A DNA stretch of 64,000 nt, taken from NCBI RefSeq assembly GCF_900637635.1, contig NZ_LR134383.1:764501-828500 (forward strand), given 5' to 3'. A program made the position numbers and the translations under genes. The stretch comes from Legionella jordanis. Lineage in GTDB: Bacteria; Pseudomonadota; Gammaproteobacteria; Legionellales; Legionellaceae. Shown in pieces: positions 1-64,000 of the stretch (within the stretch, counting starts at the first letter, position 1; every line of letters begins with the position of its first letter). A model generated the notes under the pieces. It had not been told where the DNA came from, did not search any database, and was given only the letters and a program-made list of their open reading frames with translations.

Positions 1-702
1 CAAGGAAGAGCTTGCGATGAGTTTCTAAAGGGTTTGGACAGCCTTGGACTGTCTTCTTCTGAAATTCCACAGTTGCCAGAAGTCAGTCAGCGCCTTTTTG
101 CCTTAACCGGTTGGCAAGTGGCTCCGGTTGCAGCTTTAATTTCGGCTCAGGAATTCTTTCAACTGCTGGCTGAACGTCGTTTTCCAGCTGCTACCTTCAT
201 TCGCTGCATGGAAGAATTAGACTACGTGCAAGAGCCAGATATTTTTCATGAGCTTTTTGGCCATTGCCCTATGCTAACCGATCCAGTATATGCGGATTTT
301 GTCTGTAATTATGCCCGTCGAGTGCTCAGTTTGCCTCAAGAAGCCTGGCCTCTTTTACAACGTCTGTTTTGGTTTACCGTTGAGTTTGGTTTAATCAAAA
401 CCGATAAAGGACTGCGTGCCTACGGTGGCGGTATTTTATCTTCCATCAGCGAAACCCCTTACAGCGTTGAGAGTGATGCGGCCATGCGGGTTTTGTTTGA
501 CCCTGTGGTTGCTTTCCGCACTCCTTATCGCATTGACATGCTGCAGCCCGTTTATTTTGTTATTGACAACTATCAAGAGCTTTACAATTTTGTGGAGTCC
601 GATATAACAGCATTAATGGATCGGGCTAAAGAATTGGGTGAATATCCGCCATTCTTCCCCATCGATAAAAATAACCCAAGCATCCACATCCTGGCCTGCT
701 AA
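1..702 (+). CDS. phhA: phenylalanine-4-hydroxylase, 5' end outside window
   Basis: Tetrahydrobiopterin- and iron-dependent monooxygenase that converts phenylalanine to tyrosine in the cytoplasm. The frame is open from the first base (QGRACDEFLKGL...), so the gene is cut by the window edge and the TTG at 34 is not its start. The visible 233 residues carry the iron site: the HELFGH motif supplies two His ligands and the Glu in TVEFGL the third. YGGGILSS of the catalytic domain is also present. About 40 N-terminal residues are probably missing, judging from the family length near 270. In Legionella this enzyme feeds tyrosine into the pyomelanin route (family knowledge). No clear terminator separates it from letA. 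Confidence 0.95.
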   Translation, partial: QGRACDEFLKGLDSLGLSSSEIPQLPEVSQRLFALTGWQVAPVAALISAQEFFQLLAERRFPAATFIRCMEELDYVQEPDIFHELFGHCPMLTDPVYADFVCNYARRVLSLPQEAWPLLQRLFWFTVEFGLIKTDKGLRAYGGGILSSISETPYSVESDAAMRVLFDPVVAFRTPYRIDMLQPVYFVIDNYQELYNFVESDITALMDRAKELGEYPPFFPIDKNNPSIHILAC

Positions 703-933
703 TCAAGACAGGATTATCAAACGGGCTTTACTTTGTCAGTGAGCAATGGACTATACTATTGAAAGACACAAATCTCGCTTTCATAAAGGAGCAGACTATG
801 TGTGGGGATGTTTAGCAACTGAACAGGGATAACCGTTCACTGAGCAACAATCAGCGCAATTGTAATGCCCGATTAGTCTTGCTAATATCGATGCATGTTT
901 TGTGTTCATTGGCTGCAGGTCAAGGAGCATCGC

Positions 934-1596
934 TTGATAAAAGTTCTAATTGTTGATGACCATGCCCTAGTCAGAATGGGTATTCGACGATTATTGGAAG
1001 ATATGCCAGATGTTGAGGTGGTAGCAGACGCTGAAAGTGGCGAACAAGCTTTAACGTTAGTCAAATCCCATAAACCTGATGTGGTACTGCTGGATATGAA
1101 AATGCCAGGGATAGATGGTTGGGAGGTGACAAGGCGTCTTAAGAAAACCAATCCTCTGGTTAAAGTGATTGCCGTTACGGCTGTCTGTGCTGAGCCAATG
1201 CCGACGCGTGTCCTGCAATTAGGGGCAATGGGTTATCTAACCAAAGAATCCGGCGCTGAAGAAATGGCCGCAGCCATTCGCAAAGTGGCAAGAGGTGAGA
1301 AATATTTAAGTGCCGAAATCGCGCAAAAAATGGCTATTAACAGTTTGGAAGCCACGCAAGACTCACCGTTTGATTCCCTATCTGAACGGGAAATGCAAGT
1401 GATGCTGATGATCACCAGTGGTATGACAGTACAGGATATTGCTGATCGTTTATTCTTGAGCTCCAAAACCATCAATGGCTATCGTTACCGCATGTTTGAA
1501 AAATTGGGTATTAAAAATGATGTGGAGTTGACGTTTCTGGCTATGAAACATCGAGTGATTGAACAACCCAATGATGCCTTGCATGATGAACATTAA
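934..1596 (+). CDS. letA: response regulator LetA (GacA/UvrY family)
   Basis: Two-component response regulator of the NarL/FixJ class. The receiver domain is at residues 1-120, with acidic pocket D8-D9, phosphoacceptor D54 in LLDMKMPG and the conserved Lys in YLTKES. A LuxR-type helix-turn-helix is at about 146-205 (LSEREMQVMLMI...SSKTINGYRYRMFEKL). I chose the TTG at 934 because AAGGAG lies at 922-927 and the protein then begins MIKVLIVDDH like its relatives. An upstream ATG at 895 would add 13 unconserved residues. In Legionella, LetA with sensor LetS activates the small RNAs RsmY/RsmZ, relieves CsrA repression and starts the transmissive phase. The downstream neighbour uvrC repeats the uvrY-uvrC order of enterobacteria. 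LetS is not in this window. Confidence 0.95.
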   Translation: MIKVLIVDDHALVRMGIRRLLEDMPDVEVVADAESGEQALTLVKSHKPDVVLLDMKMPGIDGWEVTRRLKKTNPLVKVIAVTAVCAEPMPTRVLQLGAMGYLTKESGAEEMAAAIRKVARGEKYLSAEIAQKMAINSLEATQDSPFDSLSEREMQVMLMITSGMTVQDIADRLFLSSKTINGYRYRMFEKLGIKNDVELTFLAMKHRVIEQPNDALHDEH

Positions 1597-1696
1597 CCAA
1601 TCCTGACTCTCTTGCGAAAACCTCACCCAAACCCTTTTGCTTTTCGCTAGAATTACATTGCATGATGTTGCGAATAAATTTTATTGAATACTAGTT

Positions 1697-3541
1697 ATGA
1701 ATTCCTCAGATTTGACGACCTTTCTTGCTAATTTAAGTAATGATCCTGGTGTTTATCGCATGCTCGATAACGAAGGGACAGTTCTTTATGTGGGTAAGGC
1801 ACGCGACTTAAAGAAGCGGGTTAGCAGCTATTTTAATAAGCAAAATACAGGGGGCAAAACCCGTTCTTTAGTCAGTCAAATCGCTGATATTGAAGTCAGC
1901 ATTACTCGTAGTGAGACTGAAGCGTTACTGCTGGAGAGTAATTTAATCAAAGCGCTGCGCCCAAAATACAATGTATTGCTAAGAGACGACAAATCCTACC
2001 CCTATATTCATGTCACTGGCCATGAATTTCCTCGAATGGAGCTTTATCGAAGTAAGAAAAAGCCCCAAAAAGGGGAGTTCTATGGGCCATTTCCCAGCGT
2101 TGCAGCGGTTCGCGATACATTAAGTACCATTCAGAAAGTTTTTAAGATCAGGAATTGTCGAGACAGCTATTTTAATGCCCGCTCACGTCCTTGCTTGCAA
2201 TATCAAATTAAACGTTGCGGCGCGCCTTGTACAGGTTACATTTCTGCTGAGGAATACAAACAGGCGCTTATGGATGCAAGACGTTTCCTGCAAGGGAAAT
2301 CGCAACTTATCCTCGATGATTTGGAAAAAAGGATGGAGCAAGCCGTATCGCATCTTGCCTTTGAAGAAGCAGCCAGCCTGCGGGATCAAATCAAGAGTTT
2401 GCGTTTAATCCAGGAGCAGCAAGGGGTGGTTCAACTCAGGGGGGATGCGGATGTGATTGCCATCGAAGCGCAACCTGGGTTTGCTTGCATACAATGTGTC
2501 ACTATTCGAGATGGGCGTGTTCTGGCAAGCAACAGCTTCTTCCCTACGGTACCTCAGCGAGAGTTTGTTGAAGATGAACAAGCTGAGAACGATTTATGGC
2601 AGCAGGTTTTTGAAGCGTTTATTGCCTTTTACTATATTGATACGCCACAAAGAATCCCAGAACTTATTTTAAGCAATCAGGCCATTGATGATCTGAAAGC
2701 TCTGGAAACGATGTTGAGTGAATTGCGTGGTAAACGGTGTCAAATCCAAACAAAACCAAGAGGCGTAAAAGCTCGGTGGATGGATTTTGCTCTTAATAAT
2801 TTAAATCTATCCGTGGCCGACCATATAGCTTCCTCGGCCACCATGAAAAAACGGTATGATGCCTTAGGGCAATTTTTACAACGCCAGCAAGCCATTGACC
2901 GAATGGAATGCTTTGATATAAGCCATACCCAAGGGGAAGCAACGGTTGCTTCTTGTGTGGTTTTTGACAGTGAAGGCCCCAAAAAAAGTGATTATCGACG
3001 TTTTAACATTCATGGCATTACCCCCGGTGATGATTACGCCGCCATGGAGCAAGCCCTTACCCGGCGCTTCAAGAAACTGTTACAAGAGCAAAATTTGCCG
3101 GATGTTCTGATTATTGATGGCGGTAAAGGGCAAGTTGCGGTCGCAAAGCGCATTTTTGAGCAATTGGGAATTTTTTCAGTAACTCTACTTGGCATAGCCA
3201 AGGGGCCAGAACGGAAAGCAGGTTGGGAGCGTCTTATTTTATCGAGTGAAGACCGAGAGTTAAGTTTGCCTGCTGATTCACCAGCACTGCATTTACTGCA
3301 GCACATTCGCGACGAGGCCCACCGCTTTGCAATCACTTCTCATCGTAAAAAACGGCAAAGCAGCAGTCTGGATTCTTCGCTGGAAACCATAGAAGGCGTT
3401 GGCCCCAAAAGACGGCAGGCACTATTACGCCGCTTTGGCGGATTGCGTGAGTTGGCCCGTGCCCCTATTGAGGAAATTGCCAAGGTAAATGGCATTAATG
3501 AAGCATTGGCAAGAAGAATTTATGAGCATTTTCATCAATAG
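1697..3541 (+). CDS. uvrC: excinuclease ABC subunit C
   Basis: Nuclease subunit of the UvrABC nucleotide excision repair system; it makes both incisions around a bulky lesion. Domains in order: GIY-YIG nuclease at about residues 16-95 ([21 protein letters not shown]), a Cys-containing region ([15 protein letters not shown]) at about 165-180, a UVR motif near 200-235, the RNase H-like C-terminal nuclease at about 265-540 (ECFDISH, IDGGKGQ), and a C-terminal helix-hairpin-helix pair at about 560-614 ([18 protein letters not shown]). At 614 residues it is full length. It lies 100 bp after letA on the same strand and may be partly co-transcribed. It converges on the hydrolase gene with only 18 bp between stops, so there is little room for a terminator. 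Confidence 0.97.
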
Positions 3542-3559
3542 GTCTAGCTAATGTCTAAA

Positions 3560-4630
3560 TTAGTCGTATAAATTTCTATAGCTCTCCGGATGTCGCTTTT
3601 TAATCCAATTTAAGATTTTTGGCCAAAGTTGTTGATGGGCAATGGGAGAGACTAAAGGCCCTAAATGCTGAAACATGGGACCGTTATCACTCATATAAGT
3701 CAAAATTTCTGCAGATGCATTGTGGGCGACATGAAGTCCCTGGATTGTTGAATCTGGAGGAACAATAAGTCCAGGGGGGTTCACTATGGCTAAAGTTGCA
3801 GTGTGCAAATGGCTGATGCCGGTTTGGCCTTTGCCAATTTTTAAAGTTCCTTTCAAAAAGCGATCCTGACGGAATAACTGTTCAACTGTTTCTTTAAACA
3901 ACGGCCAGGGCAGTGGCAATTCATCATAAGTCCATCTTCCCACTTTGCTGTGTATTTCCAAAGCGAGTGGGTCAAGGCAGCTGGCTACCCAATCCATAAC
4001 ACGCTGCATTTGAAAGACTTCAGGTGAAGCGTTGAGGCTTAGCCAATTGATGAAAGATCCGGAAACTGATGGGCTTGTAAGAGGTCTAATCATCTCCAAA
4101 TCGGGAATAGCGGCTGCGGCTTTCGCAATAGGGCCGCCATGTTTCCCAAAAACCAAAGGTGAATCAACCAGAATCAATTCTGAAACGAGTTCTGGAAATA
4201 GCGTTGCAAAAATAGCAGCAAAAGTTCCACCTAAGGAGTGCCCAGCCAGTATTCTTGGTTCTGTTCGGCCGCTGTCGGCTTCAATGACTTCCATGGCTTC
4301 AAGCGGCAAATAATGGACATACTCCAGCAAGCCATAATTTTCTTCCCTTTCCGTTGGAATAGTCCATTCCAGTAAATACAGCTTCAGGCCAATACTTAAA
4401 AGCTGCTGCACGACACTGACTCTGGGGATTAAATCCCAGATGTAAGGGCGTTTAAATGGTGCTGGAATAATTAAAAGATTTAAGCCCGCATCAGACACAC
4501 GGCTGTGATATTTGCGAATCCTGGCTCCGGGAAGGTCAGCAATGATTTGATAGGGTGTTTCCTGAGGGTCAAGCCCGAATTGGCCTATCCATTTTCCAAT
4601 ATTTCTGCGGGTTAAGTCCATCCATTGCAT
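3560..4630 (-). CDS. alpha/beta hydrolase related to PhaC-type polyhydroxyalkanoate synthases
   Basis: A 356-residue cytoplasmic alpha/beta hydrolase. The N-terminal layout (NLLIIPAPFKRPYIWDL, then VVQQLLSIGLKLYLLEW) is that of class III/PhaC-like proteins. The nucleophile elbow reads AGHSLGG near residue 130, with serine where true PHA synthases have cysteine. A late His in LGPLVSPIAHQQ is a plausible catalytic His. It could be a PHA depolymerase-like or esterase enzyme rather than a synthase; the substrate is unknown. No phaR/phaE partner is adjacent. It is transcribed towards uvrC and divergently from enhA, sharing a 205 bp upstream region. The family assignment is fairly firm, the activity is not. 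Confidence 0.7.
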   Translation of the reverse strand: MQWMDLTRRNIGKWIGQFGLDPQETPYQIIADLPGARIRKYHSRVSDAGLNLLIIPAPFKRPYIWDLIPRVSVVQQLLSIGLKLYLLEWTIPTEREENYGLLEYVHYLPLEAMEVIEADSGRTEPRILAGHSLGGTFAAIFATLFPELVSELILVDSPLVFGKHGGPIAKAAAAIPDLEMIRPLTSPSVSGSFINWLSLNASPEVFQMQRVMDWVASCLDPLALEIHSKVGRWTYDELPLPWPLFKETVEQLFRQDRFLKGTLKIGKGQTGISHLHTATLAIVNPPGLIVPPDSTIQGLHVAHNASAEILTYMSDNGPMFQHLGPLVSPIAHQQLWPKILNWIKKRHPESYRNLYD

Positions 4631-4835
4631 TGTTAAATCCTATTTGCTCTCCTTATTTAAGAGTAATAAGAAATTGCAAGACCTGCAAAAATTTAATTCA
4701 GCTTCTATAAGAATGTCAGTTTTATTTCTAAACTTTCTGAGGGAATGACCGAAATAAAACTTTAGAAAAGGCGTTTGTATTTTAAGCACGATTTTTGCAT
4801 AAGCATAATTAAATCAAAAGAGCAGGGGAATCACA

Positions 4836-5561
4836 ATGAAGAAACTACTACAAGTGATTGCACTCAGTACGCCGGCCTTGGCAATCCATGCAAATACTTA
4901 CTATGGTACCGGACTTTGTGGATACCCGCAATACGAATGCATCAAGGTGAGCAGCGGTCAGACCTGGGAGTCCCTTTTTCCTGATCCGCAACAGCGAGAC
5001 ATCGTTCAAAGGCTCAATCGAACCTACAATCACCTGTGGGCAGGAAAAGAGATAGCCGTACCTAAAAATATGGCGAATAAAACCATGTTGGATTTCTCAC
5101 CTTTTCCTTTAAAAATAGAGCCGGGCGAAAAACAAGTGATTGTCGACCAGGATAAATTAGCCTGGGCTGCTTATGATGTGCAAGGCCATTTGGTGAAATG
5201 GGGGCCAATCTCATCGGGTAGCGACGTGTGTTCAGACCATAGCAGCAAAACCTGCAGAACCATGACAGGAATCTTTCATTTTTTCAGCAAGGAAAATGAA
5301 AAATGCCGCTCTAATGTCTTCCCTGTCGGTAAAGGCGGAGCCAAAATGCCTTATTGCATGTACTTTCATAAAGGGTTTGCCCTCCATGGTGCGCAAGACA
5401 TTCCAGGCTATCGGGCCAGCCACGGTTGTGTGAGGATGTTCACCGAAGATGCAAAGTGGATGAATCATGAATTTATTGATTTATCTAATGATAAAACGCA
5501 GACCTTAGGAACGAAAGTTATTGTTCGACCCCTTATCGCACAGAGTGAGAAAAAGCAATGA
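4836..5561 (+). CDS. enhA: enhanced entry protein EnhA, L,D-transpeptidase (YkuD) domain
   Basis: First gene of enhABC, a locus linked to efficient host-cell entry by Legionella. The 241-residue product has a signal peptide (cleavage near residue 20, ...LAIHAN), a LysM-like segment at about 36-78 (SSGQTWESLFPD ... WAGKEIAVP), and a YkuD catalytic domain at about 100-230. The catalytic signature is complete: H184 in ALHGA and SHGCVRM with C198. A periplasmic peptidoglycan-remodelling L,D-transpeptidase is therefore expected. Six further cysteines, some probably disulfide-bonded, lie outside the active site. Its stop overlaps the enhB start by 4 bp (ATGA), implying translational coupling. Confidence 0.9.
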   Translation: MKKLLQVIALSTPALAIHANTYYGTGLCGYPQYECIKVSSGQTWESLFPDPQQRDIVQRLNRTYNHLWAGKEIAVPKNMANKTMLDFSPFPLKIEPGEKQVIVDQDKLAWAAYDVQGHLVKWGPISSGSDVCSDHSSKTCRTMTGIFHFFSKENEKCRSNVFPVGKGGAKMPYCMYFHKGFALHGAQDIPGYRASHGCVRMFTEDAKWMNHEFIDLSNDKTQTLGTKVIVRPLIAQSEKKQ

Positions 5562-6118
5562 AAACAAAAACTCAACTAAAAAAGAGCCTTCTTTTGCTAT
5601 CTGCCTTATGTGTTGTAATGGGAGCTGCTGAGGCAAAAAAATCAACTGCAGACAAAGATCCGCAGGCAGTAAAAGAAGCAGATAATATGAAAAATCCCAT
5701 CGGTTGTTACGACACGGGTTATCAGTTCGATTTAAAAACACTGCATTTATTGCCGAGTATGGCAGGGAAAAGGCAGTCGTTGTATTTTATATTCAATGCC
5801 TTAAATCAACCGGTTAATTTATTTCAAATGCGTGATGGTGAAAGTTCTCGGAGTTTATATTTAAATCACAGCATTAATGCTCGTCAGTGGGCTGGGTTAT
5901 CAACCACAGAAAAGAAAGTTAAATTCATTTGCACGGTGCCAGAAGCAAAAAATCCATATGGAAAAATCGTGGATTGCGCGGAAAGTTTAAAAGTCTGTGA
6001 GTACACCAATGTACGTTATGGCTTAAACAATCGCGGCAATTTTTGGATCGTCAATAGTAATGATAAAAATGGCGCAATAAGGGATGTGGTGCATTACGGT
6101 GTTATTCCAGGTATGTGA
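5558..6118 (+). CDS. enhB: enhanced entry protein EnhB
   Basis: Identified mainly by position between enhA and enhC, plus size and signal peptide. The 186 residues begin MKTKTQLKKSLLLLSALCVV, a Sec signal peptide likely cleaved near AEA (residue 25), and give a secreted or periplasmic protein with three cysteines in the mature part (IGCYD, FICTVP, VDCAESLKVC region). No catalytic motif is visible. The mature domain looks like a small beta-rich fold. The function is not known in detail. The start overlaps the enhA stop, and a 68 bp spacer precedes enhC, so all three genes probably share a transcript. Confidence 0.85.
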   Translation: MKTKTQLKKSLLLLSALCVVMGAAEAKKSTADKDPQAVKEADNMKNPIGCYDTGYQFDLKTLHLLPSMAGKRQSLYFIFNALNQPVNLFQMRDGESSRSLYLNHSINARQWAGLSTTEKKVKFICTVPEAKNPYGKIVDCAESLKVCEYTNVRYGLNNRGNFWIVNSNDKNGAIRDVVHYGVIPGM

Positions 6119-6186
6119 TGCATGAACAAAAATTCTGCGCGATAAGCCGCTGTTATGCGGTAACATAAGAGAGAAGGGGAATTACC

Positions 6187-9100
6187 ATGAAATCATTCGT
6201 ACCATGGTTTTGTTTGGTTGCAGCCACTGGAAGCCAATCCGTTTATGCAGTGAATGGTCTTGAGGCTTATCGTCAGGGTAACTATCCTCTAGCTGCCCAG
6301 ACTCTTGCTAAAGAAGCAGAGAAAGACCCTATTGCCAATTATTATTTAGGCCGCATGCGATTGTACGGTTATGGAGAACTAAAAAATAATGCGATGGCGC
6401 TTCGATATTTTGAGCAAGCGGGTGAAAAAGGAGTTTTGGAGGCACAGCTGTTGCTGGCACGTTATCATTTAATTGATGCAAAAGATCCAGAAAAAGCTTT
6501 ATATTGGTTTAAAAAAGCCGCCGCAGCAGGTGATTTAAACGCGCAATTGTATTGTGCAGCCGCGAATTTATTTGGGTTTGGCACCAAAGTAAATGCGGAT
6601 GCCGCGAGAAAATATTACATTGATGCCGCCAAACGCGGAAACGCCATTGCCCAATATACCATCGCTGAATATTTCCTGGATGCCCGCAATGCAGCCAATA
6701 AAAAATTAGGTCTGATTTGGTTAAACAAAGCGGTTGAGCAGGGCAATCCAAAAGCTCAACTGAAAATGGCTGAATTACATCTGACGGGTAAATTGCTGCC
6801 TAAGGATGAAGTAAAAGCCAATGCACTCATCAATCAGGCAGTAGCCCAGGGCTATATTCCTGCCCTACGTAAACTAGGGGAATTGGCGGTTGCTAAAAAT
6901 GATTTTGATGCGGCCAAGGATTGGTATACCAAAGCTGCTGCCGCTAATGATACCGAAGCCGAAATGGCTCTGGCTAATTTGTACCTCGACAGCAAGAATA
7001 AATTATATAATCCAAAAACCGCATTTATGTGGGTATTGCAGGCCGCACGCAATGGCTCTGCAGAGGCTCAAACTATCCTGGCTGGCATGTATCAATCGGG
7101 TAACGGGGTTTCAGCTGATCCAGCGCTGGCGGCACAATGGCAACAAAAAGCGAAGGAGACTGCGGCCTTTAAGGCAAAAACAAAGCCCGCAATCGAAGTA
7201 TCTCAATGGCTTAGCAATGGCAAGATAAGCAATTTTAATATCGACGGTTTTCGTTTAGGCGGTATTTACAACGCCTGGAAAAATCCAAGGGCATTAAAGG
7301 AGAACAATTATAATGTTGCTCCGCTCATGGAAACAGTCAGTCGTGGAGAACTTTATAATCCCAAATTTGCAATGATGCAGCCAAAGGAAATTGCCATCAG
7401 TGAGTATTTTGACATGATTGCATCCGCACTCAATCAAGATAGCGCCAACTCCTTCTTCCAACAACGTTATTCCCTGGATCCACAGATGGAAGCGCTTCAA
7501 CTTACTTCATCCCTTGCGGTGGCTCATCCAGAAAACTATTCTGTAGCTCAGCAAAATCTACCCTATGCTTTTTCTGATGATCCGCAACCCTTTAATTATC
7601 TCGATCAATTAACCAGGGGCTGGCTATATCAATCCAATATGCAAGCCGTTTTGAGTGAATTATATGGACGAGCCATTCTTGGCGAATCTGCCGCCCAATT
7701 TCAGCTCGGCCAACTTTATGACTATGGCATTGCAGTGGCTAAAAATATTCCTCAAGCCATTACTTATTACGAATTGGCAGCCATGCAACAAGACGTCAGG
7801 GCTGAATACAATTTAGGTCTCCTTTATTTGGAAGGAAAGACTACGCCCGTTGATTACTACAAGGGAATAAGCTGGCTAACCGATGCGGCGTTTAAAGGTA
7901 ACGTCCATGCACAATATGCCTTGGCCAATATTTACGAGAAAGGGTTTAAGGATCCAGCGGGTAACCTAGTTATTCAACCGGATCCCCAGCGAGCTGTGTC
8001 GATGTATTATTTGGCATCATCCAACCATTTTGGTCCTGCGCAATACCGATTGGCTGAGTATTTGGTTAAACAAAAAAACAGCGGTTTAAGCGTCGCTGCC
8101 AAAACCAATCGTGCCAAATTGATTAAACGGTTGTATGCGGGCGCAGTTCAGGAAGGGGTAGCGGAGGCCAATTTACCTCTGGCTTTCTACAATGCCATGG
8201 ATCAAGATCCTAAAAAACAGGCCCATGCCTTCGAAGTGGCTAAACAAGAGGCGAAAAAAGGCAACAGCTATGCGGCCTTGCTCTTAGGGATCATGTATGA
8301 GCGTGGCATTGCTGTAGCAGCCAATGATGCAGAATCACTATACTGGTACCAACAGGCCGGCCTCAACCCTGTTAACTCCTTTATCCTGGGTACTTATTAT
8401 GCTGAAGGTTCAGGTGTGAGCAAGGATTTGGAACGAGGGAAAGCGTTACTGCAACAAGCCGCCGATGCTGGGTTCTCCTATGCCAATCTAAATTTGGCGG
8501 TATTAAAGCAGGAACATGCTGAGGATTTTCTGCCTGAACTAGATAAGGCTCGACAACTTGGCAACAGCACAGCTGGTTTACTTCTTGCAGATTACTACCT
8601 CGCTTCAGGCAGTGATCCCAAAAACATGCAACAAGCCAGAGATATTTATCAGTATTTTGCAGATAAGGGTGATAAGGAAGCTCAACTGAAATTGGCATAT
8701 CTCTATGACCAGGGTCTGGGTACCGAACAAAATCCTGAGCTTGCCGCGAGATGGTATACGGCAGCTGCTGAGCAAGGTCAACCTACTGCGCAATTCCTAT
8801 TGGCTCGCATGCATCAATTAGGACGGATTGGCAATGCCCCTGACTATGAGCAAGCGAAGAAATGGTATTCAGCTTCCAAAAGCAATTATCCTCGCTCTGC
8901 AGTAGCCTTGGGGTTTATTTATGAAACGGTTGATGATGATTACCAGCGTGCTTCCGAAAACTATCAACTAGCAGCTGAAAAGAATAATAAGGCCGGCCAA
9001 TTCAACTTAGGCTTAATCTATGAAGATGGCAAAGGCATGTCAGTAGATTATACAAAAGCTAAAACTCTCTTTAATCAGGCTGCTGATGCAGGTCTTAAAC

Positions 9101-9822
9101 AAGCAATGTCTCAACTTGGGGAGATATATTTCAATGGCTTTGCTGGAAATCGTGAGGAGCAACAAGCCTTGCACTGGTATAAAAAGGCAGCGGCACTTGG
9201 GGACAGCACGGCTCTTTATCAATTAGGGTTGTTATCCGAAACCGGCGTAGGAACCAAACTCGATTTTGCCGACGCGGTGAATTATTATCAACAATCGGCT
9301 GAAAAGGGCAATGATAAAGCCAAGCTCGCTCTTGCACGTATGTATCAATATGGCTTGGGCGTTATTAAAGACAATCAAAAGGCAGCTGAAATCTATACTG
9401 GATTGGCTGCCAATAATAATGCTTATGCCCAATATCAATTGGCTCTGCTGCAATTAGAAGGCATTAATGGCCAACCGAAAGTTGATGAGGGCAAGCGTTT
9501 ATTGGCACAAGCAAGTGCTAATGGCAGTCTCCTGGCCCGTAAAACACTGCAATGGCTCGATGCCCAACAACAGGACCGTTTAAGTTTTATTGAACCTGTT
9601 GTGTTGAATCAAACACCTACACTGGCAAGGCAATCTGCAAATCTAATGTATTTTGATGCTCTAAGTGAATGGAATGGCGGCAATGAAATTATGTCGCGCA
9701 TGATTTTGAATCAAATTATGAATCAATTCCCGCAATACATTCCAGCAAAGCGAGCGTTCGAGCAGTTAAATCAGGAAGGCCTGCCTACTGCACCAGTTAA
9801 CCTGAGTTCAGCAGCTGAGTAA
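6187..9822 (+). CDS. enhC: enhanced entry protein EnhC, large Sel1-like repeat protein
   Basis: A 1211-residue periplasmic protein made almost wholly of Sel1-like (TPR-related) repeats. After a signal peptide (cleavage near YAVNG, residue 22), degenerate units of about 36 residues recur, for example YQLGLLSETGVG and FNLGLIYEDGKG. A non-repeat insert lies at about residues 330-480 (LSNGKISNFNIDGF to NYSVAQQNLPYAF). In L. pneumophila, EnhC is needed for replication in activated macrophages and restrains the lytic transglycosylase Slt, limiting release of NOD1-stimulating muropeptides. The length is close to that of L. pneumophila EnhC, so the gene appears intact. GAAGGGG about 8 bp upstream serves as RBS, and a hairpin follows the stop. 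Confidence 0.93.
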   Translation: MKSFVPWFCLVAATGSQSVYAVNGLEAYRQGNYPLAAQTLAKEAEKDPIANYYLGRMRLYGYGELKNNAMALRYFEQAGEKGVLEAQLLLARYHLIDAKDPEKALYWFKKAAAAGDLNAQLYCAAANLFGFGTKVNADAARKYYIDAAKRGNAIAQYTIAEYFLDARNAANKKLGLIWLNKAVEQGNPKAQLKMAELHLTGKLLPKDEVKANALINQAVAQGYIPALRKLGELAVAKNDFDAAKDWYTKAAAANDTEAEMALANLYLDSKNKLYNPKTAFMWVLQAARNGSAEAQTILAGMYQSGNGVSADPALAAQWQQKAKETAAFKAKTKPAIEVSQWLSNGKISNFNIDGFRLGGIYNAWKNPRALKENNYNVAPLMETVSRGELYNPKFAMMQPKEIAISEYFDMIASALNQDSANSFFQQRYSLDPQMEALQLTSSLAVAHPENYSVAQQNLPYAFSDDPQPFNYLDQLTRGWLYQSNMQAVLSELYGRAILGESAAQFQLGQLYDYGIAVAKNIPQAITYYELAAMQQDVRAEYNLGLLYLEGKTTPVDYYKGISWLTDAAFKGNVHAQYALANIYEKGFKDPAGNLVIQPDPQRAVSMYYLASSNHFGPAQYRLAEYLVKQKNSGLSVAAKTNRAKLIKRLYAGAVQEGVAEANLPLAFYNAMDQDPKKQAHAFEVAKQEAKKGNSYAALLLGIMYERGIAVAANDAESLYWYQQAGLNPVNSFILGTYYAEGSGVSKDLERGKALLQQAADAGFSYANLNLAVLKQEHAEDFLPELDKARQLGNSTAGLLLADYYLASGSDPKNMQQARDIYQYFADKGDKEAQLKLAYLYDQGLGTEQNPELAARWYTAAAEQGQPTAQFLLARMHQLGRIGNAPDYEQAKKWYSASKSNYPRSAVALGFIYETVDDDYQRASENYQLAAEKNNKAGQFNLGLIYEDGKGMSVDYTKAKTLFNQAADAGLKQAMSQLGEIYFNGFAGNREEQQALHWYKKAAALGDSTALYQLGLLSETGVGTKLDFADAVNYYQQSAEKGNDKAKLALARMYQYGLGVIKDNQKAAEIYTGLAANNNAYAQYQLALLQLEGINGQPKVDEGKRLLAQASANGSLLARKTLQWLDAQQQDRLSFIEPVVLNQTPTLARQSANLMYFDALSEWNGGNEIMSRMILNQIMNQFPQYIPAKRAFEQLNQEGLPTAPVNLSSAAE

Positions 9823-9831
9823 TGGCTCACT

Positions 9832-9856
9832 AACACCTGCCTTTTTGGCAGGTGTT
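9832..9856 (+). terminator. hairpin after enhC, likely terminator of enhABC
   Basis: A perfect 10-bp stem (AACACCTGCC at 9832-9841, GGCAGGTGTT at 9847-9856) with a TTTTT loop starts 10 bp after the enhC stop. Only a weak T-rich stretch follows, so termination may be partial. A GTG at 9852 that opens a longer frame of the next gene lies inside the stem, which argues against using it as a start. Confidence 0.65.
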
Positions 9857-9932
9857 CCTTCATTGCAATTTTAACCATTCTTTTGCATTCTATTGTAATT
9901 CCGAAACTCAAGGACTGCTCGGGGCAAATACA

Positions 9933-10454
9933 ATGGATACAGTCACTTATTTCTTTAGTAATTTTGGCCTGATGATGCTGATCTTGGCTATATTGTTAAT
10001 CATGATCAATCTGCTGTTGGCAAAACATCCCTCGTTTGCTGAAATTTGTTTCCGATGGCTCAGCTTGTTGGCACTGGGGTTTACTTCCATCTACGCCTTT
10101 GGTATGCATGCTTTCTTCCCTGCAATGACTGCTCACCAAATTGGCTGGAAAACCAGTCCTTTTCAGTTTGAGGTGGCAATGGCGAATTTGGCCTTTGGGA
10201 TAACGGCAATTTTGGCTTTTAAAGCCAGTTTTGGTTTTCGCTTGGCAATGGTGATAGGCAGCAGCTGTTGGTTGTGGGGCAATGCCTTGGGCCATGTGGC
10301 ACAGATGTTGATTCATGACAATCACAGCATTGGCAATGCCGGCTCATGGTTTTGGATGGATATTATCGTGCCCTTATTACTCATTTTTTGTTTGTTCTAC
10401 ACTGATCACAATGTGTCCAGGAACACAACCCGGGGGCTTGAGTATAGTCATTAG
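9933..10454 (+). CDS. small integral membrane protein, DUF6790-like
   Basis: A 173-residue protein with four or five hydrophobic helices (FGLMMLILAILLIMINLLL; WLSLLALGFTSIYAFG; LAFGITAILAF; FWMDIIVPLLLIFCLFY). The central stretch with TAHQIGWKTSPFQFEVAMAN, followed by W.WGNALGHV and GNAG, matches my recollection of the DUF6790 membrane family, whose function is unknown. I chose the ATG at 9933, because the longer GTG-started frame (9852) begins inside the enhC terminator stem and its extra residues are not membrane-like. The RBS is weak (GGGGC). It is likely an independent gene and not part of the entry operon. Confidence 0.7.
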   Translation: MDTVTYFFSNFGLMMLILAILLIMINLLLAKHPSFAEICFRWLSLLALGFTSIYAFGMHAFFPAMTAHQIGWKTSPFQFEVAMANLAFGITAILAFKASFGFRLAMVIGSSCWLWGNALGHVAQMLIHDNHSIGNAGSWFWMDIIVPLLLIFCLFYTDHNVSRNTTRGLEYSH

Positions 10455-10481
10455 AAATGTCCTGGTACGGCGTTTTCTATT

Positions 10482-11057
10482 TCAGGGGGACAGGATGTCT
10501 TTTTTCCATCCCTGATTTTGATAATTAAATTCCCACACGTCGGAGAGCTCATCCTGACGATAAGCGTAAAATCTTAAAGTGGAGGGAATGATGCGATAGC
10601 CAATGTACAAGGGGGTAAATGGCACTGGCTGTTCGGTAAATTGCCTCGCAAAAAGTTTTTTTCTTTGCTCCAAAATTTGTTTTGAGGGAATAACTTGGCT
10701 TGAAGTGGGGGCGTAAGCTAGAAATCTAACTTGTGCTTCCTTGGGGTAACTGAACCAATAGGATTGGTTTTCTTGCTCACTCAAAGGAGCGACTTGTCCT
10801 TCAATAATCACTTGTCTTTGTTTAAGTTCAAACCAGAAATTTAAAGAAATATGAGGGTTTTTCCTCAGCTCAATAACTTTTCTTGTAGAGCTTTGGGTGA
10901 AAAATAACAGATCCTGATTTGAAATTTCCCGTATGGCTACAACACGACTATGAGGAATATTATTTTGGCCAATGGTGGCTAAAACAGCTTGCTGAGGGTT
11001 TGGTGCTCCCGCTTGTCTTTCTTCTTCAATCCATTGTTTTAGAATGCTTAGGGGCAT
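10482..11057 (-). CDS. pyridoxamine 5'-phosphate oxidase-family flavoprotein, divergent
   Basis: A 191-residue FMN-binding split-barrel protein of the PNPOx family. Residues 20-75 (AVLATIG...PHSRVVAIREI...LLFFTQSSTRKVIELRKNPHISLNFWF) follow the FMN-binding core of PdxH, and the C-terminus (FEFNYQ..GWKKDILSP) matches the PdxH end. The usual substrate-binding RLHDR near the C-terminus reads ELSDV here, so true PNP oxidase activity is uncertain and the symbol pdxH is withheld. It is transcribed leftward just beyond the rpsT terminator and converges on the DUF6790 gene. It may be a paralogue with a changed substrate. Confidence 0.75.
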   Translation of the reverse strand: MPLSILKQWIEEERQAGAPNPQQAVLATIGQNNIPHSRVVAIREISNQDLLFFTQSSTRKVIELRKNPHISLNFWFELKQRQVIIEGQVAPLSEQENQSYWFSYPKEAQVRFLAYAPTSSQVIPSKQILEQRKKLFARQFTEQPVPFTPLYIGYRIIPSTLRFYAYRQDELSDVWEFNYQNQGWKKDILSP

Positions 11058-11088
11058 GAAATTTATTCCGAGCGACAGAAATAAATAT

Positions 11089-11118
11089 AAAAAAAACGGA
11101 CCGAATTAATTCGGTCCG
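11089..11118 (-). terminator. Rho-independent terminator of rpsT
   Basis: On the minus strand a perfect 22-nt palindrome (11097-11118; arms CGGACCGAATT/AATTCGGTCCG) is followed directly by eight Ts (complement of A11089-A11096). It lies 33 bp after the rpsT stop, in the expected place and orientation. It should insulate rpsT from the PNPOx-like gene downstream. Confidence 0.9.
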
Positions 11119-11151
11119 GTATTCAGAACTGCTAGAGCGATGAAAAAAAAA

Positions 11152-11418
11152 TTAAGCAGCCATAGCCTTAACGCGGGCACAAAGACGGCTCTTTAAACGG
11201 GCAGCTTTATTTTTGTGAATCAAGCCCTTGCTAGCAGCCTTGTCAATAATGGGTTGTGCTTTGGCGTAGGCAGTACGAGCAGCTTCCAGATCACCAGCCT
11301 CAACGGCTTTGATTACGTTTTTAACGTAAGTGCGATACATAGAACGCGCACTGGCATTATGCTTACGCAATTTGATGTTTTGACGGGCACGCTTGATTGC
11401 TGATTTAATGTTTGCCAC
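11152..11418 (-). CDS. rpsT: 30S ribosomal protein S20
   Basis: Small basic protein (88 residues) that binds 16S rRNA early in 30S assembly. The sequence [14 protein letters not shown]...[12 protein letters not shown]...[15 protein letters not shown] is a textbook S20. The start codon is GTG (minus strand, 11418-11416) with GGAGA 9 bp upstream. E. coli rpsT also uses a non-ATG start (TTG), which takes part in autogenous translational control, so similar feedback is plausible but is inference. It is monocistronic, with its own promoter (11461-11489) and terminator (11089-11118). Confidence 0.98.
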
Positions 11419-11460
11419 TTAAAAATCTCCACTCATTTCAGATTTTGCAAAAAGACGACG

Positions 11461-11489
11461 ATCATGCACAATGCGTCAGAATTTGTCAA
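11461..11489 (-). promoter_or_regulatory. sigma-70 promoter of rpsT
   Basis: Reading the minus strand, TTGACA (11489-11484) is a perfect -35 box, a 17-bp spacer follows, then CATGAT (11466-11461) as a -10 matching TATAAT at four of six positions. The GC-containing sequence just after it resembles the discriminator of stringently controlled ribosomal promoters. The start codon lies about 43 bp downstream. Confidence 0.65.
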
Positions 11490-11696
11490 CACAGACTAAG
11501 CCATAAAAGGCTTTATTCTTATGTCTTAAGATGCAAAATTATAGCTTAATCTTGAAGAATTGCATATGAATTGCCGATAATTTAGTGGAACCACAGCTGA
11601 ATTAAAATAAACCCCTTAAAATCAGTAAAACTTAATTTCGCATATTGAGAGCATCGGGTATATCATAACCTCATTGCCTTTGAATTTATTCGGATC

Positions 11697-13268
11697 ATGT
11701 CTGCAACTGAAACGATGATACCTAAACGACAAACTTTATTGCGCTCGACTTCTTTAGTCTCGATGATGACCCTAATCTCTCGGCTAGTCGGCTTTGCGCG
11801 CGACATGATTATTGCCCAGCTGTTTGGAGCACAGGCGGGAATGGATGCTTTCTACGTCGCCTTTCGAATCCCCAATTTTATGCGCCGTTTGTTTGCAGAG
11901 GGGGCATTTTCACAAGCCTTCGTGCCTGTTTTAGCTGAATATCAACAAAAGGGTAGCTTTAGTGAGGTGCGGGAATTCATAGCACACATTGCAGGACAAT
12001 TGGGTGCGGTGCTGTCTTTGGTAACTTTATTAGGCGTTCTGGGGGCACCAGTTATTACCTGGCTTTTTGCTCCAGGATTTGGAGAGGACAGTGCCCGTTC
12101 GCTGTTAGCAACAGAGATGCTGCGTTTAACCTTTCCCTTTTTAATGTTGGTATCATTAACCGCTATGGCCGGAGCAGTGCTTAACACCTATGGATATTTT
12201 GGTGTCCCATCGTTTACTCCGGTACTGTTAAATATTTCTATGATTTGGGCCGCGGTCTATTTATCCCCGCACATGGCTCAACCTGTGGTTGCATTGGCCT
12301 GGGGTGTTTTGATTGCAGGTATTGTGCAATTCCTGTTCCAAATTCCTTTTCTCTACCACCGTAAATTACTGGTGAAGCCAAAACTGGTCTGGAATGACCC
12401 GGGGGTCAGACGTGTTTTAAAATTAATGGTCCCAGCCCTGTTTGGTGTTTCCATTGCTCAATTGAATTTAATGGTGGACTCAATTTTCGCCTCGTTTTTG
12501 AAAGTGGGTAGCGTCACCTGGTTGTATTACACCGATCGTTTAACGGATTTCCCTTTAGGCGTGTTCGGGGTTGCCATTGCCACCGTTATCTTGCCTCACC
12601 TCGCACGTCGTCATGCAGAGCAGAACACCGAAAAGTATTCCCATGCACTCGATTGGGGTTTGCGCCTGATTCTGCTCATTGGCATCCCTGCGGGGATAGG
12701 GCTTGCAATGTTTGCCATGCCGCTGATTGCAGGTTGTTTTGCTTATGGGAAATTCACCGCTAATGATTTATTGCAAACCCAAAAAAGCCTGATTGCCTTA
12801 GGATCAGGTGTACCAGCATTCATGCTGGTCAAAGTATTGGCCTCGGGGTTTTATGCCAGGCAGGATATTCATACGCCGGTTAAAATTGGTGCTTTTGCGA
12901 TGCTTGTTAATAGCATTCTTTGCGCGTTATTAGTTTGGCCTTTAGCTCACGCGGGGCTGGCTTTGGCTTCGGCGCTTGCTGGCTATGTGAATTCAGGCAT
13001 TATGCTGGCTTTATTGATCAAGCGAGGTATCTATCGGCCTTCAGCCGGCTGGTCAAAATTTATCATCCAACTGTTGTTGGCTAATGCAGCTGTAGCGGCT
13101 TATTTATTTTTTGTAGCGGGTGAACCGCAGGTCTGGTTAGCATTGACGGCAGCAGGGCGGCTATCCCTTTTGCTCGGGCATGTGGTTGCAGCAGTTTTGA
13201 TTTACATTATCACGTTAAGACTGGTGGGCATGCATCCAGCCCAATTCCGTGGTCATATGAAGGAGTAA
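11697..13268 (+). CDS. murJ: lipid II flippase MurJ
   Basis: Polytopic inner-membrane flippase of the MOP superfamily that moves lipid II to the periplasmic side for peptidoglycan synthesis. The 523 residues contain about 14 hydrophobic helices. The N-terminal signature SLVSMMTLISRLVGFARDMIIA-type sequence and GAQAGMDAFYVAFRIPNFMRRLFAEGAFSQAF region are typical of MurJ/MviN. The Arg and Asp residues of the central cavity are present (SRLVGFARD, YYTDRLTDFPLG). The stop is 2 bp from the next start, with AAGGAG inside the murJ end serving that gene, so the two are coupled. Confidence 0.96.
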   Translation: MSATETMIPKRQTLLRSTSLVSMMTLISRLVGFARDMIIAQLFGAQAGMDAFYVAFRIPNFMRRLFAEGAFSQAFVPVLAEYQQKGSFSEVREFIAHIAGQLGAVLSLVTLLGVLGAPVITWLFAPGFGEDSARSLLATEMLRLTFPFLMLVSLTAMAGAVLNTYGYFGVPSFTPVLLNISMIWAAVYLSPHMAQPVVALAWGVLIAGIVQFLFQIPFLYHRKLLVKPKLVWNDPGVRRVLKLMVPALFGVSIAQLNLMVDSIFASFLKVGSVTWLYYTDRLTDFPLGVFGVAIATVILPHLARRHAEQNTEKYSHALDWGLRLILLIGIPAGIGLAMFAMPLIAGCFAYGKFTANDLLQTQKSLIALGSGVPAFMLVKVLASGFYARQDIHTPVKIGAFAMLVNSILCALLVWPLAHAGLALASALAGYVNSGIMLALLIKRGIYRPSAGWSKFIIQLLLANAAVAAYLFFVAGEPQVWLALTAAGRLSLLLGHVVAAVLIYIITLRLVGMHPAQFRGHMKE

Positions 13269-13270
13269 TT

Positions 13271-14641
13271 ATGGAGGCAAATCTGTTTTTCCAAACCTCA
13301 CAAGGAAATTCCCTCCCTTTAATTTTCATCAGGCAGACCCAGTGGGAGGAGGGTTTGGAGCAATTTAACGAGCGCGAGCAAAAAGCCTTTGCCTTACAGC
13401 AATTTAAAGCTAAGTTAGGCGATGTTTGCATCGTAACAGAAGCGGATGGTTCAGCCAGCAAAGCTTATGTGGGAACCGGGAAGCAAAATGCAGAGCAGGC
13501 TATTGCTTATGCAGCAACCCGTCTGATTCCGGGCAGTTACATAGCTCAGGAACATTTAACGCCAACCGCACTGACCAATTGGGCCTTGGCACAATATCGA
13601 TTCGGCAAATATAAGAAGCAAGACATCAATCCAAGACGTTTAGTGGTTCGCGAAGAACAATTAGCCGATGTTTCGATTGACATTGAGGCAGTTTTTCTGG
13701 TGCGAAACTTAATTAACTTACCCACCAATGATTTAGGTCCAGAAGAATTGGCCCTGGTTCTTGAAGATTTGGCCGAGCAACATAACGGCCAATTTCAGCA
13801 ATGGGTGGGGAAAGAATTACTGCAACATAATTTTCCGGCTATTTACGCGGTAGGATGTGCATCAGCCAAATCACCAAGGTTGCTCAGTTTAACCTGGGGG
13901 AATGAGAACAATCCAAAAGTCAGCATTATAGGGAAGGGAGTATGCTTTGACAGTGGCGGCTTGGACATCAAACCGGCCCAGGGGATGCGTTTGATGAAAA
14001 AAGATATGGGCGGGGCGGCTCATGCCATTGCTTTGGCGAAATGGATTATGAAGAAAAATTTAAACCTTCGACTGCAGGTTTTAATTCCTGCAGTCGAAAA
14101 TGCCATTGGTCCTGAAGCCTTTCGCCCTGGAGATATTTTAACCATGCGCAATGGCCTAACCGTTGAAGTGGATAATACCGATGCTGAAGGACGACTCATT
14201 TTAGCTGATGCCATCGTTAAGGCTTGTGAGGAAAAACCTGATTTATTGATTGATTTCGCAACACTAACCGGCTCAGCAAGAGCGGCGGTAGGAACTGAAA
14301 TTGCGGCTTTGTTTTGTAACGACGATGCATTGGCCCAAGCCATAATGGATTCAGCCAAGTATTGTGATGATCCCATTTGGCGGCTGCCGCTTTTCTCAGG
14401 TTATGAAAGCATGCTGGAATCCAGTGTTGCGGATTTAGTAAATTGCAGCGCCTCGCCCTATGCGGGAGCAATTACTGCTGCTTTGTTTTTACAACGGTTT
14501 CTTAATGCTCCACTCGGTTGGTTGCATTTTGACATTATGGCTTGGAACCTGTCTTCGAAACCTGGCAAACCGGAAGGTGGAGAAGCAATGGGATTGCGTG
14601 CCGTAGCCCATTATCTGGCAGGAAAATACGGGTCTCAATAA
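13271..14641 (+). CDS. M17 leucyl aminopeptidase family protein (PepB-like)
   Basis: A 456-residue cytosolic metallo-aminopeptidase. The C-terminal catalytic domain keeps every two-metal ligand and catalytic residue of the family: GKGVCFDSGG (Lys, Asp), DIKPA (catalytic Lys), KKDMGGA (Asp) and NTDAEGRL (Asp, Glu, catalytic Arg). The N-terminal domain is shorter than and unlike that of PepA. It should release N-terminal residues from peptides, probably as a hexamer. It follows murJ by 2 bp. A second M17 enzyme (pepA) lies 0.6 kb further on, facing it, so the two are diverged paralogues, not a recent tandem copy. Confidence 0.92.
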   Translation: MEANLFFQTSQGNSLPLIFIRQTQWEEGLEQFNEREQKAFALQQFKAKLGDVCIVTEADGSASKAYVGTGKQNAEQAIAYAATRLIPGSYIAQEHLTPTALTNWALAQYRFGKYKKQDINPRRLVVREEQLADVSIDIEAVFLVRNLINLPTNDLGPEELALVLEDLAEQHNGQFQQWVGKELLQHNFPAIYAVGCASAKSPRLLSLTWGNENNPKVSIIGKGVCFDSGGLDIKPAQGMRLMKKDMGGAAHAIALAKWIMKKNLNLRLQVLIPAVENAIGPEAFRPGDILTMRNGLTVEVDNTDAEGRLILADAIVKACEEKPDLLIDFATLTGSARAAVGTEIAALFCNDDALAQAIMDSAKYCDDPIWRLPLFSGYESMLESSVADLVNCSASPYAGAITAALFLQRFLNAPLGWLHFDIMAWNLSSKPGKPEGGEAMGLRAVAHYLAGKYGSQ

Positions 14642-14680
14642 CGCTCGTTTAAAATTATGCCTAAATTTTTTGAAATCATT

Positions 14681-14718
14681 GTTGAGGTCAAATGGGGAAT
14701 TTAGCCATAGACCTCAAC
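14681..14718. other. hairpin between convergent genes
   Basis: GTTGAGGTC (14681-14689) pairs exactly with GACCTCAAC (14710-14718), and ATGG/CCAT (14692-14695, 14705-14708) can form an inner stem. It lies between the ends of the M17 gene and holC. Neither strand has a T-run after it, so it may act as a bidirectional structure or 3' end protector rather than a classic terminator. Confidence 0.45.
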
Positions 14719-14827
14719 TGCTCTTAATCCATATTGGAATTCATGAGCCACAGGCGCATTTTGGATGAAAAATTACAATGAAATTCAAATCTCATGTGTT
14801 GCTATTTAGTCAGCTAACTCTGATGTC

Positions 14828-15274
14828 TTAAGATTGTGGAGTTAGGACAATTTCATGGGTGTGAATTTCACATTGTTTCATGCGGTATTCGCGATAGTGG
14901 TTTCGGCTTACTGCCTTAGCGGCTTCATTATTGCTGACGATTTCCATAATTCTGCGGAAGCGGCCATAGAAGGTTGGGATTTCATGGCTTAAATTAAGCA
15001 AAATGTCATTAAACCCTCGGGGTTCTCCCTGATAGCCAATTTGAATCGGAGGGGGAGGCTCAGGGCCTTCACCTTGTAAATTATGTGGAATAAAGCTGTT
15101 GTCCTTAAAAGTCCAAAGAAGCTCATCAAGCCGATAGGCATCTTCCTGGTTGCTGCAAAAAACAAAAACCCGATGATTGCGCAAATAGGCTTTTTCAAGC
15201 AAACGGCAAGCGAGGAGCCATGGGGATTGTTCCTCGCTGTCTTTTAAAAGATAAAAATCAATTCGAGGCAACAT
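14828..15274 (-). CDS. holC: DNA polymerase III subunit chi
   Basis: Chi subunit (148 residues) of the replicative clamp loader; it links DnaX-psi to single-strand binding protein. Recognised by [10 protein letters not shown], then [19 protein letters not shown], the Walker-like [14 protein letters not shown] and [15 protein letters not shown] start it at the ATG at 15274, since the family begins with this segment and the longer frame only adds unconserved residues. The start lies inside the 3' end of pepA (17 bp overlap), the same pepA-holC order as E. coli, implying coupling. valS, next in E. coli, is absent here. Confidence 0.93.
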
Positions 15275-16703
15275 GACGTAGCAACTGAATAAGTAAAGGA
15301 ACTGGACGACCTGTGGCATTGCGTTTTTTTCCAGATATCCAAGCAGTACCAGCTATATCCAGATGTGCCCACCGATATTTCTTTGTGTACCTTGATAGGA
15401 AACAAGCAGCCGTAATGGCCCCTGCGGCTCGATCAAAAGAAGCATTAATCATGTCGGCCAAAGGGCTTTCTAAAGCCTCTTGGTATTCATCATCTAAGGG
15501 CATACGCCAGGTTTTATCATCTGCTTCCTTGGCTGCGGCAAGAATTTTGTCCGCCAATTCATCATCCTGGGTCATAAATCCTGTAGTGACGTAGCCAAGT
15601 GCAATAACCATTGCTCCAGTTAAAGTAGCAATATCAAGTACAAAAGCGGGATCCAGTTGCTCAGCATAAGTCAAGGCGTCGGCCAGAACCAGTCTTCCTT
15701 CTGCATCCGTATTTAATACCTCAATGGTTTGTCCTGACATGGAGGTGATGATGTCTCCAGGTTTAATTGCTGAGCCACTGGGCAAATTTTCTGAAGAAGC
15801 AATTAAACCGGTCACGTTAATGGGTAGATTCATCAGGGCACAAGCTTTTATACAACCAAAAACGCTGGCAGCCCCCGACATGTCGTATTTCATTTCTTCC
15901 ATGCCCATAGCGGGTTTAATGGACAATCCCCCTGAATCAAAGGTGATGCCCTTGCCGACTAAAACCACGGGAGCAGAATCACCATTCCCGCAATAGCTGA
16001 TTTCGATCAAACGAGGTTCCTGTTGACTGCCCTGAGCGACACCCAGAATGCCTCCCATTCCCATCGCAAGCATGTCTTCTGGCCCCATGATTTTTGTGGT
16101 AATGAGGTGATGTGTTTGCGCCAATTCCGTGGCTTGATCTGCAAGATAAGTGGGGGTGCAGATGTTGGCTGGCAAATTGGCCAAGGTGCGGGCGCATTCT
16201 ATGCCTGACGCAATTGCTTTGGCGGTAGCAATGGTTTTTGCGTCGGCCCCTGGCAAGTAAAATTCAATGGATTCCAAAGGATAAGGTTTTTTATCTGTTT
16301 TAAAGGTCAGCAGCTGATAGAGTTGCGCATCCGCATGCAAAATCATGTGTTCCAGTTGCCTGTCAGCCGTAAGGGTCGCAACTTGTGGTAGACCAATGGT
16401 AATGGACTTCAAACGTTGTTTGATTACGGCATCCAGTGCTGCGGAAAGCCGCTTGCGTAAGGAGCTCAGATCAAAGTCTGAGGATTTTCCGCAATTAATC
16501 AGCATCAAGCTTTGGCCGTCGACATCCCCCTGCCAAATCGAATCTCCATTTTCTTTTAGATGTGAAAACAAACGAGTGATTAAACCATGATGTTTTTTAT
16601 CAAGATTTTTTAACCAATCTTCGAACGCCAGGTCCTTAAAAACACCTAAAATTAGACAGTCGCTAGCTTTTAGTGTAGGATTTTCGACCAATCCATAATT
16701 CAT
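15258..16703 (-). CDS. pepA: leucyl aminopeptidase PepA
   Basis: Cytosolic M17 aminopeptidase of 481 residues. The N-terminal macrodomain-like region (residues 1-160) is followed by a complete catalytic domain: [31 protein letters not shown] and NTDAEGRL supply the metal ligands and the catalytic Lys and Arg. In E. coli, PepA also binds DNA (XerCD recombination, carAB control); whether this one does is unknown. It is divergent from lptF across 174 bp and co-transcribed with holC. Confidence 0.95.
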
Positions 16704-16877
16704 TTTTACTTCCTATGTTCAGTAAAAACCATGAGTTAATTTCTGGGCCTAGCCAGAATGCCTTTGCTTGATTCTACTATAAGGCTTCAAAGGACAAAAC
16801 AAGGAAAAGGGTTTAAAATAGGTTTTCATTCGGATTTGATGCATGCTAAAAGCTCCAACCAGCCATTGAGATAAGCC

Positions 16878-17957
16878 GTGTTAATTTTTCGTTACTTAGC
16901 CAAAGAAGTTTTCACAACGTTAATCGCGTTAACGGCTATTTTATTGCTCATATTTATGAGCAACCAATTTGTGCAATACATCAATCGTGCGGCAGCGGGT
17001 CATATTCCTGGCATGATCATTATGAAATTGATGATGCTTGAGTTGCCGAATCTTATGGGTTTTTTGTTGCCGCTTGGTTTTTATGTGGCTTTACTTATTG
17101 CTTACGGTCGCTTGTATGCTGAAAGTGAAATGACTGTGTTGCAGGCTTGCGGTTATGGCCCATCCCAATTATACCGGCACAGCTTCATTATGGCTGCAAT
17201 GGTGAGCATTGTGGTGATGGTGATTGTATTGTGGGTCAACCCCCTAATAGCCACAGAACGAGCTAAATTATTGCGTACTTCGGGAGTGAAGACCTTGATT
17301 CAAACCATTATTCCAGGACGGTTTCGCCAAGTTTCTGACAAACAAGTGTTCTATGTTGAGTCAATGTCACGCAACCATAAGAAAGCGCAAAATATCTTTT
17401 TGGCACGCAAGCAAATTAAGGACAACAAACTGCAATGGAGTATTTTGTGGTCTGATCATGCCTTTGCTGAAACGGATCATAAGACCTTAGAAGATTATGT
17501 GGTTCTACAACAAGGCAATGAATACGAAGGATTGCCGGGACAAGCCAATTTCCAGGTGGCGCAGTTTGAACAATATAAAGTTCGGCTTCCCCATCCCACG
17601 TTGACCTTAAGAGATAGAGATATCCGTACCTCACCCACGGCCAAACTTCTGCCCTTTGCTAATCCAAATTTGCGCAAGGCAGCCGAGCTGCAATGGCGTT
17701 TGTCCGTGCCCATTATGGTGTTTGTCCTAACCTTGCTTGCAGTTCCCTTAAGTCGTGTGAATCCCCGCTCGGGCAAATTTGCCAAACTTTTGCCAGCAAT
17801 TGTGATTTACATCATTTATGCCAATTTCATGTTTGTGACTCGCGACTGGATTATTGCCGGCAAAATACCGTTATGGGTTGGAGTTTGGTGGCTTCATTTG
17901 TCAGTCGTTCTTCTTGGACTGTTTTTGATTTGGCGCAATCGGGTAAAATTATCATGA
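16878..17957 (+). CDS. lptF: LPS export permease LptF
   Basis: Inner-membrane permease of the LptB2FG ABC transporter that extracts lipopolysaccharide and passes it to LptC. The 359 residues show six membrane helices in two groups of three (about residues 10-120 and 265-355) around a periplasmic beta-jellyroll-like domain (about 130-255). The start is GTG at 16878 with a weak RBS, giving VLIFRYLAKEVFTTLIAL, the expected N-terminus. Its stop overlaps the lptG start by 4 bp. The remaining Lpt genes are elsewhere. Confidence 0.95.
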   Translation: MLIFRYLAKEVFTTLIALTAILLLIFMSNQFVQYINRAAAGHIPGMIIMKLMMLELPNLMGFLLPLGFYVALLIAYGRLYAESEMTVLQACGYGPSQLYRHSFIMAAMVSIVVMVIVLWVNPLIATERAKLLRTSGVKTLIQTIIPGRFRQVSDKQVFYVESMSRNHKKAQNIFLARKQIKDNKLQWSILWSDHAFAETDHKTLEDYVVLQQGNEYEGLPGQANFQVAQFEQYKVRLPHPTLTLRDRDIRTSPTAKLLPFANPNLRKAAELQWRLSVPIMVFVLTLLAVPLSRVNPRSGKFAKLLPAIVIYIIYANFMFVTRDWIIAGKIPLWVGVWWLHLSVVLLGLFLIWRNRVKLS

Positions 17958-19018
17958 AGCTTTTGGATCGCTACATTGCCAAAACCGTTCTTGCATCCAT
18001 TGCCCTCGTCAGTCTGCTGCTGATAGGGCTGCAAATTTTTATTCTTTTTATAAATGAATTGGATGATATGGGTAAGGGCGATTTTGGCATTTTGCAAACG
18101 GCTTTTTATGTGCTATTGCAGATGCCCTATCAAGTCTATCTCTTTTTCCCGTTGGCCAGTTTACTGGGTTGTTTGATTGGTCTTGGGGTGCTTGCTAATA
18201 ATCGAGAGTTGATTGTAATGCGTGCCGCAGGAATGTCGATTAGTCAAGTTACCCTGGCCGTATTAAAAATTGCTTTTTTGCTGATCGTATTGGTAACCAT
18301 AGTCGGTGAAACCATTGTTCCCAAACTGGCGCGCTGGGGCAATGATGAAAAAATGCAAGCCATTAATGGTGGTCAAACCTTGCGAACGGCCTATGGGGTT
18401 TGGCTGCGTAATAATAATGATTTCGTAGCCATCGATACCGTATTGCCCAATGGGGTGCTGCAAAATGTTCATCAGTTCCGTTTTGATTCCAATCACCGCA
18501 TGCGATTGACGCGAGAAATTGGCCGAATTGTTTTCGCTGAAGATCATTGGAAAGCGTTTGATGTTGCCGAAACGGCTCTTGATGATGATAAAACAATCAC
18601 ACGCAAACTTCCTGAGATGGTTTGGGATGTTTCAGTAAAGCCCGGGGTTCTTCGTGGAAGCAGCAATGAGCCGGATGAGATGAATTTACATGACCTGCGT
18701 CAATATCTTCGCGCTCAAAAAGAGAATCATCAAAGTGCTCTAAACTATCAATTGGCCTATTGGCAGCGACTGATCCAGCCAATCACAACAGCGGTTATGA
18801 TGATGCTCGCCATACCCTTTATTTTCGGGCCGCTGCGCTCATCCACCATGGGATCAAAAATCTTGATAGGTGCTACGGTCGGCTTTGGATTTCATATTGT
18901 CAATCGTTTTTTTGGTCCGATTAGTCAAGTGTTGCAATGGCCTGCGGAAGTGGGTGCCATAGGTCCCACCTGCATATTTGCTTTGTTAGGTTTGTATTTA
19001 ATGAGAAGGGTACGTTGA
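17954..19018 (+). CDS. lptG: LPS export permease LptG
   Basis: Partner permease of LptF in the LPS transporter. The 354-residue protein starts MKLLDRYIAKTVLASIALV at 17954 (ATGA overlap with lptF) and has the same 3+3 helix plan with a periplasmic domain at about residues 125-260. The motif REL.VMRAAGMS, a coupling-helix region contacting LptB, is present near residue 80. A much longer in-frame extension upstream (from 17693) is just lptF read in another frame. The next gene starts on its stop codon (TGATG). Confidence 0.95.
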   Translation: MKLLDRYIAKTVLASIALVSLLLIGLQIFILFINELDDMGKGDFGILQTAFYVLLQMPYQVYLFFPLASLLGCLIGLGVLANNRELIVMRAAGMSISQVTLAVLKIAFLLIVLVTIVGETIVPKLARWGNDEKMQAINGGQTLRTAYGVWLRNNNDFVAIDTVLPNGVLQNVHQFRFDSNHRMRLTREIGRIVFAEDHWKAFDVAETALDDDKTITRKLPEMVWDVSVKPGVLRGSSNEPDEMNLHDLRQYLRAQKENHQSALNYQLAYWQRLIQPITTAVMMMLAIPFIFGPLRSSTMGSKILIGATVGFGFHIVNRFFGPISQVLQWPAEVGAIGPTCIFALLGLYLMRRVR

Positions 19019-19788
19019 TGGCTGTTATTCGCCATGTGTTAGAGACGCTTTTAAATCCTTATTTCCTTTGTTTGTTGTTGTTTGCATTATGCCTGCTCTT
19101 GCTTTGGCATTGTGGTAATAAGCGAAGGATTCGATGGGGGTTTACCGGGGTGCTGCTGCTGTTTTTAATATTCAGCACAGGCTGGCTGCCACGGGCTTTA
19201 ACCCTGCAACTGGAGGAGCGTTATCCGGCAATTGTGCAAGCCAATCCAAGTATTCATTGGGTTGTTGTTTTTAGTGGCGGGTCAGCCGAAGTAAAGAACA
19301 AACCGGTCAACAGCATGCTCAATTGCGCCAGCATCAAACGACTTTTGGAGGGCGTTCGCTTGTATCGGCAATTACCACAAGCTAAGCTGTTGTTATCCGG
19401 AGGGGGCTATGGTTTTGATGTTCCTGAATCCAGACGCCTTGCTGAAATTGCTTCCTGGTTTTCCATTCCAGCACAGAATATTAGACTTGAGACTAAATCC
19501 ATCAATACGGCGGATGAAGCGAAAGAAATTAAAGCCATTGTAAGGAATGAACCGTTTTATTTGGTGACTTCGGCCATCCACATGAAGCGCTCATTGGCTC
19601 TTTGCCAAGCGCAGGGTTTAAACCCGATTCCTGCTCCCACGGATTACAGCTTTTTCTGGAATGATGAGCGTTGGGCGAAAATGGTAGTGCCAAATCCCTA
19701 TAATTTGTACTATTTGAGCATTGCGATGCACGAAGTGCTTGGCGAATTGTGGATGAAATTGCATCATAATTATCGCACGGCTTCCTAA
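19018..19788 (+). CDS. YdcF/ElyC/SanA-family membrane protein
   Basis: A 256-residue DUF218-family protein. Two N-terminal hydrophobic helices (about 12-30 and 38-56) anchor a periplasmic or cytosolic Rossmann-like DUF218 domain (VVVFSGGSAEV, LLLSGGGYG, TADEAKEI, FYLVTSAIHMKRS). In E. coli, ElyC of this family supports cell-wall assembly at low temperature and undecaprenyl-phosphate metabolism, which fits the envelope context here; exact orthology is not shown. The start ATG overlaps the lptG stop (TGATG), placing it in the lptFG operon. Confidence 0.85.
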   Translation: MAVIRHVLETLLNPYFLCLLLFALCLLLLWHCGNKRRIRWGFTGVLLLFLIFSTGWLPRALTLQLEERYPAIVQANPSIHWVVVFSGGSAEVKNKPVNSMLNCASIKRLLEGVRLYRQLPQAKLLLSGGGYGFDVPESRRLAEIASWFSIPAQNIRLETKSINTADEAKEIKAIVRNEPFYLVTSAIHMKRSLALCQAQGLNPIPAPTDYSFFWNDERWAKMVVPNPYNLYYLSIAMHEVLGELWMKLHHNYRTAS

Positions 19789-19889
19789 GTCCAGTTTACA
19801 TCACCCGCACATGTCAATGGCAATGATCCAGATTGCATAAGTCGTCTTCATCAATGCCGAAAGAGCTCCAGTATGTTGTCCGCCTCGAA

Positions 19890-19910
19890 TCATCGTTTGC
19901 AAAACGATGA
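19890..19910 (+). terminator. possible terminator of lptF-lptG-ydcF
   Basis: TCATCGTTT (19890-19898) and AAACGATGA (19902-19910) form a perfect 9-bp stem with a 3-nt loop, about 100 bp after the last stop of the operon. A T-rich stretch (CTTGTTTT) follows after a few bases. The three-base loop and the distance from the gene lower confidence. Confidence 0.4.
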
Positions 19911-19936
19911 ATAGCCCTTGTTTTAGGAGGTTGTGG

Positions 19937-19987
19937 ATGGTTTATCACGAGCTACACTTAAAAAAAGACCTCTTGAGTATCTGTTAA
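19937..19987 (+). CDS. putative leader peptide upstream of carB
   Basis: A 16-codon frame (MVYHELHLKKDLLSIC) is preceded by a consensus AGGAGG at 19925-19930 with 6 bp spacing, the best RBS in the neighbourhood, and ends 103 bp before carB. It has no homologue I know and no Arg or unusual codon run. It could be a chance frame, or a leader whose translation affects carB. Confidence 0.3.
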   Translation: MVYHELHLKKDLLSIC

Positions 19988-20090
19988 CTCTGTTGCAAAA
20001 AGCTTATTTAAGATTAATTTAAATCTGGTGGGTATAATCTTTAGGCAAAACTCGGTAAAATAGGCCACTTTTTTCTTTTTCGAAATCACT

Positions 20091-23000
20091 ATGCCAAAAC
20101 GAACTGATATACAATCCATTTTGATTCTCGGTGCGGGCCCTATTGTTATTGGCCAGGCTTGTGAATTTGATTACTCGGGAACGCAGGCCGTTAGAGCTCT
20201 TAAAGAAGAAGGCTATCGAGTTATTTTGGTGAATTCCAATCCTGCCACCATCATGACTGACCCTGAGCTTGCAGACGCGACCTACATTGAACCTGTTCAA
20301 TGGCGGGAAGTGGCCAAAATTATTGAGAAGGAAAGGCCAGACGCGCTGCTCCCCACCATGGGCGGTCAAACCGCATTAAATTGTGCTTTGGATTTAGTGC
20401 GAGAAGGAGTCCTTGCCCAATATTCCGTGGAAATGATTGGCGCAACACGGGAAGCCATTGATAAAGCCGAAGACCGAGATAAATTTCGTCAGCTAATGAA
20501 AAACATTGGTCTTGAGATGCCGCGTTCAGCGATTGCCCATAGTTTGGAAGAAGCGTTTCAAGTGCAAGCGCAGGTGGGTTTCCCAGCGATCATACGTCCT
20601 TCTTTCACCATGGGGGGAAGTGGCGGTGGAATAGCTTATAACCGGGAAGAATTCGAAGAAATTTGCACACGTGGTCTGCAATTGTCGCCCACTCATGAAT
20701 TGCTCATTGAAAAATCGGTTCTTGGCTGGAAAGAATATGAAATGGAGGTTGTGCGGGACAAAAACGATAACTGCATTATCGTCTGCACCATTGAAAATTT
20801 TGACCCCATGGGGGTCCATACAGGGGATTCCATTACCGTCGCTCCAGCCCAAACATTAACCGATAAGGAATTCCAGCGCATGCGTGATGCCGCGATTAAA
20901 GTGTTGCGAGCAGTAGGAGTAGATACCGGAGGTTCCAACGTTCAATTCGCAGTAAATCCTGAAGATGGCAGAATGCTCATTGTTGAAATGAATCCCCGCG
21001 TCTCAAGAAGTTCTGCCCTGGCTTCCAAGGCAACCGGTTTTCCCATTGCTAAAATTGCAGCGAAATTGGCAGTTGGCTATACCCTAGACGAACTTAAAAA
21101 CGAAATTACAGGCGGCAAAACTCCCGCGTCTTTTGAACCCAGCATTGATTATGTTGTTACCAAGATTCCTCGTTTTAACTTTGATAAATTCCCACAAACT
21201 CCAAACACGTTAACCACGCAAATGAAATCCGTAGGGGAAGTGATGGCCATTGGTTCCAATTTCCAGGAGTCCTTGCAAAAAGCTATTCGAGGATTGGAAA
21301 TTGGGCGAAGTGGCTTGGAGCCTTTATTTAAAGGAGAGAATATTACCAGTTTACGAGGCCATTTGAGAGAGCCCACACCCGATAGGCTTTGGTATATCGC
21401 TGATGCATTCCGCCATGATTTATCCCTGCAGGAAATACATCAGGAAAGTAAGATAGACCCCTGGTTTCTCATGCAAATACAAGAATTGGTCCTCCTGGAA
21501 AACAGCATTATTGGAAAATCTTTAAGTGAAATAAATAAAACGCTCATGCATCAATTGAAACGCCGTGGCTTTTCAGATGCCTATCTAGCACGACTTCTTT
21601 ACATCACTGAGGAGCAATTGAGAGCTCACCGCCAGGAATTAGATGTCAAACCGGTTTATAAACGAATTGATTCATGCGCTGGGGAATTTCCCAGCACTAC
21701 TGCCTATATGTATTCCTGTTACGCCGATTTTTGTGAAGCGAATCCAGACCAGGATAAGAAAAAAATTATGATCCTGGGTGGGGGACCTAACCGGATAGGG
21801 CAGGGGATTGAGTTTGATTATTGCTGTGTTCATGCAGCCCTGGCACTCAGGGAAGCGGGTTATCAAACCATAATGGTCAATTGCAATCCAGAAACTGTTT
21901 CAACTGATTTTGATACATCGGATCGCCTGTATTTTGAATCGGTTACCCTTGAGGATGTTTTAGCCATCGTTGATGTGGAACAACCCGAAGGGGTTATTGT
22001 GCATTATGGTGGCCAAACACCATTAAAATTAGCACGTGCCCTGGAAGCAAACGGGGTAAAAATCATTGGAACTTCACCCGATGCCATTGATAAAGCCGAA
22101 GACCGGGAGCGTTTTCAAAAGCTCGTGACGGAATTGAAATTGCATCAGCCTGCGAATGGAACCGTCCGCAGTGAGGAAGAAGCCATTGAATTGGCCAAAC
22201 GCATTGGTTATCCGCTGGTGGTACGCCCTTCTTATGTATTGGGTGGGCGAGCCATGGAAGTGGTTTACCAAGAAGAAGATTTGCGCCACTACCTGTCTCA
22301 TGCCGTTGCTGTTTCAAACGATTCACCCGTTTTATTGGATAAGTTCCTTAATGATGCCATTGAAGTGGATATTGATGCGGTCTGTGATGGCAAAGAGGTT
22401 TTAATAGGCGGGATTATGGAGCACATCGAGCAAGCTGGTGTTCATTCAGGGGATTCCGCCTGCACTTTGCCACCTTTTAGTTTAAGTGTTGTCGTGCAGC
22501 AAGATCTTATAGAACAAATTCGTCAACTGTCACTGAAACTGGGGGTAGTGGGTTTAATAAATGCCCAATTTGCCATTCAGGCTGATGACATTTATGTGCT
22601 TGAAGTAAACCCTCGAGCTTCACGCACAGTTCCTTTCGTTTCGAAGGCCACAGGACTTCCCCTAGCGAAGATAGCCGCCCGCTGTAAAGTAGGTCAGAGC
22701 CTTAAAGAACAAGGTTTATCCTTAAATTATCCCATGCCTGCTTTTTACTCCATTAAATTACCCGTTTTCCCCTTCATTAAATTTTCCGGCGTGGATTCCA
22801 TCTTGGGCCCTGAGATGAAATCGACTGGTGAAGTGATGGGTATTGCGAGACGCTTTGGACAAGCTTATGCTAAAGCCCAGCTTGGGGCGGGCAGCAATAT
22901 TGTTAAACGCAGACGAGCTTTCGTGTCTGTGCGTGATGCAGATAAAGCCCGCATCGGAGAAATTGCTAAGCGGCTTATTGAATTAGGTTTTGAAATCATC

Positions 23001-23294
23001 GCAACAAGAGGGACGGCTTTGGTGTTGCAAGCGGCTGGCATTGATTGCCGACGTGTATTTAAGGTGGCTGAAGGGCGCCCGCATGTGGTAGATTTCATTA
23101 AAAATAATGAAATAGATTTCATTGTTAATACGACCGAAGGTAAACAAGCCATCGCAGATTCGTTTGCGATAAGACGGAATGCATTGCAGCATAAGGTTAG
23201 CTATACTACGACGTTATCTGGCGCTGAAGCTGCGTGTTTGGCTATGAAATATGAAGATCGGGAAACCGTGACTCGATTACAGGATTTACATTAG
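20091..23294 (+). CDS. carB: carbamoyl-phosphate synthase large subunit
   Basis: Makes carbamoyl phosphate from bicarbonate, ATP and glutamine-derived ammonia for pyrimidine and arginine synthesis. The 1067 residues are full length. The first ATP-grasp half (about 1-400) contains [13 protein letters not shown] and [19 protein letters not shown]. An oligomerisation region is at about 400-550, and the second ATP-grasp half (about 550-930) has [16 protein letters not shown] and [17 protein letters not shown]. An MGS-like allosteric domain at about 935-1067 is present. The usual upstream partner carA is not adjacent; the small subunit must be encoded elsewhere. greA follows within 8 bp. Confidence 0.98.
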
Positions 23295-23302
23295 AGGTGG
23301 AT

Positions 23303-23776
23303 ATGCAAAAGCATCCAATGACGCTTCAAGGTGCAGAAGCACTACAAAAAGAATTACAGCGATTAAAAACTGTTGAGAGACCTCGAATCATCGAAGCGAT
23401 AGCGACTGCCCGCAAACACGGTGATCTCAAGGAAAATGCTGAATACCATGCCGCTCGTGAACAGCAGAGTTTTAACGAAGGGCGCATCAAAGAAATCGAG
23501 GCCAAACTCTCAAATGCCCAAATTGTTGACATCAGTAAGTTACCGAATAATGGAAAAGTCGTTTTCGGTGCTGTAGTCCACGTTTGTCATCTGGAAACGG
23601 ATCAGGAGATTCGCTATCAAATAGTGGGCGAAGACGAAGCGGACATTAAACTTAATAAGATTTCATACAGCTCACCGATTGGTCGGGCATTAATCGGCAG
23701 GAACGTTGATGAGACTGTCGTTGTGCAAACGCCTGGTGGCACCGTTGAGTACGAAATTGTATCAGTTGAATATTAA
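23303..23776 (+). CDS. greA: transcription elongation factor GreA
   Basis: Cleavage factor that rescues backtracked RNA polymerase. The N-terminal coiled coil (about residues 8-75) ends in the acidic hairpin tip region [16 protein letters not shown], and the C-terminal FKBP-like domain ends with [11 protein letters not shown]...[18 protein letters not shown] use the ATG at 23303, which has GAGG 5 bp upstream; a GTG at 23297 would overlap this RBS. The carB-greA order is common in gammaproteobacteria. A hairpin after the stop probably ends the transcript. Confidence 0.97.
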
Positions 23777-23792
23777 TATTTAACGAATCATT

Positions 23793-23823
23793 GAATAGCC
23801 ATTCGATCCTGCAATGGCTATTC
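23793..23823 (+). terminator. hairpin terminating carB-greA
   Basis: GAATAGCCATT (23793-23803) pairs perfectly with AATGGCTATTC (23813-23823), an 11-bp stem with a 9-nt loop, 17 bp after the greA stop. The downstream T-tract (TGCCTTCCTAATTTTG) is interrupted, so efficiency is uncertain. It also sits at the convergence with the orphan gene at 23861. Confidence 0.6.
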
Positions 23824-23860
23824 TGCCTTCCTAATTTTGTCTACGCTCAAGCAATAGTGC

Positions 23861-24427
23861 TTACCTTGTAAGCAAAATATTCTGCAAAGTACAGTCTATG
23901 TGATGGATTAAGCCATCCTTAAACATAATAACCCTCTTCTTACGTGGATCAGAAAATTCAAACCCCCCCAAAATTTGATTTTGACCCGCATCGAGATAGG
24001 GAGAAATAAAATCAAAAAAGTAGGACAGGGTATGCAGGCTGTAACAGGGGCTAATGAAATTGATTTCTTCCGAAAAATGTAATTTGTAATTGGCTTTTAA
24101 CCTTAAACTGCAAAGCAATGCTAACCATCCATGACAGAGGAAGAAATCGTCTTCGGGAAATTGCAGCCAAAGTCTCATTTGGTCGCTTAAGTCCAAAAAA
24201 TACTTATCCAAAAATTTGCTTTGATAGACGTATTCAATCTGCTCAATGGTAAAATGTTGCTGGAGCACTCTTACAATCAGGGTATTTAAAGAAATAAAAC
24301 TGTCCTTGGTTAAATGCCCTTTCACATAAAACCTTTGAAGTTCTTCGTGATGTAAGATAAGAAGCTCCCTTTTAACCGGTAGATTAAACGTTAGCTTTAC
24401 TTTTTCCATTAACTCATTTTTAGTCAT
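23861..24427 (-). CDS. hypothetical protein, 188 residues
   Basis: I do not recognise this family. The 188-residue product begins MTKNELMEKVKLTFNL and is predicted soluble, with no signal peptide or clear membrane helix and a mixed helical and aromatic-rich middle (FPEDDFFLCHGWLALLCSL). The late segment FEFSDPRKKRVIMFKDGLIHHIDC looks beta-stranded. It is alone on the minus strand, converging on greA. It may be a genus-restricted protein. Nothing in the sequence points to a reaction. Confidence 0.65.
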   Translation of the reverse strand: MTKNELMEKVKLTFNLPVKRELLILHHEELQRFYVKGHLTKDSFISLNTLIVRVLQQHFTIEQIEYVYQSKFLDKYFLDLSDQMRLWLQFPEDDFFLCHGWLALLCSLRLKANYKLHFSEEINFISPCYSLHTLSYFFDFISPYLDAGQNQILGGFEFSDPRKKRVIMFKDGLIHHIDCTLQNILLTR

Positions 24428-24634
24428 ACATTGTCTAATTGAAGTCTAAAATCAATAACTGGCTGAATTTCAACCGCTCCTGCATAAGATAGTTATAGAA
24501 GGTTAATGTTCAAATAGCGAGTAATGAATAACAGTCTATTTTAAGAGGTATTTTTTTATTTAATTCAGGATTAAATTAAGCTTGGGAGAGGGCCAGGAGG
24601 CCCCTTCAGAGCAGTTCTTAAGCAGCAGGAGACA

Positions 24635-25303
24635 TTAAGGAAGATGGTAGAAAGGATTTGGTAATTTGAAGCCTTTTTGCATATAGCCACCCTTTAGATC
24701 ACTTTGCTGATCACCAATGGAGGCCACAATGGTATAGCCTTGTTTCGTGATGGATTCACGAGCCTTTGTTTTAAAGGGAACGATGGATGAATCACGGTAT
24801 GTATCGGGTCTTAAGTACAAACCAGCCCAATTTTTAAAGCCTGCACGCAATAAATTTAAACGGGTTGCTTTCAATTCAGACAGGTGGCGACCGGTGACAA
24901 AAAAGATGGCTACATTATGTTCCATAGCTGCTTTATATAAGGCGAGAGTAGGTGCAATGACCGGAGCATTGGCTTCTAATATGTCTTTGTGTATTTGGTT
25001 GAGATCAGCACCGAAATCTCTGTGAATGATGCTGTTGTAGTTGCTGATGCTGGTTTCATCAATATCGAGAACGATGGCCAATTTTTTAGGATTTTTCTGT
25101 TTTTGATTGATTTCTGCTTGTTTGAGAATATAATCCTGCGCCTGGTATAAAACTCGCTCCAATTCTTTTTGGTATGAACCAGAATCATGATATTGCTTAA
25201 TCTCTGATTTTAATACACTTAAATTACCGGGTTCGGAGTAAGAAGGAAAGGCAAAACACGCTAACCAGGTAATAGCAACTAAGGTTCGAGTTATAGATCT
25301 CAT
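24635..25303 (-). CDS. secreted HAD-family acid phosphatase (class B/C-like)
   Basis: Predicted periplasmic or secreted phosphomonoesterase of HAD subfamily IIIB. From the ATG at 25303 (AAAGGA 6 bp upstream) the 222 residues start with a signal peptide ending near FPSYSEP. Two in-frame starts further upstream are possible but have poorer RBSs. Motif I is LDIDETSIS with nucleophile D80 and acid/base D82. Motif II is the Thr in FFVTGR, a Lys in VPFKTKAR fits motif III, and SIGDQQSDL is motif IV. There is no lipobox cysteine as in the e(P4) lipoprotein. The physiological substrate is unknown; nucleotides or phosphorylated sugars are usual. Confidence 0.85.
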   Translation of the reverse strand: MRSITRTLVAITWLACFAFPSYSEPGNLSVLKSEIKQYHDSGSYQKELERVLYQAQDYILKQAEINQKQKNPKKLAIVLDIDETSISNYNSIIHRDFGADLNQIHKDILEANAPVIAPTLALYKAAMEHNVAIFFVTGRHLSELKATRLNLLRAGFKNWAGLYLRPDTYRDSSIVPFKTKARESITKQGYTIVASIGDQQSDLKGGYMQKGFKLPNPFYHLP

Positions 25304-25591
25304 AGTTCCTTTCATCGTCAATCCAATCGTCTGAAAGGCCGAATTATAACTTAAATTTATTGACAGTCAATTGCTCAGTTTGTTCATGTATTGCATTTGA
25401 GCAAATAAACTGGTAAATAAATAAAGTAAACAAGAACTGATCGTTAATGAAAAAATTTATACTAAGTGAGTGAGTAAACGAGTTTTCTGCAAACGACAAT
25501 GTCTCTCGACAGATCGTTTATTAATAGGGCATTAGCTGTCTGGAACGAAAAAATAATCTGCGGTAAATTTGCCGTTTAAGAGAACATCATC

Positions 25592-26848
25592 ATGCCACAA
25601 CCCTTAATTAATATCAGTCGCAGGCAAGCCTTAATTTACGCTGGCTTCTTAGTGATGTATGAATTTTTAACTTATATTGCCAACGACATGATCATGCCTG
25701 GCATGGTGAAAGTGGTAAGTTCCTTCCACGGTCCTGAGACCGCCATTGCCAGTTCGTTAACGGCCTATATCCTCGGGGGTGCCAGTTTACAATTATTCCT
25801 GGGCCCCATTTCAGATCGTTATGGACGGCGCCCGGTGATGATCTTTGGTGCCACTTTTTTCTTTGTTTGCACGTTGTTGATTGCTTGCTCCACCTCTATT
25901 GAACAATTTTTAGTTGCTCGTTTCTTTCAAGGAATGGGGTTGTGCTTCATTGCAGTCATTGGTTACGCCACTTTGCAGGAAATCTTTGCTGAAATGGATG
26001 CTGTTCGATTGATTGCAATCATGGCTAATGCGGCCATCCTCGCTCCTTTAATCGGGCCATTGCTCGGAGCGGTTTTCGTCCATTATTACAGCTGGCGGTT
26101 TATTTTCATTATCATCGGTTTTTTTGCTGTTATAGCCTTATGGGGGCTGTATCGTTTTATGCCTGAACCCGTCGGGCAAACTAAAACGGATGGCGAGGAA
26201 ATCAAAGCCATTTCGCTCTCTCCGCGAATTGTAGCGAAAAACTACAGACACTTATTTTTAAATCCTTCGGTATGTTTTGGCTCGGTAGGGGTAGGCTTTT
26301 TGGGGCTTCCTTGTATTGCCTGGATCGCTTTAGCTCCCGTTATTCTAATTAAAGATGCCAACTTGACCGTTATAGAATATGGCTTATGGCAAATGCCTCT
26401 TTTTGGCGCAAGCATTGCAGGCAACTGGTTTTTACAAAGACTAACCTATCGCGGATCACTGAAGAGAATCCTTTTAACTGGTTCAATAATTTCGTTGTTA
26501 AGTCTCCTATTGACGGCTTTAATGCCATTGCTGTTAGGCGGAAGTTATCTGTGGTTAATGCCAGGATTAATTGTCTATTTCTTTGGTTTAGGGGTAGCAA
26601 CAGCTCCCCTGAACCGCTTAATTCTTTTCTCAACCACGGTAGGTAAAGGCACAACTTCGGCATTTATGACCATGATGGGGATGATCATTCAAGCATTGGG
26701 GATTGAAGTCGCTAATTATCTTTACGGCACCCACAATAATATTCTTTTTGGCCTTTTATGTGCATTCGTGGGCATTATCTATTTTGTATTCCTTATGATT
26801 ACCTTGGCATTTAATAAAAAAGAAATGGATTTGGAGAAGCAGACTTAG
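25592..26848 (+). CDS. MFS multidrug exporter, MdfA-like
   Basis: A 418-residue proton-coupled major facilitator with 12 predicted membrane helices. Helix 1 (MYEFLTYIANDMIMPGM) keeps the acidic pair E24 and D32, corresponding to E26 and D34 of E. coli MdfA, which couple drug export to protons. The MFS motif A reads GPISDRYGRRP between helices 2 and 3. It should export cationic or neutral drugs or metabolites. It precedes the cyanophycin genes by 90 bp on the same strand with no obvious terminator between, but a functional link is speculative. Confidence 0.85.
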   Translation: MPQPLINISRRQALIYAGFLVMYEFLTYIANDMIMPGMVKVVSSFHGPETAIASSLTAYILGGASLQLFLGPISDRYGRRPVMIFGATFFFVCTLLIACSTSIEQFLVARFFQGMGLCFIAVIGYATLQEIFAEMDAVRLIAIMANAAILAPLIGPLLGAVFVHYYSWRFIFIIIGFFAVIALWGLYRFMPEPVGQTKTDGEEIKAISLSPRIVAKNYRHLFLNPSVCFGSVGVGFLGLPCIAWIALAPVILIKDANLTVIEYGLWQMPLFGASIAGNWFLQRLTYRGSLKRILLTGSIISLLSLLLTALMPLLLGGSYLWLMPGLIVYFFGLGVATAPLNRLILFSTTVGKGTTSAFMTMMGMIIQALGIEVANYLYGTHNNILFGLLCAFVGIIYFVFLMITLAFNKKEMDLEKQT

Positions 26849-26938
26849 AGGAACTCTCTGATTTTATTTACTTAAACGGGCTATGTTGCTATCTTCATAT
26901 TTGCTCCTAAAAATTACGATAATCAAAGGAATGATTAA

Positions 26939-29563
26939 GTGAATATTTTAAATATTAAAATCCTAAGAGGCCCTAATTATTGGTCAAATTATCGCCAAAA
27001 ACTGATTGTGCTTAAATTGGATTTGGAAAAGTATGAGGATCTTCCTACAAACCTTTTACCTGAATTTAAAGAAAAGCTTAGTCAATTAATCCCCAGTCTC
27101 TACAGCCATACCTGTTCAATCGGTTGTGAAGGCGGTTTGTTTAAGAGGATTGAAGAGGGAACCTGGTTGGGGCATGTGATTGAACATATTGCCCTCGAGC
27201 TGCAGAATTTGGCCGGCATGGATTGTGGTTTTGGCAGGACTTATGGTGCTCATGAGCATGGCGTCTACCATGTTATTTTTAGTTATGACATTGAAGAGGC
27301 TGGAGTTTATGCAGGTTATGCTGCAGTTAACATTGCAAGGTGTTTGGCTGAAGGAAAAGATTACCATTTGTTGGAAGAAGACCTTGCTGAATTAAAACGG
27401 TTGTTTGAAAAAGAGCAACTAGGACCAAGTACACAAGCTCTTTTGGATGAAGCAAAAAAAAGAAAAATCCCATACACACGCTTACCGGAGAGTTCGTTAA
27501 TTATTTTTGGCCAGGGATGTAAGCAAAAACGAATTTGGGCCAGTGTTTCTGAAAATACCTCTGCAATTGGGGTTGACCTGGCTGCGAATAAAGAGATGAC
27601 CAAAAATTTACTGTTTCGCTCTTTTATTCCTGTTCCAGAATGGCAAACCGTCCGCTCATTGTCTGAATTGCATGTGGCTGTTGATAAACTTCATTTCCCT
27701 CTCACAATAAAACCTATCAATGGCAACCATGGACGAGCCGTCACCACTAATATTTTTAGTAAAGAAAAGGCATTGCACGCTTTTAATTTAGCGAAAGAAG
27801 TAGCGGATGAAGTCATCGTAGAAAGATTTATTCAGGGAGATGATTACCGGTTTCTTGTGATTAATAACGAAGTGGTTGCTGTTGCCAAGAGAACGCCTGC
27901 ATTCGTTGTGGGAGATGGCATATGCAGCATTCAAGAGCTAATAGATAAGGCAAATTGTGATCCAAAAAGGGGCAAGGCTCATGAGAATTTGTTAACTGCC
28001 ATAAAAGTAGATGAAGATACCCTCTCCATTTTGGCTGAACATGATTTAAGTCTTGAGACTGTGCTGCCCGGCGGGAAAATTTTATATCTTAAACATACCG
28101 CCAATTTAAGCTCGGGTGGTACGGCGACTGATGTTACTGATATAGTTCACCCTGATAACAAGGCTCTGGCCCAACGCGTTGCTCGTTTGATTGGTCTTGA
28201 CGTCTGTGGCATTGATATCATTTGTAAAAACATAAGACGTCCTCTTGCAAATGGAAACGGTGCGATCATCGAAGTAAATGCTGGGCCAGGTTTAAGGATG
28301 CATTTGGCACCCAGCGAAGGTTTAGCAAGAAATGTTGCCATTCCCTTTATTGATATGCTCTACCCTCGAGGAAGCTCGGCCAGAATTCCAATTACTGCAG
28401 TAACAGGAACAAATGGCAAAACCACAGTAGTGCGTTTGATTGCCTATCTGGCCCAAAAAGCCAAACATTCTGTTGGTTTCAGCACCACTGAGGGAATTTA
28501 TTTAAATGGTAACTTGGTATACCGTGGCGATTGCAGCGGGCCATTGAGCGCTGCTGCAATCTTGCAGGATCCTTCCGTAGATTTTGCTGTCCTGGAATGT
28601 GCACGAGGTGGCATCTTAAGATCTGGATTGGGGTTTGACCAGTGCGATATCAGCATTATTACAAACATTAGTGCCGATCATCTGGGGTTGGAAGATATCC
28701 ATAGCCTTGAGGAGCTAACGCGTGTTAAGGCAGTTGTAGCTTACAGTACAAAGAAAGAAGGTTATGCCATTTTGAATGCGGATGATGAACGCGTTTACGG
28801 GCTTAAAGAGGATTTAGACTGCCAGGTTGCGTTATTTGCACTGGAGGAAACTCAGCGCATTAAGGATCATTGCTTATCGGGTGGGCTGGCGGCCTATGTG
28901 GCAGATAATGTGATTGTGGTACAACGTGAACAAGAAAAACTTGAATTGGCACAATTAAACGAGATTCCGCTGAGTTTTAATGGTACCGCTGTTTTGATGA
29001 TTAAAAACATCCTTCCTGCTGTTCTTGCCGGAGTAATTAGCGGCTTTTCTGCTAAGCTGATCCAGCAGAGTTTGTATGAATTTCAGCCCTGTTTTGAAAA
29101 CACGCCTGGAAGAATGAACATCATTAACTTTGGTGATTTTCAAGTCATGGTTGACTATGCTCATAATGAAGATGCTTATGTTGAGCTAAGTAAATTTTTA
29201 ACCTCCATCCCTAGCAAGTATAAAATTGGCATCATTGCTGCATCTGGAGATAGAAGGGATGAAGACATTAGGCGTTTAGGTTATTGGGCGGCTCAAATTT
29301 TTGATGACATTATTATTCGCCATAATAAAGACGATCGGGGCAGGAGCAACGAAGAAACAACCAGATTGCTGCGGGAGGGAATTGAATCAGCCCAGTTAAA
29401 GCGAAAAGTAATGGTCATCTCCGAAGAGTTCTCAGCAGTTCGTCACGCCATATCAAGCGCTTCTCCGGACAGTTTTATTTTTTATGCAGTGGATGATGTG
29501 TTTGATGCAGCCGAATTTATATTGGAAGAAAAACGGAAATTCGAGGAAGAGTTTATAATGTAA
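26939..29563 (+). CDS. cphA: cyanophycin synthetase
   Basis: ATP-dependent ligase that builds cyanophycin, a poly-aspartate backbone with arginine on each side chain, as cytoplasmic granules. The 874 residues show the three-part CphA1 plan. An N-terminal domain lies at about 1-160, an ATP-grasp domain at about 200-480 (KPINGNHGRAV; ATP-binding and magnesium residues in IIEVNAGPGLRMH), and a Mur-ligase-like domain at about 485-870. The last has P-loop TGTNGKTT at about 489-496, SADHLGLED and VDYAHNEDAY. The start is GTG at 26939 with AAGGA 8 bp upstream. The stop overlaps cyanophycinase by 1 bp. Confidence 0.93.
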   Translation: MNILNIKILRGPNYWSNYRQKLIVLKLDLEKYEDLPTNLLPEFKEKLSQLIPSLYSHTCSIGCEGGLFKRIEEGTWLGHVIEHIALELQNLAGMDCGFGRTYGAHEHGVYHVIFSYDIEEAGVYAGYAAVNIARCLAEGKDYHLLEEDLAELKRLFEKEQLGPSTQALLDEAKKRKIPYTRLPESSLIIFGQGCKQKRIWASVSENTSAIGVDLAANKEMTKNLLFRSFIPVPEWQTVRSLSELHVAVDKLHFPLTIKPINGNHGRAVTTNIFSKEKALHAFNLAKEVADEVIVERFIQGDDYRFLVINNEVVAVAKRTPAFVVGDGICSIQELIDKANCDPKRGKAHENLLTAIKVDEDTLSILAEHDLSLETVLPGGKILYLKHTANLSSGGTATDVTDIVHPDNKALAQRVARLIGLDVCGIDIICKNIRRPLANGNGAIIEVNAGPGLRMHLAPSEGLARNVAIPFIDMLYPRGSSARIPITAVTGTNGKTTVVRLIAYLAQKAKHSVGFSTTEGIYLNGNLVYRGDCSGPLSAAAILQDPSVDFAVLECARGGILRSGLGFDQCDISIITNISADHLGLEDIHSLEELTRVKAVVAYSTKKEGYAILNADDERVYGLKEDLDCQVALFALEETQRIKDHCLSGGLAAYVADNVIVVQREQEKLELAQLNEIPLSFNGTAVLMIKNILPAVLAGVISGFSAKLIQQSLYEFQPCFENTPGRMNIINFGDFQVMVDYAHNEDAYVELSKFLTSIPSKYKIGIIAASGDRRDEDIRRLGYWAAQIFDDIIIRHNKDDRGRSNEETTRLLREGIESAQLKRKVMVISEEFSAVRHAISSASPDSFIFYAVDDVFDAAEFILEEKRKFEEEFIM

Positions 29564-30444
29564 TGAGAGTTGCGATGGCAAAGCCTAAAGGAAAATTACT
29601 GATTATTGGGGGGGCTGAAGATAAAGTTGATCAGCCTCCCGATATTATGGAGCAGAAAAAAGAATTTTCTCGCTATGAAATTCTAAATGAGCTACTCCCC
29701 AGCTCGAGAAAGAAAAAGATAGAACTCATCACCACTGGCTCAGAATTCCCTGAGGAGGTTAAAAAAACTTATCAAAAAGTTTTTCTTGAGCTTGGTTATC
29801 CGCACATTGGTTTCCTTCATATCCAGGAGCGCTCAGAAGCCAGGCAGAAAAGTTATTTAACGCGCGTTCAAGAGGCTGGTGCTATCTTTCTGACTGGAGG
29901 AGATCAATTTCGGCTTGCCACCATTCTTGGCGGGACTCCGGTCGTCGAAATCATCAAAGAGAGGTATCTTTGCGACAGTGAATTTATTGTAGCAGGTACC
30001 AGCGCTGGAGCCATGGTAATGTCCTCCGTAATGATCACCAGTGGCGGATTAACAGAAGCTTTGCTCTATCGTAATTTAGCGACTTCATCTGGATTGGGTT
30101 TTTTAACTACATGCATCATTGATACTCATTTCATTAAACGCGGGCGGTTTGGACGTTTGGCTCATGCAATTATTATGAATCCCGAACAATTGGGTATCGG
30201 TTTGGGTGAAGACACTGCTTTAATCATCAAAGATGGAAGTGATGCAGAATGTCGCGGCTCAGGCATGGTGGTCATCATAGATGGCAGAGACATTGGACAA
30301 ACCAACATCACGCAAGTGAAAGAGGGAGAGGCTGTTTTTGTTGAAAATTTAAGGGTTCATCTTCTGGTTAAAGGCTGCCATTTTTCGATTGCTACCCGAG
30401 AACTGGCCAATCCTGCTATGTCCTCCAGCTATAAGACGAAATAA
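29563..30444 (+). CDS. cphB: cyanophycinase
   Basis: Serine peptidase of family S51 that degrades cyanophycin to beta-Asp-Arg dipeptides in the cytoplasm. The 293 residues include the nucleophile elbow GTSAGA (Ser at about residue 147), the conserved DTHFIKRGRFGRL that lines the site, and GLGEDTALII. No signal peptide is seen, so it acts on internal polymer, not as an exported scavenging enzyme. The ATG at 29563 overlaps the cphA stop (TAATG); an internal ATG at 29575 is an alternative start. Synthesis and degradation are encoded together, so control is probably post-translational or by substrate. Confidence 0.92.
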   Translation: MRVAMAKPKGKLLIIGGAEDKVDQPPDIMEQKKEFSRYEILNELLPSSRKKKIELITTGSEFPEEVKKTYQKVFLELGYPHIGFLHIQERSEARQKSYLTRVQEAGAIFLTGGDQFRLATILGGTPVVEIIKERYLCDSEFIVAGTSAGAMVMSSVMITSGGLTEALLYRNLATSSGLGFLTTCIIDTHFIKRGRFGRLAHAIIMNPEQLGIGLGEDTALIIKDGSDAECRGSGMVVIIDGRDIGQTNITQVKEGEAVFVENLRVHLLVKGCHFSIATRELANPAMSSSYKTK

Positions 30445-30472
30445 TTTTTGGCATCACTGACGGATTAAACAA

Positions 30473-31381
30473 ATGACAATTGCAATTGCAGTACACGGTG
30501 GGGCAGGACCTAATACGCCATTTTTAAAAGCTCATATGAAAGAAGCAGAGCAAGGTTTGGCTGATGCAGCTCGTGCCGGTTATGGGGTTTTGCAAAGCAA
30601 TGGCAGCGCTGTCGATGCAGTGGAAGAAGCAGTGAAAATTCTTGAAGATAACCCGATGTTTAATGCGGGTCGAGGCTCTTCACTCAATTGCGATGGGGAA
30701 GTTGAAATGGATGCTTCCATAATGGATGGTCGCAAGTTTGATGCAGGTGCAGTTTCGATGGTGCGCTTGGTCAAAAATCCGATAAGTTTAGCGCGTCTCA
30801 TCATGGAAAAAACCAATCATGTACTATTGTCGGGTTATGGAGCCCTGGAATTCGCTAAACGCCATAACTTAACCTTAAAGCCTCCTGCCTATTTCATAGC
30901 TGAACACAAATATGACGAATTCGAAGAGCTTCGTGATGAAAGTTATGAAGACATTCTGCTGAAAAAAATTTATGGCACGGTGGGGGCAGTTGCTCTTGAT
31001 CATTTTGGAAATCTGGCAGCTGCTACCTCTACGGGGGGGACAAGCAATTGCCTCCCAGGGCGTGTCGGTGATAGCTGCCATATTGGCGCTGGCTGTTATG
31101 CAAATAATAATACTTGTGCGGTGTCAGGAACTGGAGAGGGGGAATTCCTGATAACCCGAGTGATTGGCCATAGCATTTCTGTGATGTGTGAAATGCATAA
31201 TATGGGTATTCAGGAAGCTTGTCAGAATGTCATTCATGTGCGCAACAAAGATTGTGGTGGAGAAATGGGTGTGATTGCCCTTAATCCCCAGGGGGATGTG
31301 GGTATTGCATTCAATACGGAAGTTATGAAAAGGGCTTGGATTGGTCCTGATGGCCAATTACACGTTCAAATAAAAAAATAG
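30473..31381 (+). CDS. iaaA: isoaspartyl peptidase / L-asparaginase (Ntn hydrolase)
   Basis: Plant-type asparaginase family enzyme that cleaves beta-aspartyl dipeptides, here most likely the beta-Asp-Arg released by cyanophycinase, giving free aspartate and arginine. The 302-residue precursor has FNAGRGSSLNCDGEVEMDA in the alpha part and the autocleavage site YGTVGAVA with nucleophile Thr169. STGGTSNCLPGRVGDSCHIGAG forms the substrate pocket, including the Arg and Asp that bind the alpha-carboxylate and amine. It follows cphB by 28 bp. It completes a three-step storage and recycling pathway. Confidence 0.92.
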   Translation: MTIAIAVHGGAGPNTPFLKAHMKEAEQGLADAARAGYGVLQSNGSAVDAVEEAVKILEDNPMFNAGRGSSLNCDGEVEMDASIMDGRKFDAGAVSMVRLVKNPISLARLIMEKTNHVLLSGYGALEFAKRHNLTLKPPAYFIAEHKYDEFEELRDESYEDILLKKIYGTVGAVALDHFGNLAAATSTGGTSNCLPGRVGDSCHIGAGCYANNNTCAVSGTGEGEFLITRVIGHSISVMCEMHNMGIQEACQNVIHVRNKDCGGEMGVIALNPQGDVGIAFNTEVMKRAWIGPDGQLHVQIKK

Positions 31382-31583
31382 AGGAGGTTCATCCATCAAC
31401 AAGTTAAGCCTAAATGGTGTTCAGCGCCATTCCTCCCGTGCAAATACTAAAAGATTAAAAAATAGACTATGCGTGCAGTAGAGGGTAAAGATTCAAATCT
31501 GATTTCTAATCTTTATTCAATAAAGTGAACAATCGCCTTATTCTTCCTAATCTTTTCAAAATAGAGTATTATCCTTCCTTTGC

Positions 31584-31612
31584 TTTAAATAGAACCAATT
31601 TAGTACTATATT
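31584..31612 (+). promoter_or_regulatory. candidate promoter of the suf operon
   Basis: TTTAAA (31584-31589) and TATATT (31607-31612) are spaced by 17 bp and lie about 50 bp before the Rrf2 gene. The -10 lies inside the first copy of the direct repeat at 31598-31613, which would suit repression by an operator-bound regulator. The match to consensus is moderate. Confidence 0.4.
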
Positions 31613-31647
31613 AACAAAGTAAATAAGACTTATTTGGTACTAGATTA
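31598..31647. repeat. two operator-like direct repeats before the Rrf2 regulator
   Basis: ATTTAGTACTATATTA (31598-31613) and ATTTGGTACTAGATTA (31632-31647) agree at 14 of 16 positions and are spaced 34 bp apart, close to three helical turns. The core TAGTACTA of copy 1 is itself a palindrome. Copy 1 overlaps the candidate -10, and copy 2 ends 17 bp before the regulator ATG. They are good candidates for autoregulatory Rrf2 sites. Confidence 0.5.
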
Positions 31648-31664
31648 TTTGTGATGAGGGTGCT

Positions 31665-32126
31665 ATGCTGCGCATCAGCAAATTGGCTGATTATGGAACA
31701 GTTGTTATGGTTTATTTGGCGAAGCATTCAGAAACATTGTGCAATGCTCGCGATATTGCCTTACATACTCATTTGTCTGTGCCCACCGTCAGCAAAATTC
31801 TAAAACGTTTAACCGCTGCAGGTTTACTCAATTCCGTTCGTGGTGTGACCGGTGGTTACCGTTTGCAACGTTCAGCTGCCGACATTTCAGTGTCTCAAAT
31901 CATTTATGCTCTGGAGGAGCAGCGTGGATTGACCGAATGCAGCTTACAGCATAGCGAGTGCTCTTTGCAGGGCGTGTGTCATGTCAAGGGAAATTGGCGT
32001 TTAATCAGTCAGGCAATAGAAGCAGCACTGGATAGTGTCAGTCTGGAAGTTCTAGCAAAGCCAACTCTGCAAGCGGTCGAAATCGATCGCATTCGACAGT
32101 TGGCAAGTGGAGTTAGTCATGGCTAA
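31665..32126 (+). CDS. Rrf2-family regulator of the SUF system
   Basis: A 153-residue iron-sulfur-sensing repressor of the IscR/SufR type. The winged helix-turn-helix lies at about residues 8-72 ([35 protein letters not shown]). Three cysteines in the pattern C92-x6-C99-x5-C105 match the cluster-ligating region of IscR closely. It heads the suf gene block and overlaps sufB by 8 bp. By analogy the cluster-loaded form represses the operon and loss of cluster under iron limitation or oxidative stress lifts this; that is inference. Confidence 0.88.
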
Positions 32127-33567
32127 AAGCAATGAACAAATCAATTCCCTGCTTGAAAGGGAATATCAACATGGTTTTGTAACCGACATCGAAGTGGACA
32201 CCTTTGAACCTGGTTTGAATGAGGACATTATCAGGCGTTTGTCTAAAATCAAAGGGGAACCTGAGTTTCTACTGGAGTGGCGCTTACAGGCCTTCCGACA
32301 TTGGCAAACCATGTCAGAGCCAGAATGGTCTAGCGTTCATTACCCGGCCGTTGATTTCCAGGCGATTTCCTATTACTCAGCGCCTAAAAACAAAAAAGAA
32401 GGACCAAAAAGTCTGGATGAAGTAGACCCTGAATTGCTGCGAACTTATGAAAAACTCGGAATTCCTTTAAGGGAACAGGAAATGCTCGCAGGGGTTGCGG
32501 TTGATGCTGTATTCGATAGTGTCTCTGTGGCAACCACATTCAAAGCCAAATTGGCAGAGGTCGGTGTTATTTTTTGTCCTTTATCCGAGGCAGTGCATAA
32601 ACATGCAGATTTGGTGCGACAATACTTAGGTTCTGTGGTGCCTTATCGCGATAATTTTTATGCAGCCCTTAACTCCGCCGTTTTTAGTGATGGATCCTTC
32701 GTCTATATTCCCAAAGGGGTTCGCTGCCCAATGGAGCTGTCCACCTATTTCCGCATTAATGCGGCATCAACTGGGCAATTTGAAAGAACTTTGATTATTG
32801 CCGATCAGGACAGTTATGTATCTTATCTCGAGGGTTGCACGGCACCCATGCGGGATGAAAATCAATTGCACGCAGCTGTGGTGGAGTTAATTGCCCTGGA
32901 TGGCGCACAAATTAAGTATTCTACAGTGCAAAACTGGTATCCCGGCGATAAGGAAGGACGCGGTGGGATTTATAACTTCGTGACCAAGCGGGGGGCTTGT
33001 CGAGGAAAACGTTCAAAAATTTCCTGGACCCAAATCGAAACCGGTTCAGCCATAACCTGGAAGTATCCAAGCGTGATTCTTCAAGGTGATGACTCAGTAG
33101 GTGAGTTCTATTCCGTGGCTTTAACCAATAATTTACAGCAGGCAGACACGGGGACCAAAATGATTCATTTGGGTAAGAATACTCGCTCGACCATTATTTC
33201 TAAAGGAATTAGTGCAGGTCGTGCTCATAATGCTTACCGGGGTTTGGTCAAAATTGCGCCTACCGCCACCAATGCCAGAAACTATACCCAGTGCGACTCC
33301 ATGCTCATGGGTAGTGAGTGTTCAGCTCATACCTTCCCCTATATTGAAGTAAAAAACCCAACGGCACAGGTGGAACATGAGGCTACAACCTCAAAAATTA
33401 GCGAAGAGCAGTTATTTTATTGTCAACAACGAGGTATTGATACGGAAGACGCCGTGTCCATGATCGTCAATGGCTTTTGTAAACAAGTATTGAAAGAATT
33501 ACCCATGGAATTTGCCGTGGAAGCCACAAAGTTACTGGGTATTAGTCTTGAAGGGGCAGTAGGTTAA
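32119..33567 (+). CDS. sufB: Fe-S cluster assembly scaffold SufB
   Basis: Core scaffold of the SufBC2D complex on which iron-sulfur clusters are built. The 482-residue protein starts [16 protein letters not shown] at 32119 with GTGGAG just upstream; the longer frame from 32107 adds four residues that include the RBS. The right-handed beta-helix core and the C-terminal Cys-containing segment ([25 protein letters not shown]; about residues 398-420) are as expected. It overlaps the regulator gene, and sufC follows after 3 bp. Confidence 0.97.
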
Positions 33568-33570
33568 GTT

Positions 33571-34323
33571 ATGTTAACAATTAAAGATTTGAATGTTGCT
33601 ATCAATGCACAGCCTATTTTAAAAGGCATTAATTTAAACGTTAAAGCTGGCGAAGTCCATGCCATCATGGGTCCTAATGGCTCTGGCAAAAGTACTCTGT
33701 CTAAGGTTCTTGCCGGTCATCCTAGCTATGAAGTAACTGGCGGTGAAGTCCAGTATTTCAATAAGAACTTGCTCCCTTTGTCACCTGCAGAGCGGGCCCA
33801 GGCAGGAGTGTTTTTATCCTTCCAGTATCCAGTGGAAATACCGGGAGTGACGAACATTAACTTCCTCAAGGCTTCAGTTAATGCCATTCGCAAAGGACAG
33901 GGAAAGCCCACTCTGGATGCGATGGAATTTTTAAGCTTCATTCGCGAGAAATGTCGTTTATTGGATATGGATGAAAGCTTCTTGTACCGCAGCATTAACG
34001 AGGGCTTTTCCGGTGGTGAGAAAAAACGCAACGAAATTTTGCAATTGATGGCCCTGGAACCCAAGTTGGCAATTCTGGATGAAACTGATTCAGGATTGGA
34101 TATAGATGCCTTGAGAATTATTTCTCAAGGAGTTAATGCCATGCGTTCACCCGAGCGAGCCATTATTCTGGTCACGCATTATCAGCGGCTGTTAAGTTAC
34201 ATCGAACCTGATTTTATTCACGTTTTGGCCAATGGCCGCATTATTAAATCAGGCGATAAATCGTTGGCGCATGAACTGGAAGAAAAAGGTTACAGTTGGC
34301 TTGAGGAGACGATACAAGCATGA
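33571..34323 (+). CDS. sufC: Fe-S cluster assembly ATPase SufC
   Basis: ABC-type ATPase of the SufBCD scaffold complex. The 250 residues show Walker A GPNGSGKST (about 32-40), the Q-loop FLSFQYPVEIPG, signature FSGGEKKRNE and Walker B LAILDETDSGLD with a His switch in VTHYQRLL. ATP-driven movement opens SufB-SufD for cluster formation. It overlaps sufD by 4 bp (ATGA). Confidence 0.97.
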   Translation: MLTIKDLNVAINAQPILKGINLNVKAGEVHAIMGPNGSGKSTLSKVLAGHPSYEVTGGEVQYFNKNLLPLSPAERAQAGVFLSFQYPVEIPGVTNINFLKASVNAIRKGQGKPTLDAMEFLSFIREKCRLLDMDESFLYRSINEGFSGGEKKRNEILQLMALEPKLAILDETDSGLDIDALRIISQGVNAMRSPERAIILVTHYQRLLSYIEPDFIHVLANGRIIKSGDKSLAHELEEKGYSWLEETIQA

Positions 34324-35582
34324 GTGAGGTTCTTGATTTTTACCAAAAACAAGCCAAAGCTGCTTTCTCTCATATCCCTTGGGTCGCAACATTGCAGGAG
34401 AAGGGGTTACAAGAGCTCTGTCGGCTGGGATTCCCAAATCGTCATAATGAGGATTGGAAGTATACCCTTGTTGATTCTCTCCTTAAGAAAACCTATGACA
34501 AACCCCAAGAGAGGCCATCTGAATCCGCTGTAGCATCAGATATAGCGGTTGGCCACTTCATCAGCATTCAAAATGGCACGGTTTTGGGCCTGGAAGAGGC
34601 TAAAACCAACCTGCCTGCGGGTGTGGTTATTCAACCCTTATTCCAGGCCTTGGAGGAACACTCCGAGAAGCTTCAACCTTATTTTGACCGATTATTAAAG
34701 TATGAACACGGTTTCCATGCCTTAAATACTGCTTTGCTGAATACCGGGGTTGTACTGTATGTGCCAAGTGGAATTATTATTGATGAACCCATTGTACTAT
34801 CCCATTGGCAGGATCAGGAACAAGCAAGCCATTGCCGATATTTAATTGTTCTTGAAGAAGGGAGTGAGGCGACTGTCATTGAGGATTATCACGGGATTGA
34901 AGGATGCAACTATTTCACCAACACTGTGACTGAGATTTTTACTGGCAGCAATGCGAAATTAGTGCATTACAAGATCCAGCGTGAAGCAAAAAGCAGTTAT
35001 CACATAGGCCAAACCTCTGTATTTCAAGCGAAGAACAGTCAGTTTCACAGTCACTCCTTAAGCATTGGCGGCAAATTGGTTCGCAGTGACATCCGCATCG
35101 ACTTGGCTGATGAAAAGGCTCAAGCCTTAATGAATGGTATTTATGCACCTTCAGAAGGCCAACATATTGATCATCACACTGCGGTGCATCATCTAGTGCC
35201 CAATTGCCGCAGTGAACAAGATTACAAGGGTATTTTAACCGGCCGCTCTCGCGCAGTATTCAATGGTAAAGTGATAGTGGCTAAACAGGCACAGCATAGT
35301 GAAGCCAGACAGCAGAATAAAAACTTATTGCTGTCAAACCATGCGGAAATTGATAGTAAACCACAGCTCGAAATTTTCGCGGATGATGTGGTGTGTACGC
35401 ATGGGGCTACAGTAGGACAGCTTGATGAAGAAGCCTTATTTTACCTTGCCACTCGTGGAATCAATCGCGAGGAGGCGAGCCAATATTTGATCCAGGCCTT
35501 TACTGAAGAAAATATTCAAATGATTTCACATCCAAAATTAGCCGAGTGGATGAGAGCACTGCTGCATAGGCAGCTGAGGTAA
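34320..35582 (+). CDS. sufD: Fe-S cluster assembly protein SufD
   Basis: Partner of SufB in the SufBC2D scaffold; 420 residues. An N-terminal helical region (about 1-110; RLGFPNRHNEDWKYT) is followed by the beta-helix core and the conserved C-terminal LEIFADDVVCTHGATVGQLDEEALFYLATRG. The His in CTHGA corresponds to the cluster-site His of E. coli SufD. It overlaps sufC by 4 bp, and sufS follows after 4 bp. Confidence 0.96.
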   Translation: MSEVLDFYQKQAKAAFSHIPWVATLQEKGLQELCRLGFPNRHNEDWKYTLVDSLLKKTYDKPQERPSESAVASDIAVGHFISIQNGTVLGLEEAKTNLPAGVVIQPLFQALEEHSEKLQPYFDRLLKYEHGFHALNTALLNTGVVLYVPSGIIIDEPIVLSHWQDQEQASHCRYLIVLEEGSEATVIEDYHGIEGCNYFTNTVTEIFTGSNAKLVHYKIQREAKSSYHIGQTSVFQAKNSQFHSHSLSIGGKLVRSDIRIDLADEKAQALMNGIYAPSEGQHIDHHTAVHHLVPNCRSEQDYKGILTGRSRAVFNGKVIVAKQAQHSEARQQNKNLLLSNHAEIDSKPQLEIFADDVVCTHGATVGQLDEEALFYLATRGINREEASQYLIQAFTEENIQMISHPKLAEWMRALLHRQLR

Positions 35583-35586
35583 CCGT

Positions 35587-36828
35587 ATGAGTTTAGCAAC
35601 AGCATTTGAAACATTGGACATTAAAAACATCCGCAAGGATTTTCCGGTGCTTGCGCAGGCGGTTAATGAATATCCATTAACTTATCTGGATAATGCCGCA
35701 ACGACGCAAAAACCGCAGACAGTGATTGATGCTATTAAAAATTATTATGAGCAGGACAATGCCAATGTGCATCGGGCTGTTCATGCTCTTAGCGTCCGCG
35801 CCACCCAAAAATTTGAAGGTGTTCGAAATAAGATTCAACGTTTCATTAATGCCCCTGCGGCACGTGAATGCATTTTTGTGCGGGGTACCACCGAAGGCAT
35901 TAATCTCGTAGCCCAAAGTTTTGTGGCCTCAAGGATTTTGCCGGGCGAAGAAATTCTAATCACGCACATGGAACATCATGCCAATATTGTTCCCTGGCAG
36001 ATGGTTTGTAAAAAAACCGGCGCCCGCTTGCAGGTTGCGCCTATTTCCATTGAGGGCGAAGTTCTTTTGGATGAATTTGAGCGCAAACTCAATGAAAATA
36101 CAAAATTTGTGGCGATAAATTATGTTTCTAATGCCTTAGGGACCATTAATCCTGTCAAGAAAATGATTGAGATGGCTCATGCACATGGGGCATTGGTTTT
36201 GCTTGATGGGGCACAAGCTACTGCCCATTTACCTATCGATGTGCAGGCTCTGGGTTGTGATTTCTATGCGTTCTCTGGCCACAAAATGTATGGGCCCACA
36301 GGAATTGGCGTTTTATGGGGTAAAGAACAATTATTAAATGATATGGCTCCTTATCAAGGCGGCGGTGAAATGATCAACTACGTCACTTTGGAAGCCACGG
36401 AGTATGCTCCTCTGCCTTATAAATTTGAAGCTGGAACCCCTAACATTGCCGGAGCAATTGGACTTGGGGCAGCCATCGATTACCTATGGTCTTTGGACAT
36501 GGAAGCGATTGCAGCGTATGAAGCGCATCTATTAGATTATGCGACAGCAGCTGTGCAATCAGTTAAGGGGTTTAACATCGTTGGCACGGCGAAACATAAG
36601 GTCCCTATTGTCTCTTTTGTGCACGGGAAGATTCATGCCCATGATATCGGAACCATTTTAGACAGTGCGGGGATTGCCATTCGCAGCGGCCACCATTGCG
36701 CAATGCCGCTGATGGATTTTTTAGGTGTGGCGGCGACCTCCCGCATCTCTTTATCTTTCTATAATACAGAGGAAGAGATTGACCGTTGCGTGCGGGCTTT
36801 ACACAAAGTTAAAGAGGTATTTGCATGA
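35587..36828 (+). CDS. sufS: cysteine desulfurase SufS
   Basis: PLP enzyme that takes sulfur from cysteine for cluster assembly. The 413-residue sequence has TYLDNAATTQKP near residue 35, the PLP-lysine motif FSGHKMYGPTGIG and the catalytic loop SGHHCAMPL with the persulfide cysteine in the short, SufS-type (class II) loop. It is coupled to sufU through a 4-bp ATGA overlap, matching a SufS-SufU sulfur-transfer pair. Confidence 0.97.
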   Translation: MSLATAFETLDIKNIRKDFPVLAQAVNEYPLTYLDNAATTQKPQTVIDAIKNYYEQDNANVHRAVHALSVRATQKFEGVRNKIQRFINAPAARECIFVRGTTEGINLVAQSFVASRILPGEEILITHMEHHANIVPWQMVCKKTGARLQVAPISIEGEVLLDEFERKLNENTKFVAINYVSNALGTINPVKKMIEMAHAHGALVLLDGAQATAHLPIDVQALGCDFYAFSGHKMYGPTGIGVLWGKEQLLNDMAPYQGGGEMINYVTLEATEYAPLPYKFEAGTPNIAGAIGLGAAIDYLWSLDMEAIAAYEAHLLDYATAAVQSVKGFNIVGTAKHKVPIVSFVHGKIHAHDIGTILDSAGIAIRSGHHCAMPLMDFLGVAATSRISLSFYNTEEEIDRCVRALHKVKEVFA

Positions 36829-37268
36829 CTATGGATTTGCGTGAGCTTTATCAGGAAATCATCATTGACCATAATCGCAATCCACGTAATCACCATCCGA
36901 TGTCGGATGCGACAGCCATGGCTCAAGGCTTTAATCCTTTATGTGGCGATAAGCTTGCTCTGTACCTGAAATTGCAAGGCCAGGAAATTTGTGACGTAAG
37001 TTTTGTTGGCTCAGGATGTGCAATTTCTCAAGCTTCAGCCTCTTTGATGACGGAAGCACTGAAAGGTAAAACAATTGAAGAAGCCCATGAATTGTTCCAG
37101 CGGTTTCATGCCATGGTCACCCATGAAGAAGAGGTAGCCTCCCTGGATAAATTGTCTGTCTTGGCCGGGGTTAAAGCTTATCCAGCTCGCGTGAAGTGTG
37201 CCACATTGGCTTGGCATACCTTAGAGGCTGCACTCAATCAGAGCCAGGCTGTGATTAGTACGGAGTAA
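36825..37268 (+). CDS. sufU: SufU-type sulfur-transfer / scaffold protein
   Basis: A 147-residue IscU-fold protein. Three cysteines sit at the family positions (NPLCGDK, VGSGCAIS, RVKCATLAW), and the segment between the second and third has the SufU-type insertion (MTEALKGKTIEEA...). In Bacillus, SufU is a zinc-dependent sulfurtransferase that accepts persulfide from SufS. Here it takes the place of SufE, which is absent. It overlaps sufS by 4 bp. Confidence 0.93.
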   Translation: MTMDLRELYQEIIIDHNRNPRNHHPMSDATAMAQGFNPLCGDKLALYLKLQGQEICDVSFVGSGCAISQASASLMTEALKGKTIEEAHELFQRFHAMVTHEEEVASLDKLSVLAGVKAYPARVKCATLAWHTLEAALNQSQAVISTE

Positions 37269-37271
37269 AGG

Positions 37272-37607
37272 ATGTTAGGTTTTCGCAAGAAAGACAATAC
37301 TGAAGCATTAAAGGAGAAAATAGTCGCTGCTTTGAAGACGGTATTTGATCCGGAAATTCCAGTTAACATTTATGATTTGGGTTTAATTTACGACATTGCT
37401 GTTGATGAAGAGCATAATGTCCATTTGCAAATGACGCTGACCACCCCTGGCTGTCCCGTGGCTCAAACTTTCCCGGGAACCGTTGAGCAAACCGTCAATC
37501 AAGTAGAAGGTGTCAATGACTGCACCGTAGAATTGGTGTGGGATCCACCCTGGACCCAAGAGCGAATGACCGAAGCAGCGCGACTTGAATTAGGTATTTT
37601 CTACTGA
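37272..37607 (+). CDS. sufT: SUF-associated DUF59/MIP18 protein (SufT-like)
   Basis: A 111-residue DUF59-family protein that helps maturation of Fe-S proteins. Motifs DPEIPVNIYDLGLIYDI and MTLTTPGCPVA (with the conserved Cys) are diagnostic, followed by VELVWDPPWTQERMT. The short N-terminal extension distinguishes it from PaaD. It is the last suf gene. Its stop overlaps the epmA start (TGATG), so epmA is coupled to the operon. Confidence 0.9.
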   Translation: MLGFRKKDNTEALKEKIVAALKTVFDPEIPVNIYDLGLIYDIAVDEEHNVHLQMTLTTPGCPVAQTFPGTVEQTVNQVEGVNDCTVELVWDPPWTQERMTEAARLELGIFY

Positions 37608-38560
37608 TGACAGAACAGGATTGGCGACCATCCGCCTCATTTCAGGTTTTAAGAAAACGTGCAACACTGATTTCCCAAGTCCGGCATTTTTTCCAGAAGC
37701 GAAACTATTTGGAAGTAGAGACTCCCATAATGGCTCATTATGGTATTACCGATGTCTATCTCTCAAACATAAAGGCCCATTTCAGAGGTGAACCCTATTG
37801 TCTACAGACTTCGCCTGAGTATCACATGAAACGTCTTTTGGCGGCTGGCAGTGGCCCTATTTTCCAACTGGCCCGTGTATTTCGTGATGACGAGCTGGGG
37901 AGATGGCACAATCCTGAATTCACCATGTTGGAGTGGTATCAATTAGATATTGACCACCATGTATTGATGAATGAAGTCGACGAGTTATTGCAAGAAATTT
38001 TGCAAGTCCCGCCCATGTTGAAAATGACTTATCGGGAAGCCTTTTTACAAATTTGTAATTTAGACCCTTTTTGCGCTTCGATTGCTGAATTAAAGGCGTC
38101 GCTTCAATCTTATCATTTGGAGAATGTGCTTGATCCTTACGAAGAAGATCGGGATCAGTATTTATTTTTACTAATGAGCCATGTTGTGGAAATGGCATTG
38201 GCAAAAGAAAAGGCACCGGTCGCGTTATATAATTTTCCGCCCTCTCAGTCTGCGTTGGCAAAAGTAAATCAAGGGTACGCCGAACGGTTTGAAGTGTATT
38301 ATAAGGGCATAGAGCTGGCCAACGGCTTTCACGAATTGACTGATGCAAAAGCCCAGGCTGAACGCTTTAACGTGGATATCGCTCTTCGTGCGGCTAAAAA
38401 CCTCGAACTTCCCAAGGTGGATAATTATTTGCTTAATGCATTGGAACAAGGCCTACCTGCTTGCAGCGGCGTTGCTTTGGGCCTTGATCGACTCATAACC
38501 CTGGCTCTTGGCTTAAGCAGAATTTCCGAAACTCTAGCCTTTGATTTTAGCCGTGCATAA
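37607..38560 (+). CDS. epmA: EF-P lysine lysyltransferase EpmA
   Basis: LysRS-like enzyme (PoxA/GenX/YjeA) that attaches beta-lysine to a conserved Lys of elongation factor P, easing polyproline translation. The 317 residues contain class II motifs 1-3 (FLEVETPIM-type, FRDDELGRWHNPEFTMLEWY, GVALGLDRLITLALG) but no N-terminal anticodon-binding domain, which separates it from LysS. epmB and efp are not in this window. Joining epmA to the suf transcript may be meaningful, because EpmB is a radical-SAM Fe-S enzyme; that link is inference. Confidence 0.95.
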   Translation: MTEQDWRPSASFQVLRKRATLISQVRHFFQKRNYLEVETPIMAHYGITDVYLSNIKAHFRGEPYCLQTSPEYHMKRLLAAGSGPIFQLARVFRDDELGRWHNPEFTMLEWYQLDIDHHVLMNEVDELLQEILQVPPMLKMTYREAFLQICNLDPFCASIAELKASLQSYHLENVLDPYEEDRDQYLFLLMSHVVEMALAKEKAPVALYNFPPSQSALAKVNQGYAERFEVYYKGIELANGFHELTDAKAQAERFNVDIALRAAKNLELPKVDNYLLNALEQGLPACSGVALGLDRLITLALGLSRISETLAFDFSRA

Positions 38561-38675
38561 TTCTTCGTTTTAGCAAAAGCCTAAAGAATTTACCAGTACA
38601 AAGGCCATATTAATGTTCTCTTAATGATTTTTGTTTAAAATTCGTCCACAAAGCAGCACAATGATGGGGGTGAAT

Positions 38676-39248
38676 ATGAAATTTGAACAGGTAAAGACAA
38701 AATACAACTGTTACTGGGATGAAAATGTAGTTCCTGCTTATCAAAAACTAATTGCTAAAAGTAAACCCGGATTTTTTGAAACAAAGAGTTTAAATAAGGA
38801 TTTGCTCAGCCAATATGTGGAAGCAGTATTCTCAATAGTCAACCATATTTCTGCCCACATGCATGCATTTAAAGACCCACAGAATGCTTTACAGTACTTG
38901 AAAGAAACACAAGAAGAAGCAATCACCGACTTGCAAGAATTTGCTGATATATTTCAAGCGGCCGACATGCAGGAAATCATTAATAATGCCATGTTTTCCT
39001 TAAAGTCAAACCTGAACTCTCAACAGCCTAGTCCTGGTGGGGCTAAAGATAGTTTACAGCAAATGGACGAACACTCAGATGATTATCCAATTGTTAATGA
39101 TGAAGAATGGCGGCAAATACTCTCAAAATTATCAATTGAATATCCGAACTTCAATCCTGAGGAAATATTTACGGGTAACTCTTTGAGTTTGCATTCGTCA
39201 GAGATTGAAGAGATAGATTTATCCTACTTTGAGACTCATAAACTCTAA
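38676..39248 (+). CDS. hypothetical acidic protein, candidate Dot/Icm substrate
   Basis: Not recognised. From the ATG at 38676 (GGGGGTG upstream) it has 190 residues, is soluble, helix-rich in its first 125 residues (YVEAVFSIVNHISAHMHAF) and then very acidic. The last 20 residues contain HSSEIEEIDLSYFETHKL, a Glu-rich patch followed by hydrophobic residues, like the E-block C-terminal signals of many Dot/Icm effectors. An ATG at 38661 would add five residues. It stands alone between epmA and a convergent gene. Effector status is a guess from composition and genus. Confidence 0.65.
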   Translation: MKFEQVKTKYNCYWDENVVPAYQKLIAKSKPGFFETKSLNKDLLSQYVEAVFSIVNHISAHMHAFKDPQNALQYLKETQEEAITDLQEFADIFQAADMQEIINNAMFSLKSNLNSQQPSPGGAKDSLQQMDEHSDDYPIVNDEEWRQILSKLSIEYPNFNPEEIFTGNSLSLHSSEIEEIDLSYFETHKL

Positions 39249-39263
39249 TACAATACCCTTATG

Positions 39264-39294
39264 AAGTTGGATGACTGGCAAAGTCATTCAACTT
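39264..39294. terminator. hairpin at convergent 3' ends
   Basis: A 13-bp stem with one G-T pair (AAGTTGGATGACT at 39264-39276, AGTCATTCAACTT at 39282-39294) and a 5-nt loop lies after the orphan gene and overlaps the last codons of the minus-strand epimerase gene. No T-run follows on either strand. It may limit read-through in both directions. Confidence 0.45.
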
Positions 39295-40216
39295 TATCCG
39301 TGCAAAGCTCCTGTTCCAAAGCCATTTTTAACTCTGGATAACGAAAGCAGAAACCAGCTTCGGTTAATCTCCTAGGCTGAGCCCGCTGACCTTTTAAGAG
39401 CAGAAATTCTCCCATTTCACCAAAAAGGAACCGTATAAGGAAGCTTGGGGTTTTTAACCAGCGAGGACGATGTAGGCATTTGGCCAGGTTGTTTGCAAAC
39501 TCTTTCTGGCTCACCAATTGCGGGGCGACGATATTAAAGGGGCCAGTAAGTTCAGGGCGAAGCAATAAAAATTCAATGGCAGAAACGAGATCCGAAAAAT
39601 GAACCCAGGAAATGGTTTGCTTCCCATCTCCTAAAACACTTCCCAAGCCCAGTTTAAAACTGGGAAGCAATTTTTTCAGCATACCTTGATCGCGTTTTAA
39701 TACCACGGCAAAACGAAGCATGATGACTTTCATCCCGTATTCAATGCCAGGGTTTAAAGCACGTTGCCATTTTACAGAAACTTCGTGCAGGAAATTCTCA
39801 GGATGATCTAAATTAACAGGGCTGATTTCATCGTGGATCATTGGATTGCTGTTGTCCTGCACACCATAAATAGATAATGCATTAGCGCAAAAGAAACGGG
39901 GCTTAGCTTGCTGTTTTATGAGCCAATCGATTAATTGCTGGGTTGTATCAACACGGGAATCAATGATGAGTTGTTTTATTGGTTTTGCCCAGCGAGAAGC
40001 TCCAATGTTATATCCACTAAGATTAATAACGGCATCAAAGCTTTTTGCATCTAAAGTAGTTAAATTTTGCCAGGTGACGGATTCCACTGTATTACCAAAC
40101 TGTTTTTGCAGTTTTGCCTTTGAGCGACCAATAACTGTAATTTGTTGTGTTGCGACTAAGTGTTTTACCAATTCAGAACCGATGAAACCAGAGGCTCCGG
40201 CAATCAATATCTTCAT
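39284..40216 (-). CDS. TIGR01777-family NAD-dependent epimerase (YfcH-like)
   Basis: A 310-residue extended short-chain dehydrogenase. The N-terminal Rossmann motif is GASGFIGSELV, VINLSGYNI follows, and the usual Tyr-Lys is modified in this family (CANALSIYGVQ). A DUF1731 C-terminal part (PSFLIRFLFGEMGEFLLLKGQRAQP RRL region) identifies the TIGR01777 group. Substrate unknown; a role in nucleotide-sugar or cell-division-linked metabolism has been proposed for relatives. It follows the nuclease gene by 5 bp and is the last gene of a four-gene minus-strand operon. Confidence 0.88.
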   Translation of the reverse strand: MKILIAGASGFIGSELVKHLVATQQITVIGRSKAKLQKQFGNTVESVTWQNLTTLDAKSFDAVINLSGYNIGASRWAKPIKQLIIDSRVDTTQQLIDWLIKQQAKPRFFCANALSIYGVQDNSNPMIHDEISPVNLDHPENFLHEVSVKWQRALNPGIEYGMKVIMLRFAVVLKRDQGMLKKLLPSFKLGLGSVLGDGKQTISWVHFSDLVSAIEFLLLRPELTGPFNIVAPQLVSQKEFANNLAKCLHRPRWLKTPSFLIRFLFGEMGEFLLLKGQRAQPRRLTEAGFCFRYPELKMALEQELCTDKVE

Positions 40217-40221
40217 TCTAT

Positions 40222-42762
40222 CTATCCTTGTATGTCTTCAACTTCTTCCGTCATGCGGCATAAATTTTGATAATCACATTGTTGACATATACTGGTTTGG
40301 CTTGGTCGTGGTGGGCAATAGCCGCGGATAAATTCCTGAGCTAGTTCATTCAATTGATTTTGCCAGTGTTCGCGAATATTAACCCAGGTTTCGTCCGAAC
40401 TTGAAATACCAAGCGCCTTATTTTCTTCATCACCAATCCCTTTAACCTCAAATTGTCCTGATTTTAGCTGAGCAAATAAAAGACTCTCAATGGCTTCATC
40501 CAACAAGGCATATAGCAGCAATTGTGGTTCACAAGGCCGCTCTTCCCGCCAGGGTAATTTAACAGGAATGCTGGTTTTATAGTCAATGATCCATTTTTTC
40601 CCATTTTCCAGTTTATCCAATCGATCGACCCGTAGCGATAAATCCAAACCAGCAATTTGGATTTCGAATGATTTCTCAAGTGCTTCAACTTCAAAAGGCG
40701 GCCGCATTTTTTCCCAGTTGAGGCAGGAGGCCGCCAAACGCCTAAGTCGTTCCCTTTCCACATCCTGCATCAGTGGCGGGAAAGAAAGATTCCTTTGTTC
40801 AGCGATGGTTTCCAAAGCTCTGCTTATGGCTGATTCGATTAGCTGATTTAATTCAGATTCCTTAATTCTTAGGAGATTGTTTTGATTTCGCAACTGTTGC
40901 CATATAATTTCCATCACCTTATGGATAAATTGCCCTCGCTCCATTGAGTTTGGTCCCATTGCAGGCTCCATGCCGCCTTTGCTGTAGAGACGATGAGCTG
41001 CAAAGGCGCGAAAGGGACATTTGGCCTGATTGGCTAAAATGCTTGCTCCCCCTGTTAAATGTCCTTCAAACGGCAATAAATAGGATTCTGTAACTGCTTC
41101 AAGATGGTCCTCAATTGGTGCCTTTGAATCCTGAGCCAAGGGGGTAAAATAAGCCAAATCCCTAATTAATGGACTTGCCATATTGGGTGTATCACCGCTC
41201 AATTTTGCGTAGCTAAAAACCGTAAAGGGGCTTGCACTTTGAAAGCGAGCAATACTTTTTTCTGCCAAGCCAAATTCTTTAGCCTGATTTGCGAGTGGCA
41301 TGCATCGTTCTCTTTGCCAGGCGACAGGAATAAACGCTGAGGGCTTTAGGCTCTTTGGCAAACATTGATCCGTAAGCCCCATAAACCATAGACTGTCAAA
41401 GTTGCTGCCGGCCGCTTCAAGAAGCCCCAGGATTTGAATGGGCGCAGGAGCAGACTTGGTTTGAAAAATATTAAGCTCAGCCAATTCTCGTATGGCCGCT
41501 AATGCTTCCTCTGTCGTTAAGACCGGCGAGATCAGTGCTAATTCTTTAAAATCGTCAAACAGTTTTAAAAAACGTTGATAACATTGGTACACTTCAGAAT
41601 TCAATTCGATTTCCCCAGGAAATCCCAAAGTGTGTAAGCGCTCATGAAATAGTTGAATCCAACCCTCTATACTCGCCTCGGCAGGATAATTCTTAATTGA
41701 GCTGAGTAATCCTGCCAATTTCGGAGCTTGATTTCTAAGCTCTTGTATGAAAGTTTCCTGATTAAATCGCATTTCGGTCATAATAAAAGCGGTTTCTAGA
41801 AACTGAGAACGCTCTAATAGCTCAGACCAGGAAGCTGAAAGATAGGGGGAGTGAAGCAAAGTTCTGGCTTGTTGAACATCAAGTTGTTTTCCATCGAGCT
41901 CAAGCCAAATTAAAGCGTGTGCAATTAAAGGGTAAGATGCTAAGGGTTTACCCAAGGAAATGTTAAATTGATCTGCTGAAAAATGTTGTTTGAGTGCCCT
42001 TTGCAGATTTGAGTAATGTTTTTCCAAATCAGGTACAACCACTGCAATGCGAGTATCCCCTTGTTGCAATCGCGTTTTTAGCCAAGAAAAAAGCTGTTGC
42101 TGCTCATCCTCATCATTATTGGCTGCATATTGATAAGTTTCACCATCCTGTTGTGTAAGATCAAAATGCAAGTGGTTTAAATTGTGCCTGTCTTTTAAAT
42201 ATTCCTGCAATTGTCTCTGCTGTGGCGTGTAATCGTCAAAACACGCCCAAATGAAGAGATTTTCTTTAAAGAAAGACAAGTTGTTGGAGCAAAGAGCATG
42301 AGCTAATTGAGCTGCAGTAATGGCATCAATACTGTGTAGTTCTTCAGAAAATCCTTGCGCCCAGCGTTGGAATTGCAGCGTTTGTGAGTTATAGGAAAAG
42401 GCAGGATTGTTTATATCAATCAGCCAATAATGACAGCGCGTCCAAGCTTCCTCAATAGCATTCAATAACCCTTCATTGACCGGTCGATCCTTGGAAAGAA
42501 TTTTGCGCCAGAGGTAACGAGATTGACCGGGTGTTAACAGCACAGGTTGTGGTCTAAGGCTGTTGTAACCCTGCTCTTTATACAGATTTTGTAAAAATGC
42601 AGAGTAGGGCAAACAAATGGGCTTGGCTTGCACAGGATTAGGGAATTGCCTGATGTAATCATTCAGCAAAGCATTGCTTAAACGATTGTTTGGAGTGATT
42701 ACAATGGCCCCTTGATGCATAAAAGCCAATAGCTCTTTTTTATTCATGGGAGGTATCGCCAT
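40222..42762 (-). CDS. PD-(D/E)XK nuclease with Fe-S cluster, TIGR03623-type putative DNA repair protein
   Basis: A large (846-residue) AddB/RecB-related protein. An inactive helicase-like region (about 1-560) is followed by a RecB-family nuclease: RVDRLDKLENGKKWIIDYKTS gives the active-site Asp and Asp-x-Lys. Cysteines in AKCPFRAF and the terminal CQQCDYQNLC fit the iron-sulfur staple of AddB-type nucleases. I chose the ATG at 42762 for its AAAGGG upstream; ATG 42747 is an alternative. It overlaps the preceding membrane-protein gene by 23 bp. Role inferred: DNA end processing or repair. Confidence 0.85.
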   Translation of the reverse strand: MAIPPMNKKELLAFMHQGAIVITPNNRLSNALLNDYIRQFPNPVQAKPICLPYSAFLQNLYKEQGYNSLRPQPVLLTPGQSRYLWRKILSKDRPVNEGLLNAIEEAWTRCHYWLIDINNPAFSYNSQTLQFQRWAQGFSEELHSIDAITAAQLAHALCSNNLSFFKENLFIWACFDDYTPQQRQLQEYLKDRHNLNHLHFDLTQQDGETYQYAANNDEDEQQQLFSWLKTRLQQGDTRIAVVVPDLEKHYSNLQRALKQHFSADQFNISLGKPLASYPLIAHALIWLELDGKQLDVQQARTLLHSPYLSASWSELLERSQFLETAFIMTEMRFNQETFIQELRNQAPKLAGLLSSIKNYPAEASIEGWIQLFHERLHTLGFPGEIELNSEVYQCYQRFLKLFDDFKELALISPVLTTEEALAAIRELAELNIFQTKSAPAPIQILGLLEAAGSNFDSLWFMGLTDQCLPKSLKPSAFIPVAWQRERCMPLANQAKEFGLAEKSIARFQSASPFTVFSYAKLSGDTPNMASPLIRDLAYFTPLAQDSKAPIEDHLEAVTESYLLPFEGHLTGGASILANQAKCPFRAFAAHRLYSKGGMEPAMGPNSMERGQFIHKVMEIIWQQLRNQNNLLRIKESELNQLIESAISRALETIAEQRNLSFPPLMQDVERERLRRLAASCLNWEKMRPPFEVEALEKSFEIQIAGLDLSLRVDRLDKLENGKKWIIDYKTSIPVKLPWREERPCEPQLLLYALLDEAIESLLFAQLKSGQFEVKGIGDEENKALGISSSDETWVNIREHWQNQLNELAQEFIRGYCPPRPSQTSICQQCDYQNLCRMTEEVEDIQG

Positions 42763-43264
42763 CGCCCTTTTGCTGGTTTTGTTCTTCAACGGCAATTAAG
42801 CCAGGCCAAAAATGTTTGTTAAAGTAGAGTGCGGCAAGGCCGGTCAATGGCAAAAGCCAGGTTCCAATAGTTAAGGCCAGTGTTACAAGGATTGCTCCCC
42901 AAAAAATGAGATAATCCTGCCAATGCTGAAAATGAAATTGCTGGGAAGAAGGCGTCAGCAGAAAATTCGCGAAAACCACGCAGCTTAAAATAATCAAAGC
43001 CAGACAGGCCATCAGCAAGCCCCAGGAAAAAAACCGAAGCCAGCTGCCTTTTTTCGATAATGCTTTTCCAAATAAAGCCCCCAAGACCAGACCGAGGATC
43101 AAAGAAAACAGCAACGAAGACAACAGCGGGATTAAAGCCGCGTCTTTTAAGGACAATAAAGTGTATTTGGTAAATAATAAAAACAGTAAGGCAAACATAG
43201 CAAAAAATACAGCACTCACTGTTCTGGGGCTAATGGGACGTTGTTTTTGAGTTTCCGCAGTCAT
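42740..43264 (-). CDS. four-helix membrane protein, paralogue of its upstream neighbour
   Basis: Family not recognised. The 174 residues hold four hydrophobic helices (about 18-40, 42-65, 76-100 and 120-150) and a polar C-terminal tail. It shares with the neighbour at 43276 the pattern GALFG...FF.WG.LM and GLAALY at the same places, so the two are paralogues. No Shine-Dalgarno is visible before the ATG. With an 11-bp gap to the upstream stop, translation is probably coupled. Its end overlaps the nuclease gene. Confidence 0.75.
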   Translation of the reverse strand: MTAETQKQRPISPRTVSAVFFAMFALLFLLFTKYTLLSLKDAALIPLLSSLLFSLILGLVLGALFGKALSKKGSWLRFFSWGLLMACLALIILSCVVFANFLLTPSSQQFHFQHWQDYLIFWGAILVTLALTIGTWLLPLTGLAALYFNKHFWPGLIAVEEQNQQKGDGDTSHE

Positions 43265-43275
43265 GATCAGTTCAA

Positions 43276-43845
43276 TTAATGAATTATTCTTACCCTGTGA
43301 TGACGTTTACGATGGTTTTGATCCAGGGTGCCCATTTCCGCCGACTTTATATGCCTTCGGTATTTTGAACGTAGTATGTCGTAAACCAAACGCCCGCGCA
43401 AATACATTGCAGCAAGACCCGCCGCAATGGCCAACCAAAATCCTGCAATGATGAAGCTATAGGCGAGAACAAACAGATAAATCTGTAAACTCTCCTGAGG
43501 TTTGCCATGCCAGAAGCTTTGACTGGTTCCATCATTGGCTAAAAGCAGATAGCCTAAATCATAAAAAGGGAGGGCTGCTATGACCATTAAGAATCCCCAC
43601 AAGAATACTCTGTGTCCGTAAGGTTTGGGGCTATGGACAATTTTTTCGCCAAACAAGGCACCAAAACAAGCCGCAATAATCACCGCCAATACAATGGCTT
43701 TAAAAAGCGGTAGAAATTGCTCCGCACCAAGGAAGTAAAACAGCACATCAATAATGCAGGTCAGAATGACTGATAGCAAAAGGAAATAAACCGCAGATAG
43801 TAAGCGTGGGTTTGAAAGGGTGAGGGCTTGATCTTCTTGGCTCAT
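43276..43845 (-). CDS. four-helix membrane protein, first gene of nuclease operon
   Basis: A 189-residue inner-membrane protein with four helices (about 15-36, 45-65, 82-105 and 127-152). It has the shared GALFGEKI...FLWGFLM and GLAAMYLRG patterns of its neighbour and a basic His/Arg-rich C-terminus (NHRKRHHRVRIIH). It has a clear AGGAG RBS and appears to open the operon. The family is unknown to me. The pair could form a heteromeric membrane complex, but nothing shows what it does. Confidence 0.75.
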   Translation of the reverse strand: MSQEDQALTLSNPRLLSAVYFLLLSVILTCIIDVLFYFLGAEQFLPLFKAIVLAVIIAACFGALFGEKIVHSPKPYGHRVFLWGFLMVIAALPFYDLGYLLLANDGTSQSFWHGKPQESLQIYLFVLAYSFIIAGFWLAIAAGLAAMYLRGRLVYDILRSKYRRHIKSAEMGTLDQNHRKRHHRVRIIH

Positions 43846-44062
43846 ACCAGTACTCCTATTGCATCGTTACAATCCAGCAGCCTGAGAGTTTGCAGGAGTT
43901 GTTGTTTTAATTTTAGCCTAAAATCATCTATTCTTCTTTAAAGATATTAGCCATTAGCCAAGCATTTGCATGAACGGCCAAATGACAACCTTAATTCAGC
44001 AAAGTTGACGAACCCGCTCAATAAGTTAAAATAATGCGCATTAAGTTTGTATTTTAATTATT

Positions 44063-45976
44063 ATGACTGAATTTTATAAAGAATCAGATCTAATTATTGA
44101 TCATGCCCTAAATGGAAGTGGTCATACTATTTTACTGGCAAAACTCCGTTCATCGGGACGTGTAGTCTATTTTAAATTAAATAAACACAACAAAGCGCAT
44201 TTGTCTCTTTTTGAGGTCAGTTTAAGCGAGTTGCAAAGGCTTTTTATCATGCCTAACCTAACGCCTAAATACAGCCTGGTAAAAAAAAATGGGCATATCA
44301 TTGGTTTGTTGTCGACAGCCTTTTGCTACTCGGCTGCTGAAAAGGAAGGGTTTACCAATCCTTTCTGCTCTATTCAATACGAACACTCAAATTTAACGTT
44401 TGACTCTGACTACAGCAGGACCGCTGAAGACATCCCCATCTATTTCTTAAATCAATTTCCTCCTGGCTTTTTTGCCCAACTCTATAAAATGGCGCAAGAA
44501 AAAAATGAATTGGTGTTTGATATGGACCCGTTGGCCAGTGTCTTATGCTCTTCTTACAGCTTGGAAGAAGATGATTTGCATAAGGGGAATTTGGGATTTT
44601 ATATTGTTGAGCGACAGGGTATTAAAACGGTCGTTTTTTTCAAAATCGATCATGATTTAAGCATGTCTGACAGCATCATGTCTCATTATGAGTCAAGAGT
44701 TGTGAATTGGCGCCATGGTGAAAACGCTTTTAAAATCAGCACTAGGGATTTGGTTCACTTTCCCAAACTTGAAGATTCCAAAAATCATTACTGGCCTACA
44801 AGCAAACGCTATGTGGTTAATCCTAGTGATAGTAAGGTATATAATAATACGGATGACATTATTGCTTTTTGCGAACTCGCTAACAATGAAGAATTTAAAA
44901 AAGCAAAGTGGCGGGCGTGGTATAAACATGTGCTCATCCAGTCTGCTCTCATTGAGTCTCGACTTGGACAGGTTCTGGATAGAGAAGATGCGCTTGAAAG
45001 AGCTCAGATTGCTCTTATGACGCAAGCAAGTATTGCTCGCGTTTCTCGCTTAAAAGCCGTGCTTTTTTCAATATCCTCTTTTAGAGAATACCTTACTCAA
45101 TTGACCCAATTTGAGCGAAAAACACTAATAGATGAAATCCTTCATGAGGTCAAGGAAGCCGAAAGAGATATTATTGGCCAGGAGCTGCTTGAGCAGATGA
45201 ACCAATACAGTGACCTTTGTCAAAGTGAATTTAAGAATGATGATACTCCCTTACATGCTGCCATTCGTTTAGGCGATTATCGCTATGATCAAACCTGGAC
45301 ATACTTTAAAGAATTCGCTAATGCAGTTAATTCTGAAGGCGAGAAACCCATTGATTTAGCCCTTCATGCTGCGCGCATGGCATTAGCAAATAAGGGCAAA
45401 CACGAGCGAGATCCTCGTAAAAATCCTTTTTTTATTATCAATGATCTTTTAAATCATGGGGTAGATAAGACAACAACATACCGTCAGTTTAAACGAGATT
45501 ATCCGCAGGCTAATTTAGGGTCCTATCGTTTTCCAACTGATTATTTAAATCGTGCAAGCAAAGCCAAAGACGCAGAAGAACTGATTAAAGTATTTCAATC
45601 TCTCGGGGAAGACCATTGCTTCAGCCTCAAAATGCAAAAAGAGATATCCGTCTTTTGCATGCGAGCTTTTTTGGCCAAAAGGGAACCAGACGAACAACTA
45701 AGGATGGATCTTGAGAAACTCAAAATTGCATTGAATGGTACAAAAACCCAGCCGCCAAGACCCGAATTACAATTCATTCGCCAATTGCGGAGTACGTTGT
45801 GGATTGTTCGTTTCATTCGTGGTTTATTGGGGGGAACCTCCACCAAAATAGAATTAAATCAAATTATTGATGATGCCAGAAAAACAATACCATCCAATTT
45901 AACTTGTTGTTCCTGCTTTTTTTCAAGTAGGGAGAGAGAGTCTTTTTATTTATCCTCGCCAAAAATTATTCCCTAA
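44063..45976 (+). CDS. kinase-like protein with ankyrin-like segment, candidate Dot/Icm effector
   Basis: A 637-residue soluble protein with no signal peptide. The N-terminal third has a kinase-like layout: a Lys in VVYFKLN (K38) on a beta strand, an alpha-C-like helix with Glu (SLFEVSLSELQRL), catalytic-loop-like EDDLHKGNLGFY (D171, H173, N176) and a metal-site-like FFKIDHDLS (D196). The middle contains an ankyrin-like segment (DDTPLHAAIRLGDY, about 393-500). The C-terminus has a CCSCFF cluster that could be lipidated. The arrangement recalls Legionella ankyrin effectors with lipid-kinase activity such as LegA5/AnkK; that comparison is from memory. It stands alone between divergent and parallel neighbours. 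Confidence 0.75.
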   Translation: MTEFYKESDLIIDHALNGSGHTILLAKLRSSGRVVYFKLNKHNKAHLSLFEVSLSELQRLFIMPNLTPKYSLVKKNGHIIGLLSTAFCYSAAEKEGFTNPFCSIQYEHSNLTFDSDYSRTAEDIPIYFLNQFPPGFFAQLYKMAQEKNELVFDMDPLASVLCSSYSLEEDDLHKGNLGFYIVERQGIKTVVFFKIDHDLSMSDSIMSHYESRVVNWRHGENAFKISTRDLVHFPKLEDSKNHYWPTSKRYVVNPSDSKVYNNTDDIIAFCELANNEEFKKAKWRAWYKHVLIQSALIESRLGQVLDREDALERAQIALMTQASIARVSRLKAVLFSISSFREYLTQLTQFERKTLIDEILHEVKEAERDIIGQELLEQMNQYSDLCQSEFKNDDTPLHAAIRLGDYRYDQTWTYFKEFANAVNSEGEKPIDLALHAARMALANKGKHERDPRKNPFFIINDLLNHGVDKTTTYRQFKRDYPQANLGSYRFPTDYLNRASKAKDAEELIKVFQSLGEDHCFSLKMQKEISVFCMRAFLAKREPDEQLRMDLEKLKIALNGTKTQPPRPELQFIRQLRSTLWIVRFIRGLLGGTSTKIELNQIIDDARKTIPSNLTCCSCFFSSRERESFYLSSPKIIP

Positions 45977-46043
45977 GTCCCGCTCTAGCCTTTTTTATCA
46001 AATAACAGATATATTAATTAAATGCTAAAGATTGCAGAATGAT

Positions 46044-46703
46044 ATGGCCGCTCTTTTTCGATTAATTGAACAATTACGTTTTTTATTCCTGTTTGCGGTG
46101 GTCATCTTATTTTGCATTACCAAAGCTCTGGATGCACAATTTGGATTTTGGGGATTGGGTGATTTAGTTTTATTTGCTCTTATTGCTTTCAGTTTAGTGC
46201 TTATCGGTAAAGGTGCCAGGCGATTTCTGATTCTTTTGATTGTCCTATCAACTGCGGAGCTGCTGTCTATCTTATTATCAATTTTATTAGCCCATCCCAT
46301 GACTGGTCCGATTAAGGCTTTTTTTACCACATTTTACTTCCTGTTAATGGCTGCTGTTTGCTTACGGTACACGTTTTCTGATAAAACCATCGACATTACC
46401 ACTTTATTTGGTTCATTGTCTGCCTATTTGTTCATTGGCTTGTCATTTGCCTATTTATATTCCCTCCTTAATTTTATAAATCCCTTTGCTTTTTCCGGGC
46501 TGGAAACAGGGCAGGACTACTTGGTTATTTATTACTCATTTACCACATTAACCACCACAGGTTTTGGCGACATTGTCCCTAAAACTCCAATTGCAAGGAC
46601 ATTGGCCTGGATAGAATCTTTTACCGGCCAAGCCTATTTGGCCATTATCATGGCACAGTTGGTAGGCCGCTATGTGAGTGATACGCTCAATGCGAGGAAA
46701 TAG
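46044..46703 (+). CDS. two-pore-domain-type potassium channel family protein
   Basis: A 219-residue inner-membrane protein. Four or five helices come before a re-entrant pore loop with selectivity filter TTLTTTGFGDIVP (near residue 180) and a final helix (AYLAIIMAQLVGRYV). No RCK/TrkA-N domain follows. The filter GFGD differs by one residue from the common GYGD of potassium channels, a substitution known in functional channels. I start at ATG 46044; a TTG 12 bp upstream gives four more residues. It is followed after 35 bp by a tail-anchored orphan gene on the same strand. Confidence 0.85.
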   Translation: MAALFRLIEQLRFLFLFAVVILFCITKALDAQFGFWGLGDLVLFALIAFSLVLIGKGARRFLILLIVLSTAELLSILLSILLAHPMTGPIKAFFTTFYFLLMAAVCLRYTFSDKTIDITTLFGSLSAYLFIGLSFAYLYSLLNFINPFAFSGLETGQDYLVIYYSFTTLTTTGFGDIVPKTPIARTLAWIESFTGQAYLAIIMAQLVGRYVSDTLNARK

Positions 46704-46738
46704 TTTGTTAACCGTCATTCAAAAAAAGGATTTTTGCC

Positions 46739-47224
46739 ATGTCTCTTCACAAACAATTCAAATGCTTTTTTTTGAATCACTTACTAAAACTTCTGGATAA
46801 TGACAATGAATTGGAGCAGGCCCGGAAGGGGTTTCAACAGAACGATGAACATCATGAGCGCTATCTTTGCCGTTTTACGTTTGGCTTACAGAATTGGAAA
46901 GCCGAAGATGCAGCCCAGTTGAGCGCAGCAATTGCTGAAGCTTTGCGACAAACCACATTGGAGTTTTTTACAACGGATGAATCAAAGCTTAGATTGATTC
47001 AGGAAATAACGGACAATATCAAAAATCAATTACTACCTGGCTTGATTAGCAGCATCGATGTAATAAAGCCCCTGGGGGAAATGAAGGATAAAATCAGGAG
47101 GGAGTTAGAAACATTAAAGAATGAGGCGACATATTTCAACAATCCCTATGTTTTATTTGGCGGCTTGGCTGCCACTGCCGTCATAACGACAGTGGCATGG
47201 TCTTTGTCTAAAAAATCACCTTAA
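46739..47224 (+). CDS. hypothetical tail-anchored protein
   Basis: Family not recognised. 161 residues: a charged, helical N-terminal part (LLDNDNELEQARKGFQQ, AEDAAQLSAAIAEALRQ), a predicted amphipathic or coiled-coil helix (about 105-130) and one C-terminal membrane helix (YVLFGGLAATAVITTVAWSL) ending SKKSP. This is the topology of a tail-anchored protein, used by bacteria in the inner membrane and by some effectors in host organelles. It lies just after the channel gene, and its stop abuts the deaD stop with no base between. Confidence 0.65.
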   Translation: MSLHKQFKCFFLNHLLKLLDNDNELEQARKGFQQNDEHHERYLCRFTFGLQNWKAEDAAQLSAAIAEALRQTTLEFFTTDESKLRLIQEITDNIKNQLLPGLISSIDVIKPLGEMKDKIRRELETLKNEATYFNNPYVLFGGLAATAVITTVAWSLSKKSP

Positions 47225-48892
47225 TCAGGCTGTGCCAAGGGAGGTGATCTTTAATTGCCGGCCACAAACCCAAGCACGATTTAAATCTTTAAATACTTCT
47301 TTGGGCATGTTTTGAGGAAGACGCACAGTGGAATGATCTTCATGGATCTTAAGACCGGTTATATAACGACTTTCCAGTCCAGCCTCATTGGCGATTGCAC
47401 CCACAATATTGCCGGGTTTAACCCCGTGGACGCGACCTACATCAAGGCGAAATAATTCTTGAGGGTAGTCATCGCGAAATTGTCTTTTACTTTTTTCTCC
47501 ACGATTACTGCTGCGGCTAAAGGCTTTACTGCTCTTTTCTTCACCACGGAATTCCTTGGGTGCCCGGGGAGCCTTGGGTAATTCCTGTTTCCAGGGCTTA
47601 TCTTGATTGAGCAACAGAGCAAGAGCTGCAGCCACTTCAACTGGAGAGGCTTCATTTTCTTTAAGAAACTCTTCGATGATGTGTTGATAGCTCGGCAAAT
47701 TTTCATGCTGCAATCGTGCTTTAATATTTGCCATGAAACGCTGCTGTCTTGCCGTGTGGATCGCATGATCATTCGGTACGGCAATTTTTTCAATTCTTTG
47801 ACGGGTATGGCGTTCAATGCTGTTTAAAACACGTGATTCCTTTGGCGTCACGAACAATATCGTCACCCCGCTACGTCCAGCACGGCCTGTGCGGCCAATA
47901 CGATGGACATAGGTTTCATTGTCATGAGGCACATCATAATTAATCACATGAGTGACTCGTTCGACATCAAGACCGCGAGCAGCCACATCCGTAGCAACTA
48001 ATATGTCCATTGTTCCTTGTCTGAATTGAGCAATAATTTTTTCACGCAAAGCCTGACTGATGTCACCATGGATGGCCATGGCCCGGTGTCCTTGCTGTTG
48101 CAAGACTGCGGCTACTTCTTCAGTACTGCTTTTGGTGCGAACAAACACAATCACTGCCTGATAATCTTCCACGGCTAAGACACGTAGTAAAGCGTCTGAT
48201 TTTTGTGCTGCAGAAGCGAATAGAAAACGTTGCTCAATGGCTTTCACCGTGGCCGTTTCCATACGGATTTCAACGGAAGCAGGATTATTTAAATAACTTT
48301 CTGCAATCTGACGTATGCGATAAGGCATCGTTGCAGAAAATAAGGCAATCTGTTTTTCTTTAGGCAGCTTTGAAAGAATCGTTTCAACGTCTTCAATAAA
48401 GCCCATGCGCAACATTTCATCGGCTTCATCGAGCACGAACGTCTTGAGATGTCCAAGTTGCAGGGTTCCTCTATCAATGTGGTCCAGGATTCGCCCTGGT
48501 GTACCGACTACAATTTGGGCACCTTCGCGCAATTGTTTTAACTGGCGTCGATATTCTTGACCTCCGCATAAAACGGAAACACTAACCTTTTGGTGGGCAC
48601 TCAACAGCTCGAATTGTTCGGCCACCTGGATCGCCAGTTCACGCGTGGGTGCGAGAATCAAAGCTTGGGTATGTTGAGAATTCGGTTGCAAGCGTTGCAA
48701 AATGGGTAAAGCAAAGGCAGCTGTTTTACCTGTGCCAGTTTGAGCTTGTGCAATAACATCACGCCCTTGCAGGAGAAGGGGAATGGTTTGTGCTTGCACG
48801 GGCGATGGTGTTTTAAACTTCATGTCCTCAAGAGCCTTGAGCAAGGCATCCGATAAATTAAGGGCAGAAAAGTTTGTTAATTCTTGTGTCAT
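47225..48892 (-). CDS. deaD: DEAD-box ATP-dependent RNA helicase DeaD/CsdA
   Basis: Cytoplasmic RNA helicase (555 residues) for ribosome assembly and mRNA turnover, often cold-induced. All motifs are present: Q-motif (PSPVQAQTIP), AQTGTGKTAAF, PTRELA, GTPGR, DEAD, SAT, VATDVAARGLD and HRIGRTGRAGR. A charged linker (about 440-475) leads to a DbpA-type RNA-binding domain (RLDVGRVHGVKPGNIVGAIANEAG, about 480-550). A long gene-free region upstream may hold a cold-responsive leader, as for E. coli csdA; this is inference. It converges exactly on the orphan gene at 46739. Confidence 0.96.
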   Translation of the reverse strand: MTQELTNFSALNLSDALLKALEDMKFKTPSPVQAQTIPLLLQGRDVIAQAQTGTGKTAAFALPILQRLQPNSQHTQALILAPTRELAIQVAEQFELLSAHQKVSVSVLCGGQEYRRQLKQLREGAQIVVGTPGRILDHIDRGTLQLGHLKTFVLDEADEMLRMGFIEDVETILSKLPKEKQIALFSATMPYRIRQIAESYLNNPASVEIRMETATVKAIEQRFLFASAAQKSDALLRVLAVEDYQAVIVFVRTKSSTEEVAAVLQQQGHRAMAIHGDISQALREKIIAQFRQGTMDILVATDVAARGLDVERVTHVINYDVPHDNETYVHRIGRTGRAGRSGVTILFVTPKESRVLNSIERHTRQRIEKIAVPNDHAIHTARQQRFMANIKARLQHENLPSYQHIIEEFLKENEASPVEVAAALALLLNQDKPWKQELPKAPRAPKEFRGEEKSSKAFSRSSNRGEKSKRQFRDDYPQELFRLDVGRVHGVKPGNIVGAIANEAGLESRYITGLKIHEDHSTVRLPQNMPKEVFKDLNRAWVCGRQLKITSLGTA

Positions 48893-49507
48893 ATAAAATC
48901 CAATAAATCCTAAAATTCCGATGGGCTAACTAATGTAAAAATTGAACAGTATTATAACAAAATAAGCAGCCTGATGCACGAATTATATTTTTAGTTCATT
49001 AAAAAACAGGTTGAACGGGTCAGAGTCCAAACAAAAAAAATGCAAAATTTTGAAGAAAAAACATCTAGTTGGTCATTGTGATTAAGCAAAATTTTCAAAG
49101 CATTCAAAAAAACTGAAAATTATATAATGACATTCAATGGGAAGATAGTTTTTTTGAATATCTAAATGGCTCCAGGCTTTTCACCGGGTTCTCTTAGCAA
49201 CAAGCATGGACATTGATGATTTAATGTCTGCCTCTGTAATAGCCGGCGAAGCAATGCGTTATCTTCAATCACTATAGCGTAGATAAAAAATACTACAGGT
49301 TCAATCGATTCATAGGCTTTCTTTCGTTCTTAAAATGGTCTTCACGTGAATCAAAAAATGTTGTTTCGAGCATTCCAGCGGAGAGGTGCTGATGAGTGTG
49401 ATAGCAAAGCACAGTGGGGGAATTTCATGTAACCATGAAAAATCTCATAGCTTGGATATAATTAATTTATAAATATATTTTATCGTTCAGGGATTAGATG
49501 ATAACTC
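48893..49507. other. 615-bp gene-free region between deaD and the GNAT-nitrilase gene
   Basis: AT-rich and without a convincing gene. It probably contains the divergent promoters and the deaD leader. Two small things are visible: a short frame open from 49158 with an ATG at 49206 and stop at 49277 (MDIDDLMSASVIAGEAMRYL...) without an RBS, and an inverted repeat TTTCATG/CATGAAA at 49423-49440 about 70 bp before the next gene. No tRNA, known sRNA or IS end is evident. Confidence 0.5.
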
Positions 49508-51061
49508 ATGACCAAGCACGTCAATAAAAAACCTATCGTTGTCGTTCGAAATGCCAAAATAACTGATATTCCAAAAATTCGGGCTTTAGTAGCGAGAGCT
49601 TATCCAAACATGGAGACCTACAGTCCGGATGCTCTTCGCGGTCATATCTATCATTTCCCACAAGGTCAATTTGTTGTCGAATATGAAGACGAAATCGTAG
49701 GTTATTGCGCCACATTTAAAATCAGTGGTGACATTGCCTTAAAACCTCATACCTGGAATGAAATTACGGGAGGAGGCTATGCTTCCCGGCACGATCCCGA
49801 TGGTGATTTTCTCTATGGTATGGAAGTCTGTGTCCACCCGGAATACCGTGGCCTTCGCATTGGAAATCGATTGTACAGCGCCCGCAAAAAACTATGTCTG
49901 GCAGAAGGGTTAAAGGGTATTGTTTTTGCCGGGCGAATTCCCCGTTACCATAAGCAACATAAGAAATACCCCAATGTTAATGATTATGTTAATGCGGTCA
50001 TCAACAAGGAAGTGAAGGACCCTGTATTGTCTTTCCAGTTGCGCAATGATTTTCAAGTGATTGCGGTCCTGCCTAATTATTTGTCCTTTGATAAAGAATC
50101 GATGGGTTATGCCGCACATTTAGTCTGGTATACCCCACTTGCCATGATCAATGAACAATCAGGGAAAACACCGCCGCAGCAAGCGGTCGATAAAGTGCGT
50201 TTAAGCGTCGTGCAATACATGCAACGACGGGTGAAGTCCTTCGAAGAGTTTGCCCAGCACGTTGAGTATTTTGTTGACGTGGTTGCTGATTACTACGCCG
50301 ATTTTGTTTTATTCCCGGAATTATTCACTATGCAATTGCTGTCTTCCATTGAAGGCAATCATGTAAGCCCAGATCAATCCATTTTACAACTGACTGAATT
50401 TACTGAGCCCTTTCTAAAGCTCATGTCCGGTCTCTCAGTAAAATACAACATCAACATCATTGGAGGCAGTCATCCTACTAAAGTGGATGGTTTGATCTAT
50501 AACATAGGGTATATTTTCTTGCGGGATGGACAAGTGCATGAACAGTATAAAATTCATCCCACTCCTAATGAACGTTACTGGTGGAACATCCATGGTGGAA
50601 ACGAGCTTACAACCATTATGACAGATTGCGGGCCCATTGCCGTTTTAATTTGCTATGACTGCGAATTTCCAGAACTCGCCCGCCATGCAGTAAACCAGGG
50701 CGCTAAGATTTTATTTGTGCCATTCTGTACCGATGAGCGACAAAGTTACATGCGAGTTCGTTATTGTGCTCAGGCAAGAGCCATTGAAAATCAATGTTAT
50801 GTGGTAATGGCTGGCAACGTCGGAAACTTGCCCGGCGTGGATAACATGGCTATTCAATATGCTCAAAGCAGCATTTTTACGCCTTGTGATTTTCCTTTTT
50901 CTCGCGATGGCATTGCGGCCGATACAACGCCTAATGTGGAGATGGTGTGTTTCGCTGATTTAAGCATGCACAATCTTGAGATCGTTCGGAACCAAGGAAC
51001 AGTTTTAAATCTAAAAGACAGGCGTCATGATCTTTACTCCATCCAATGGAAACACAAATGA
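49508..51061 (+). CDS. GNAT acetyltransferase fused to carbon-nitrogen hydrolase
   Basis: A 517-residue two-domain enzyme. Residues about 10-215 are a GNAT domain (acetyl-CoA loop near VCVHPEYRGLRIGNRLY). Residues about 228-505 are a nitrilase-superfamily amidohydrolase with the full triad: E271 in FPELFT, K348 in EQYKIHP and C382 in LICYDCEFPE. Such fusions are widespread, but the substrate is not settled; an amide formed or cleaved in series is possible. It is a single gene, converging on the mscS-type gene 22 bp away. The RBS is weak. Confidence 0.92.
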   Translation: MTKHVNKKPIVVVRNAKITDIPKIRALVARAYPNMETYSPDALRGHIYHFPQGQFVVEYEDEIVGYCATFKISGDIALKPHTWNEITGGGYASRHDPDGDFLYGMEVCVHPEYRGLRIGNRLYSARKKLCLAEGLKGIVFAGRIPRYHKQHKKYPNVNDYVNAVINKEVKDPVLSFQLRNDFQVIAVLPNYLSFDKESMGYAAHLVWYTPLAMINEQSGKTPPQQAVDKVRLSVVQYMQRRVKSFEEFAQHVEYFVDVVADYYADFVLFPELFTMQLLSSIEGNHVSPDQSILQLTEFTEPFLKLMSGLSVKYNINIIGGSHPTKVDGLIYNIGYIFLRDGQVHEQYKIHPTPNERYWWNIHGGNELTTIMTDCGPIAVLICYDCEFPELARHAVNQGAKILFVPFCTDERQSYMRVRYCAQARAIENQCYVVMAGNVGNLPGVDNMAIQYAQSSIFTPCDFPFSRDGIAADTTPNVEMVCFADLSMHNLEIVRNQGTVLNLKDRRHDLYSIQWKHK

Positions 51062-51083
51062 TGAGTTGCTGGGCACTCGAGTA

Positions 51084-53312
51084 TTAATGAGAATTCTGCC
51101 CAGGACAAAGGTTATTTTCTTTTAAAGCTTTTAAAATTTCGAAATTTATCTCGCTTGAGACGGATTGTTTGTAAGCCACATTTTTTACGTAGTACAGCAA
51201 GTCAATTAAGACATGAAGCCTATCAGGAGAGGGGCGAAGTTCAAAAAGCACCCGTGGTTCATAAGGGGCTTCCTGGATAACTTTTTTATTATTTTTCACC
51301 ACGTTCAAGAGAATGGTTTTCGCAAGTTCTAAATCGCTATTGCTGTCTAAAATAATTTGGCTTTTTAAACGAGAAATTTTATTTTCGCGGTAGGTGTAGT
51401 TGGTTACTGATTTATTGACCAAATTTGAGTTTGGAATAATGACATCGGCGTGATGCAAAGTCCTAATCTGGGTGGATAATAAGCGAATCTTTTTGATATA
51501 CCCTTCGTTGTTTTCAATTTCAACCCGATCGCCGGGCACAACGGGTCTATGGAGCAATAAGAGGATGCCGCTTACCAAATCACTGGCAATGTATTGCAAA
51601 CCAAAACCAATTCCGATGGATAATGCTCCGGCGATGACGGTAAGGCTGGTAAAATTCGCACCTGCGATAAATAACGCAATGAGAAGAGAAATGGTAAAAA
51701 CAACATAATTAATTAATGTTGCAATATTGTCTTGTCGATATTTCTCCTTCTTAAAAGCACTTCGCCCGGCCACATAGGTTGATAAAGCACGACCGAGCAT
51801 GATAAAAACGCAGAACAACATTGCTGCACGTACAATATTTACCGGAGTAATGTATATTCCATAGACGGAGCCACCATGTAAATAAAAGTTTCTGAGTATA
51901 TCGATGTTGTATTGAGAAACCCCCCAAATCTTTAATAAGAAAAAAATCGACAATACGAAAACAGCAAAGTTTAACAGAAGGCGGATAACAAAAACTTCGG
52001 AAAGCATTTGCGTGGGTTTAAGTCCCAGCCAAGCGTGGAATTTCTCAGAAGCAGGGCGCCCTGGATCATTCAAATAATGAAACAATCTTCCAAGAGCCAA
52101 AGTTATTTTCCATAGCACAAAGAAAATCAAAAGAGTTAAAATCACATTAGGAATGAAGTACATGGCAAAATTACTGTACCCCAACCATGCCATGACAATC
52201 ATGAACATGAAAAGAAAAATGAGCAGAGTTTTAATTGGTTTTACCCAATGAGCTTTTGATTCAAAAAGTGGAAATTTAAAAATAAGCCACATTAGCCAAC
52301 CAAAGGACAGACTTATGAGGGTAATGAACACAATAAAGCGTATGTTCAATAACTGCGGAATAACCCACTGCTGCCGAATCAGAAGAGTCCCGCAATACCC
52401 TATCCAGAGAATGGTTGCGAAAAGCATGCTACGCAGGTAGATGGTATTGATGAATGAGGTGGAGAAGTTTGAAAATTGGATTTTGAGATATAAAAAGAAT
52501 TTTAGAAGGGAAGCCACTGCTGCATAGACAAAACAAGCATTAAAAAATAATAACAGTGTGGGTGTGGGTTGAATTGCTGCCAGTAATTTATGCAGGTAAA
52601 GATCAGCTAAGGCCAGAGCCAGGATCAGCGACAGTTCACTGTTTTTTAAAGAGTGATATAACTGTGGAATTTTATGTTTAATTTTTGGAAGAATTATAAA
52701 ACAAAATACGAAATTCAATAGGAATCCGGTTAATAAAATACCGGCAAGGAGAAGAAGGTCTACCTCATGCAAATGCCCTATGCCGCTGACACGAAAAAGA
52801 GTTTGCTTATTTAGGTGCAAGTTAAAAAAAATCTTTGGATTAAATTCACGCCACACTGGTGCAGAACGTGCCAGTAAAGTGGATACTCTTGTTTTTGCCA
52901 TGGTCGCATCGATATCACTTAGAGTTTGCGCAGCGTGGTAATTAAAGAGAATGCATTCAGTCATAGCCTTGACATACTTAACTCGGTCTGCCATTAAATG
53001 CCGATAGCGAATGTCTTGTTCCTTTAATAGGATGGAGGTAATTTCTCGATTATTAACCAGCTCATCAATTTGCTGTAATTTTTCCTTTCCATTTTGTATG
53101 CAGGAAATAGCATCTTTTTGTAAACTCTGAAGCAATTGCACGGAATTGTATAACTGTTCATAAGTGAGCTTTTTTTTCGTCAGTTGAGTTTGAATTGTGT
53201 TCAGTTGTGCATTAGCTTCTGACGCATTAAAACCGTTGTATATATTTTCTGCAGCAGCAAAAATATACATTGAAACGCAAGATAATAAAAAGGCAGCCAG
53301 AATCTTTTTCAT
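51084..53312 (-). CDS. large MscS-family mechanosensitive channel (MscK/YbdG-like size class)
   Basis: A 742-residue inner-membrane channel. Signal peptide (MKKILAAFLLSCVSMYIFA), a periplasmic helical region (about 20-165, LNTIQTQLTKKKLTYEQLY), about 9-10 helices, then the MscS pore and beta domain. The pore helix and following segment read AGALSIGIGFGLQYIASDLVSGILLLLHRPV, with PGDRVEIENNEGYIKKI, and VIIPNSNLVNKSVTNYT is diagnostic. It should release solutes during hypo-osmotic shock. The N-terminus is shorter than MscK of E. coli, so the symbol is left open. Confidence 0.9.
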   Translation of the reverse strand: MKKILAAFLLSCVSMYIFAAAENIYNGFNASEANAQLNTIQTQLTKKKLTYEQLYNSVQLLQSLQKDAISCIQNGKEKLQQIDELVNNREITSILLKEQDIRYRHLMADRVKYVKAMTECILFNYHAAQTLSDIDATMAKTRVSTLLARSAPVWREFNPKIFFNLHLNKQTLFRVSGIGHLHEVDLLLLAGILLTGFLLNFVFCFIILPKIKHKIPQLYHSLKNSELSLILALALADLYLHKLLAAIQPTPTLLLFFNACFVYAAVASLLKFFLYLKIQFSNFSTSFINTIYLRSMLFATILWIGYCGTLLIRQQWVIPQLLNIRFIVFITLISLSFGWLMWLIFKFPLFESKAHWVKPIKTLLIFLFMFMIVMAWLGYSNFAMYFIPNVILTLLIFFVLWKITLALGRLFHYLNDPGRPASEKFHAWLGLKPTQMLSEVFVIRLLLNFAVFVLSIFFLLKIWGVSQYNIDILRNFYLHGGSVYGIYITPVNIVRAAMLFCVFIMLGRALSTYVAGRSAFKKEKYRQDNIATLINYVVFTISLLIALFIAGANFTSLTVIAGALSIGIGFGLQYIASDLVSGILLLLHRPVVPGDRVEIENNEGYIKKIRLLSTQIRTLHHADVIIPNSNLVNKSVTNYTYRENKISRLKSQIILDSNSDLELAKTILLNVVKNNKKVIQEAPYEPRVLFELRPSPDRLHVLIDLLYYVKNVAYKQSVSSEINFEILKALKENNLCPGQNSH

Positions 53313-53424
53313 TTATCATTCCAGACCAGGACATCAAGGCCTTATCAATGGCAAGCATCTAAACTAATAATAGCATCAGATGAATTGGTGTTGGCCAAAG
53401 TAAATGCCACAACAATAAGAAAAT

Positions 53425-56435
<3,011 letters not shown>

Positions 56436-56562
56436 CTAAGAGTAAATGTTGTTCAAAAATTATTTGGGCATTGGTAAAAAAATTTTATAAGTCTTTTCAG
56501 ACTATTAGAGTGTTCAATAACCCTAATTTGGATTTTAAGATTCCCACTGAGTATGGAAAAAA

Positions 56563-56591
56563 TTGATCCTTGAATTGTTTCCCTATATAAT
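56563..56591 (+). promoter_or_regulatory. sigma-70-type promoter of plaA
   Basis: TTGATC (56563-56568) and a perfect TATAAT (56586-56591) are separated by 17 bp, about 40 bp before the plaA ATG. The -10 is flanked by an inverted repeat TTCCC/GGGAA (56579-56583, 56594-56598), which could be an operator. Confidence 0.6.
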
Positions 56592-56632
56592 TTGGGAATT
56601 TTTCTATTCAAAATCAAACAATTAGGTGAAAA

Positions 56633-57556
56633 ATGAGAACCCTATTAACTTGCTTTATCCTGCTTTTTGCTGGATTTGCAGTTGCTAAACCCTTGAATCA
56701 AATCGTTGTTTTTGGCGATAGCTTATCAGACAATGGCAATCTTTATGAGCATATGCATAAAAAATTGCCTCAGTCACCCCCATATTATGAAGGCCGATTT
56801 ACCAATGGGCCTGTTTGGGTAGAGCGGCTGACCGAGGCTTATTTCCCTGGCGCTATTAAAGAGCATCTATCGGATTATGCTTTTGGTGGAGCGGGCGTTT
56901 CTGAAGATCCGGAAGATGATACGCTCTTCACTTTAAAAAAAGAAATTGATACTTATTTCTTAGCCCACAACGATAAAGCAGATGAAAATAGTCTCTTTAT
57001 AATTTGGATTGGTGCTAATAATTATCTGGGAATCCCAGATGATACTGAAGAAGCTTTGAATCAGGTGAAGGAAGGGATATCTCACGGCCTGAAGCGTTTG
57101 GCTGATGCCGGTGCAAAGCATATCTTAATCGTTAATATGCCTGATTTAGGCAAAACTCCGATTGCCTCGGCGTTTGATTCAGAAGAAATATTAACATCCA
57201 TAACTCAAAAGCATAATCAGTATCTGGAAGCAAGCATCAAGTCCTTGCGAGAAGCCTATCCGGAAGTCCAGTGGCTTTACTATGATGTTAATGGCATAGT
57301 GAACGATCTCATCAGTTCACCCGAGCAGTTTGGTTTTAATAATATCAAAGACACTTGCTATGAGATCATGGTTGATAAACCTTCCAGCAAGACGGTGTTA
57401 AGAATGGCTGCTCAAATTAGTCCAAAAGAAGGTTCAGACGTATGCCAAGGTTATTTATTTTTTGATCCAGTGCATCCAACAGGACCAGCTCACCAAATTA
57501 TGGCAGACCGAGCACGAAGTTTCCTGGATGCAGAAGGCGTCGAATTTTCATCCTAA
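56633..57556 (+). CDS. plaA: secreted GDSL lysophospholipase A, PlaA-like
   Basis: A 307-residue secreted lipase with signal peptide (cleavage near VAKP, residue 18). GDSL blocks: FGDSLSDNGN with nucleophile S30, GGAG at about 85-88, GANN with N129, and DPVHPT with D278 and H281. Cysteines C242 and C271 bracket a loop. In L. pneumophila, PlaA is a type II-secreted lysophospholipase A that degrades lysophospholipids, and cleavage in such a disulfide loop raises activity. Size and loop agree with PlaA rather than the longer PlaC. It has a strong promoter, and a hairpin follows. Confidence 0.85.
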   Translation: MRTLLTCFILLFAGFAVAKPLNQIVVFGDSLSDNGNLYEHMHKKLPQSPPYYEGRFTNGPVWVERLTEAYFPGAIKEHLSDYAFGGAGVSEDPEDDTLFTLKKEIDTYFLAHNDKADENSLFIIWIGANNYLGIPDDTEEALNQVKEGISHGLKRLADAGAKHILIVNMPDLGKTPIASAFDSEEILTSITQKHNQYLEASIKSLREAYPEVQWLYYDVNGIVNDLISSPEQFGFNNIKDTCYEIMVDKPSSKTVLRMAAQISPKEGSDVCQGYLFFDPVHPTGPAHQIMADRARSFLDAEGVEFSS

Positions 57557-57593
57557 GCGCTTCTAGTACTTTGGGCAGGGAAATTGCTTAATA

Positions 57594-57628
57594 TAGCAAA
57601 CCTCATAATGTGTATGGAGGTTTGCTAT
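57594..57628 (+). promoter_or_regulatory. hairpin sequestering the RBS and start codon of the DUF3530 gene
   Basis: AGCAAACCTC (57595-57604) pairs perfectly with GAGGTTTGCT (57617-57626), and pairing extends through T57594 and A57593 to the A and T of the ATG at 57627. The GGAGG Shine-Dalgarno (57616-57620) is in the 3' arm. TTTTTT follows at 57631-57636, so the same structure could also act as a terminator after plaA. An upstream TTGCT (57584-57588) can pair instead with AGCAA (57595-57599), giving an alternative fold that frees the RBS. Confidence 0.6.
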
Positions 57629-58343
57629 GCGTTTTTTGTTGGGTTTTGGCTTGTTATTTTTTTTGAATTTCGCCGAAGTTGCTGCAGCCAGTTTAGACAT
57701 TTTGGCCAAGCAGCAAAAAATCGCAGTACCTTATATGGTTTTTAAAGGCAAGAGGCAAAGAGGTGCCGTCGTTATTGTCAATTCTGAGGAAAAAACGCAA
57801 GGCTCGGAATTTATTGACGAATTAGGCGAAAATTTAACCACTCTCGGGTGGTCAGTAGCCGTACTAAAAAGCAGTTTGCAAATACAGACTGTTTCCTGGA
57901 TTGAACAATTAGTTGCCACACTTTCCGCATTACAGAAAAACAACGATAGGGTTATAGTCATACACTACGGTTCTAAGCTGCAAAATGCTGTTGATTATTT
58001 CTCAAAGCCTCAATCCAAACAACCCAATGGTATGATACTCCTATCCGCTTTTGATGAGCAAAGAACAACAGACGCAGAATTTATTAATAAAATACCTTTC
58101 CCTTTATTCGATATCACTGGGCAGTGGGATTACAATCCTGTGCTGGATCAGGCCGTGCATCGTAAAAAACATTGCAAAAAAATTGCCTATCTCGCTCGAC
58201 AATTACCTGGCGCGGGTCATGATTACGCTTATAATCGAGAAATATTAATTGCCAATATTCATGGCTGGATGAAAAAATTAGAACTTAACACTCGTGAAAA
58301 GCCGCCAATCCTACTCGAAAAAGGGCAAAATACCGTTCATTAA
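57627..58343 (+). CDS. secreted alpha/beta hydrolase-like protein, DUF3530 type
   Basis: A 238-residue protein with signal peptide (MRFLLGFGLLFFLNFAEVAAAS; cleavage near residue 20). The body resembles DUF3530: RGAVVIVNSEEKTQGSEF, a loop predicted as LGWSVAVLK, then VIVIHYGSKLQNAV and late GAGHDYAYNRE. The usual Ser in a G-x-S-x-G elbow is not obvious (HYGSKLQN), so enzymatic activity is uncertain. It follows plaA by 70 bp on the same strand, and both products are exported. Expression is probably limited by the start-codon hairpin. Confidence 0.7.
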   Translation: MRFLLGFGLLFFLNFAEVAAASLDILAKQQKIAVPYMVFKGKRQRGAVVIVNSEEKTQGSEFIDELGENLTTLGWSVAVLKSSLQIQTVSWIEQLVATLSALQKNNDRVIVIHYGSKLQNAVDYFSKPQSKQPNGMILLSAFDEQRTTDAEFINKIPFPLFDITGQWDYNPVLDQAVHRKKHCKKIAYLARQLPGAGHDYAYNREILIANIHGWMKKLELNTREKPPILLEKGQNTVH

Positions 58344-58396
58344 CTCACGGTAAATTCTTCCATTCAAATTACAGCAGTAACAAGTTGGGTGATTTT

Positions 58397-59572
58397 TTAC
58401 ATTTGCAGCTTAAATTTCAAATCCCATACATCTGCATTAATTTTTACTTTACCCGTGGTAAACGGCATGTCTCGGCCATTAAGGGGTAAGAAATTATTAA
58501 TATTTGTATTGGAAATCACATGCCCATACAACAATTCCACCGTAGTCATTTTACTTAGATGATAATCGGCTGCCAAGGCCAAAAAATACTGCGTGTCTGA
58601 TGGAAAATTAATCGTTCGTAGGCGATCGCGCTCAGGACCATCGTCAATAAGACCAATTAAAGTCAAGCCTAAATGTTCACTGTATTGATGCCGAACTGCC
58701 GCTGAATAGGCCCAAGAAGTACCATAATGCATCGTAAAAACAAAATTTGGCCCAAATGGTGGGGGAGCTGCTGTGTTGTTTATTCTGGCAAACTGATTAA
58801 TGGCCCACTCAGTGGCAAATATTTGCCCGCTGGCCAGCCATTTTTGGTTAAACATATGCACGTAATTTAACACGGTTGTCGGAGGAAAATTAAAAGTAAA
58901 ACTAAGGTTATTATTCACATTGCCATTGAAAAGGCTTTCTCCTCTTGTTCTTTGTTTGATGGAGGAGTAACGTGTTATACCCAAAAAATTGCTTTTATTG
59001 ATGATGTAGTAAGCTCCGGCGTCCCAACCAATGCCCATGCTTGAGCTGCGATTAATGAGCGTATCATACTGCGTTTGATTGATAGGCAGTGCCCAGTTGG
59101 TTTCATTATCTTTTAAAAAGTTAAAGTTTAATCCTGCACCCACAGTCAGTTGTGGGATAATGCTGTAAGCAAAGCGTGGGCTAACATCGGTGTCAGTCAT
59201 CAATGTTTCGGTTGATGCATAGCGAGTAACTTCATGTCTTCCCCAAATCAAATTAGAATGAAAAGGTTGGGTGACGTCCACGCCAAGAACCAATTTGTCA
59301 TTAATGCGATTTGCAATGCGGCCATAGGGTAAGAGGCTAAATCGTCTAGAGGCACTTACGCCACTGTCGTACTGAAAACTGTTAAAGTTTAAAACACTGC
59401 CTGAGAACTGAATATCTGCATAAAAACCAGTTCCCCCGATCCAGAATTCATTTTTTTTAACTTTAAATAATTCTGCCGGATTGCTATAGCTGATTCCAGC
59501 AAAATATTGCAAAACGTTGGCTTGCGCAGTCAGACTGATGAAACTAAAAACTAAAGTAGATGTATAACGCAT
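58397..59572 (-). CDS. outer-membrane FadL/OmpP1-family transport protein
   Basis: A 391-residue beta-barrel protein with signal peptide (MRYTSTLVFSFISLTAQA). The mature N-terminus VLQYFAGISYSNPAELFKVK matches the NPA hatch motif of FadL, and alternating amphipathic strands run to a terminal aromatic-rich strand ending LKFKLQM. It should let long-chain fatty acids or other hydrophobic molecules enter. It lies 57 bp after the IcmL-like gene on the same strand. Near secreted PlaA and fadH, it fits uptake of lipid products, but co-regulation is not shown. Confidence 0.82.
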   Translation of the reverse strand: MRYTSTLVFSFISLTAQANVLQYFAGISYSNPAELFKVKKNEFWIGGTGFYADIQFSGSVLNFNSFQYDSGVSASRRFSLLPYGRIANRINDKLVLGVDVTQPFHSNLIWGRHEVTRYASTETLMTDTDVSPRFAYSIIPQLTVGAGLNFNFLKDNETNWALPINQTQYDTLINRSSSMGIGWDAGAYYIINKSNFLGITRYSSIKQRTRGESLFNGNVNNNLSFTFNFPPTTVLNYVHMFNQKWLASGQIFATEWAINQFARINNTAAPPPFGPNFVFTMHYGTSWAYSAAVRHQYSEHLGLTLIGLIDDGPERDRLRTINFPSDTQYFLALAADYHLSKMTTVELLYGHVISNTNINNFLPLNGRDMPFTTGKVKINADVWDLKFKLQM

Positions 59573-59629
59573 AATGATTCAGTCGTTAAACAAATGCTGG
59601 CATGGCGACATCAATGCCAGCACTTGAAT

Positions 59630-60616
59630 TTATGGTTGTGTCGTGGATGCAGGAACGGTAACCGTAGTGCTGGATGTCCCGGGTACTGTTTGCTCAAGAG
59701 GTTTTCGTGGAACGGCGATCATTTGCATGATACCTAAATCTCCAGAAACTTTTCTGCCAATTAATAAATTAACCATGAGAGATTGGGTTAGTTTTTGTTG
59801 GTCATTTTGATAAACAACCTGCAAAGGAACATTGACCTTCCACTGGTTCTCTTTTACCTCGGTAATTTGTAAAGGGCCACTGACCATACTGCTTACCATT
59901 AACTTTTGATTTTTAATGGCATCCAAATTTCCTGACTTTTGCAAAGCATCATTAAAACCTTGCCAGCCCAAATCCGTATAACAAGGCTTTAAAGCAGCCA
60001 ATTGGGAATCCATTGTGGTATTATCAAAGTCAAAAGATTGCGCAGCAGCATTCCCTGCCCATTGCAGCACGATGGATTTATCCACATGAGTCGTTTCAGC
60101 AGGGATGTGATAATTGCAATCCATTTTAGGAGCATTGATTTTCTGAATGGATATTGAGGTTTTTGCCGTGGGTACCGGTACTGTTGCAGGCTGGGTGGTA
60201 ATGGTTGTGGTAGCAGGTTGAGTGGTAATGGTTGTCGTTTGTTGCGTTTGAGCGGGAACAACCTGCGGGGTGGTTGTTACTGTGGTTGCTGGTGCTGAGC
60301 TGTTTTGAATGGCAGTGCCTTGAGTGGTCGTGGTGGTCTGTGTGCCTGTTTGTGTAGAAGTCGCTTGCGCGGGTGCTTGAGTTTGGGTAGTCACTGTTTG
60401 TGAGCCCGTTGTTTGAGTGCCTTGAGTATTGTTTGGTGCAGCGCCTTGTGCTGCAAGTACTTGTTTAGGCTGCAAATCATTGCTGGCTAAATTTAAACTT
60501 CCTGCTTGTGCAGAGGAAGCCAATATCTCATGGCTGAGATTCACAGTATCCATTGCAGCGTTGGTGTTAGCGCTTGAAAAAACTAGTAATCCTGCATATA
60601 GCATGGATTTGTTCAT
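59630..60616 (-). CDS. periplasmic IcmL/DotI-domain protein with Thr/Gln-rich linker
   Basis: A 328-residue protein starting MNKSMLYAGLLVFSSANTNA, a signal peptide, at the ATG at 60616 (AAGGAG upstream; longer in-frame starts lie inside hutG). Residues about 62-150 are a Thr/Gln/Pro/Ala-rich linker. Residues about 180-305 resemble the soluble domain of DotI/IcmL of the type IVB secretion system: VLQWAGNAAAQSFDFDN, CYTDLGWQGFNDALQKSGN, QLMVSS-type, then LTQSLMVNLLIGRKV and GIMQMIAVPR. DotI itself has a membrane helix in place of a cleavable signal and no such linker. This is thus an IcmL-like paralogue, and function is unknown. It is probably co-transcribed with hutG. Confidence 0.8.
   Translation of the reverse strand: MNKSMLYAGLLVFSSANTNAAMDTVNLSHEILASSAQAGSLNLASNDLQPKQVLAAQGAAPNNTQGTQTTGSQTVTTQTQAPAQATSTQTGTQTTTTTQGTAIQNSSAPATTVTTTPQVVPAQTQQTTTITTQPATTTITTQPATVPVPTAKTSISIQKINAPKMDCNYHIPAETTHVDKSIVLQWAGNAAAQSFDFDNTTMDSQLAALKPCYTDLGWQGFNDALQKSGNLDAIKNQKLMVSSMVSGPLQITEVKENQWKVNVPLQVVYQNDQQKLTQSLMVNLLIGRKVSGDLGIMQMIAVPRKPLEQTVPGTSSTTVTVPASTTQP
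60186..60239 (-). repeat. 27-bp tandem repeat, two copies, in the linker of the IcmL-like gene
   Basis: 60186-60212 and 60213-60239 agree at 23 of 27 positions and encode two adjacent copies of TTTITTQPA. The unit keeps the frame, so copy-number change would alter linker length without a frameshift. Confidence 0.75.
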
Positions 60617-60632
60617 TGCAATACTCCTTGCA

Positions 60633-61592
60633 TTAGTAGTAATCCAATAATTCTGCCACCAGATTTGCAGCCAATCGTGCTGTTTTATGATTCTGATCCA
60701 GTGGAGGTGAGAGTTCAGCCACATCAAAACTTACAACTTTGCCAGTTTGTAAGATGTATTTCAATAAAGTTAATGCTTGCCAGGGTGTCATGCCTAAAGC
60801 TTGTGGCGCACTTACAGCAGGGGCAAAGCATTCAGCAAATACATCCATGCAAATCGTCAAATAAATATAATCGTGACTTAGCAAAAAGTCATCAAGAAAT
60901 GCAATTTGCCAGGCTAAGCTTTTTGTATTGATCTGTTCAGCGGTTAAGTAAGTGACATCCAGTTCATCGGCGATTTTAAATAGGCTCTCAGTATTACCCA
61001 CAGGTTGTATACCCAGGCAACAATAGTTGAATGGCAACTGATTTTGACGGCAATATTGTGCTATTTGCAGAAAAGGAGTGCCTGAAGTTGCTTGATTATC
61101 CTTCAGTGGCCTTAAATCAAAATGGGCATCAAAATTGATGATCGCCAATTTGGGATAATTGGCTGTTAAACCTAAATAATGAGCCCAGGCTATTTCATGG
61201 CCACCACCGAAGGCAATCGTTTTATATCCTGATGATTTTGCATATTGAATTAACTGTGCAAATTCACTCTGGGCTAACTCCAATTCTTCACCCTGGCAAA
61301 CTATATTGCCTATATCAATCAGATTTTTACTCTTGTGGCAGGGCAACTTGGCCAACTGCTCTCGAATACTCATCGGCCCCTCTTTGGCTCCAGGACGTCC
61401 TTCATTTCGCCTGATGCCTTCATCACTGCAGAATCCGAGAAATGCAATACCTTGCTGATTGGTTGCTAATGATTGCGATTGAAGGTTAATCAAGTTGACT
61501 CTTTGAAAAAAACGTTCTCCGGGCAAGCTGTCTTTGCGTCCTCGCCAAAGAGAAGCATCTGGTGGAAGATACCCTTGAACATCCTTTAACAT
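60633..61592 (-). CDS. hutG: formimidoylglutamase
   Basis: Arginase-fold Mn enzyme that ends histidine degradation by converting N-formimidoyl-glutamate to glutamate and formamide. The 319 residues contain GGGHEIAW (H132) and NFDAHFDLR (D155, H157, D159), conserved metal ligands. In the third ligand motif, where the family usually has D-x-D, this protein reads TICMDVFAE, with C248 in place of the first Asp and D250 kept. GSGTP-type NQATSGTPFLQ and FDVAELSPPLDQ support HutG over arginase. It is divergent from the SDR-hutI unit, so histidine genes face apart across 523 bp. Confidence 0.85.
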   Translation of the reverse strand: MLKDVQGYLPPDASLWRGRKDSLPGERFFQRVNLINLQSQSLATNQQGIAFLGFCSDEGIRRNEGRPGAKEGPMSIREQLAKLPCHKSKNLIDIGNIVCQGEELELAQSEFAQLIQYAKSSGYKTIAFGGGHEIAWAHYLGLTANYPKLAIINFDAHFDLRPLKDNQATSGTPFLQIAQYCRQNQLPFNYCCLGIQPVGNTESLFKIADELDVTYLTAEQINTKSLAWQIAFLDDFLLSHDYIYLTICMDVFAECFAPAVSAPQALGMTPWQALTLLKYILQTGKVVSFDVAELSPPLDQNHKTARLAANLVAELLDYY

Positions 61593-62115
61593 GCTTTGTC
61601 CTATTGGATAGTATCCAAGAAAATTAAGAAAAGAAAGTTTATAGAAATAAGTGCAAAAAAAACAGAGGTTTATGATTTCAGATTTCGAACGTTAATTAAG
61701 GCAAATTAATTTGCAAAGCTAAAATTTTTTGAAATTAAAATTGTTATTTGCTCAGACTCTTCTTCTGCATGGCATGCACTGGTTTTTACTTCTGTGCTGT
61801 TGATGATTTAACTTGCAGATTTTGATGTCTAATACTTGTTTAGACGGAGTTGCATGAGGCATCACAATTCTCTGACTACATTACAATGAAGGCCTGCATT
61901 CAGAACTTATAACAACAAAAAACAAGTTCACTTAAGCGATAGCTAATTTTCAGTCAAAACGACAGTTCTTTATCTAAATTTCTGCCAATTCATTGGAATG
62001 TCTGCTATTATCGAGCCGCACTTATCTTTGTCTGTTGCATGAGCATTCACTCAATTAGTCGCAGGCTAAAGTGAGAAAGTCGGTTCGTATACTCTTTCAC
62101 AACTAGGAGAATACT
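61593..62115. other. 523-bp gene-free region between divergent hutG and SDR-hutI units
   Basis: AT-rich intergenic DNA with no convincing frame, RNA gene or repeat. It must contain the promoters of both units. I could not pick a -35/-10 pair or an operator for a HutC-like repressor with confidence. Confidence 0.5.
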
Positions 62116-62874
62116 GTGTTTGTAATTACTGGTGGCGGAACTGGAATTGGTCGTGCGCTGGCTAGGGCTTTGGCTGAGCGCGGAAAAAAGGTTTTAATTG
62201 TGGGCCGTCGAAAAGAACCTTTAATTGAAACAGCGGCCTTCTCACCCTTGATTGCCTTTCTCTGTGCGGATGTGGCTACCCATGAAGGGAGAGCAAGTGT
62301 AGCAGCCGAGTTACAAAATATTATTTCTTTCGCGGGATTAATTCATAATGCTGCAACTATTGAACCCATTGCGCCTATGGCAACCGTTGATGAACATTCA
62401 TGGCAACACACCCTGGATACCAATCTCAATGCCCCGTTATTTTTAAGTCAATTACTGCTTGATAAATTAAAGCATGGCCGCGTCTTGCATATTGGTTCAG
62501 GAGCAGCTTACTTTCCTATTACAGGCTGGTCAGCATATTGCGTTTCCAAAGCGGCTTTGTCGATGTTAACCCGTTGTTGGCAAATGGAAAGCCGAACAAC
62601 TGCCTTTGCGAGTGTTATGCCCGGTATTATTGACACGGACATGCAAGAGATCATTCGTCAAGCCCGCTTTATGGATGAGGAAAAGCGGGAGTTCTTTCTA
62701 ACCTTAAAATCAGAAAAGCGCCTCATCTCAACCGAAACAGTGGCTTTATTTTTAAGCTGGCTGCTGCTTGATGTGAGCAAAGAGCAATTCATCTCGCAAG
62801 AGTGGGACATTTACGATAAAAGCCACCATAACTCTTGGCTTGTTGAGCCTCATCAAGTTCCAGAGTTGGAGTAA
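62116..62874 (+). CDS. short-chain dehydrogenase/reductase
   Basis: A 252-residue classical SDR. Cofactor motif [11 protein letters not shown] (5-15) and the R-R after beta strand 2 (VGRRKE) favour NADP(H). The NAG-type motif reads IHNAATIEP. The catalytic residues are S128, Y141 and K145. The start is GTG with AGGAG 6 bp upstream. hutI begins 2 bp after the stop, so both share a transcript. Substrate unknown; the end of the chain (after about 230) is an unusual His- and Pro-containing tail. Confidence 0.88.
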
Positions 62875-62876
62875 GG

Positions 62877-64000
62877 ATGCAAGCTTGCGACCGTCTCTTA
62901 TTGAATGCGAAAACCTTAAGCGCCCAAGGTGAAGAACTCCCTCAACAGGCCATTGCTATCGCTAATGGTTTAATTGCCTGGTGTGGCCCTATGATGGACT
63001 TGCCCCAGGAATACATACAACATGCAACGGCTATTCATGAATGTGAGAATGAGCTGGTTACACCTGGACTTATCGATTGTCATACCCATTTAGTCTATGC
63101 TGGCGACCGCGCCCATGAATTCAGGTTGCGCCTGGAAGGCAAAACTTATGCTGAGATTGCGCAATCAGGTGGTGGAATCTTATCGACAGTCAAGCAAACA
63201 CGCGCTGCTTCTTTAGGAGAACTGATTGAGCAATCCTTGCCGAGGATTTTGGCCATGCGGGCTCAGGGTGTCACGACAGTAGAAATTAAGTCGGGCTATG
63301 GTCTGGATTTAAAAAATGAAATCAAAATGCTTAGGGCGGCAAAGGAGTTGGGTAGTTTAAGTGGCCTTCGTGTTTGTACGACTTTTCTCGGCGCCCATTG
63401 CGTGCCACCTGAGTTTCAAACTGATGCCCAATCCTATGTCAATTTTTTATGCGCGGAACTAATTCCTGCTATTGCTGACTCAGGCCTGGCTGATGCAGTG
63501 GATGTGTTTTGTGAGTCGATTGCCTTTAATCTGTCGCAAACGGAACAAATTTTTCAAAAAGCCCAGGATTGTTCTTTAGCCATCAAATGTCATGCTGAGC
63601 AACTCTCCAATTTGGGTGCAAGCAAATTGGCGGCACGCTATTCAGCATTGTCTTGCGATCACCTGGAGTTCCTGGATGCCGAAGGTGCTGCTGAAATGGC
63701 TCAAAGTGGTACTGTGGCAGTTCTTCTACCTGGGGCTTTTTATTTTTTAAAAGAAAATCGCAAGCCTCCGATTGAATTGCTAAGAGAAAAATCCGTGGGT
63801 ATTGCCATTGCAACGGATGCCAACCCAGGTTCATCGCCCACGACGTCTTTACCTCTAATGATGAATATGGCTTGTCAACTGTTTAATCTTGGAATAGCTG
63901 AAGCCTGGTCTGCTGTTACTTATCAAGCAGCCAGGGCTCTCGGATTGGCCGGTCAAATTGGCGAAATTGCCGTAGGGAAGGCGGCGGATTTGGTTCGCTG
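62877..64000 (+). CDS. hutI: imidazolonepropionase, 3' end outside window
   Basis: Third enzyme of histidine degradation; opens the ring of imidazolone-5-propanoate to N-formimidoyl-glutamate. It is an amidohydrolase-superfamily metalloenzyme. The visible 374 residues include [21 protein letters not shown] (first two metal His), VEIKSGYGL, a metal His in [11 protein letters not shown], the substrate-binding SCDHLEF and [16 protein letters not shown] with the active-site Asp. The frame is open to the window edge, and about 30 residues are missing from a usual length near 405. GGAG lies 6 bp upstream. Confidence 0.96.

What the first reader, a model, noticed from the sequence alone, without database searches (positions are those of the whole stretch)
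26939..31381. Complete cyanophycin synthesis-and-recycling operon in a Legionella-like genome
Seen: cphA, cphB and an isoaspartyl peptidase in one strand with a 1-bp overlap and a 28-bp gap, and intact active-site motifs in all three (TGTNGKTT, GTSAGA, Thr169 of YGTVGAVA). Known: the three enzyme families make cyanophycin, cut it to beta-Asp-Arg and split the dipeptide. Inferred: the bacterium can bank nitrogen, carbon and arginine as an insoluble polymer, perhaps when amino acids are plentiful in the host and for survival outside it. Pathogens of this genus are better known for polyhydroxybutyrate storage, so a nitrogen store would be a useful addition.
Basis: partly seen in the sequence, partly recalled or inferred. 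Interest (0 to 1): 0.72.

Follow-up and report, generated by a model that had tools for sequence, protein, structure and literature searches.

The report
Legionella-family cyanophycin storage operon
A Legionella-family bacterium carries a complete, intact three-gene set for making and breaking down the storage polymer cyanophycin, a known gene set in this family, and elsewhere in its genome a second synthetase in which one of three active sites looks dead.

Summary
In detail: cphA (26939-29563), cphB (29563-30444) and an isoaspartyl peptidase gene (30473-31381) lie on one strand with the stated overlap and gap, and their catalytic residues are intact. CphA is CphA1-type with all three active sites (primer-making N, ATP-grasp G, Mur-ligase M). 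That the cell can make and recycle cyanophycin is well supported by sequence but not new: Cazalet et al. 2010 named the same trio in L. longbeachae. Here the order cphA-cphB-iaaA was seen in 48 of 52 genomes in which I found cphA, among 143 Legionellaceae genomes searched. The operon is accessory: 7 of 22 genomes of the window's genus have CphA, and two relatives show an empty site. The genome has argG but no argB or argC over the cut-off, so the polymer would bank mostly imported arginine (inference). That pattern is the surprising part; its function is untested. The operon itself is an ordinary member of a known kind.

The parts
26939..29563 (+). cphA: cyanophycin synthetase 1, 874 aa, GTG start
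   Evidence: TIGR02068, 1154.1 bits over cut-off 850; closest solved chain 7lg5 cyanophycin synthase, E 5.9e-241
26939..27403 (+). CphA N domain (about residues 1-155) with Cx19HxxEH primer-generating site: C59, H79, E82, H83
   Evidence: motif defined in PMC9262961
27416..28363 (+). CphA G domain (ATP-grasp, about residues 160-475), adds Asp; His264 = SuCphA1 His267; E215 of SuCphA1 is Asp here, as in 45 of 47 full-length operonic family members
   Evidence: PMC9427784
28376..29518 (+). CphA M domain (Mur-ligase-like, about residues 480-860), adds Arg; P-loop TGTNGKTT 489-496, ECARGG, Asp580/His581 = SuCphA1 D585/H586
29563..30444 (+). cphB: cyanophycinase (peptidase S51), 293 aa; GTSAGA (Ser147), DTHF (His189), GEDTA (Glu216); catalytic roles of these residues recalled
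30473..31381 (+). iaaA-type isoaspartyl peptidase / L-asparaginase, 302 aa; Thr169 in GTVGAVA
26849..26938 (+). 90-bp gap between the MFS gene and cphA, which may hold the operon promoter (inferred); no ArgR-box enrichment upstream of family cphA genes
   Evidence: promoter-like matches in 26500-31800 are no more than in shuffles

Best explanation
The three genes form one operon for cyanophycin turnover. CphA1 lengthens a poly-Asp chain in its ATP-grasp (G) domain and attaches Arg to each new Asp side chain in its Mur-ligase (M) domain, and its N domain cuts some chains to supply primers. CphB cuts the polymer to beta-Asp-Arg dipeptides, and the Thr-nucleophile peptidase splits these to Asp and Arg. 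Because early arginine-synthesis genes appear missing, the polymer probably banks arginine (with nitrogen and carbon) taken up when amino acids are plentiful. The enzyme chemistry is inferred from close homology and intact catalytic residues; that one transcript carries the genes, that the polymer is made, and when, is inference. A second, orphan CphA elsewhere in the same genome keeps the N and G sites but has a degraded M site, so it probably modulates or assists the main enzyme rather than replacing it (inference).
For: Family scores and solved relatives. Catalytic residues of all three CphA sites present. In the family sequences found, GTSAGA is kept in 51 of 52 CphB (one gap), DTHF in 52 of 52, GEDTA in 49 of 52; GTVGAVA in 47 of 48 peptidases, the other being GTAGAVA. 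Gene order seen in 48 of 52 cphA-bearing genomes. One cyanophycinase match in the genome, over the cut-off. argB and argC have only sub-cut-off matches while argG passes, in a one-contig genome rated 100% complete; this parallels L. pneumophila, which lacks many early arginine genes but can use ornithine or citrulline (PMC3920079, passages). The same trio and role were proposed for L. longbeachae (PMC2824747, passages). Mechanism from PMC9262961 and PMC9427784 (sections and passages).
Against: No polymer, transcript or assay was seen. 15 of 22 genomes of the same genus have no CphA over the cut-off, so it is dispensable. The peptidase is below the beta-aspartyl-peptidase equivalog cut-off, a 59% identical second copy exists, and the cluster-borne IaaA studied in PMC10206079 was not specific. 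Only argB, argC and argG were searched. No ArgR box was found upstream of cphA. One substrate-contact residue, E215, is Asp.
Confidence: 0.87

Rival explanations
1. The operon is mainly a scavenging route that degrades cyanophycin or beta-aspartyl peptides taken from prey or neighbours, with CphA idle.
For: Cyanophycinase-peptidase clusters without cphA are known as utilisation loci (PMC10206079); the peptidase class is promiscuous.
Against: CphA is intact at all catalytic positions checked and sits with cphB and iaaA in 48 of 52 cphA-bearing genomes. By eye the CphB start shows no signal peptide (no predictor run), and no importer lies among the three genes.
Confidence: 0.06
2. CphA here makes a related but different polymer, for example richer in Lys, or serves amino-acid buffering rather than storage.
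For: Some CphA1 enzymes take Lys at lower efficiency (PMC10206079 passage); E215 of SuCphA1, which contacts the Arg side chain in TeCphA1, is Asp in 45 of 47 full-length operonic family members.
Against: S166, H267, R309, N394, G456, R458 and the M-site residues checked are all kept.
Confidence: 0.07
3. The orphan second CphA is a pseudogene on the way out, with no role (this concerns the second copy only and does not exclude the best explanation of the operon).
For: No cphB or iaaA near it and conserved M-site residues lost; second copies in G129 and G130 have lost most of G and M.
Against: 875-aa open frame; 66 of 66 invariant G positions and 33 of 35 N positions kept against 52 of 67 in M (Fisher p about 2e-5 for M versus N+G). 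One-module losses occur in separate lineages.
Confidence: 0.4

Closest known systems
Legionella longbeachae llo2537-llo2536-llo2535 (Cazalet et al. 2010, PMC2824747)
   Same: Putative cyanophycin synthase, cyanophycinase and dipeptidase, with the same proposed role
   Different: Another species; the passages I read mention no second synthetase, N-domain priming or arginine supply
SuCphA1 / TeCphA1 (7LG5, 7WAC)
   Same: Full-length N-G-M homology; catalytic residues checked are present
   Different: Cyanobacterial enzymes with solved structures; E215 is Asp in the window enzyme
CphA2 (cyanobacterial beta-Asp-Arg polymerase; that chains 7TA5 and 8FXH are CphA2 is recalled)
   Same: Like the orphan second CphA: intact ATP-grasp module, no working Mur-ligase module
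   Different: CphA2 lacks the N-domain motif (PMC9262961), the M P-loop and the M lid (PMC9427784); the orphan keeps the N motif, most of the P-loop and the lid, and is closest to Legionella CphA1. PMC9427784 reports that TeCphA1 does not exert CphA2 activity
Cyanophycin gene clusters with IaaA (Sharon and Schmeing 2023, PMC10206079)
   Same: cphA1-cyanophycinase-iaaA clustering, in 49 of 153 genomes that have all three in that survey
   Different: Tighter in Legionellaceae here (48 of 52 genomes in which I found cphA)

Membership tests
Cyanophycin synthetase 1 (CphA1) | Full-length match over TIGR02068 cut-off | tested here: met
   1154.1 bits, cut-off 850, residues 2-863
Cyanophycin synthetase 1 (CphA1) | G-domain catalytic residues (H267, R309, N394, R458 of SuCphA1/TeCphA1) | tested here: met
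   All present; E215 is Asp; Arg323 and Ser396 were not checked one by one
Cyanophycin synthetase 1 (CphA1) | M-domain P-loop K499/T500, E558, D585/H586, R731, H748 | tested here: met
   All present
Cyanophycin synthetase 1 (CphA1) | Makes Asp-Arg polymer | not testable with these tools
   No assay
Primer-independent CphA1 | Cx19HxxEH in the N domain | tested here: met
   C59, H79, E82, H83 in the window enzyme and in 47 of 47 full-length operonic family members
Cyanophycinase CphB | TIGR02069 over cut-off; Ser in GTSAGA, His in DTHF, Glu in GEDTA (triad recalled) | tested here: met
   217.9 bits, cut-off 126.6; motifs
IaaA isoaspartyl peptidase | Asparaginase_2 family and Thr nucleophile | tested here: met
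   327.5 bits; Thr169 aligns to residue 1 of solved beta chains
IaaA isoaspartyl peptidase | NCBIfam beta-aspartyl-peptidase equivalog cut-off (567 bits) | tested here: not met
   241.4 bits; so described as IaaA-type, not filed as that equivalog
CphA2 (for the orphan second CphA of this genome) | M P-loop and M lid absent; N-domain motif absent | tested here: not met
   AGTSGKTT and lid motifs present, N motif present; not filed as CphA2 though it may work like one

The most novel reading that the evidence does not exclude
Legionellaceae repeatedly divide the three activities of cyanophycin synthetase between two genes. In the window's genome a full CphA1 is paired with a second enzyme that keeps the primer-cutting (N) and backbone (G) sites but has lost Arg addition (M). 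In a relative matched to L. adelaidensis the plasmid operon copy lacks the G domain while the other copy lacks the N site. In genome G142 a tandem pair has the N motif in one member and the better-kept G and M modules in the other, though that one has Gln at the catalytic His267. Such splitting would let the cell tune primer-making against polymerisation by expression, which a single fused enzyme cannot do, and a two-component regulator pair sits beside some copies. The window genome's second copy would act as a primer-maker or regulatory subunit, or as a convergent recycler of beta-Asp-Arg.
Probability: 0.35. Interest if true: 0.6.

Novelty: new member of a known kind. Interest (0 to 1): 0.42.

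Why it matters
The operon makes cyanophycin turnover a recurrent accessory trait of a family of intracellular bacteria; in this genome it sits beside an apparent need for imported arginine or its precursors, a setting unlike nitrogen-fixing cyanobacteria. If the one-module paralogs are functional, they are natural counterparts of the engineered CphA1 heterodimers with active sites on different protomers (PMC9262961) and offer a way to ask how primer-making and polymerisation are balanced.

Tried and rejected
Arginine repressor control: scored the best ARG-box (consensus recalled) in up to 220 bp upstream of 48 operonic cphA genes; mean 12.48 of 16 against 12.2 in mononucleotide shuffles, 2 of 48 at 14 or more against 5.2% of shuffles; rejected.

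A recalled RpoS-like -10 pattern occurred upstream in 7 of the same 48 and not in the window's genome; dropped.

A viral carrier: no relative in viral contigs by a six-peptide scan. Plasmid carriage: 156 plasmid records had a match, each under 60% identity; 30 were listed, among them one Legionella record (L. adelaidensis). The summary counts 8 Legionella records; the other 7 were not listed and not examined.

Bacteroidota origin: the only named loci from the genome scan were 10 Bacteroidota at 51-55% identity. That scan used six exact peptides of one protein and may leave out near relatives, so it cannot show a donor; used as an outgroup only.

Filing the orphan second CphA as CphA2: tested, not met.

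Rows dropped before counts: region G108 (L138) was fetched but fell under 150 bits to the window CphA. The 47 'full-length operonic' CphAs leave out second copies, frames under 850 aa (G098, G098b, G109), the G-less G116b, and the divergent G053 and G142; they include G039, whose contig ends after cphB. The Bacteroidota reference of 9 leaves out 4 N-dead second copies and L052 (split frame). The 52 genomes are those whose regions I chose to fetch from a ranked, capped list, so 52 of 143 is a lower bound. The regulator count is a lower bound because flanks differ in length. The marker tree used 60 fetched CarB genes plus the window's, out of the 121 genomes with a match.
Full report
Observation. 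One search lists three + strand ORFs at exactly the reported coordinates, with a 1-bp overlap between cphA and cphB and a 28-bp gap before the third gene. Searches place them as cyanophycin synthetase (TIGR02068, 1154.1 bits, cut-off 850), cyanophycinase (TIGR02069, 217.9, cut-off 126.6) and an Asparaginase_2 protein (327.5, cut-off 27). The last scores 241.4 on the beta-aspartyl-peptidase equivalog, below its cut-off of 567, so its class is firm and its precise substrate is not.

Anatomy of CphA. The closest solved chains are cyanobacterial cyanophycin synthases. CphA1 has three active sites: N (metal-dependent cutting that makes primers, motif Cx19HxxEH), G (adds Asp) and M (adds Arg), as described in PMC9262961 and PMC9427784 (named sections and passages). 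In SuCphA1 numbering the window enzyme keeps C59, H79, E82, H83; H267, R309, N394, G456, R458; and N497, G498, K499, T500, E558, D585, H586, R731, H748. E215 is Asp, as in 45 of 47 full-length operonic family members. I expect it to be complete and primer-independent (inference).

CphB and the peptidase. GTSAGA is present in 51 of 52 family CphB sequences (the other has a gap there), DTHF in 52 of 52 and GEDTA in 49 of 52; GTVGAVA is present in 47 of 48 peptidases and GTAGAVA in the other. Thr169 aligns with residue 1 of solved mature beta chains. The genome has one cyanophycinase match, over the cut-off, and a second Asparaginase_2 gene 59% identical to the operon's. [quoted passage not shown]

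Distribution. In the window's genus 7 of 22 genomes, the window's own included, carry CphA over the cut-off. I searched 143 family genomes with the second CphA protein and fetched 56 regions from its ranked list and 7 from the genus search. With the window, 63 regions in 52 genomes hold a CphA gene or fragment. In 48 of the 63, one per genome and so 48 of 52 genomes, the order is cphA-cphB-iaaA on one strand. The four without are G039 and G109, where the contig ends, G053 and G142. In the survey of PMC10206079, 49 of 153 genomes with all three genes have them clustered. Genome G116 is Legionella adelaidensis by matching contig length and coordinates, which ties the family to Legionella.

Inherited or acquired. 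G010 has the operon at the same place, between an MFS gene and the Rrf2-suf genes. Of 10 regions examined, G009 and G003 have MFS and Rrf2 adjacent with about 115-130 bp between them, an empty site (G003 has the operon elsewhere); in G004, G013 and G014 the acid phosphatase gene is followed directly by Rrf2; G002 has other genes between MFS and Rrf2; the remaining four were uninformative here. A CarB marker tree of 61 rows and the CphA trees (76 rows; 30 rows with a mixture model) disagree in places: G124, G126 and G128 group with G020 in CphA but with G125, G129 and G130 in CarB. I read this as gain at this spot before G000 and G010 split, on a background of loss and exchange within the family. 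The CarB tree has 17 weak forks of 58, so this is a lean, not proof.

Physiology. The window's own genome has only sub-cut-off matches to argB and argC but a clear argG (no other arginine gene was searched). L. pneumophila likewise lacks many early arginine genes yet can use ornithine or citrulline (PMC3920079, passages). Cyanophycin in this cell would then mostly bank imported arginine or material made from imported precursors (inference). No arginine-repressor box was enriched upstream of cphA.

A second synthetase. The genome holds another CphA at G000:C1:1221010-1223637, 57-58% identical to the window's, with no cphB or iaaA in the 19-kb region fetched. It passes the TIGR02068 cut-off (1040.8 bits). 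Its M module has TGTNGKTT changed to AGTSGKTT, ARGG to SSEG, D585 to T, GDRRDED to QADKSEED, and DDRGRS lost. Of positions invariant in 47 operonic family CphAs and 9 Bacteroidota CphAs it violates 2 of 35 in N, 0 of 66 in G and 15 of 67 in M; leave-one-out reference sequences violate at most 2, 4 and 4 (Fisher p about 2e-5 for M versus N+G). Against a dead M site: the residues at K499, T500, E558, R731 and H748 look kept (motif rows), and the published M-dead mutant changed both D585 and H586, whereas only D585 is lost here.

Other second copies. The same test gives: G125b N 9/35, G 0/66, M 38/67; G100b, G101b, G113b and G128b N 14-18, G 3-4, M 0-1; the G116 orphan copy N 22, G 3, M 4; the G116 operon copy N 0, G 56 (domain deleted), M 0; G129b and G130b N 7-9, G 42-43, M 38-39; G120b N 0, G 3, M 2, i.e. 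no module lost; the G142 tandem: first copy N 11, G 29, M 56, second copy N 27, G 10, M 16 with Gln at H267; G053 (single divergent copy) N 7, G 7, M 17. So not every second copy shows a clean one-module loss. Eleven of the 52 genomes have a second copy (G000, G100, G101, G113, G116, G120, G125, G128, G129, G130, G142); a twelfth label, G098, is probably one gene split over two contigs. The trees place these copies in several separate groups; G000b and G116 pair at 91/87, both on long branches, and share a neighbouring regulator pair.

Regulator link. A LuxR-type response regulator, with a histidine kinase in all but G109, lies in 12 of 63 cphA regions: G000b, G003, G098, G099, G109, G116, G125b, G129b, G130b, G131, G132, G134 (the G098 kinase match is weak, 26%). 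In the window's genome it sits by the orphan copy, not by the operon.

Companions elsewhere. Plasmids of Roseateles and two Deinococcus carry CphA-like 'Mur ligase family' proteins with a kept M site but lost N and G residues; the Roseateles one lies beside a full cphA. Paired cphA copies are in print for activated-sludge bacteria, one longer and one shorter in Tetrasphaera (PMC10687191, passages), so paired copies as such are known. I saw no title or abstract on module-wise splitting in Legionella in the listings; one search found 4 papers with both words. The library holds open-licence papers only.

Verdict. The operon is real, complete and ordinary for the family, and already reported in L. 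longbeachae (PMC2824747, passages). The second, module-degraded synthetase is the part a specialist may not expect.

Noticed in passing
G000:C1:1221010-1223637 (L002:1498-4125): Second, orphan CphA in the same genome with intact N and G sites and a degraded M (Arg-adding) site.
   Followed up: yes
L135:5178-7064 and L119:5284-7857 (genome G116, matched to L. adelaidensis): Plasmid operon copy of CphA lacks the G domain while the other copy lacks the N site: complementary losses.
   Followed up: partly
L134:757-2880 and 2858-5368 (G142): Tandem CphA-like pair: the first keeps the N motif with G and M degraded, the second lacks the N motif and keeps M-site residues, with Gln at the G-site His267.
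   Followed up: partly
L037:783-1439 and 5669-7252: LuxR-type response regulator and PAS histidine kinase near cphA; a relative of the pair or of the regulator lies in 12 of 63 cphA regions of the family.
   Followed up: partly
L015-L025, L030-L036: Many family genomes carry ATP-grasp proteins of about 320-445 aa matching only the G domain of CphA; none is among the 17 matches of the window's genome.
   Followed up: no
L044, L045, L046, L050: Bacteroidota loci with two cphA genes close together, the second lacking the N-domain motif but with G and M motifs intact.
   Followed up: partly
L217:5819-7624: Roseateles plasmid: a 601-aa Mur-ligase-type companion with intact M-site residues beside a full cphA and a cyanophycinase.
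   Followed up: partly
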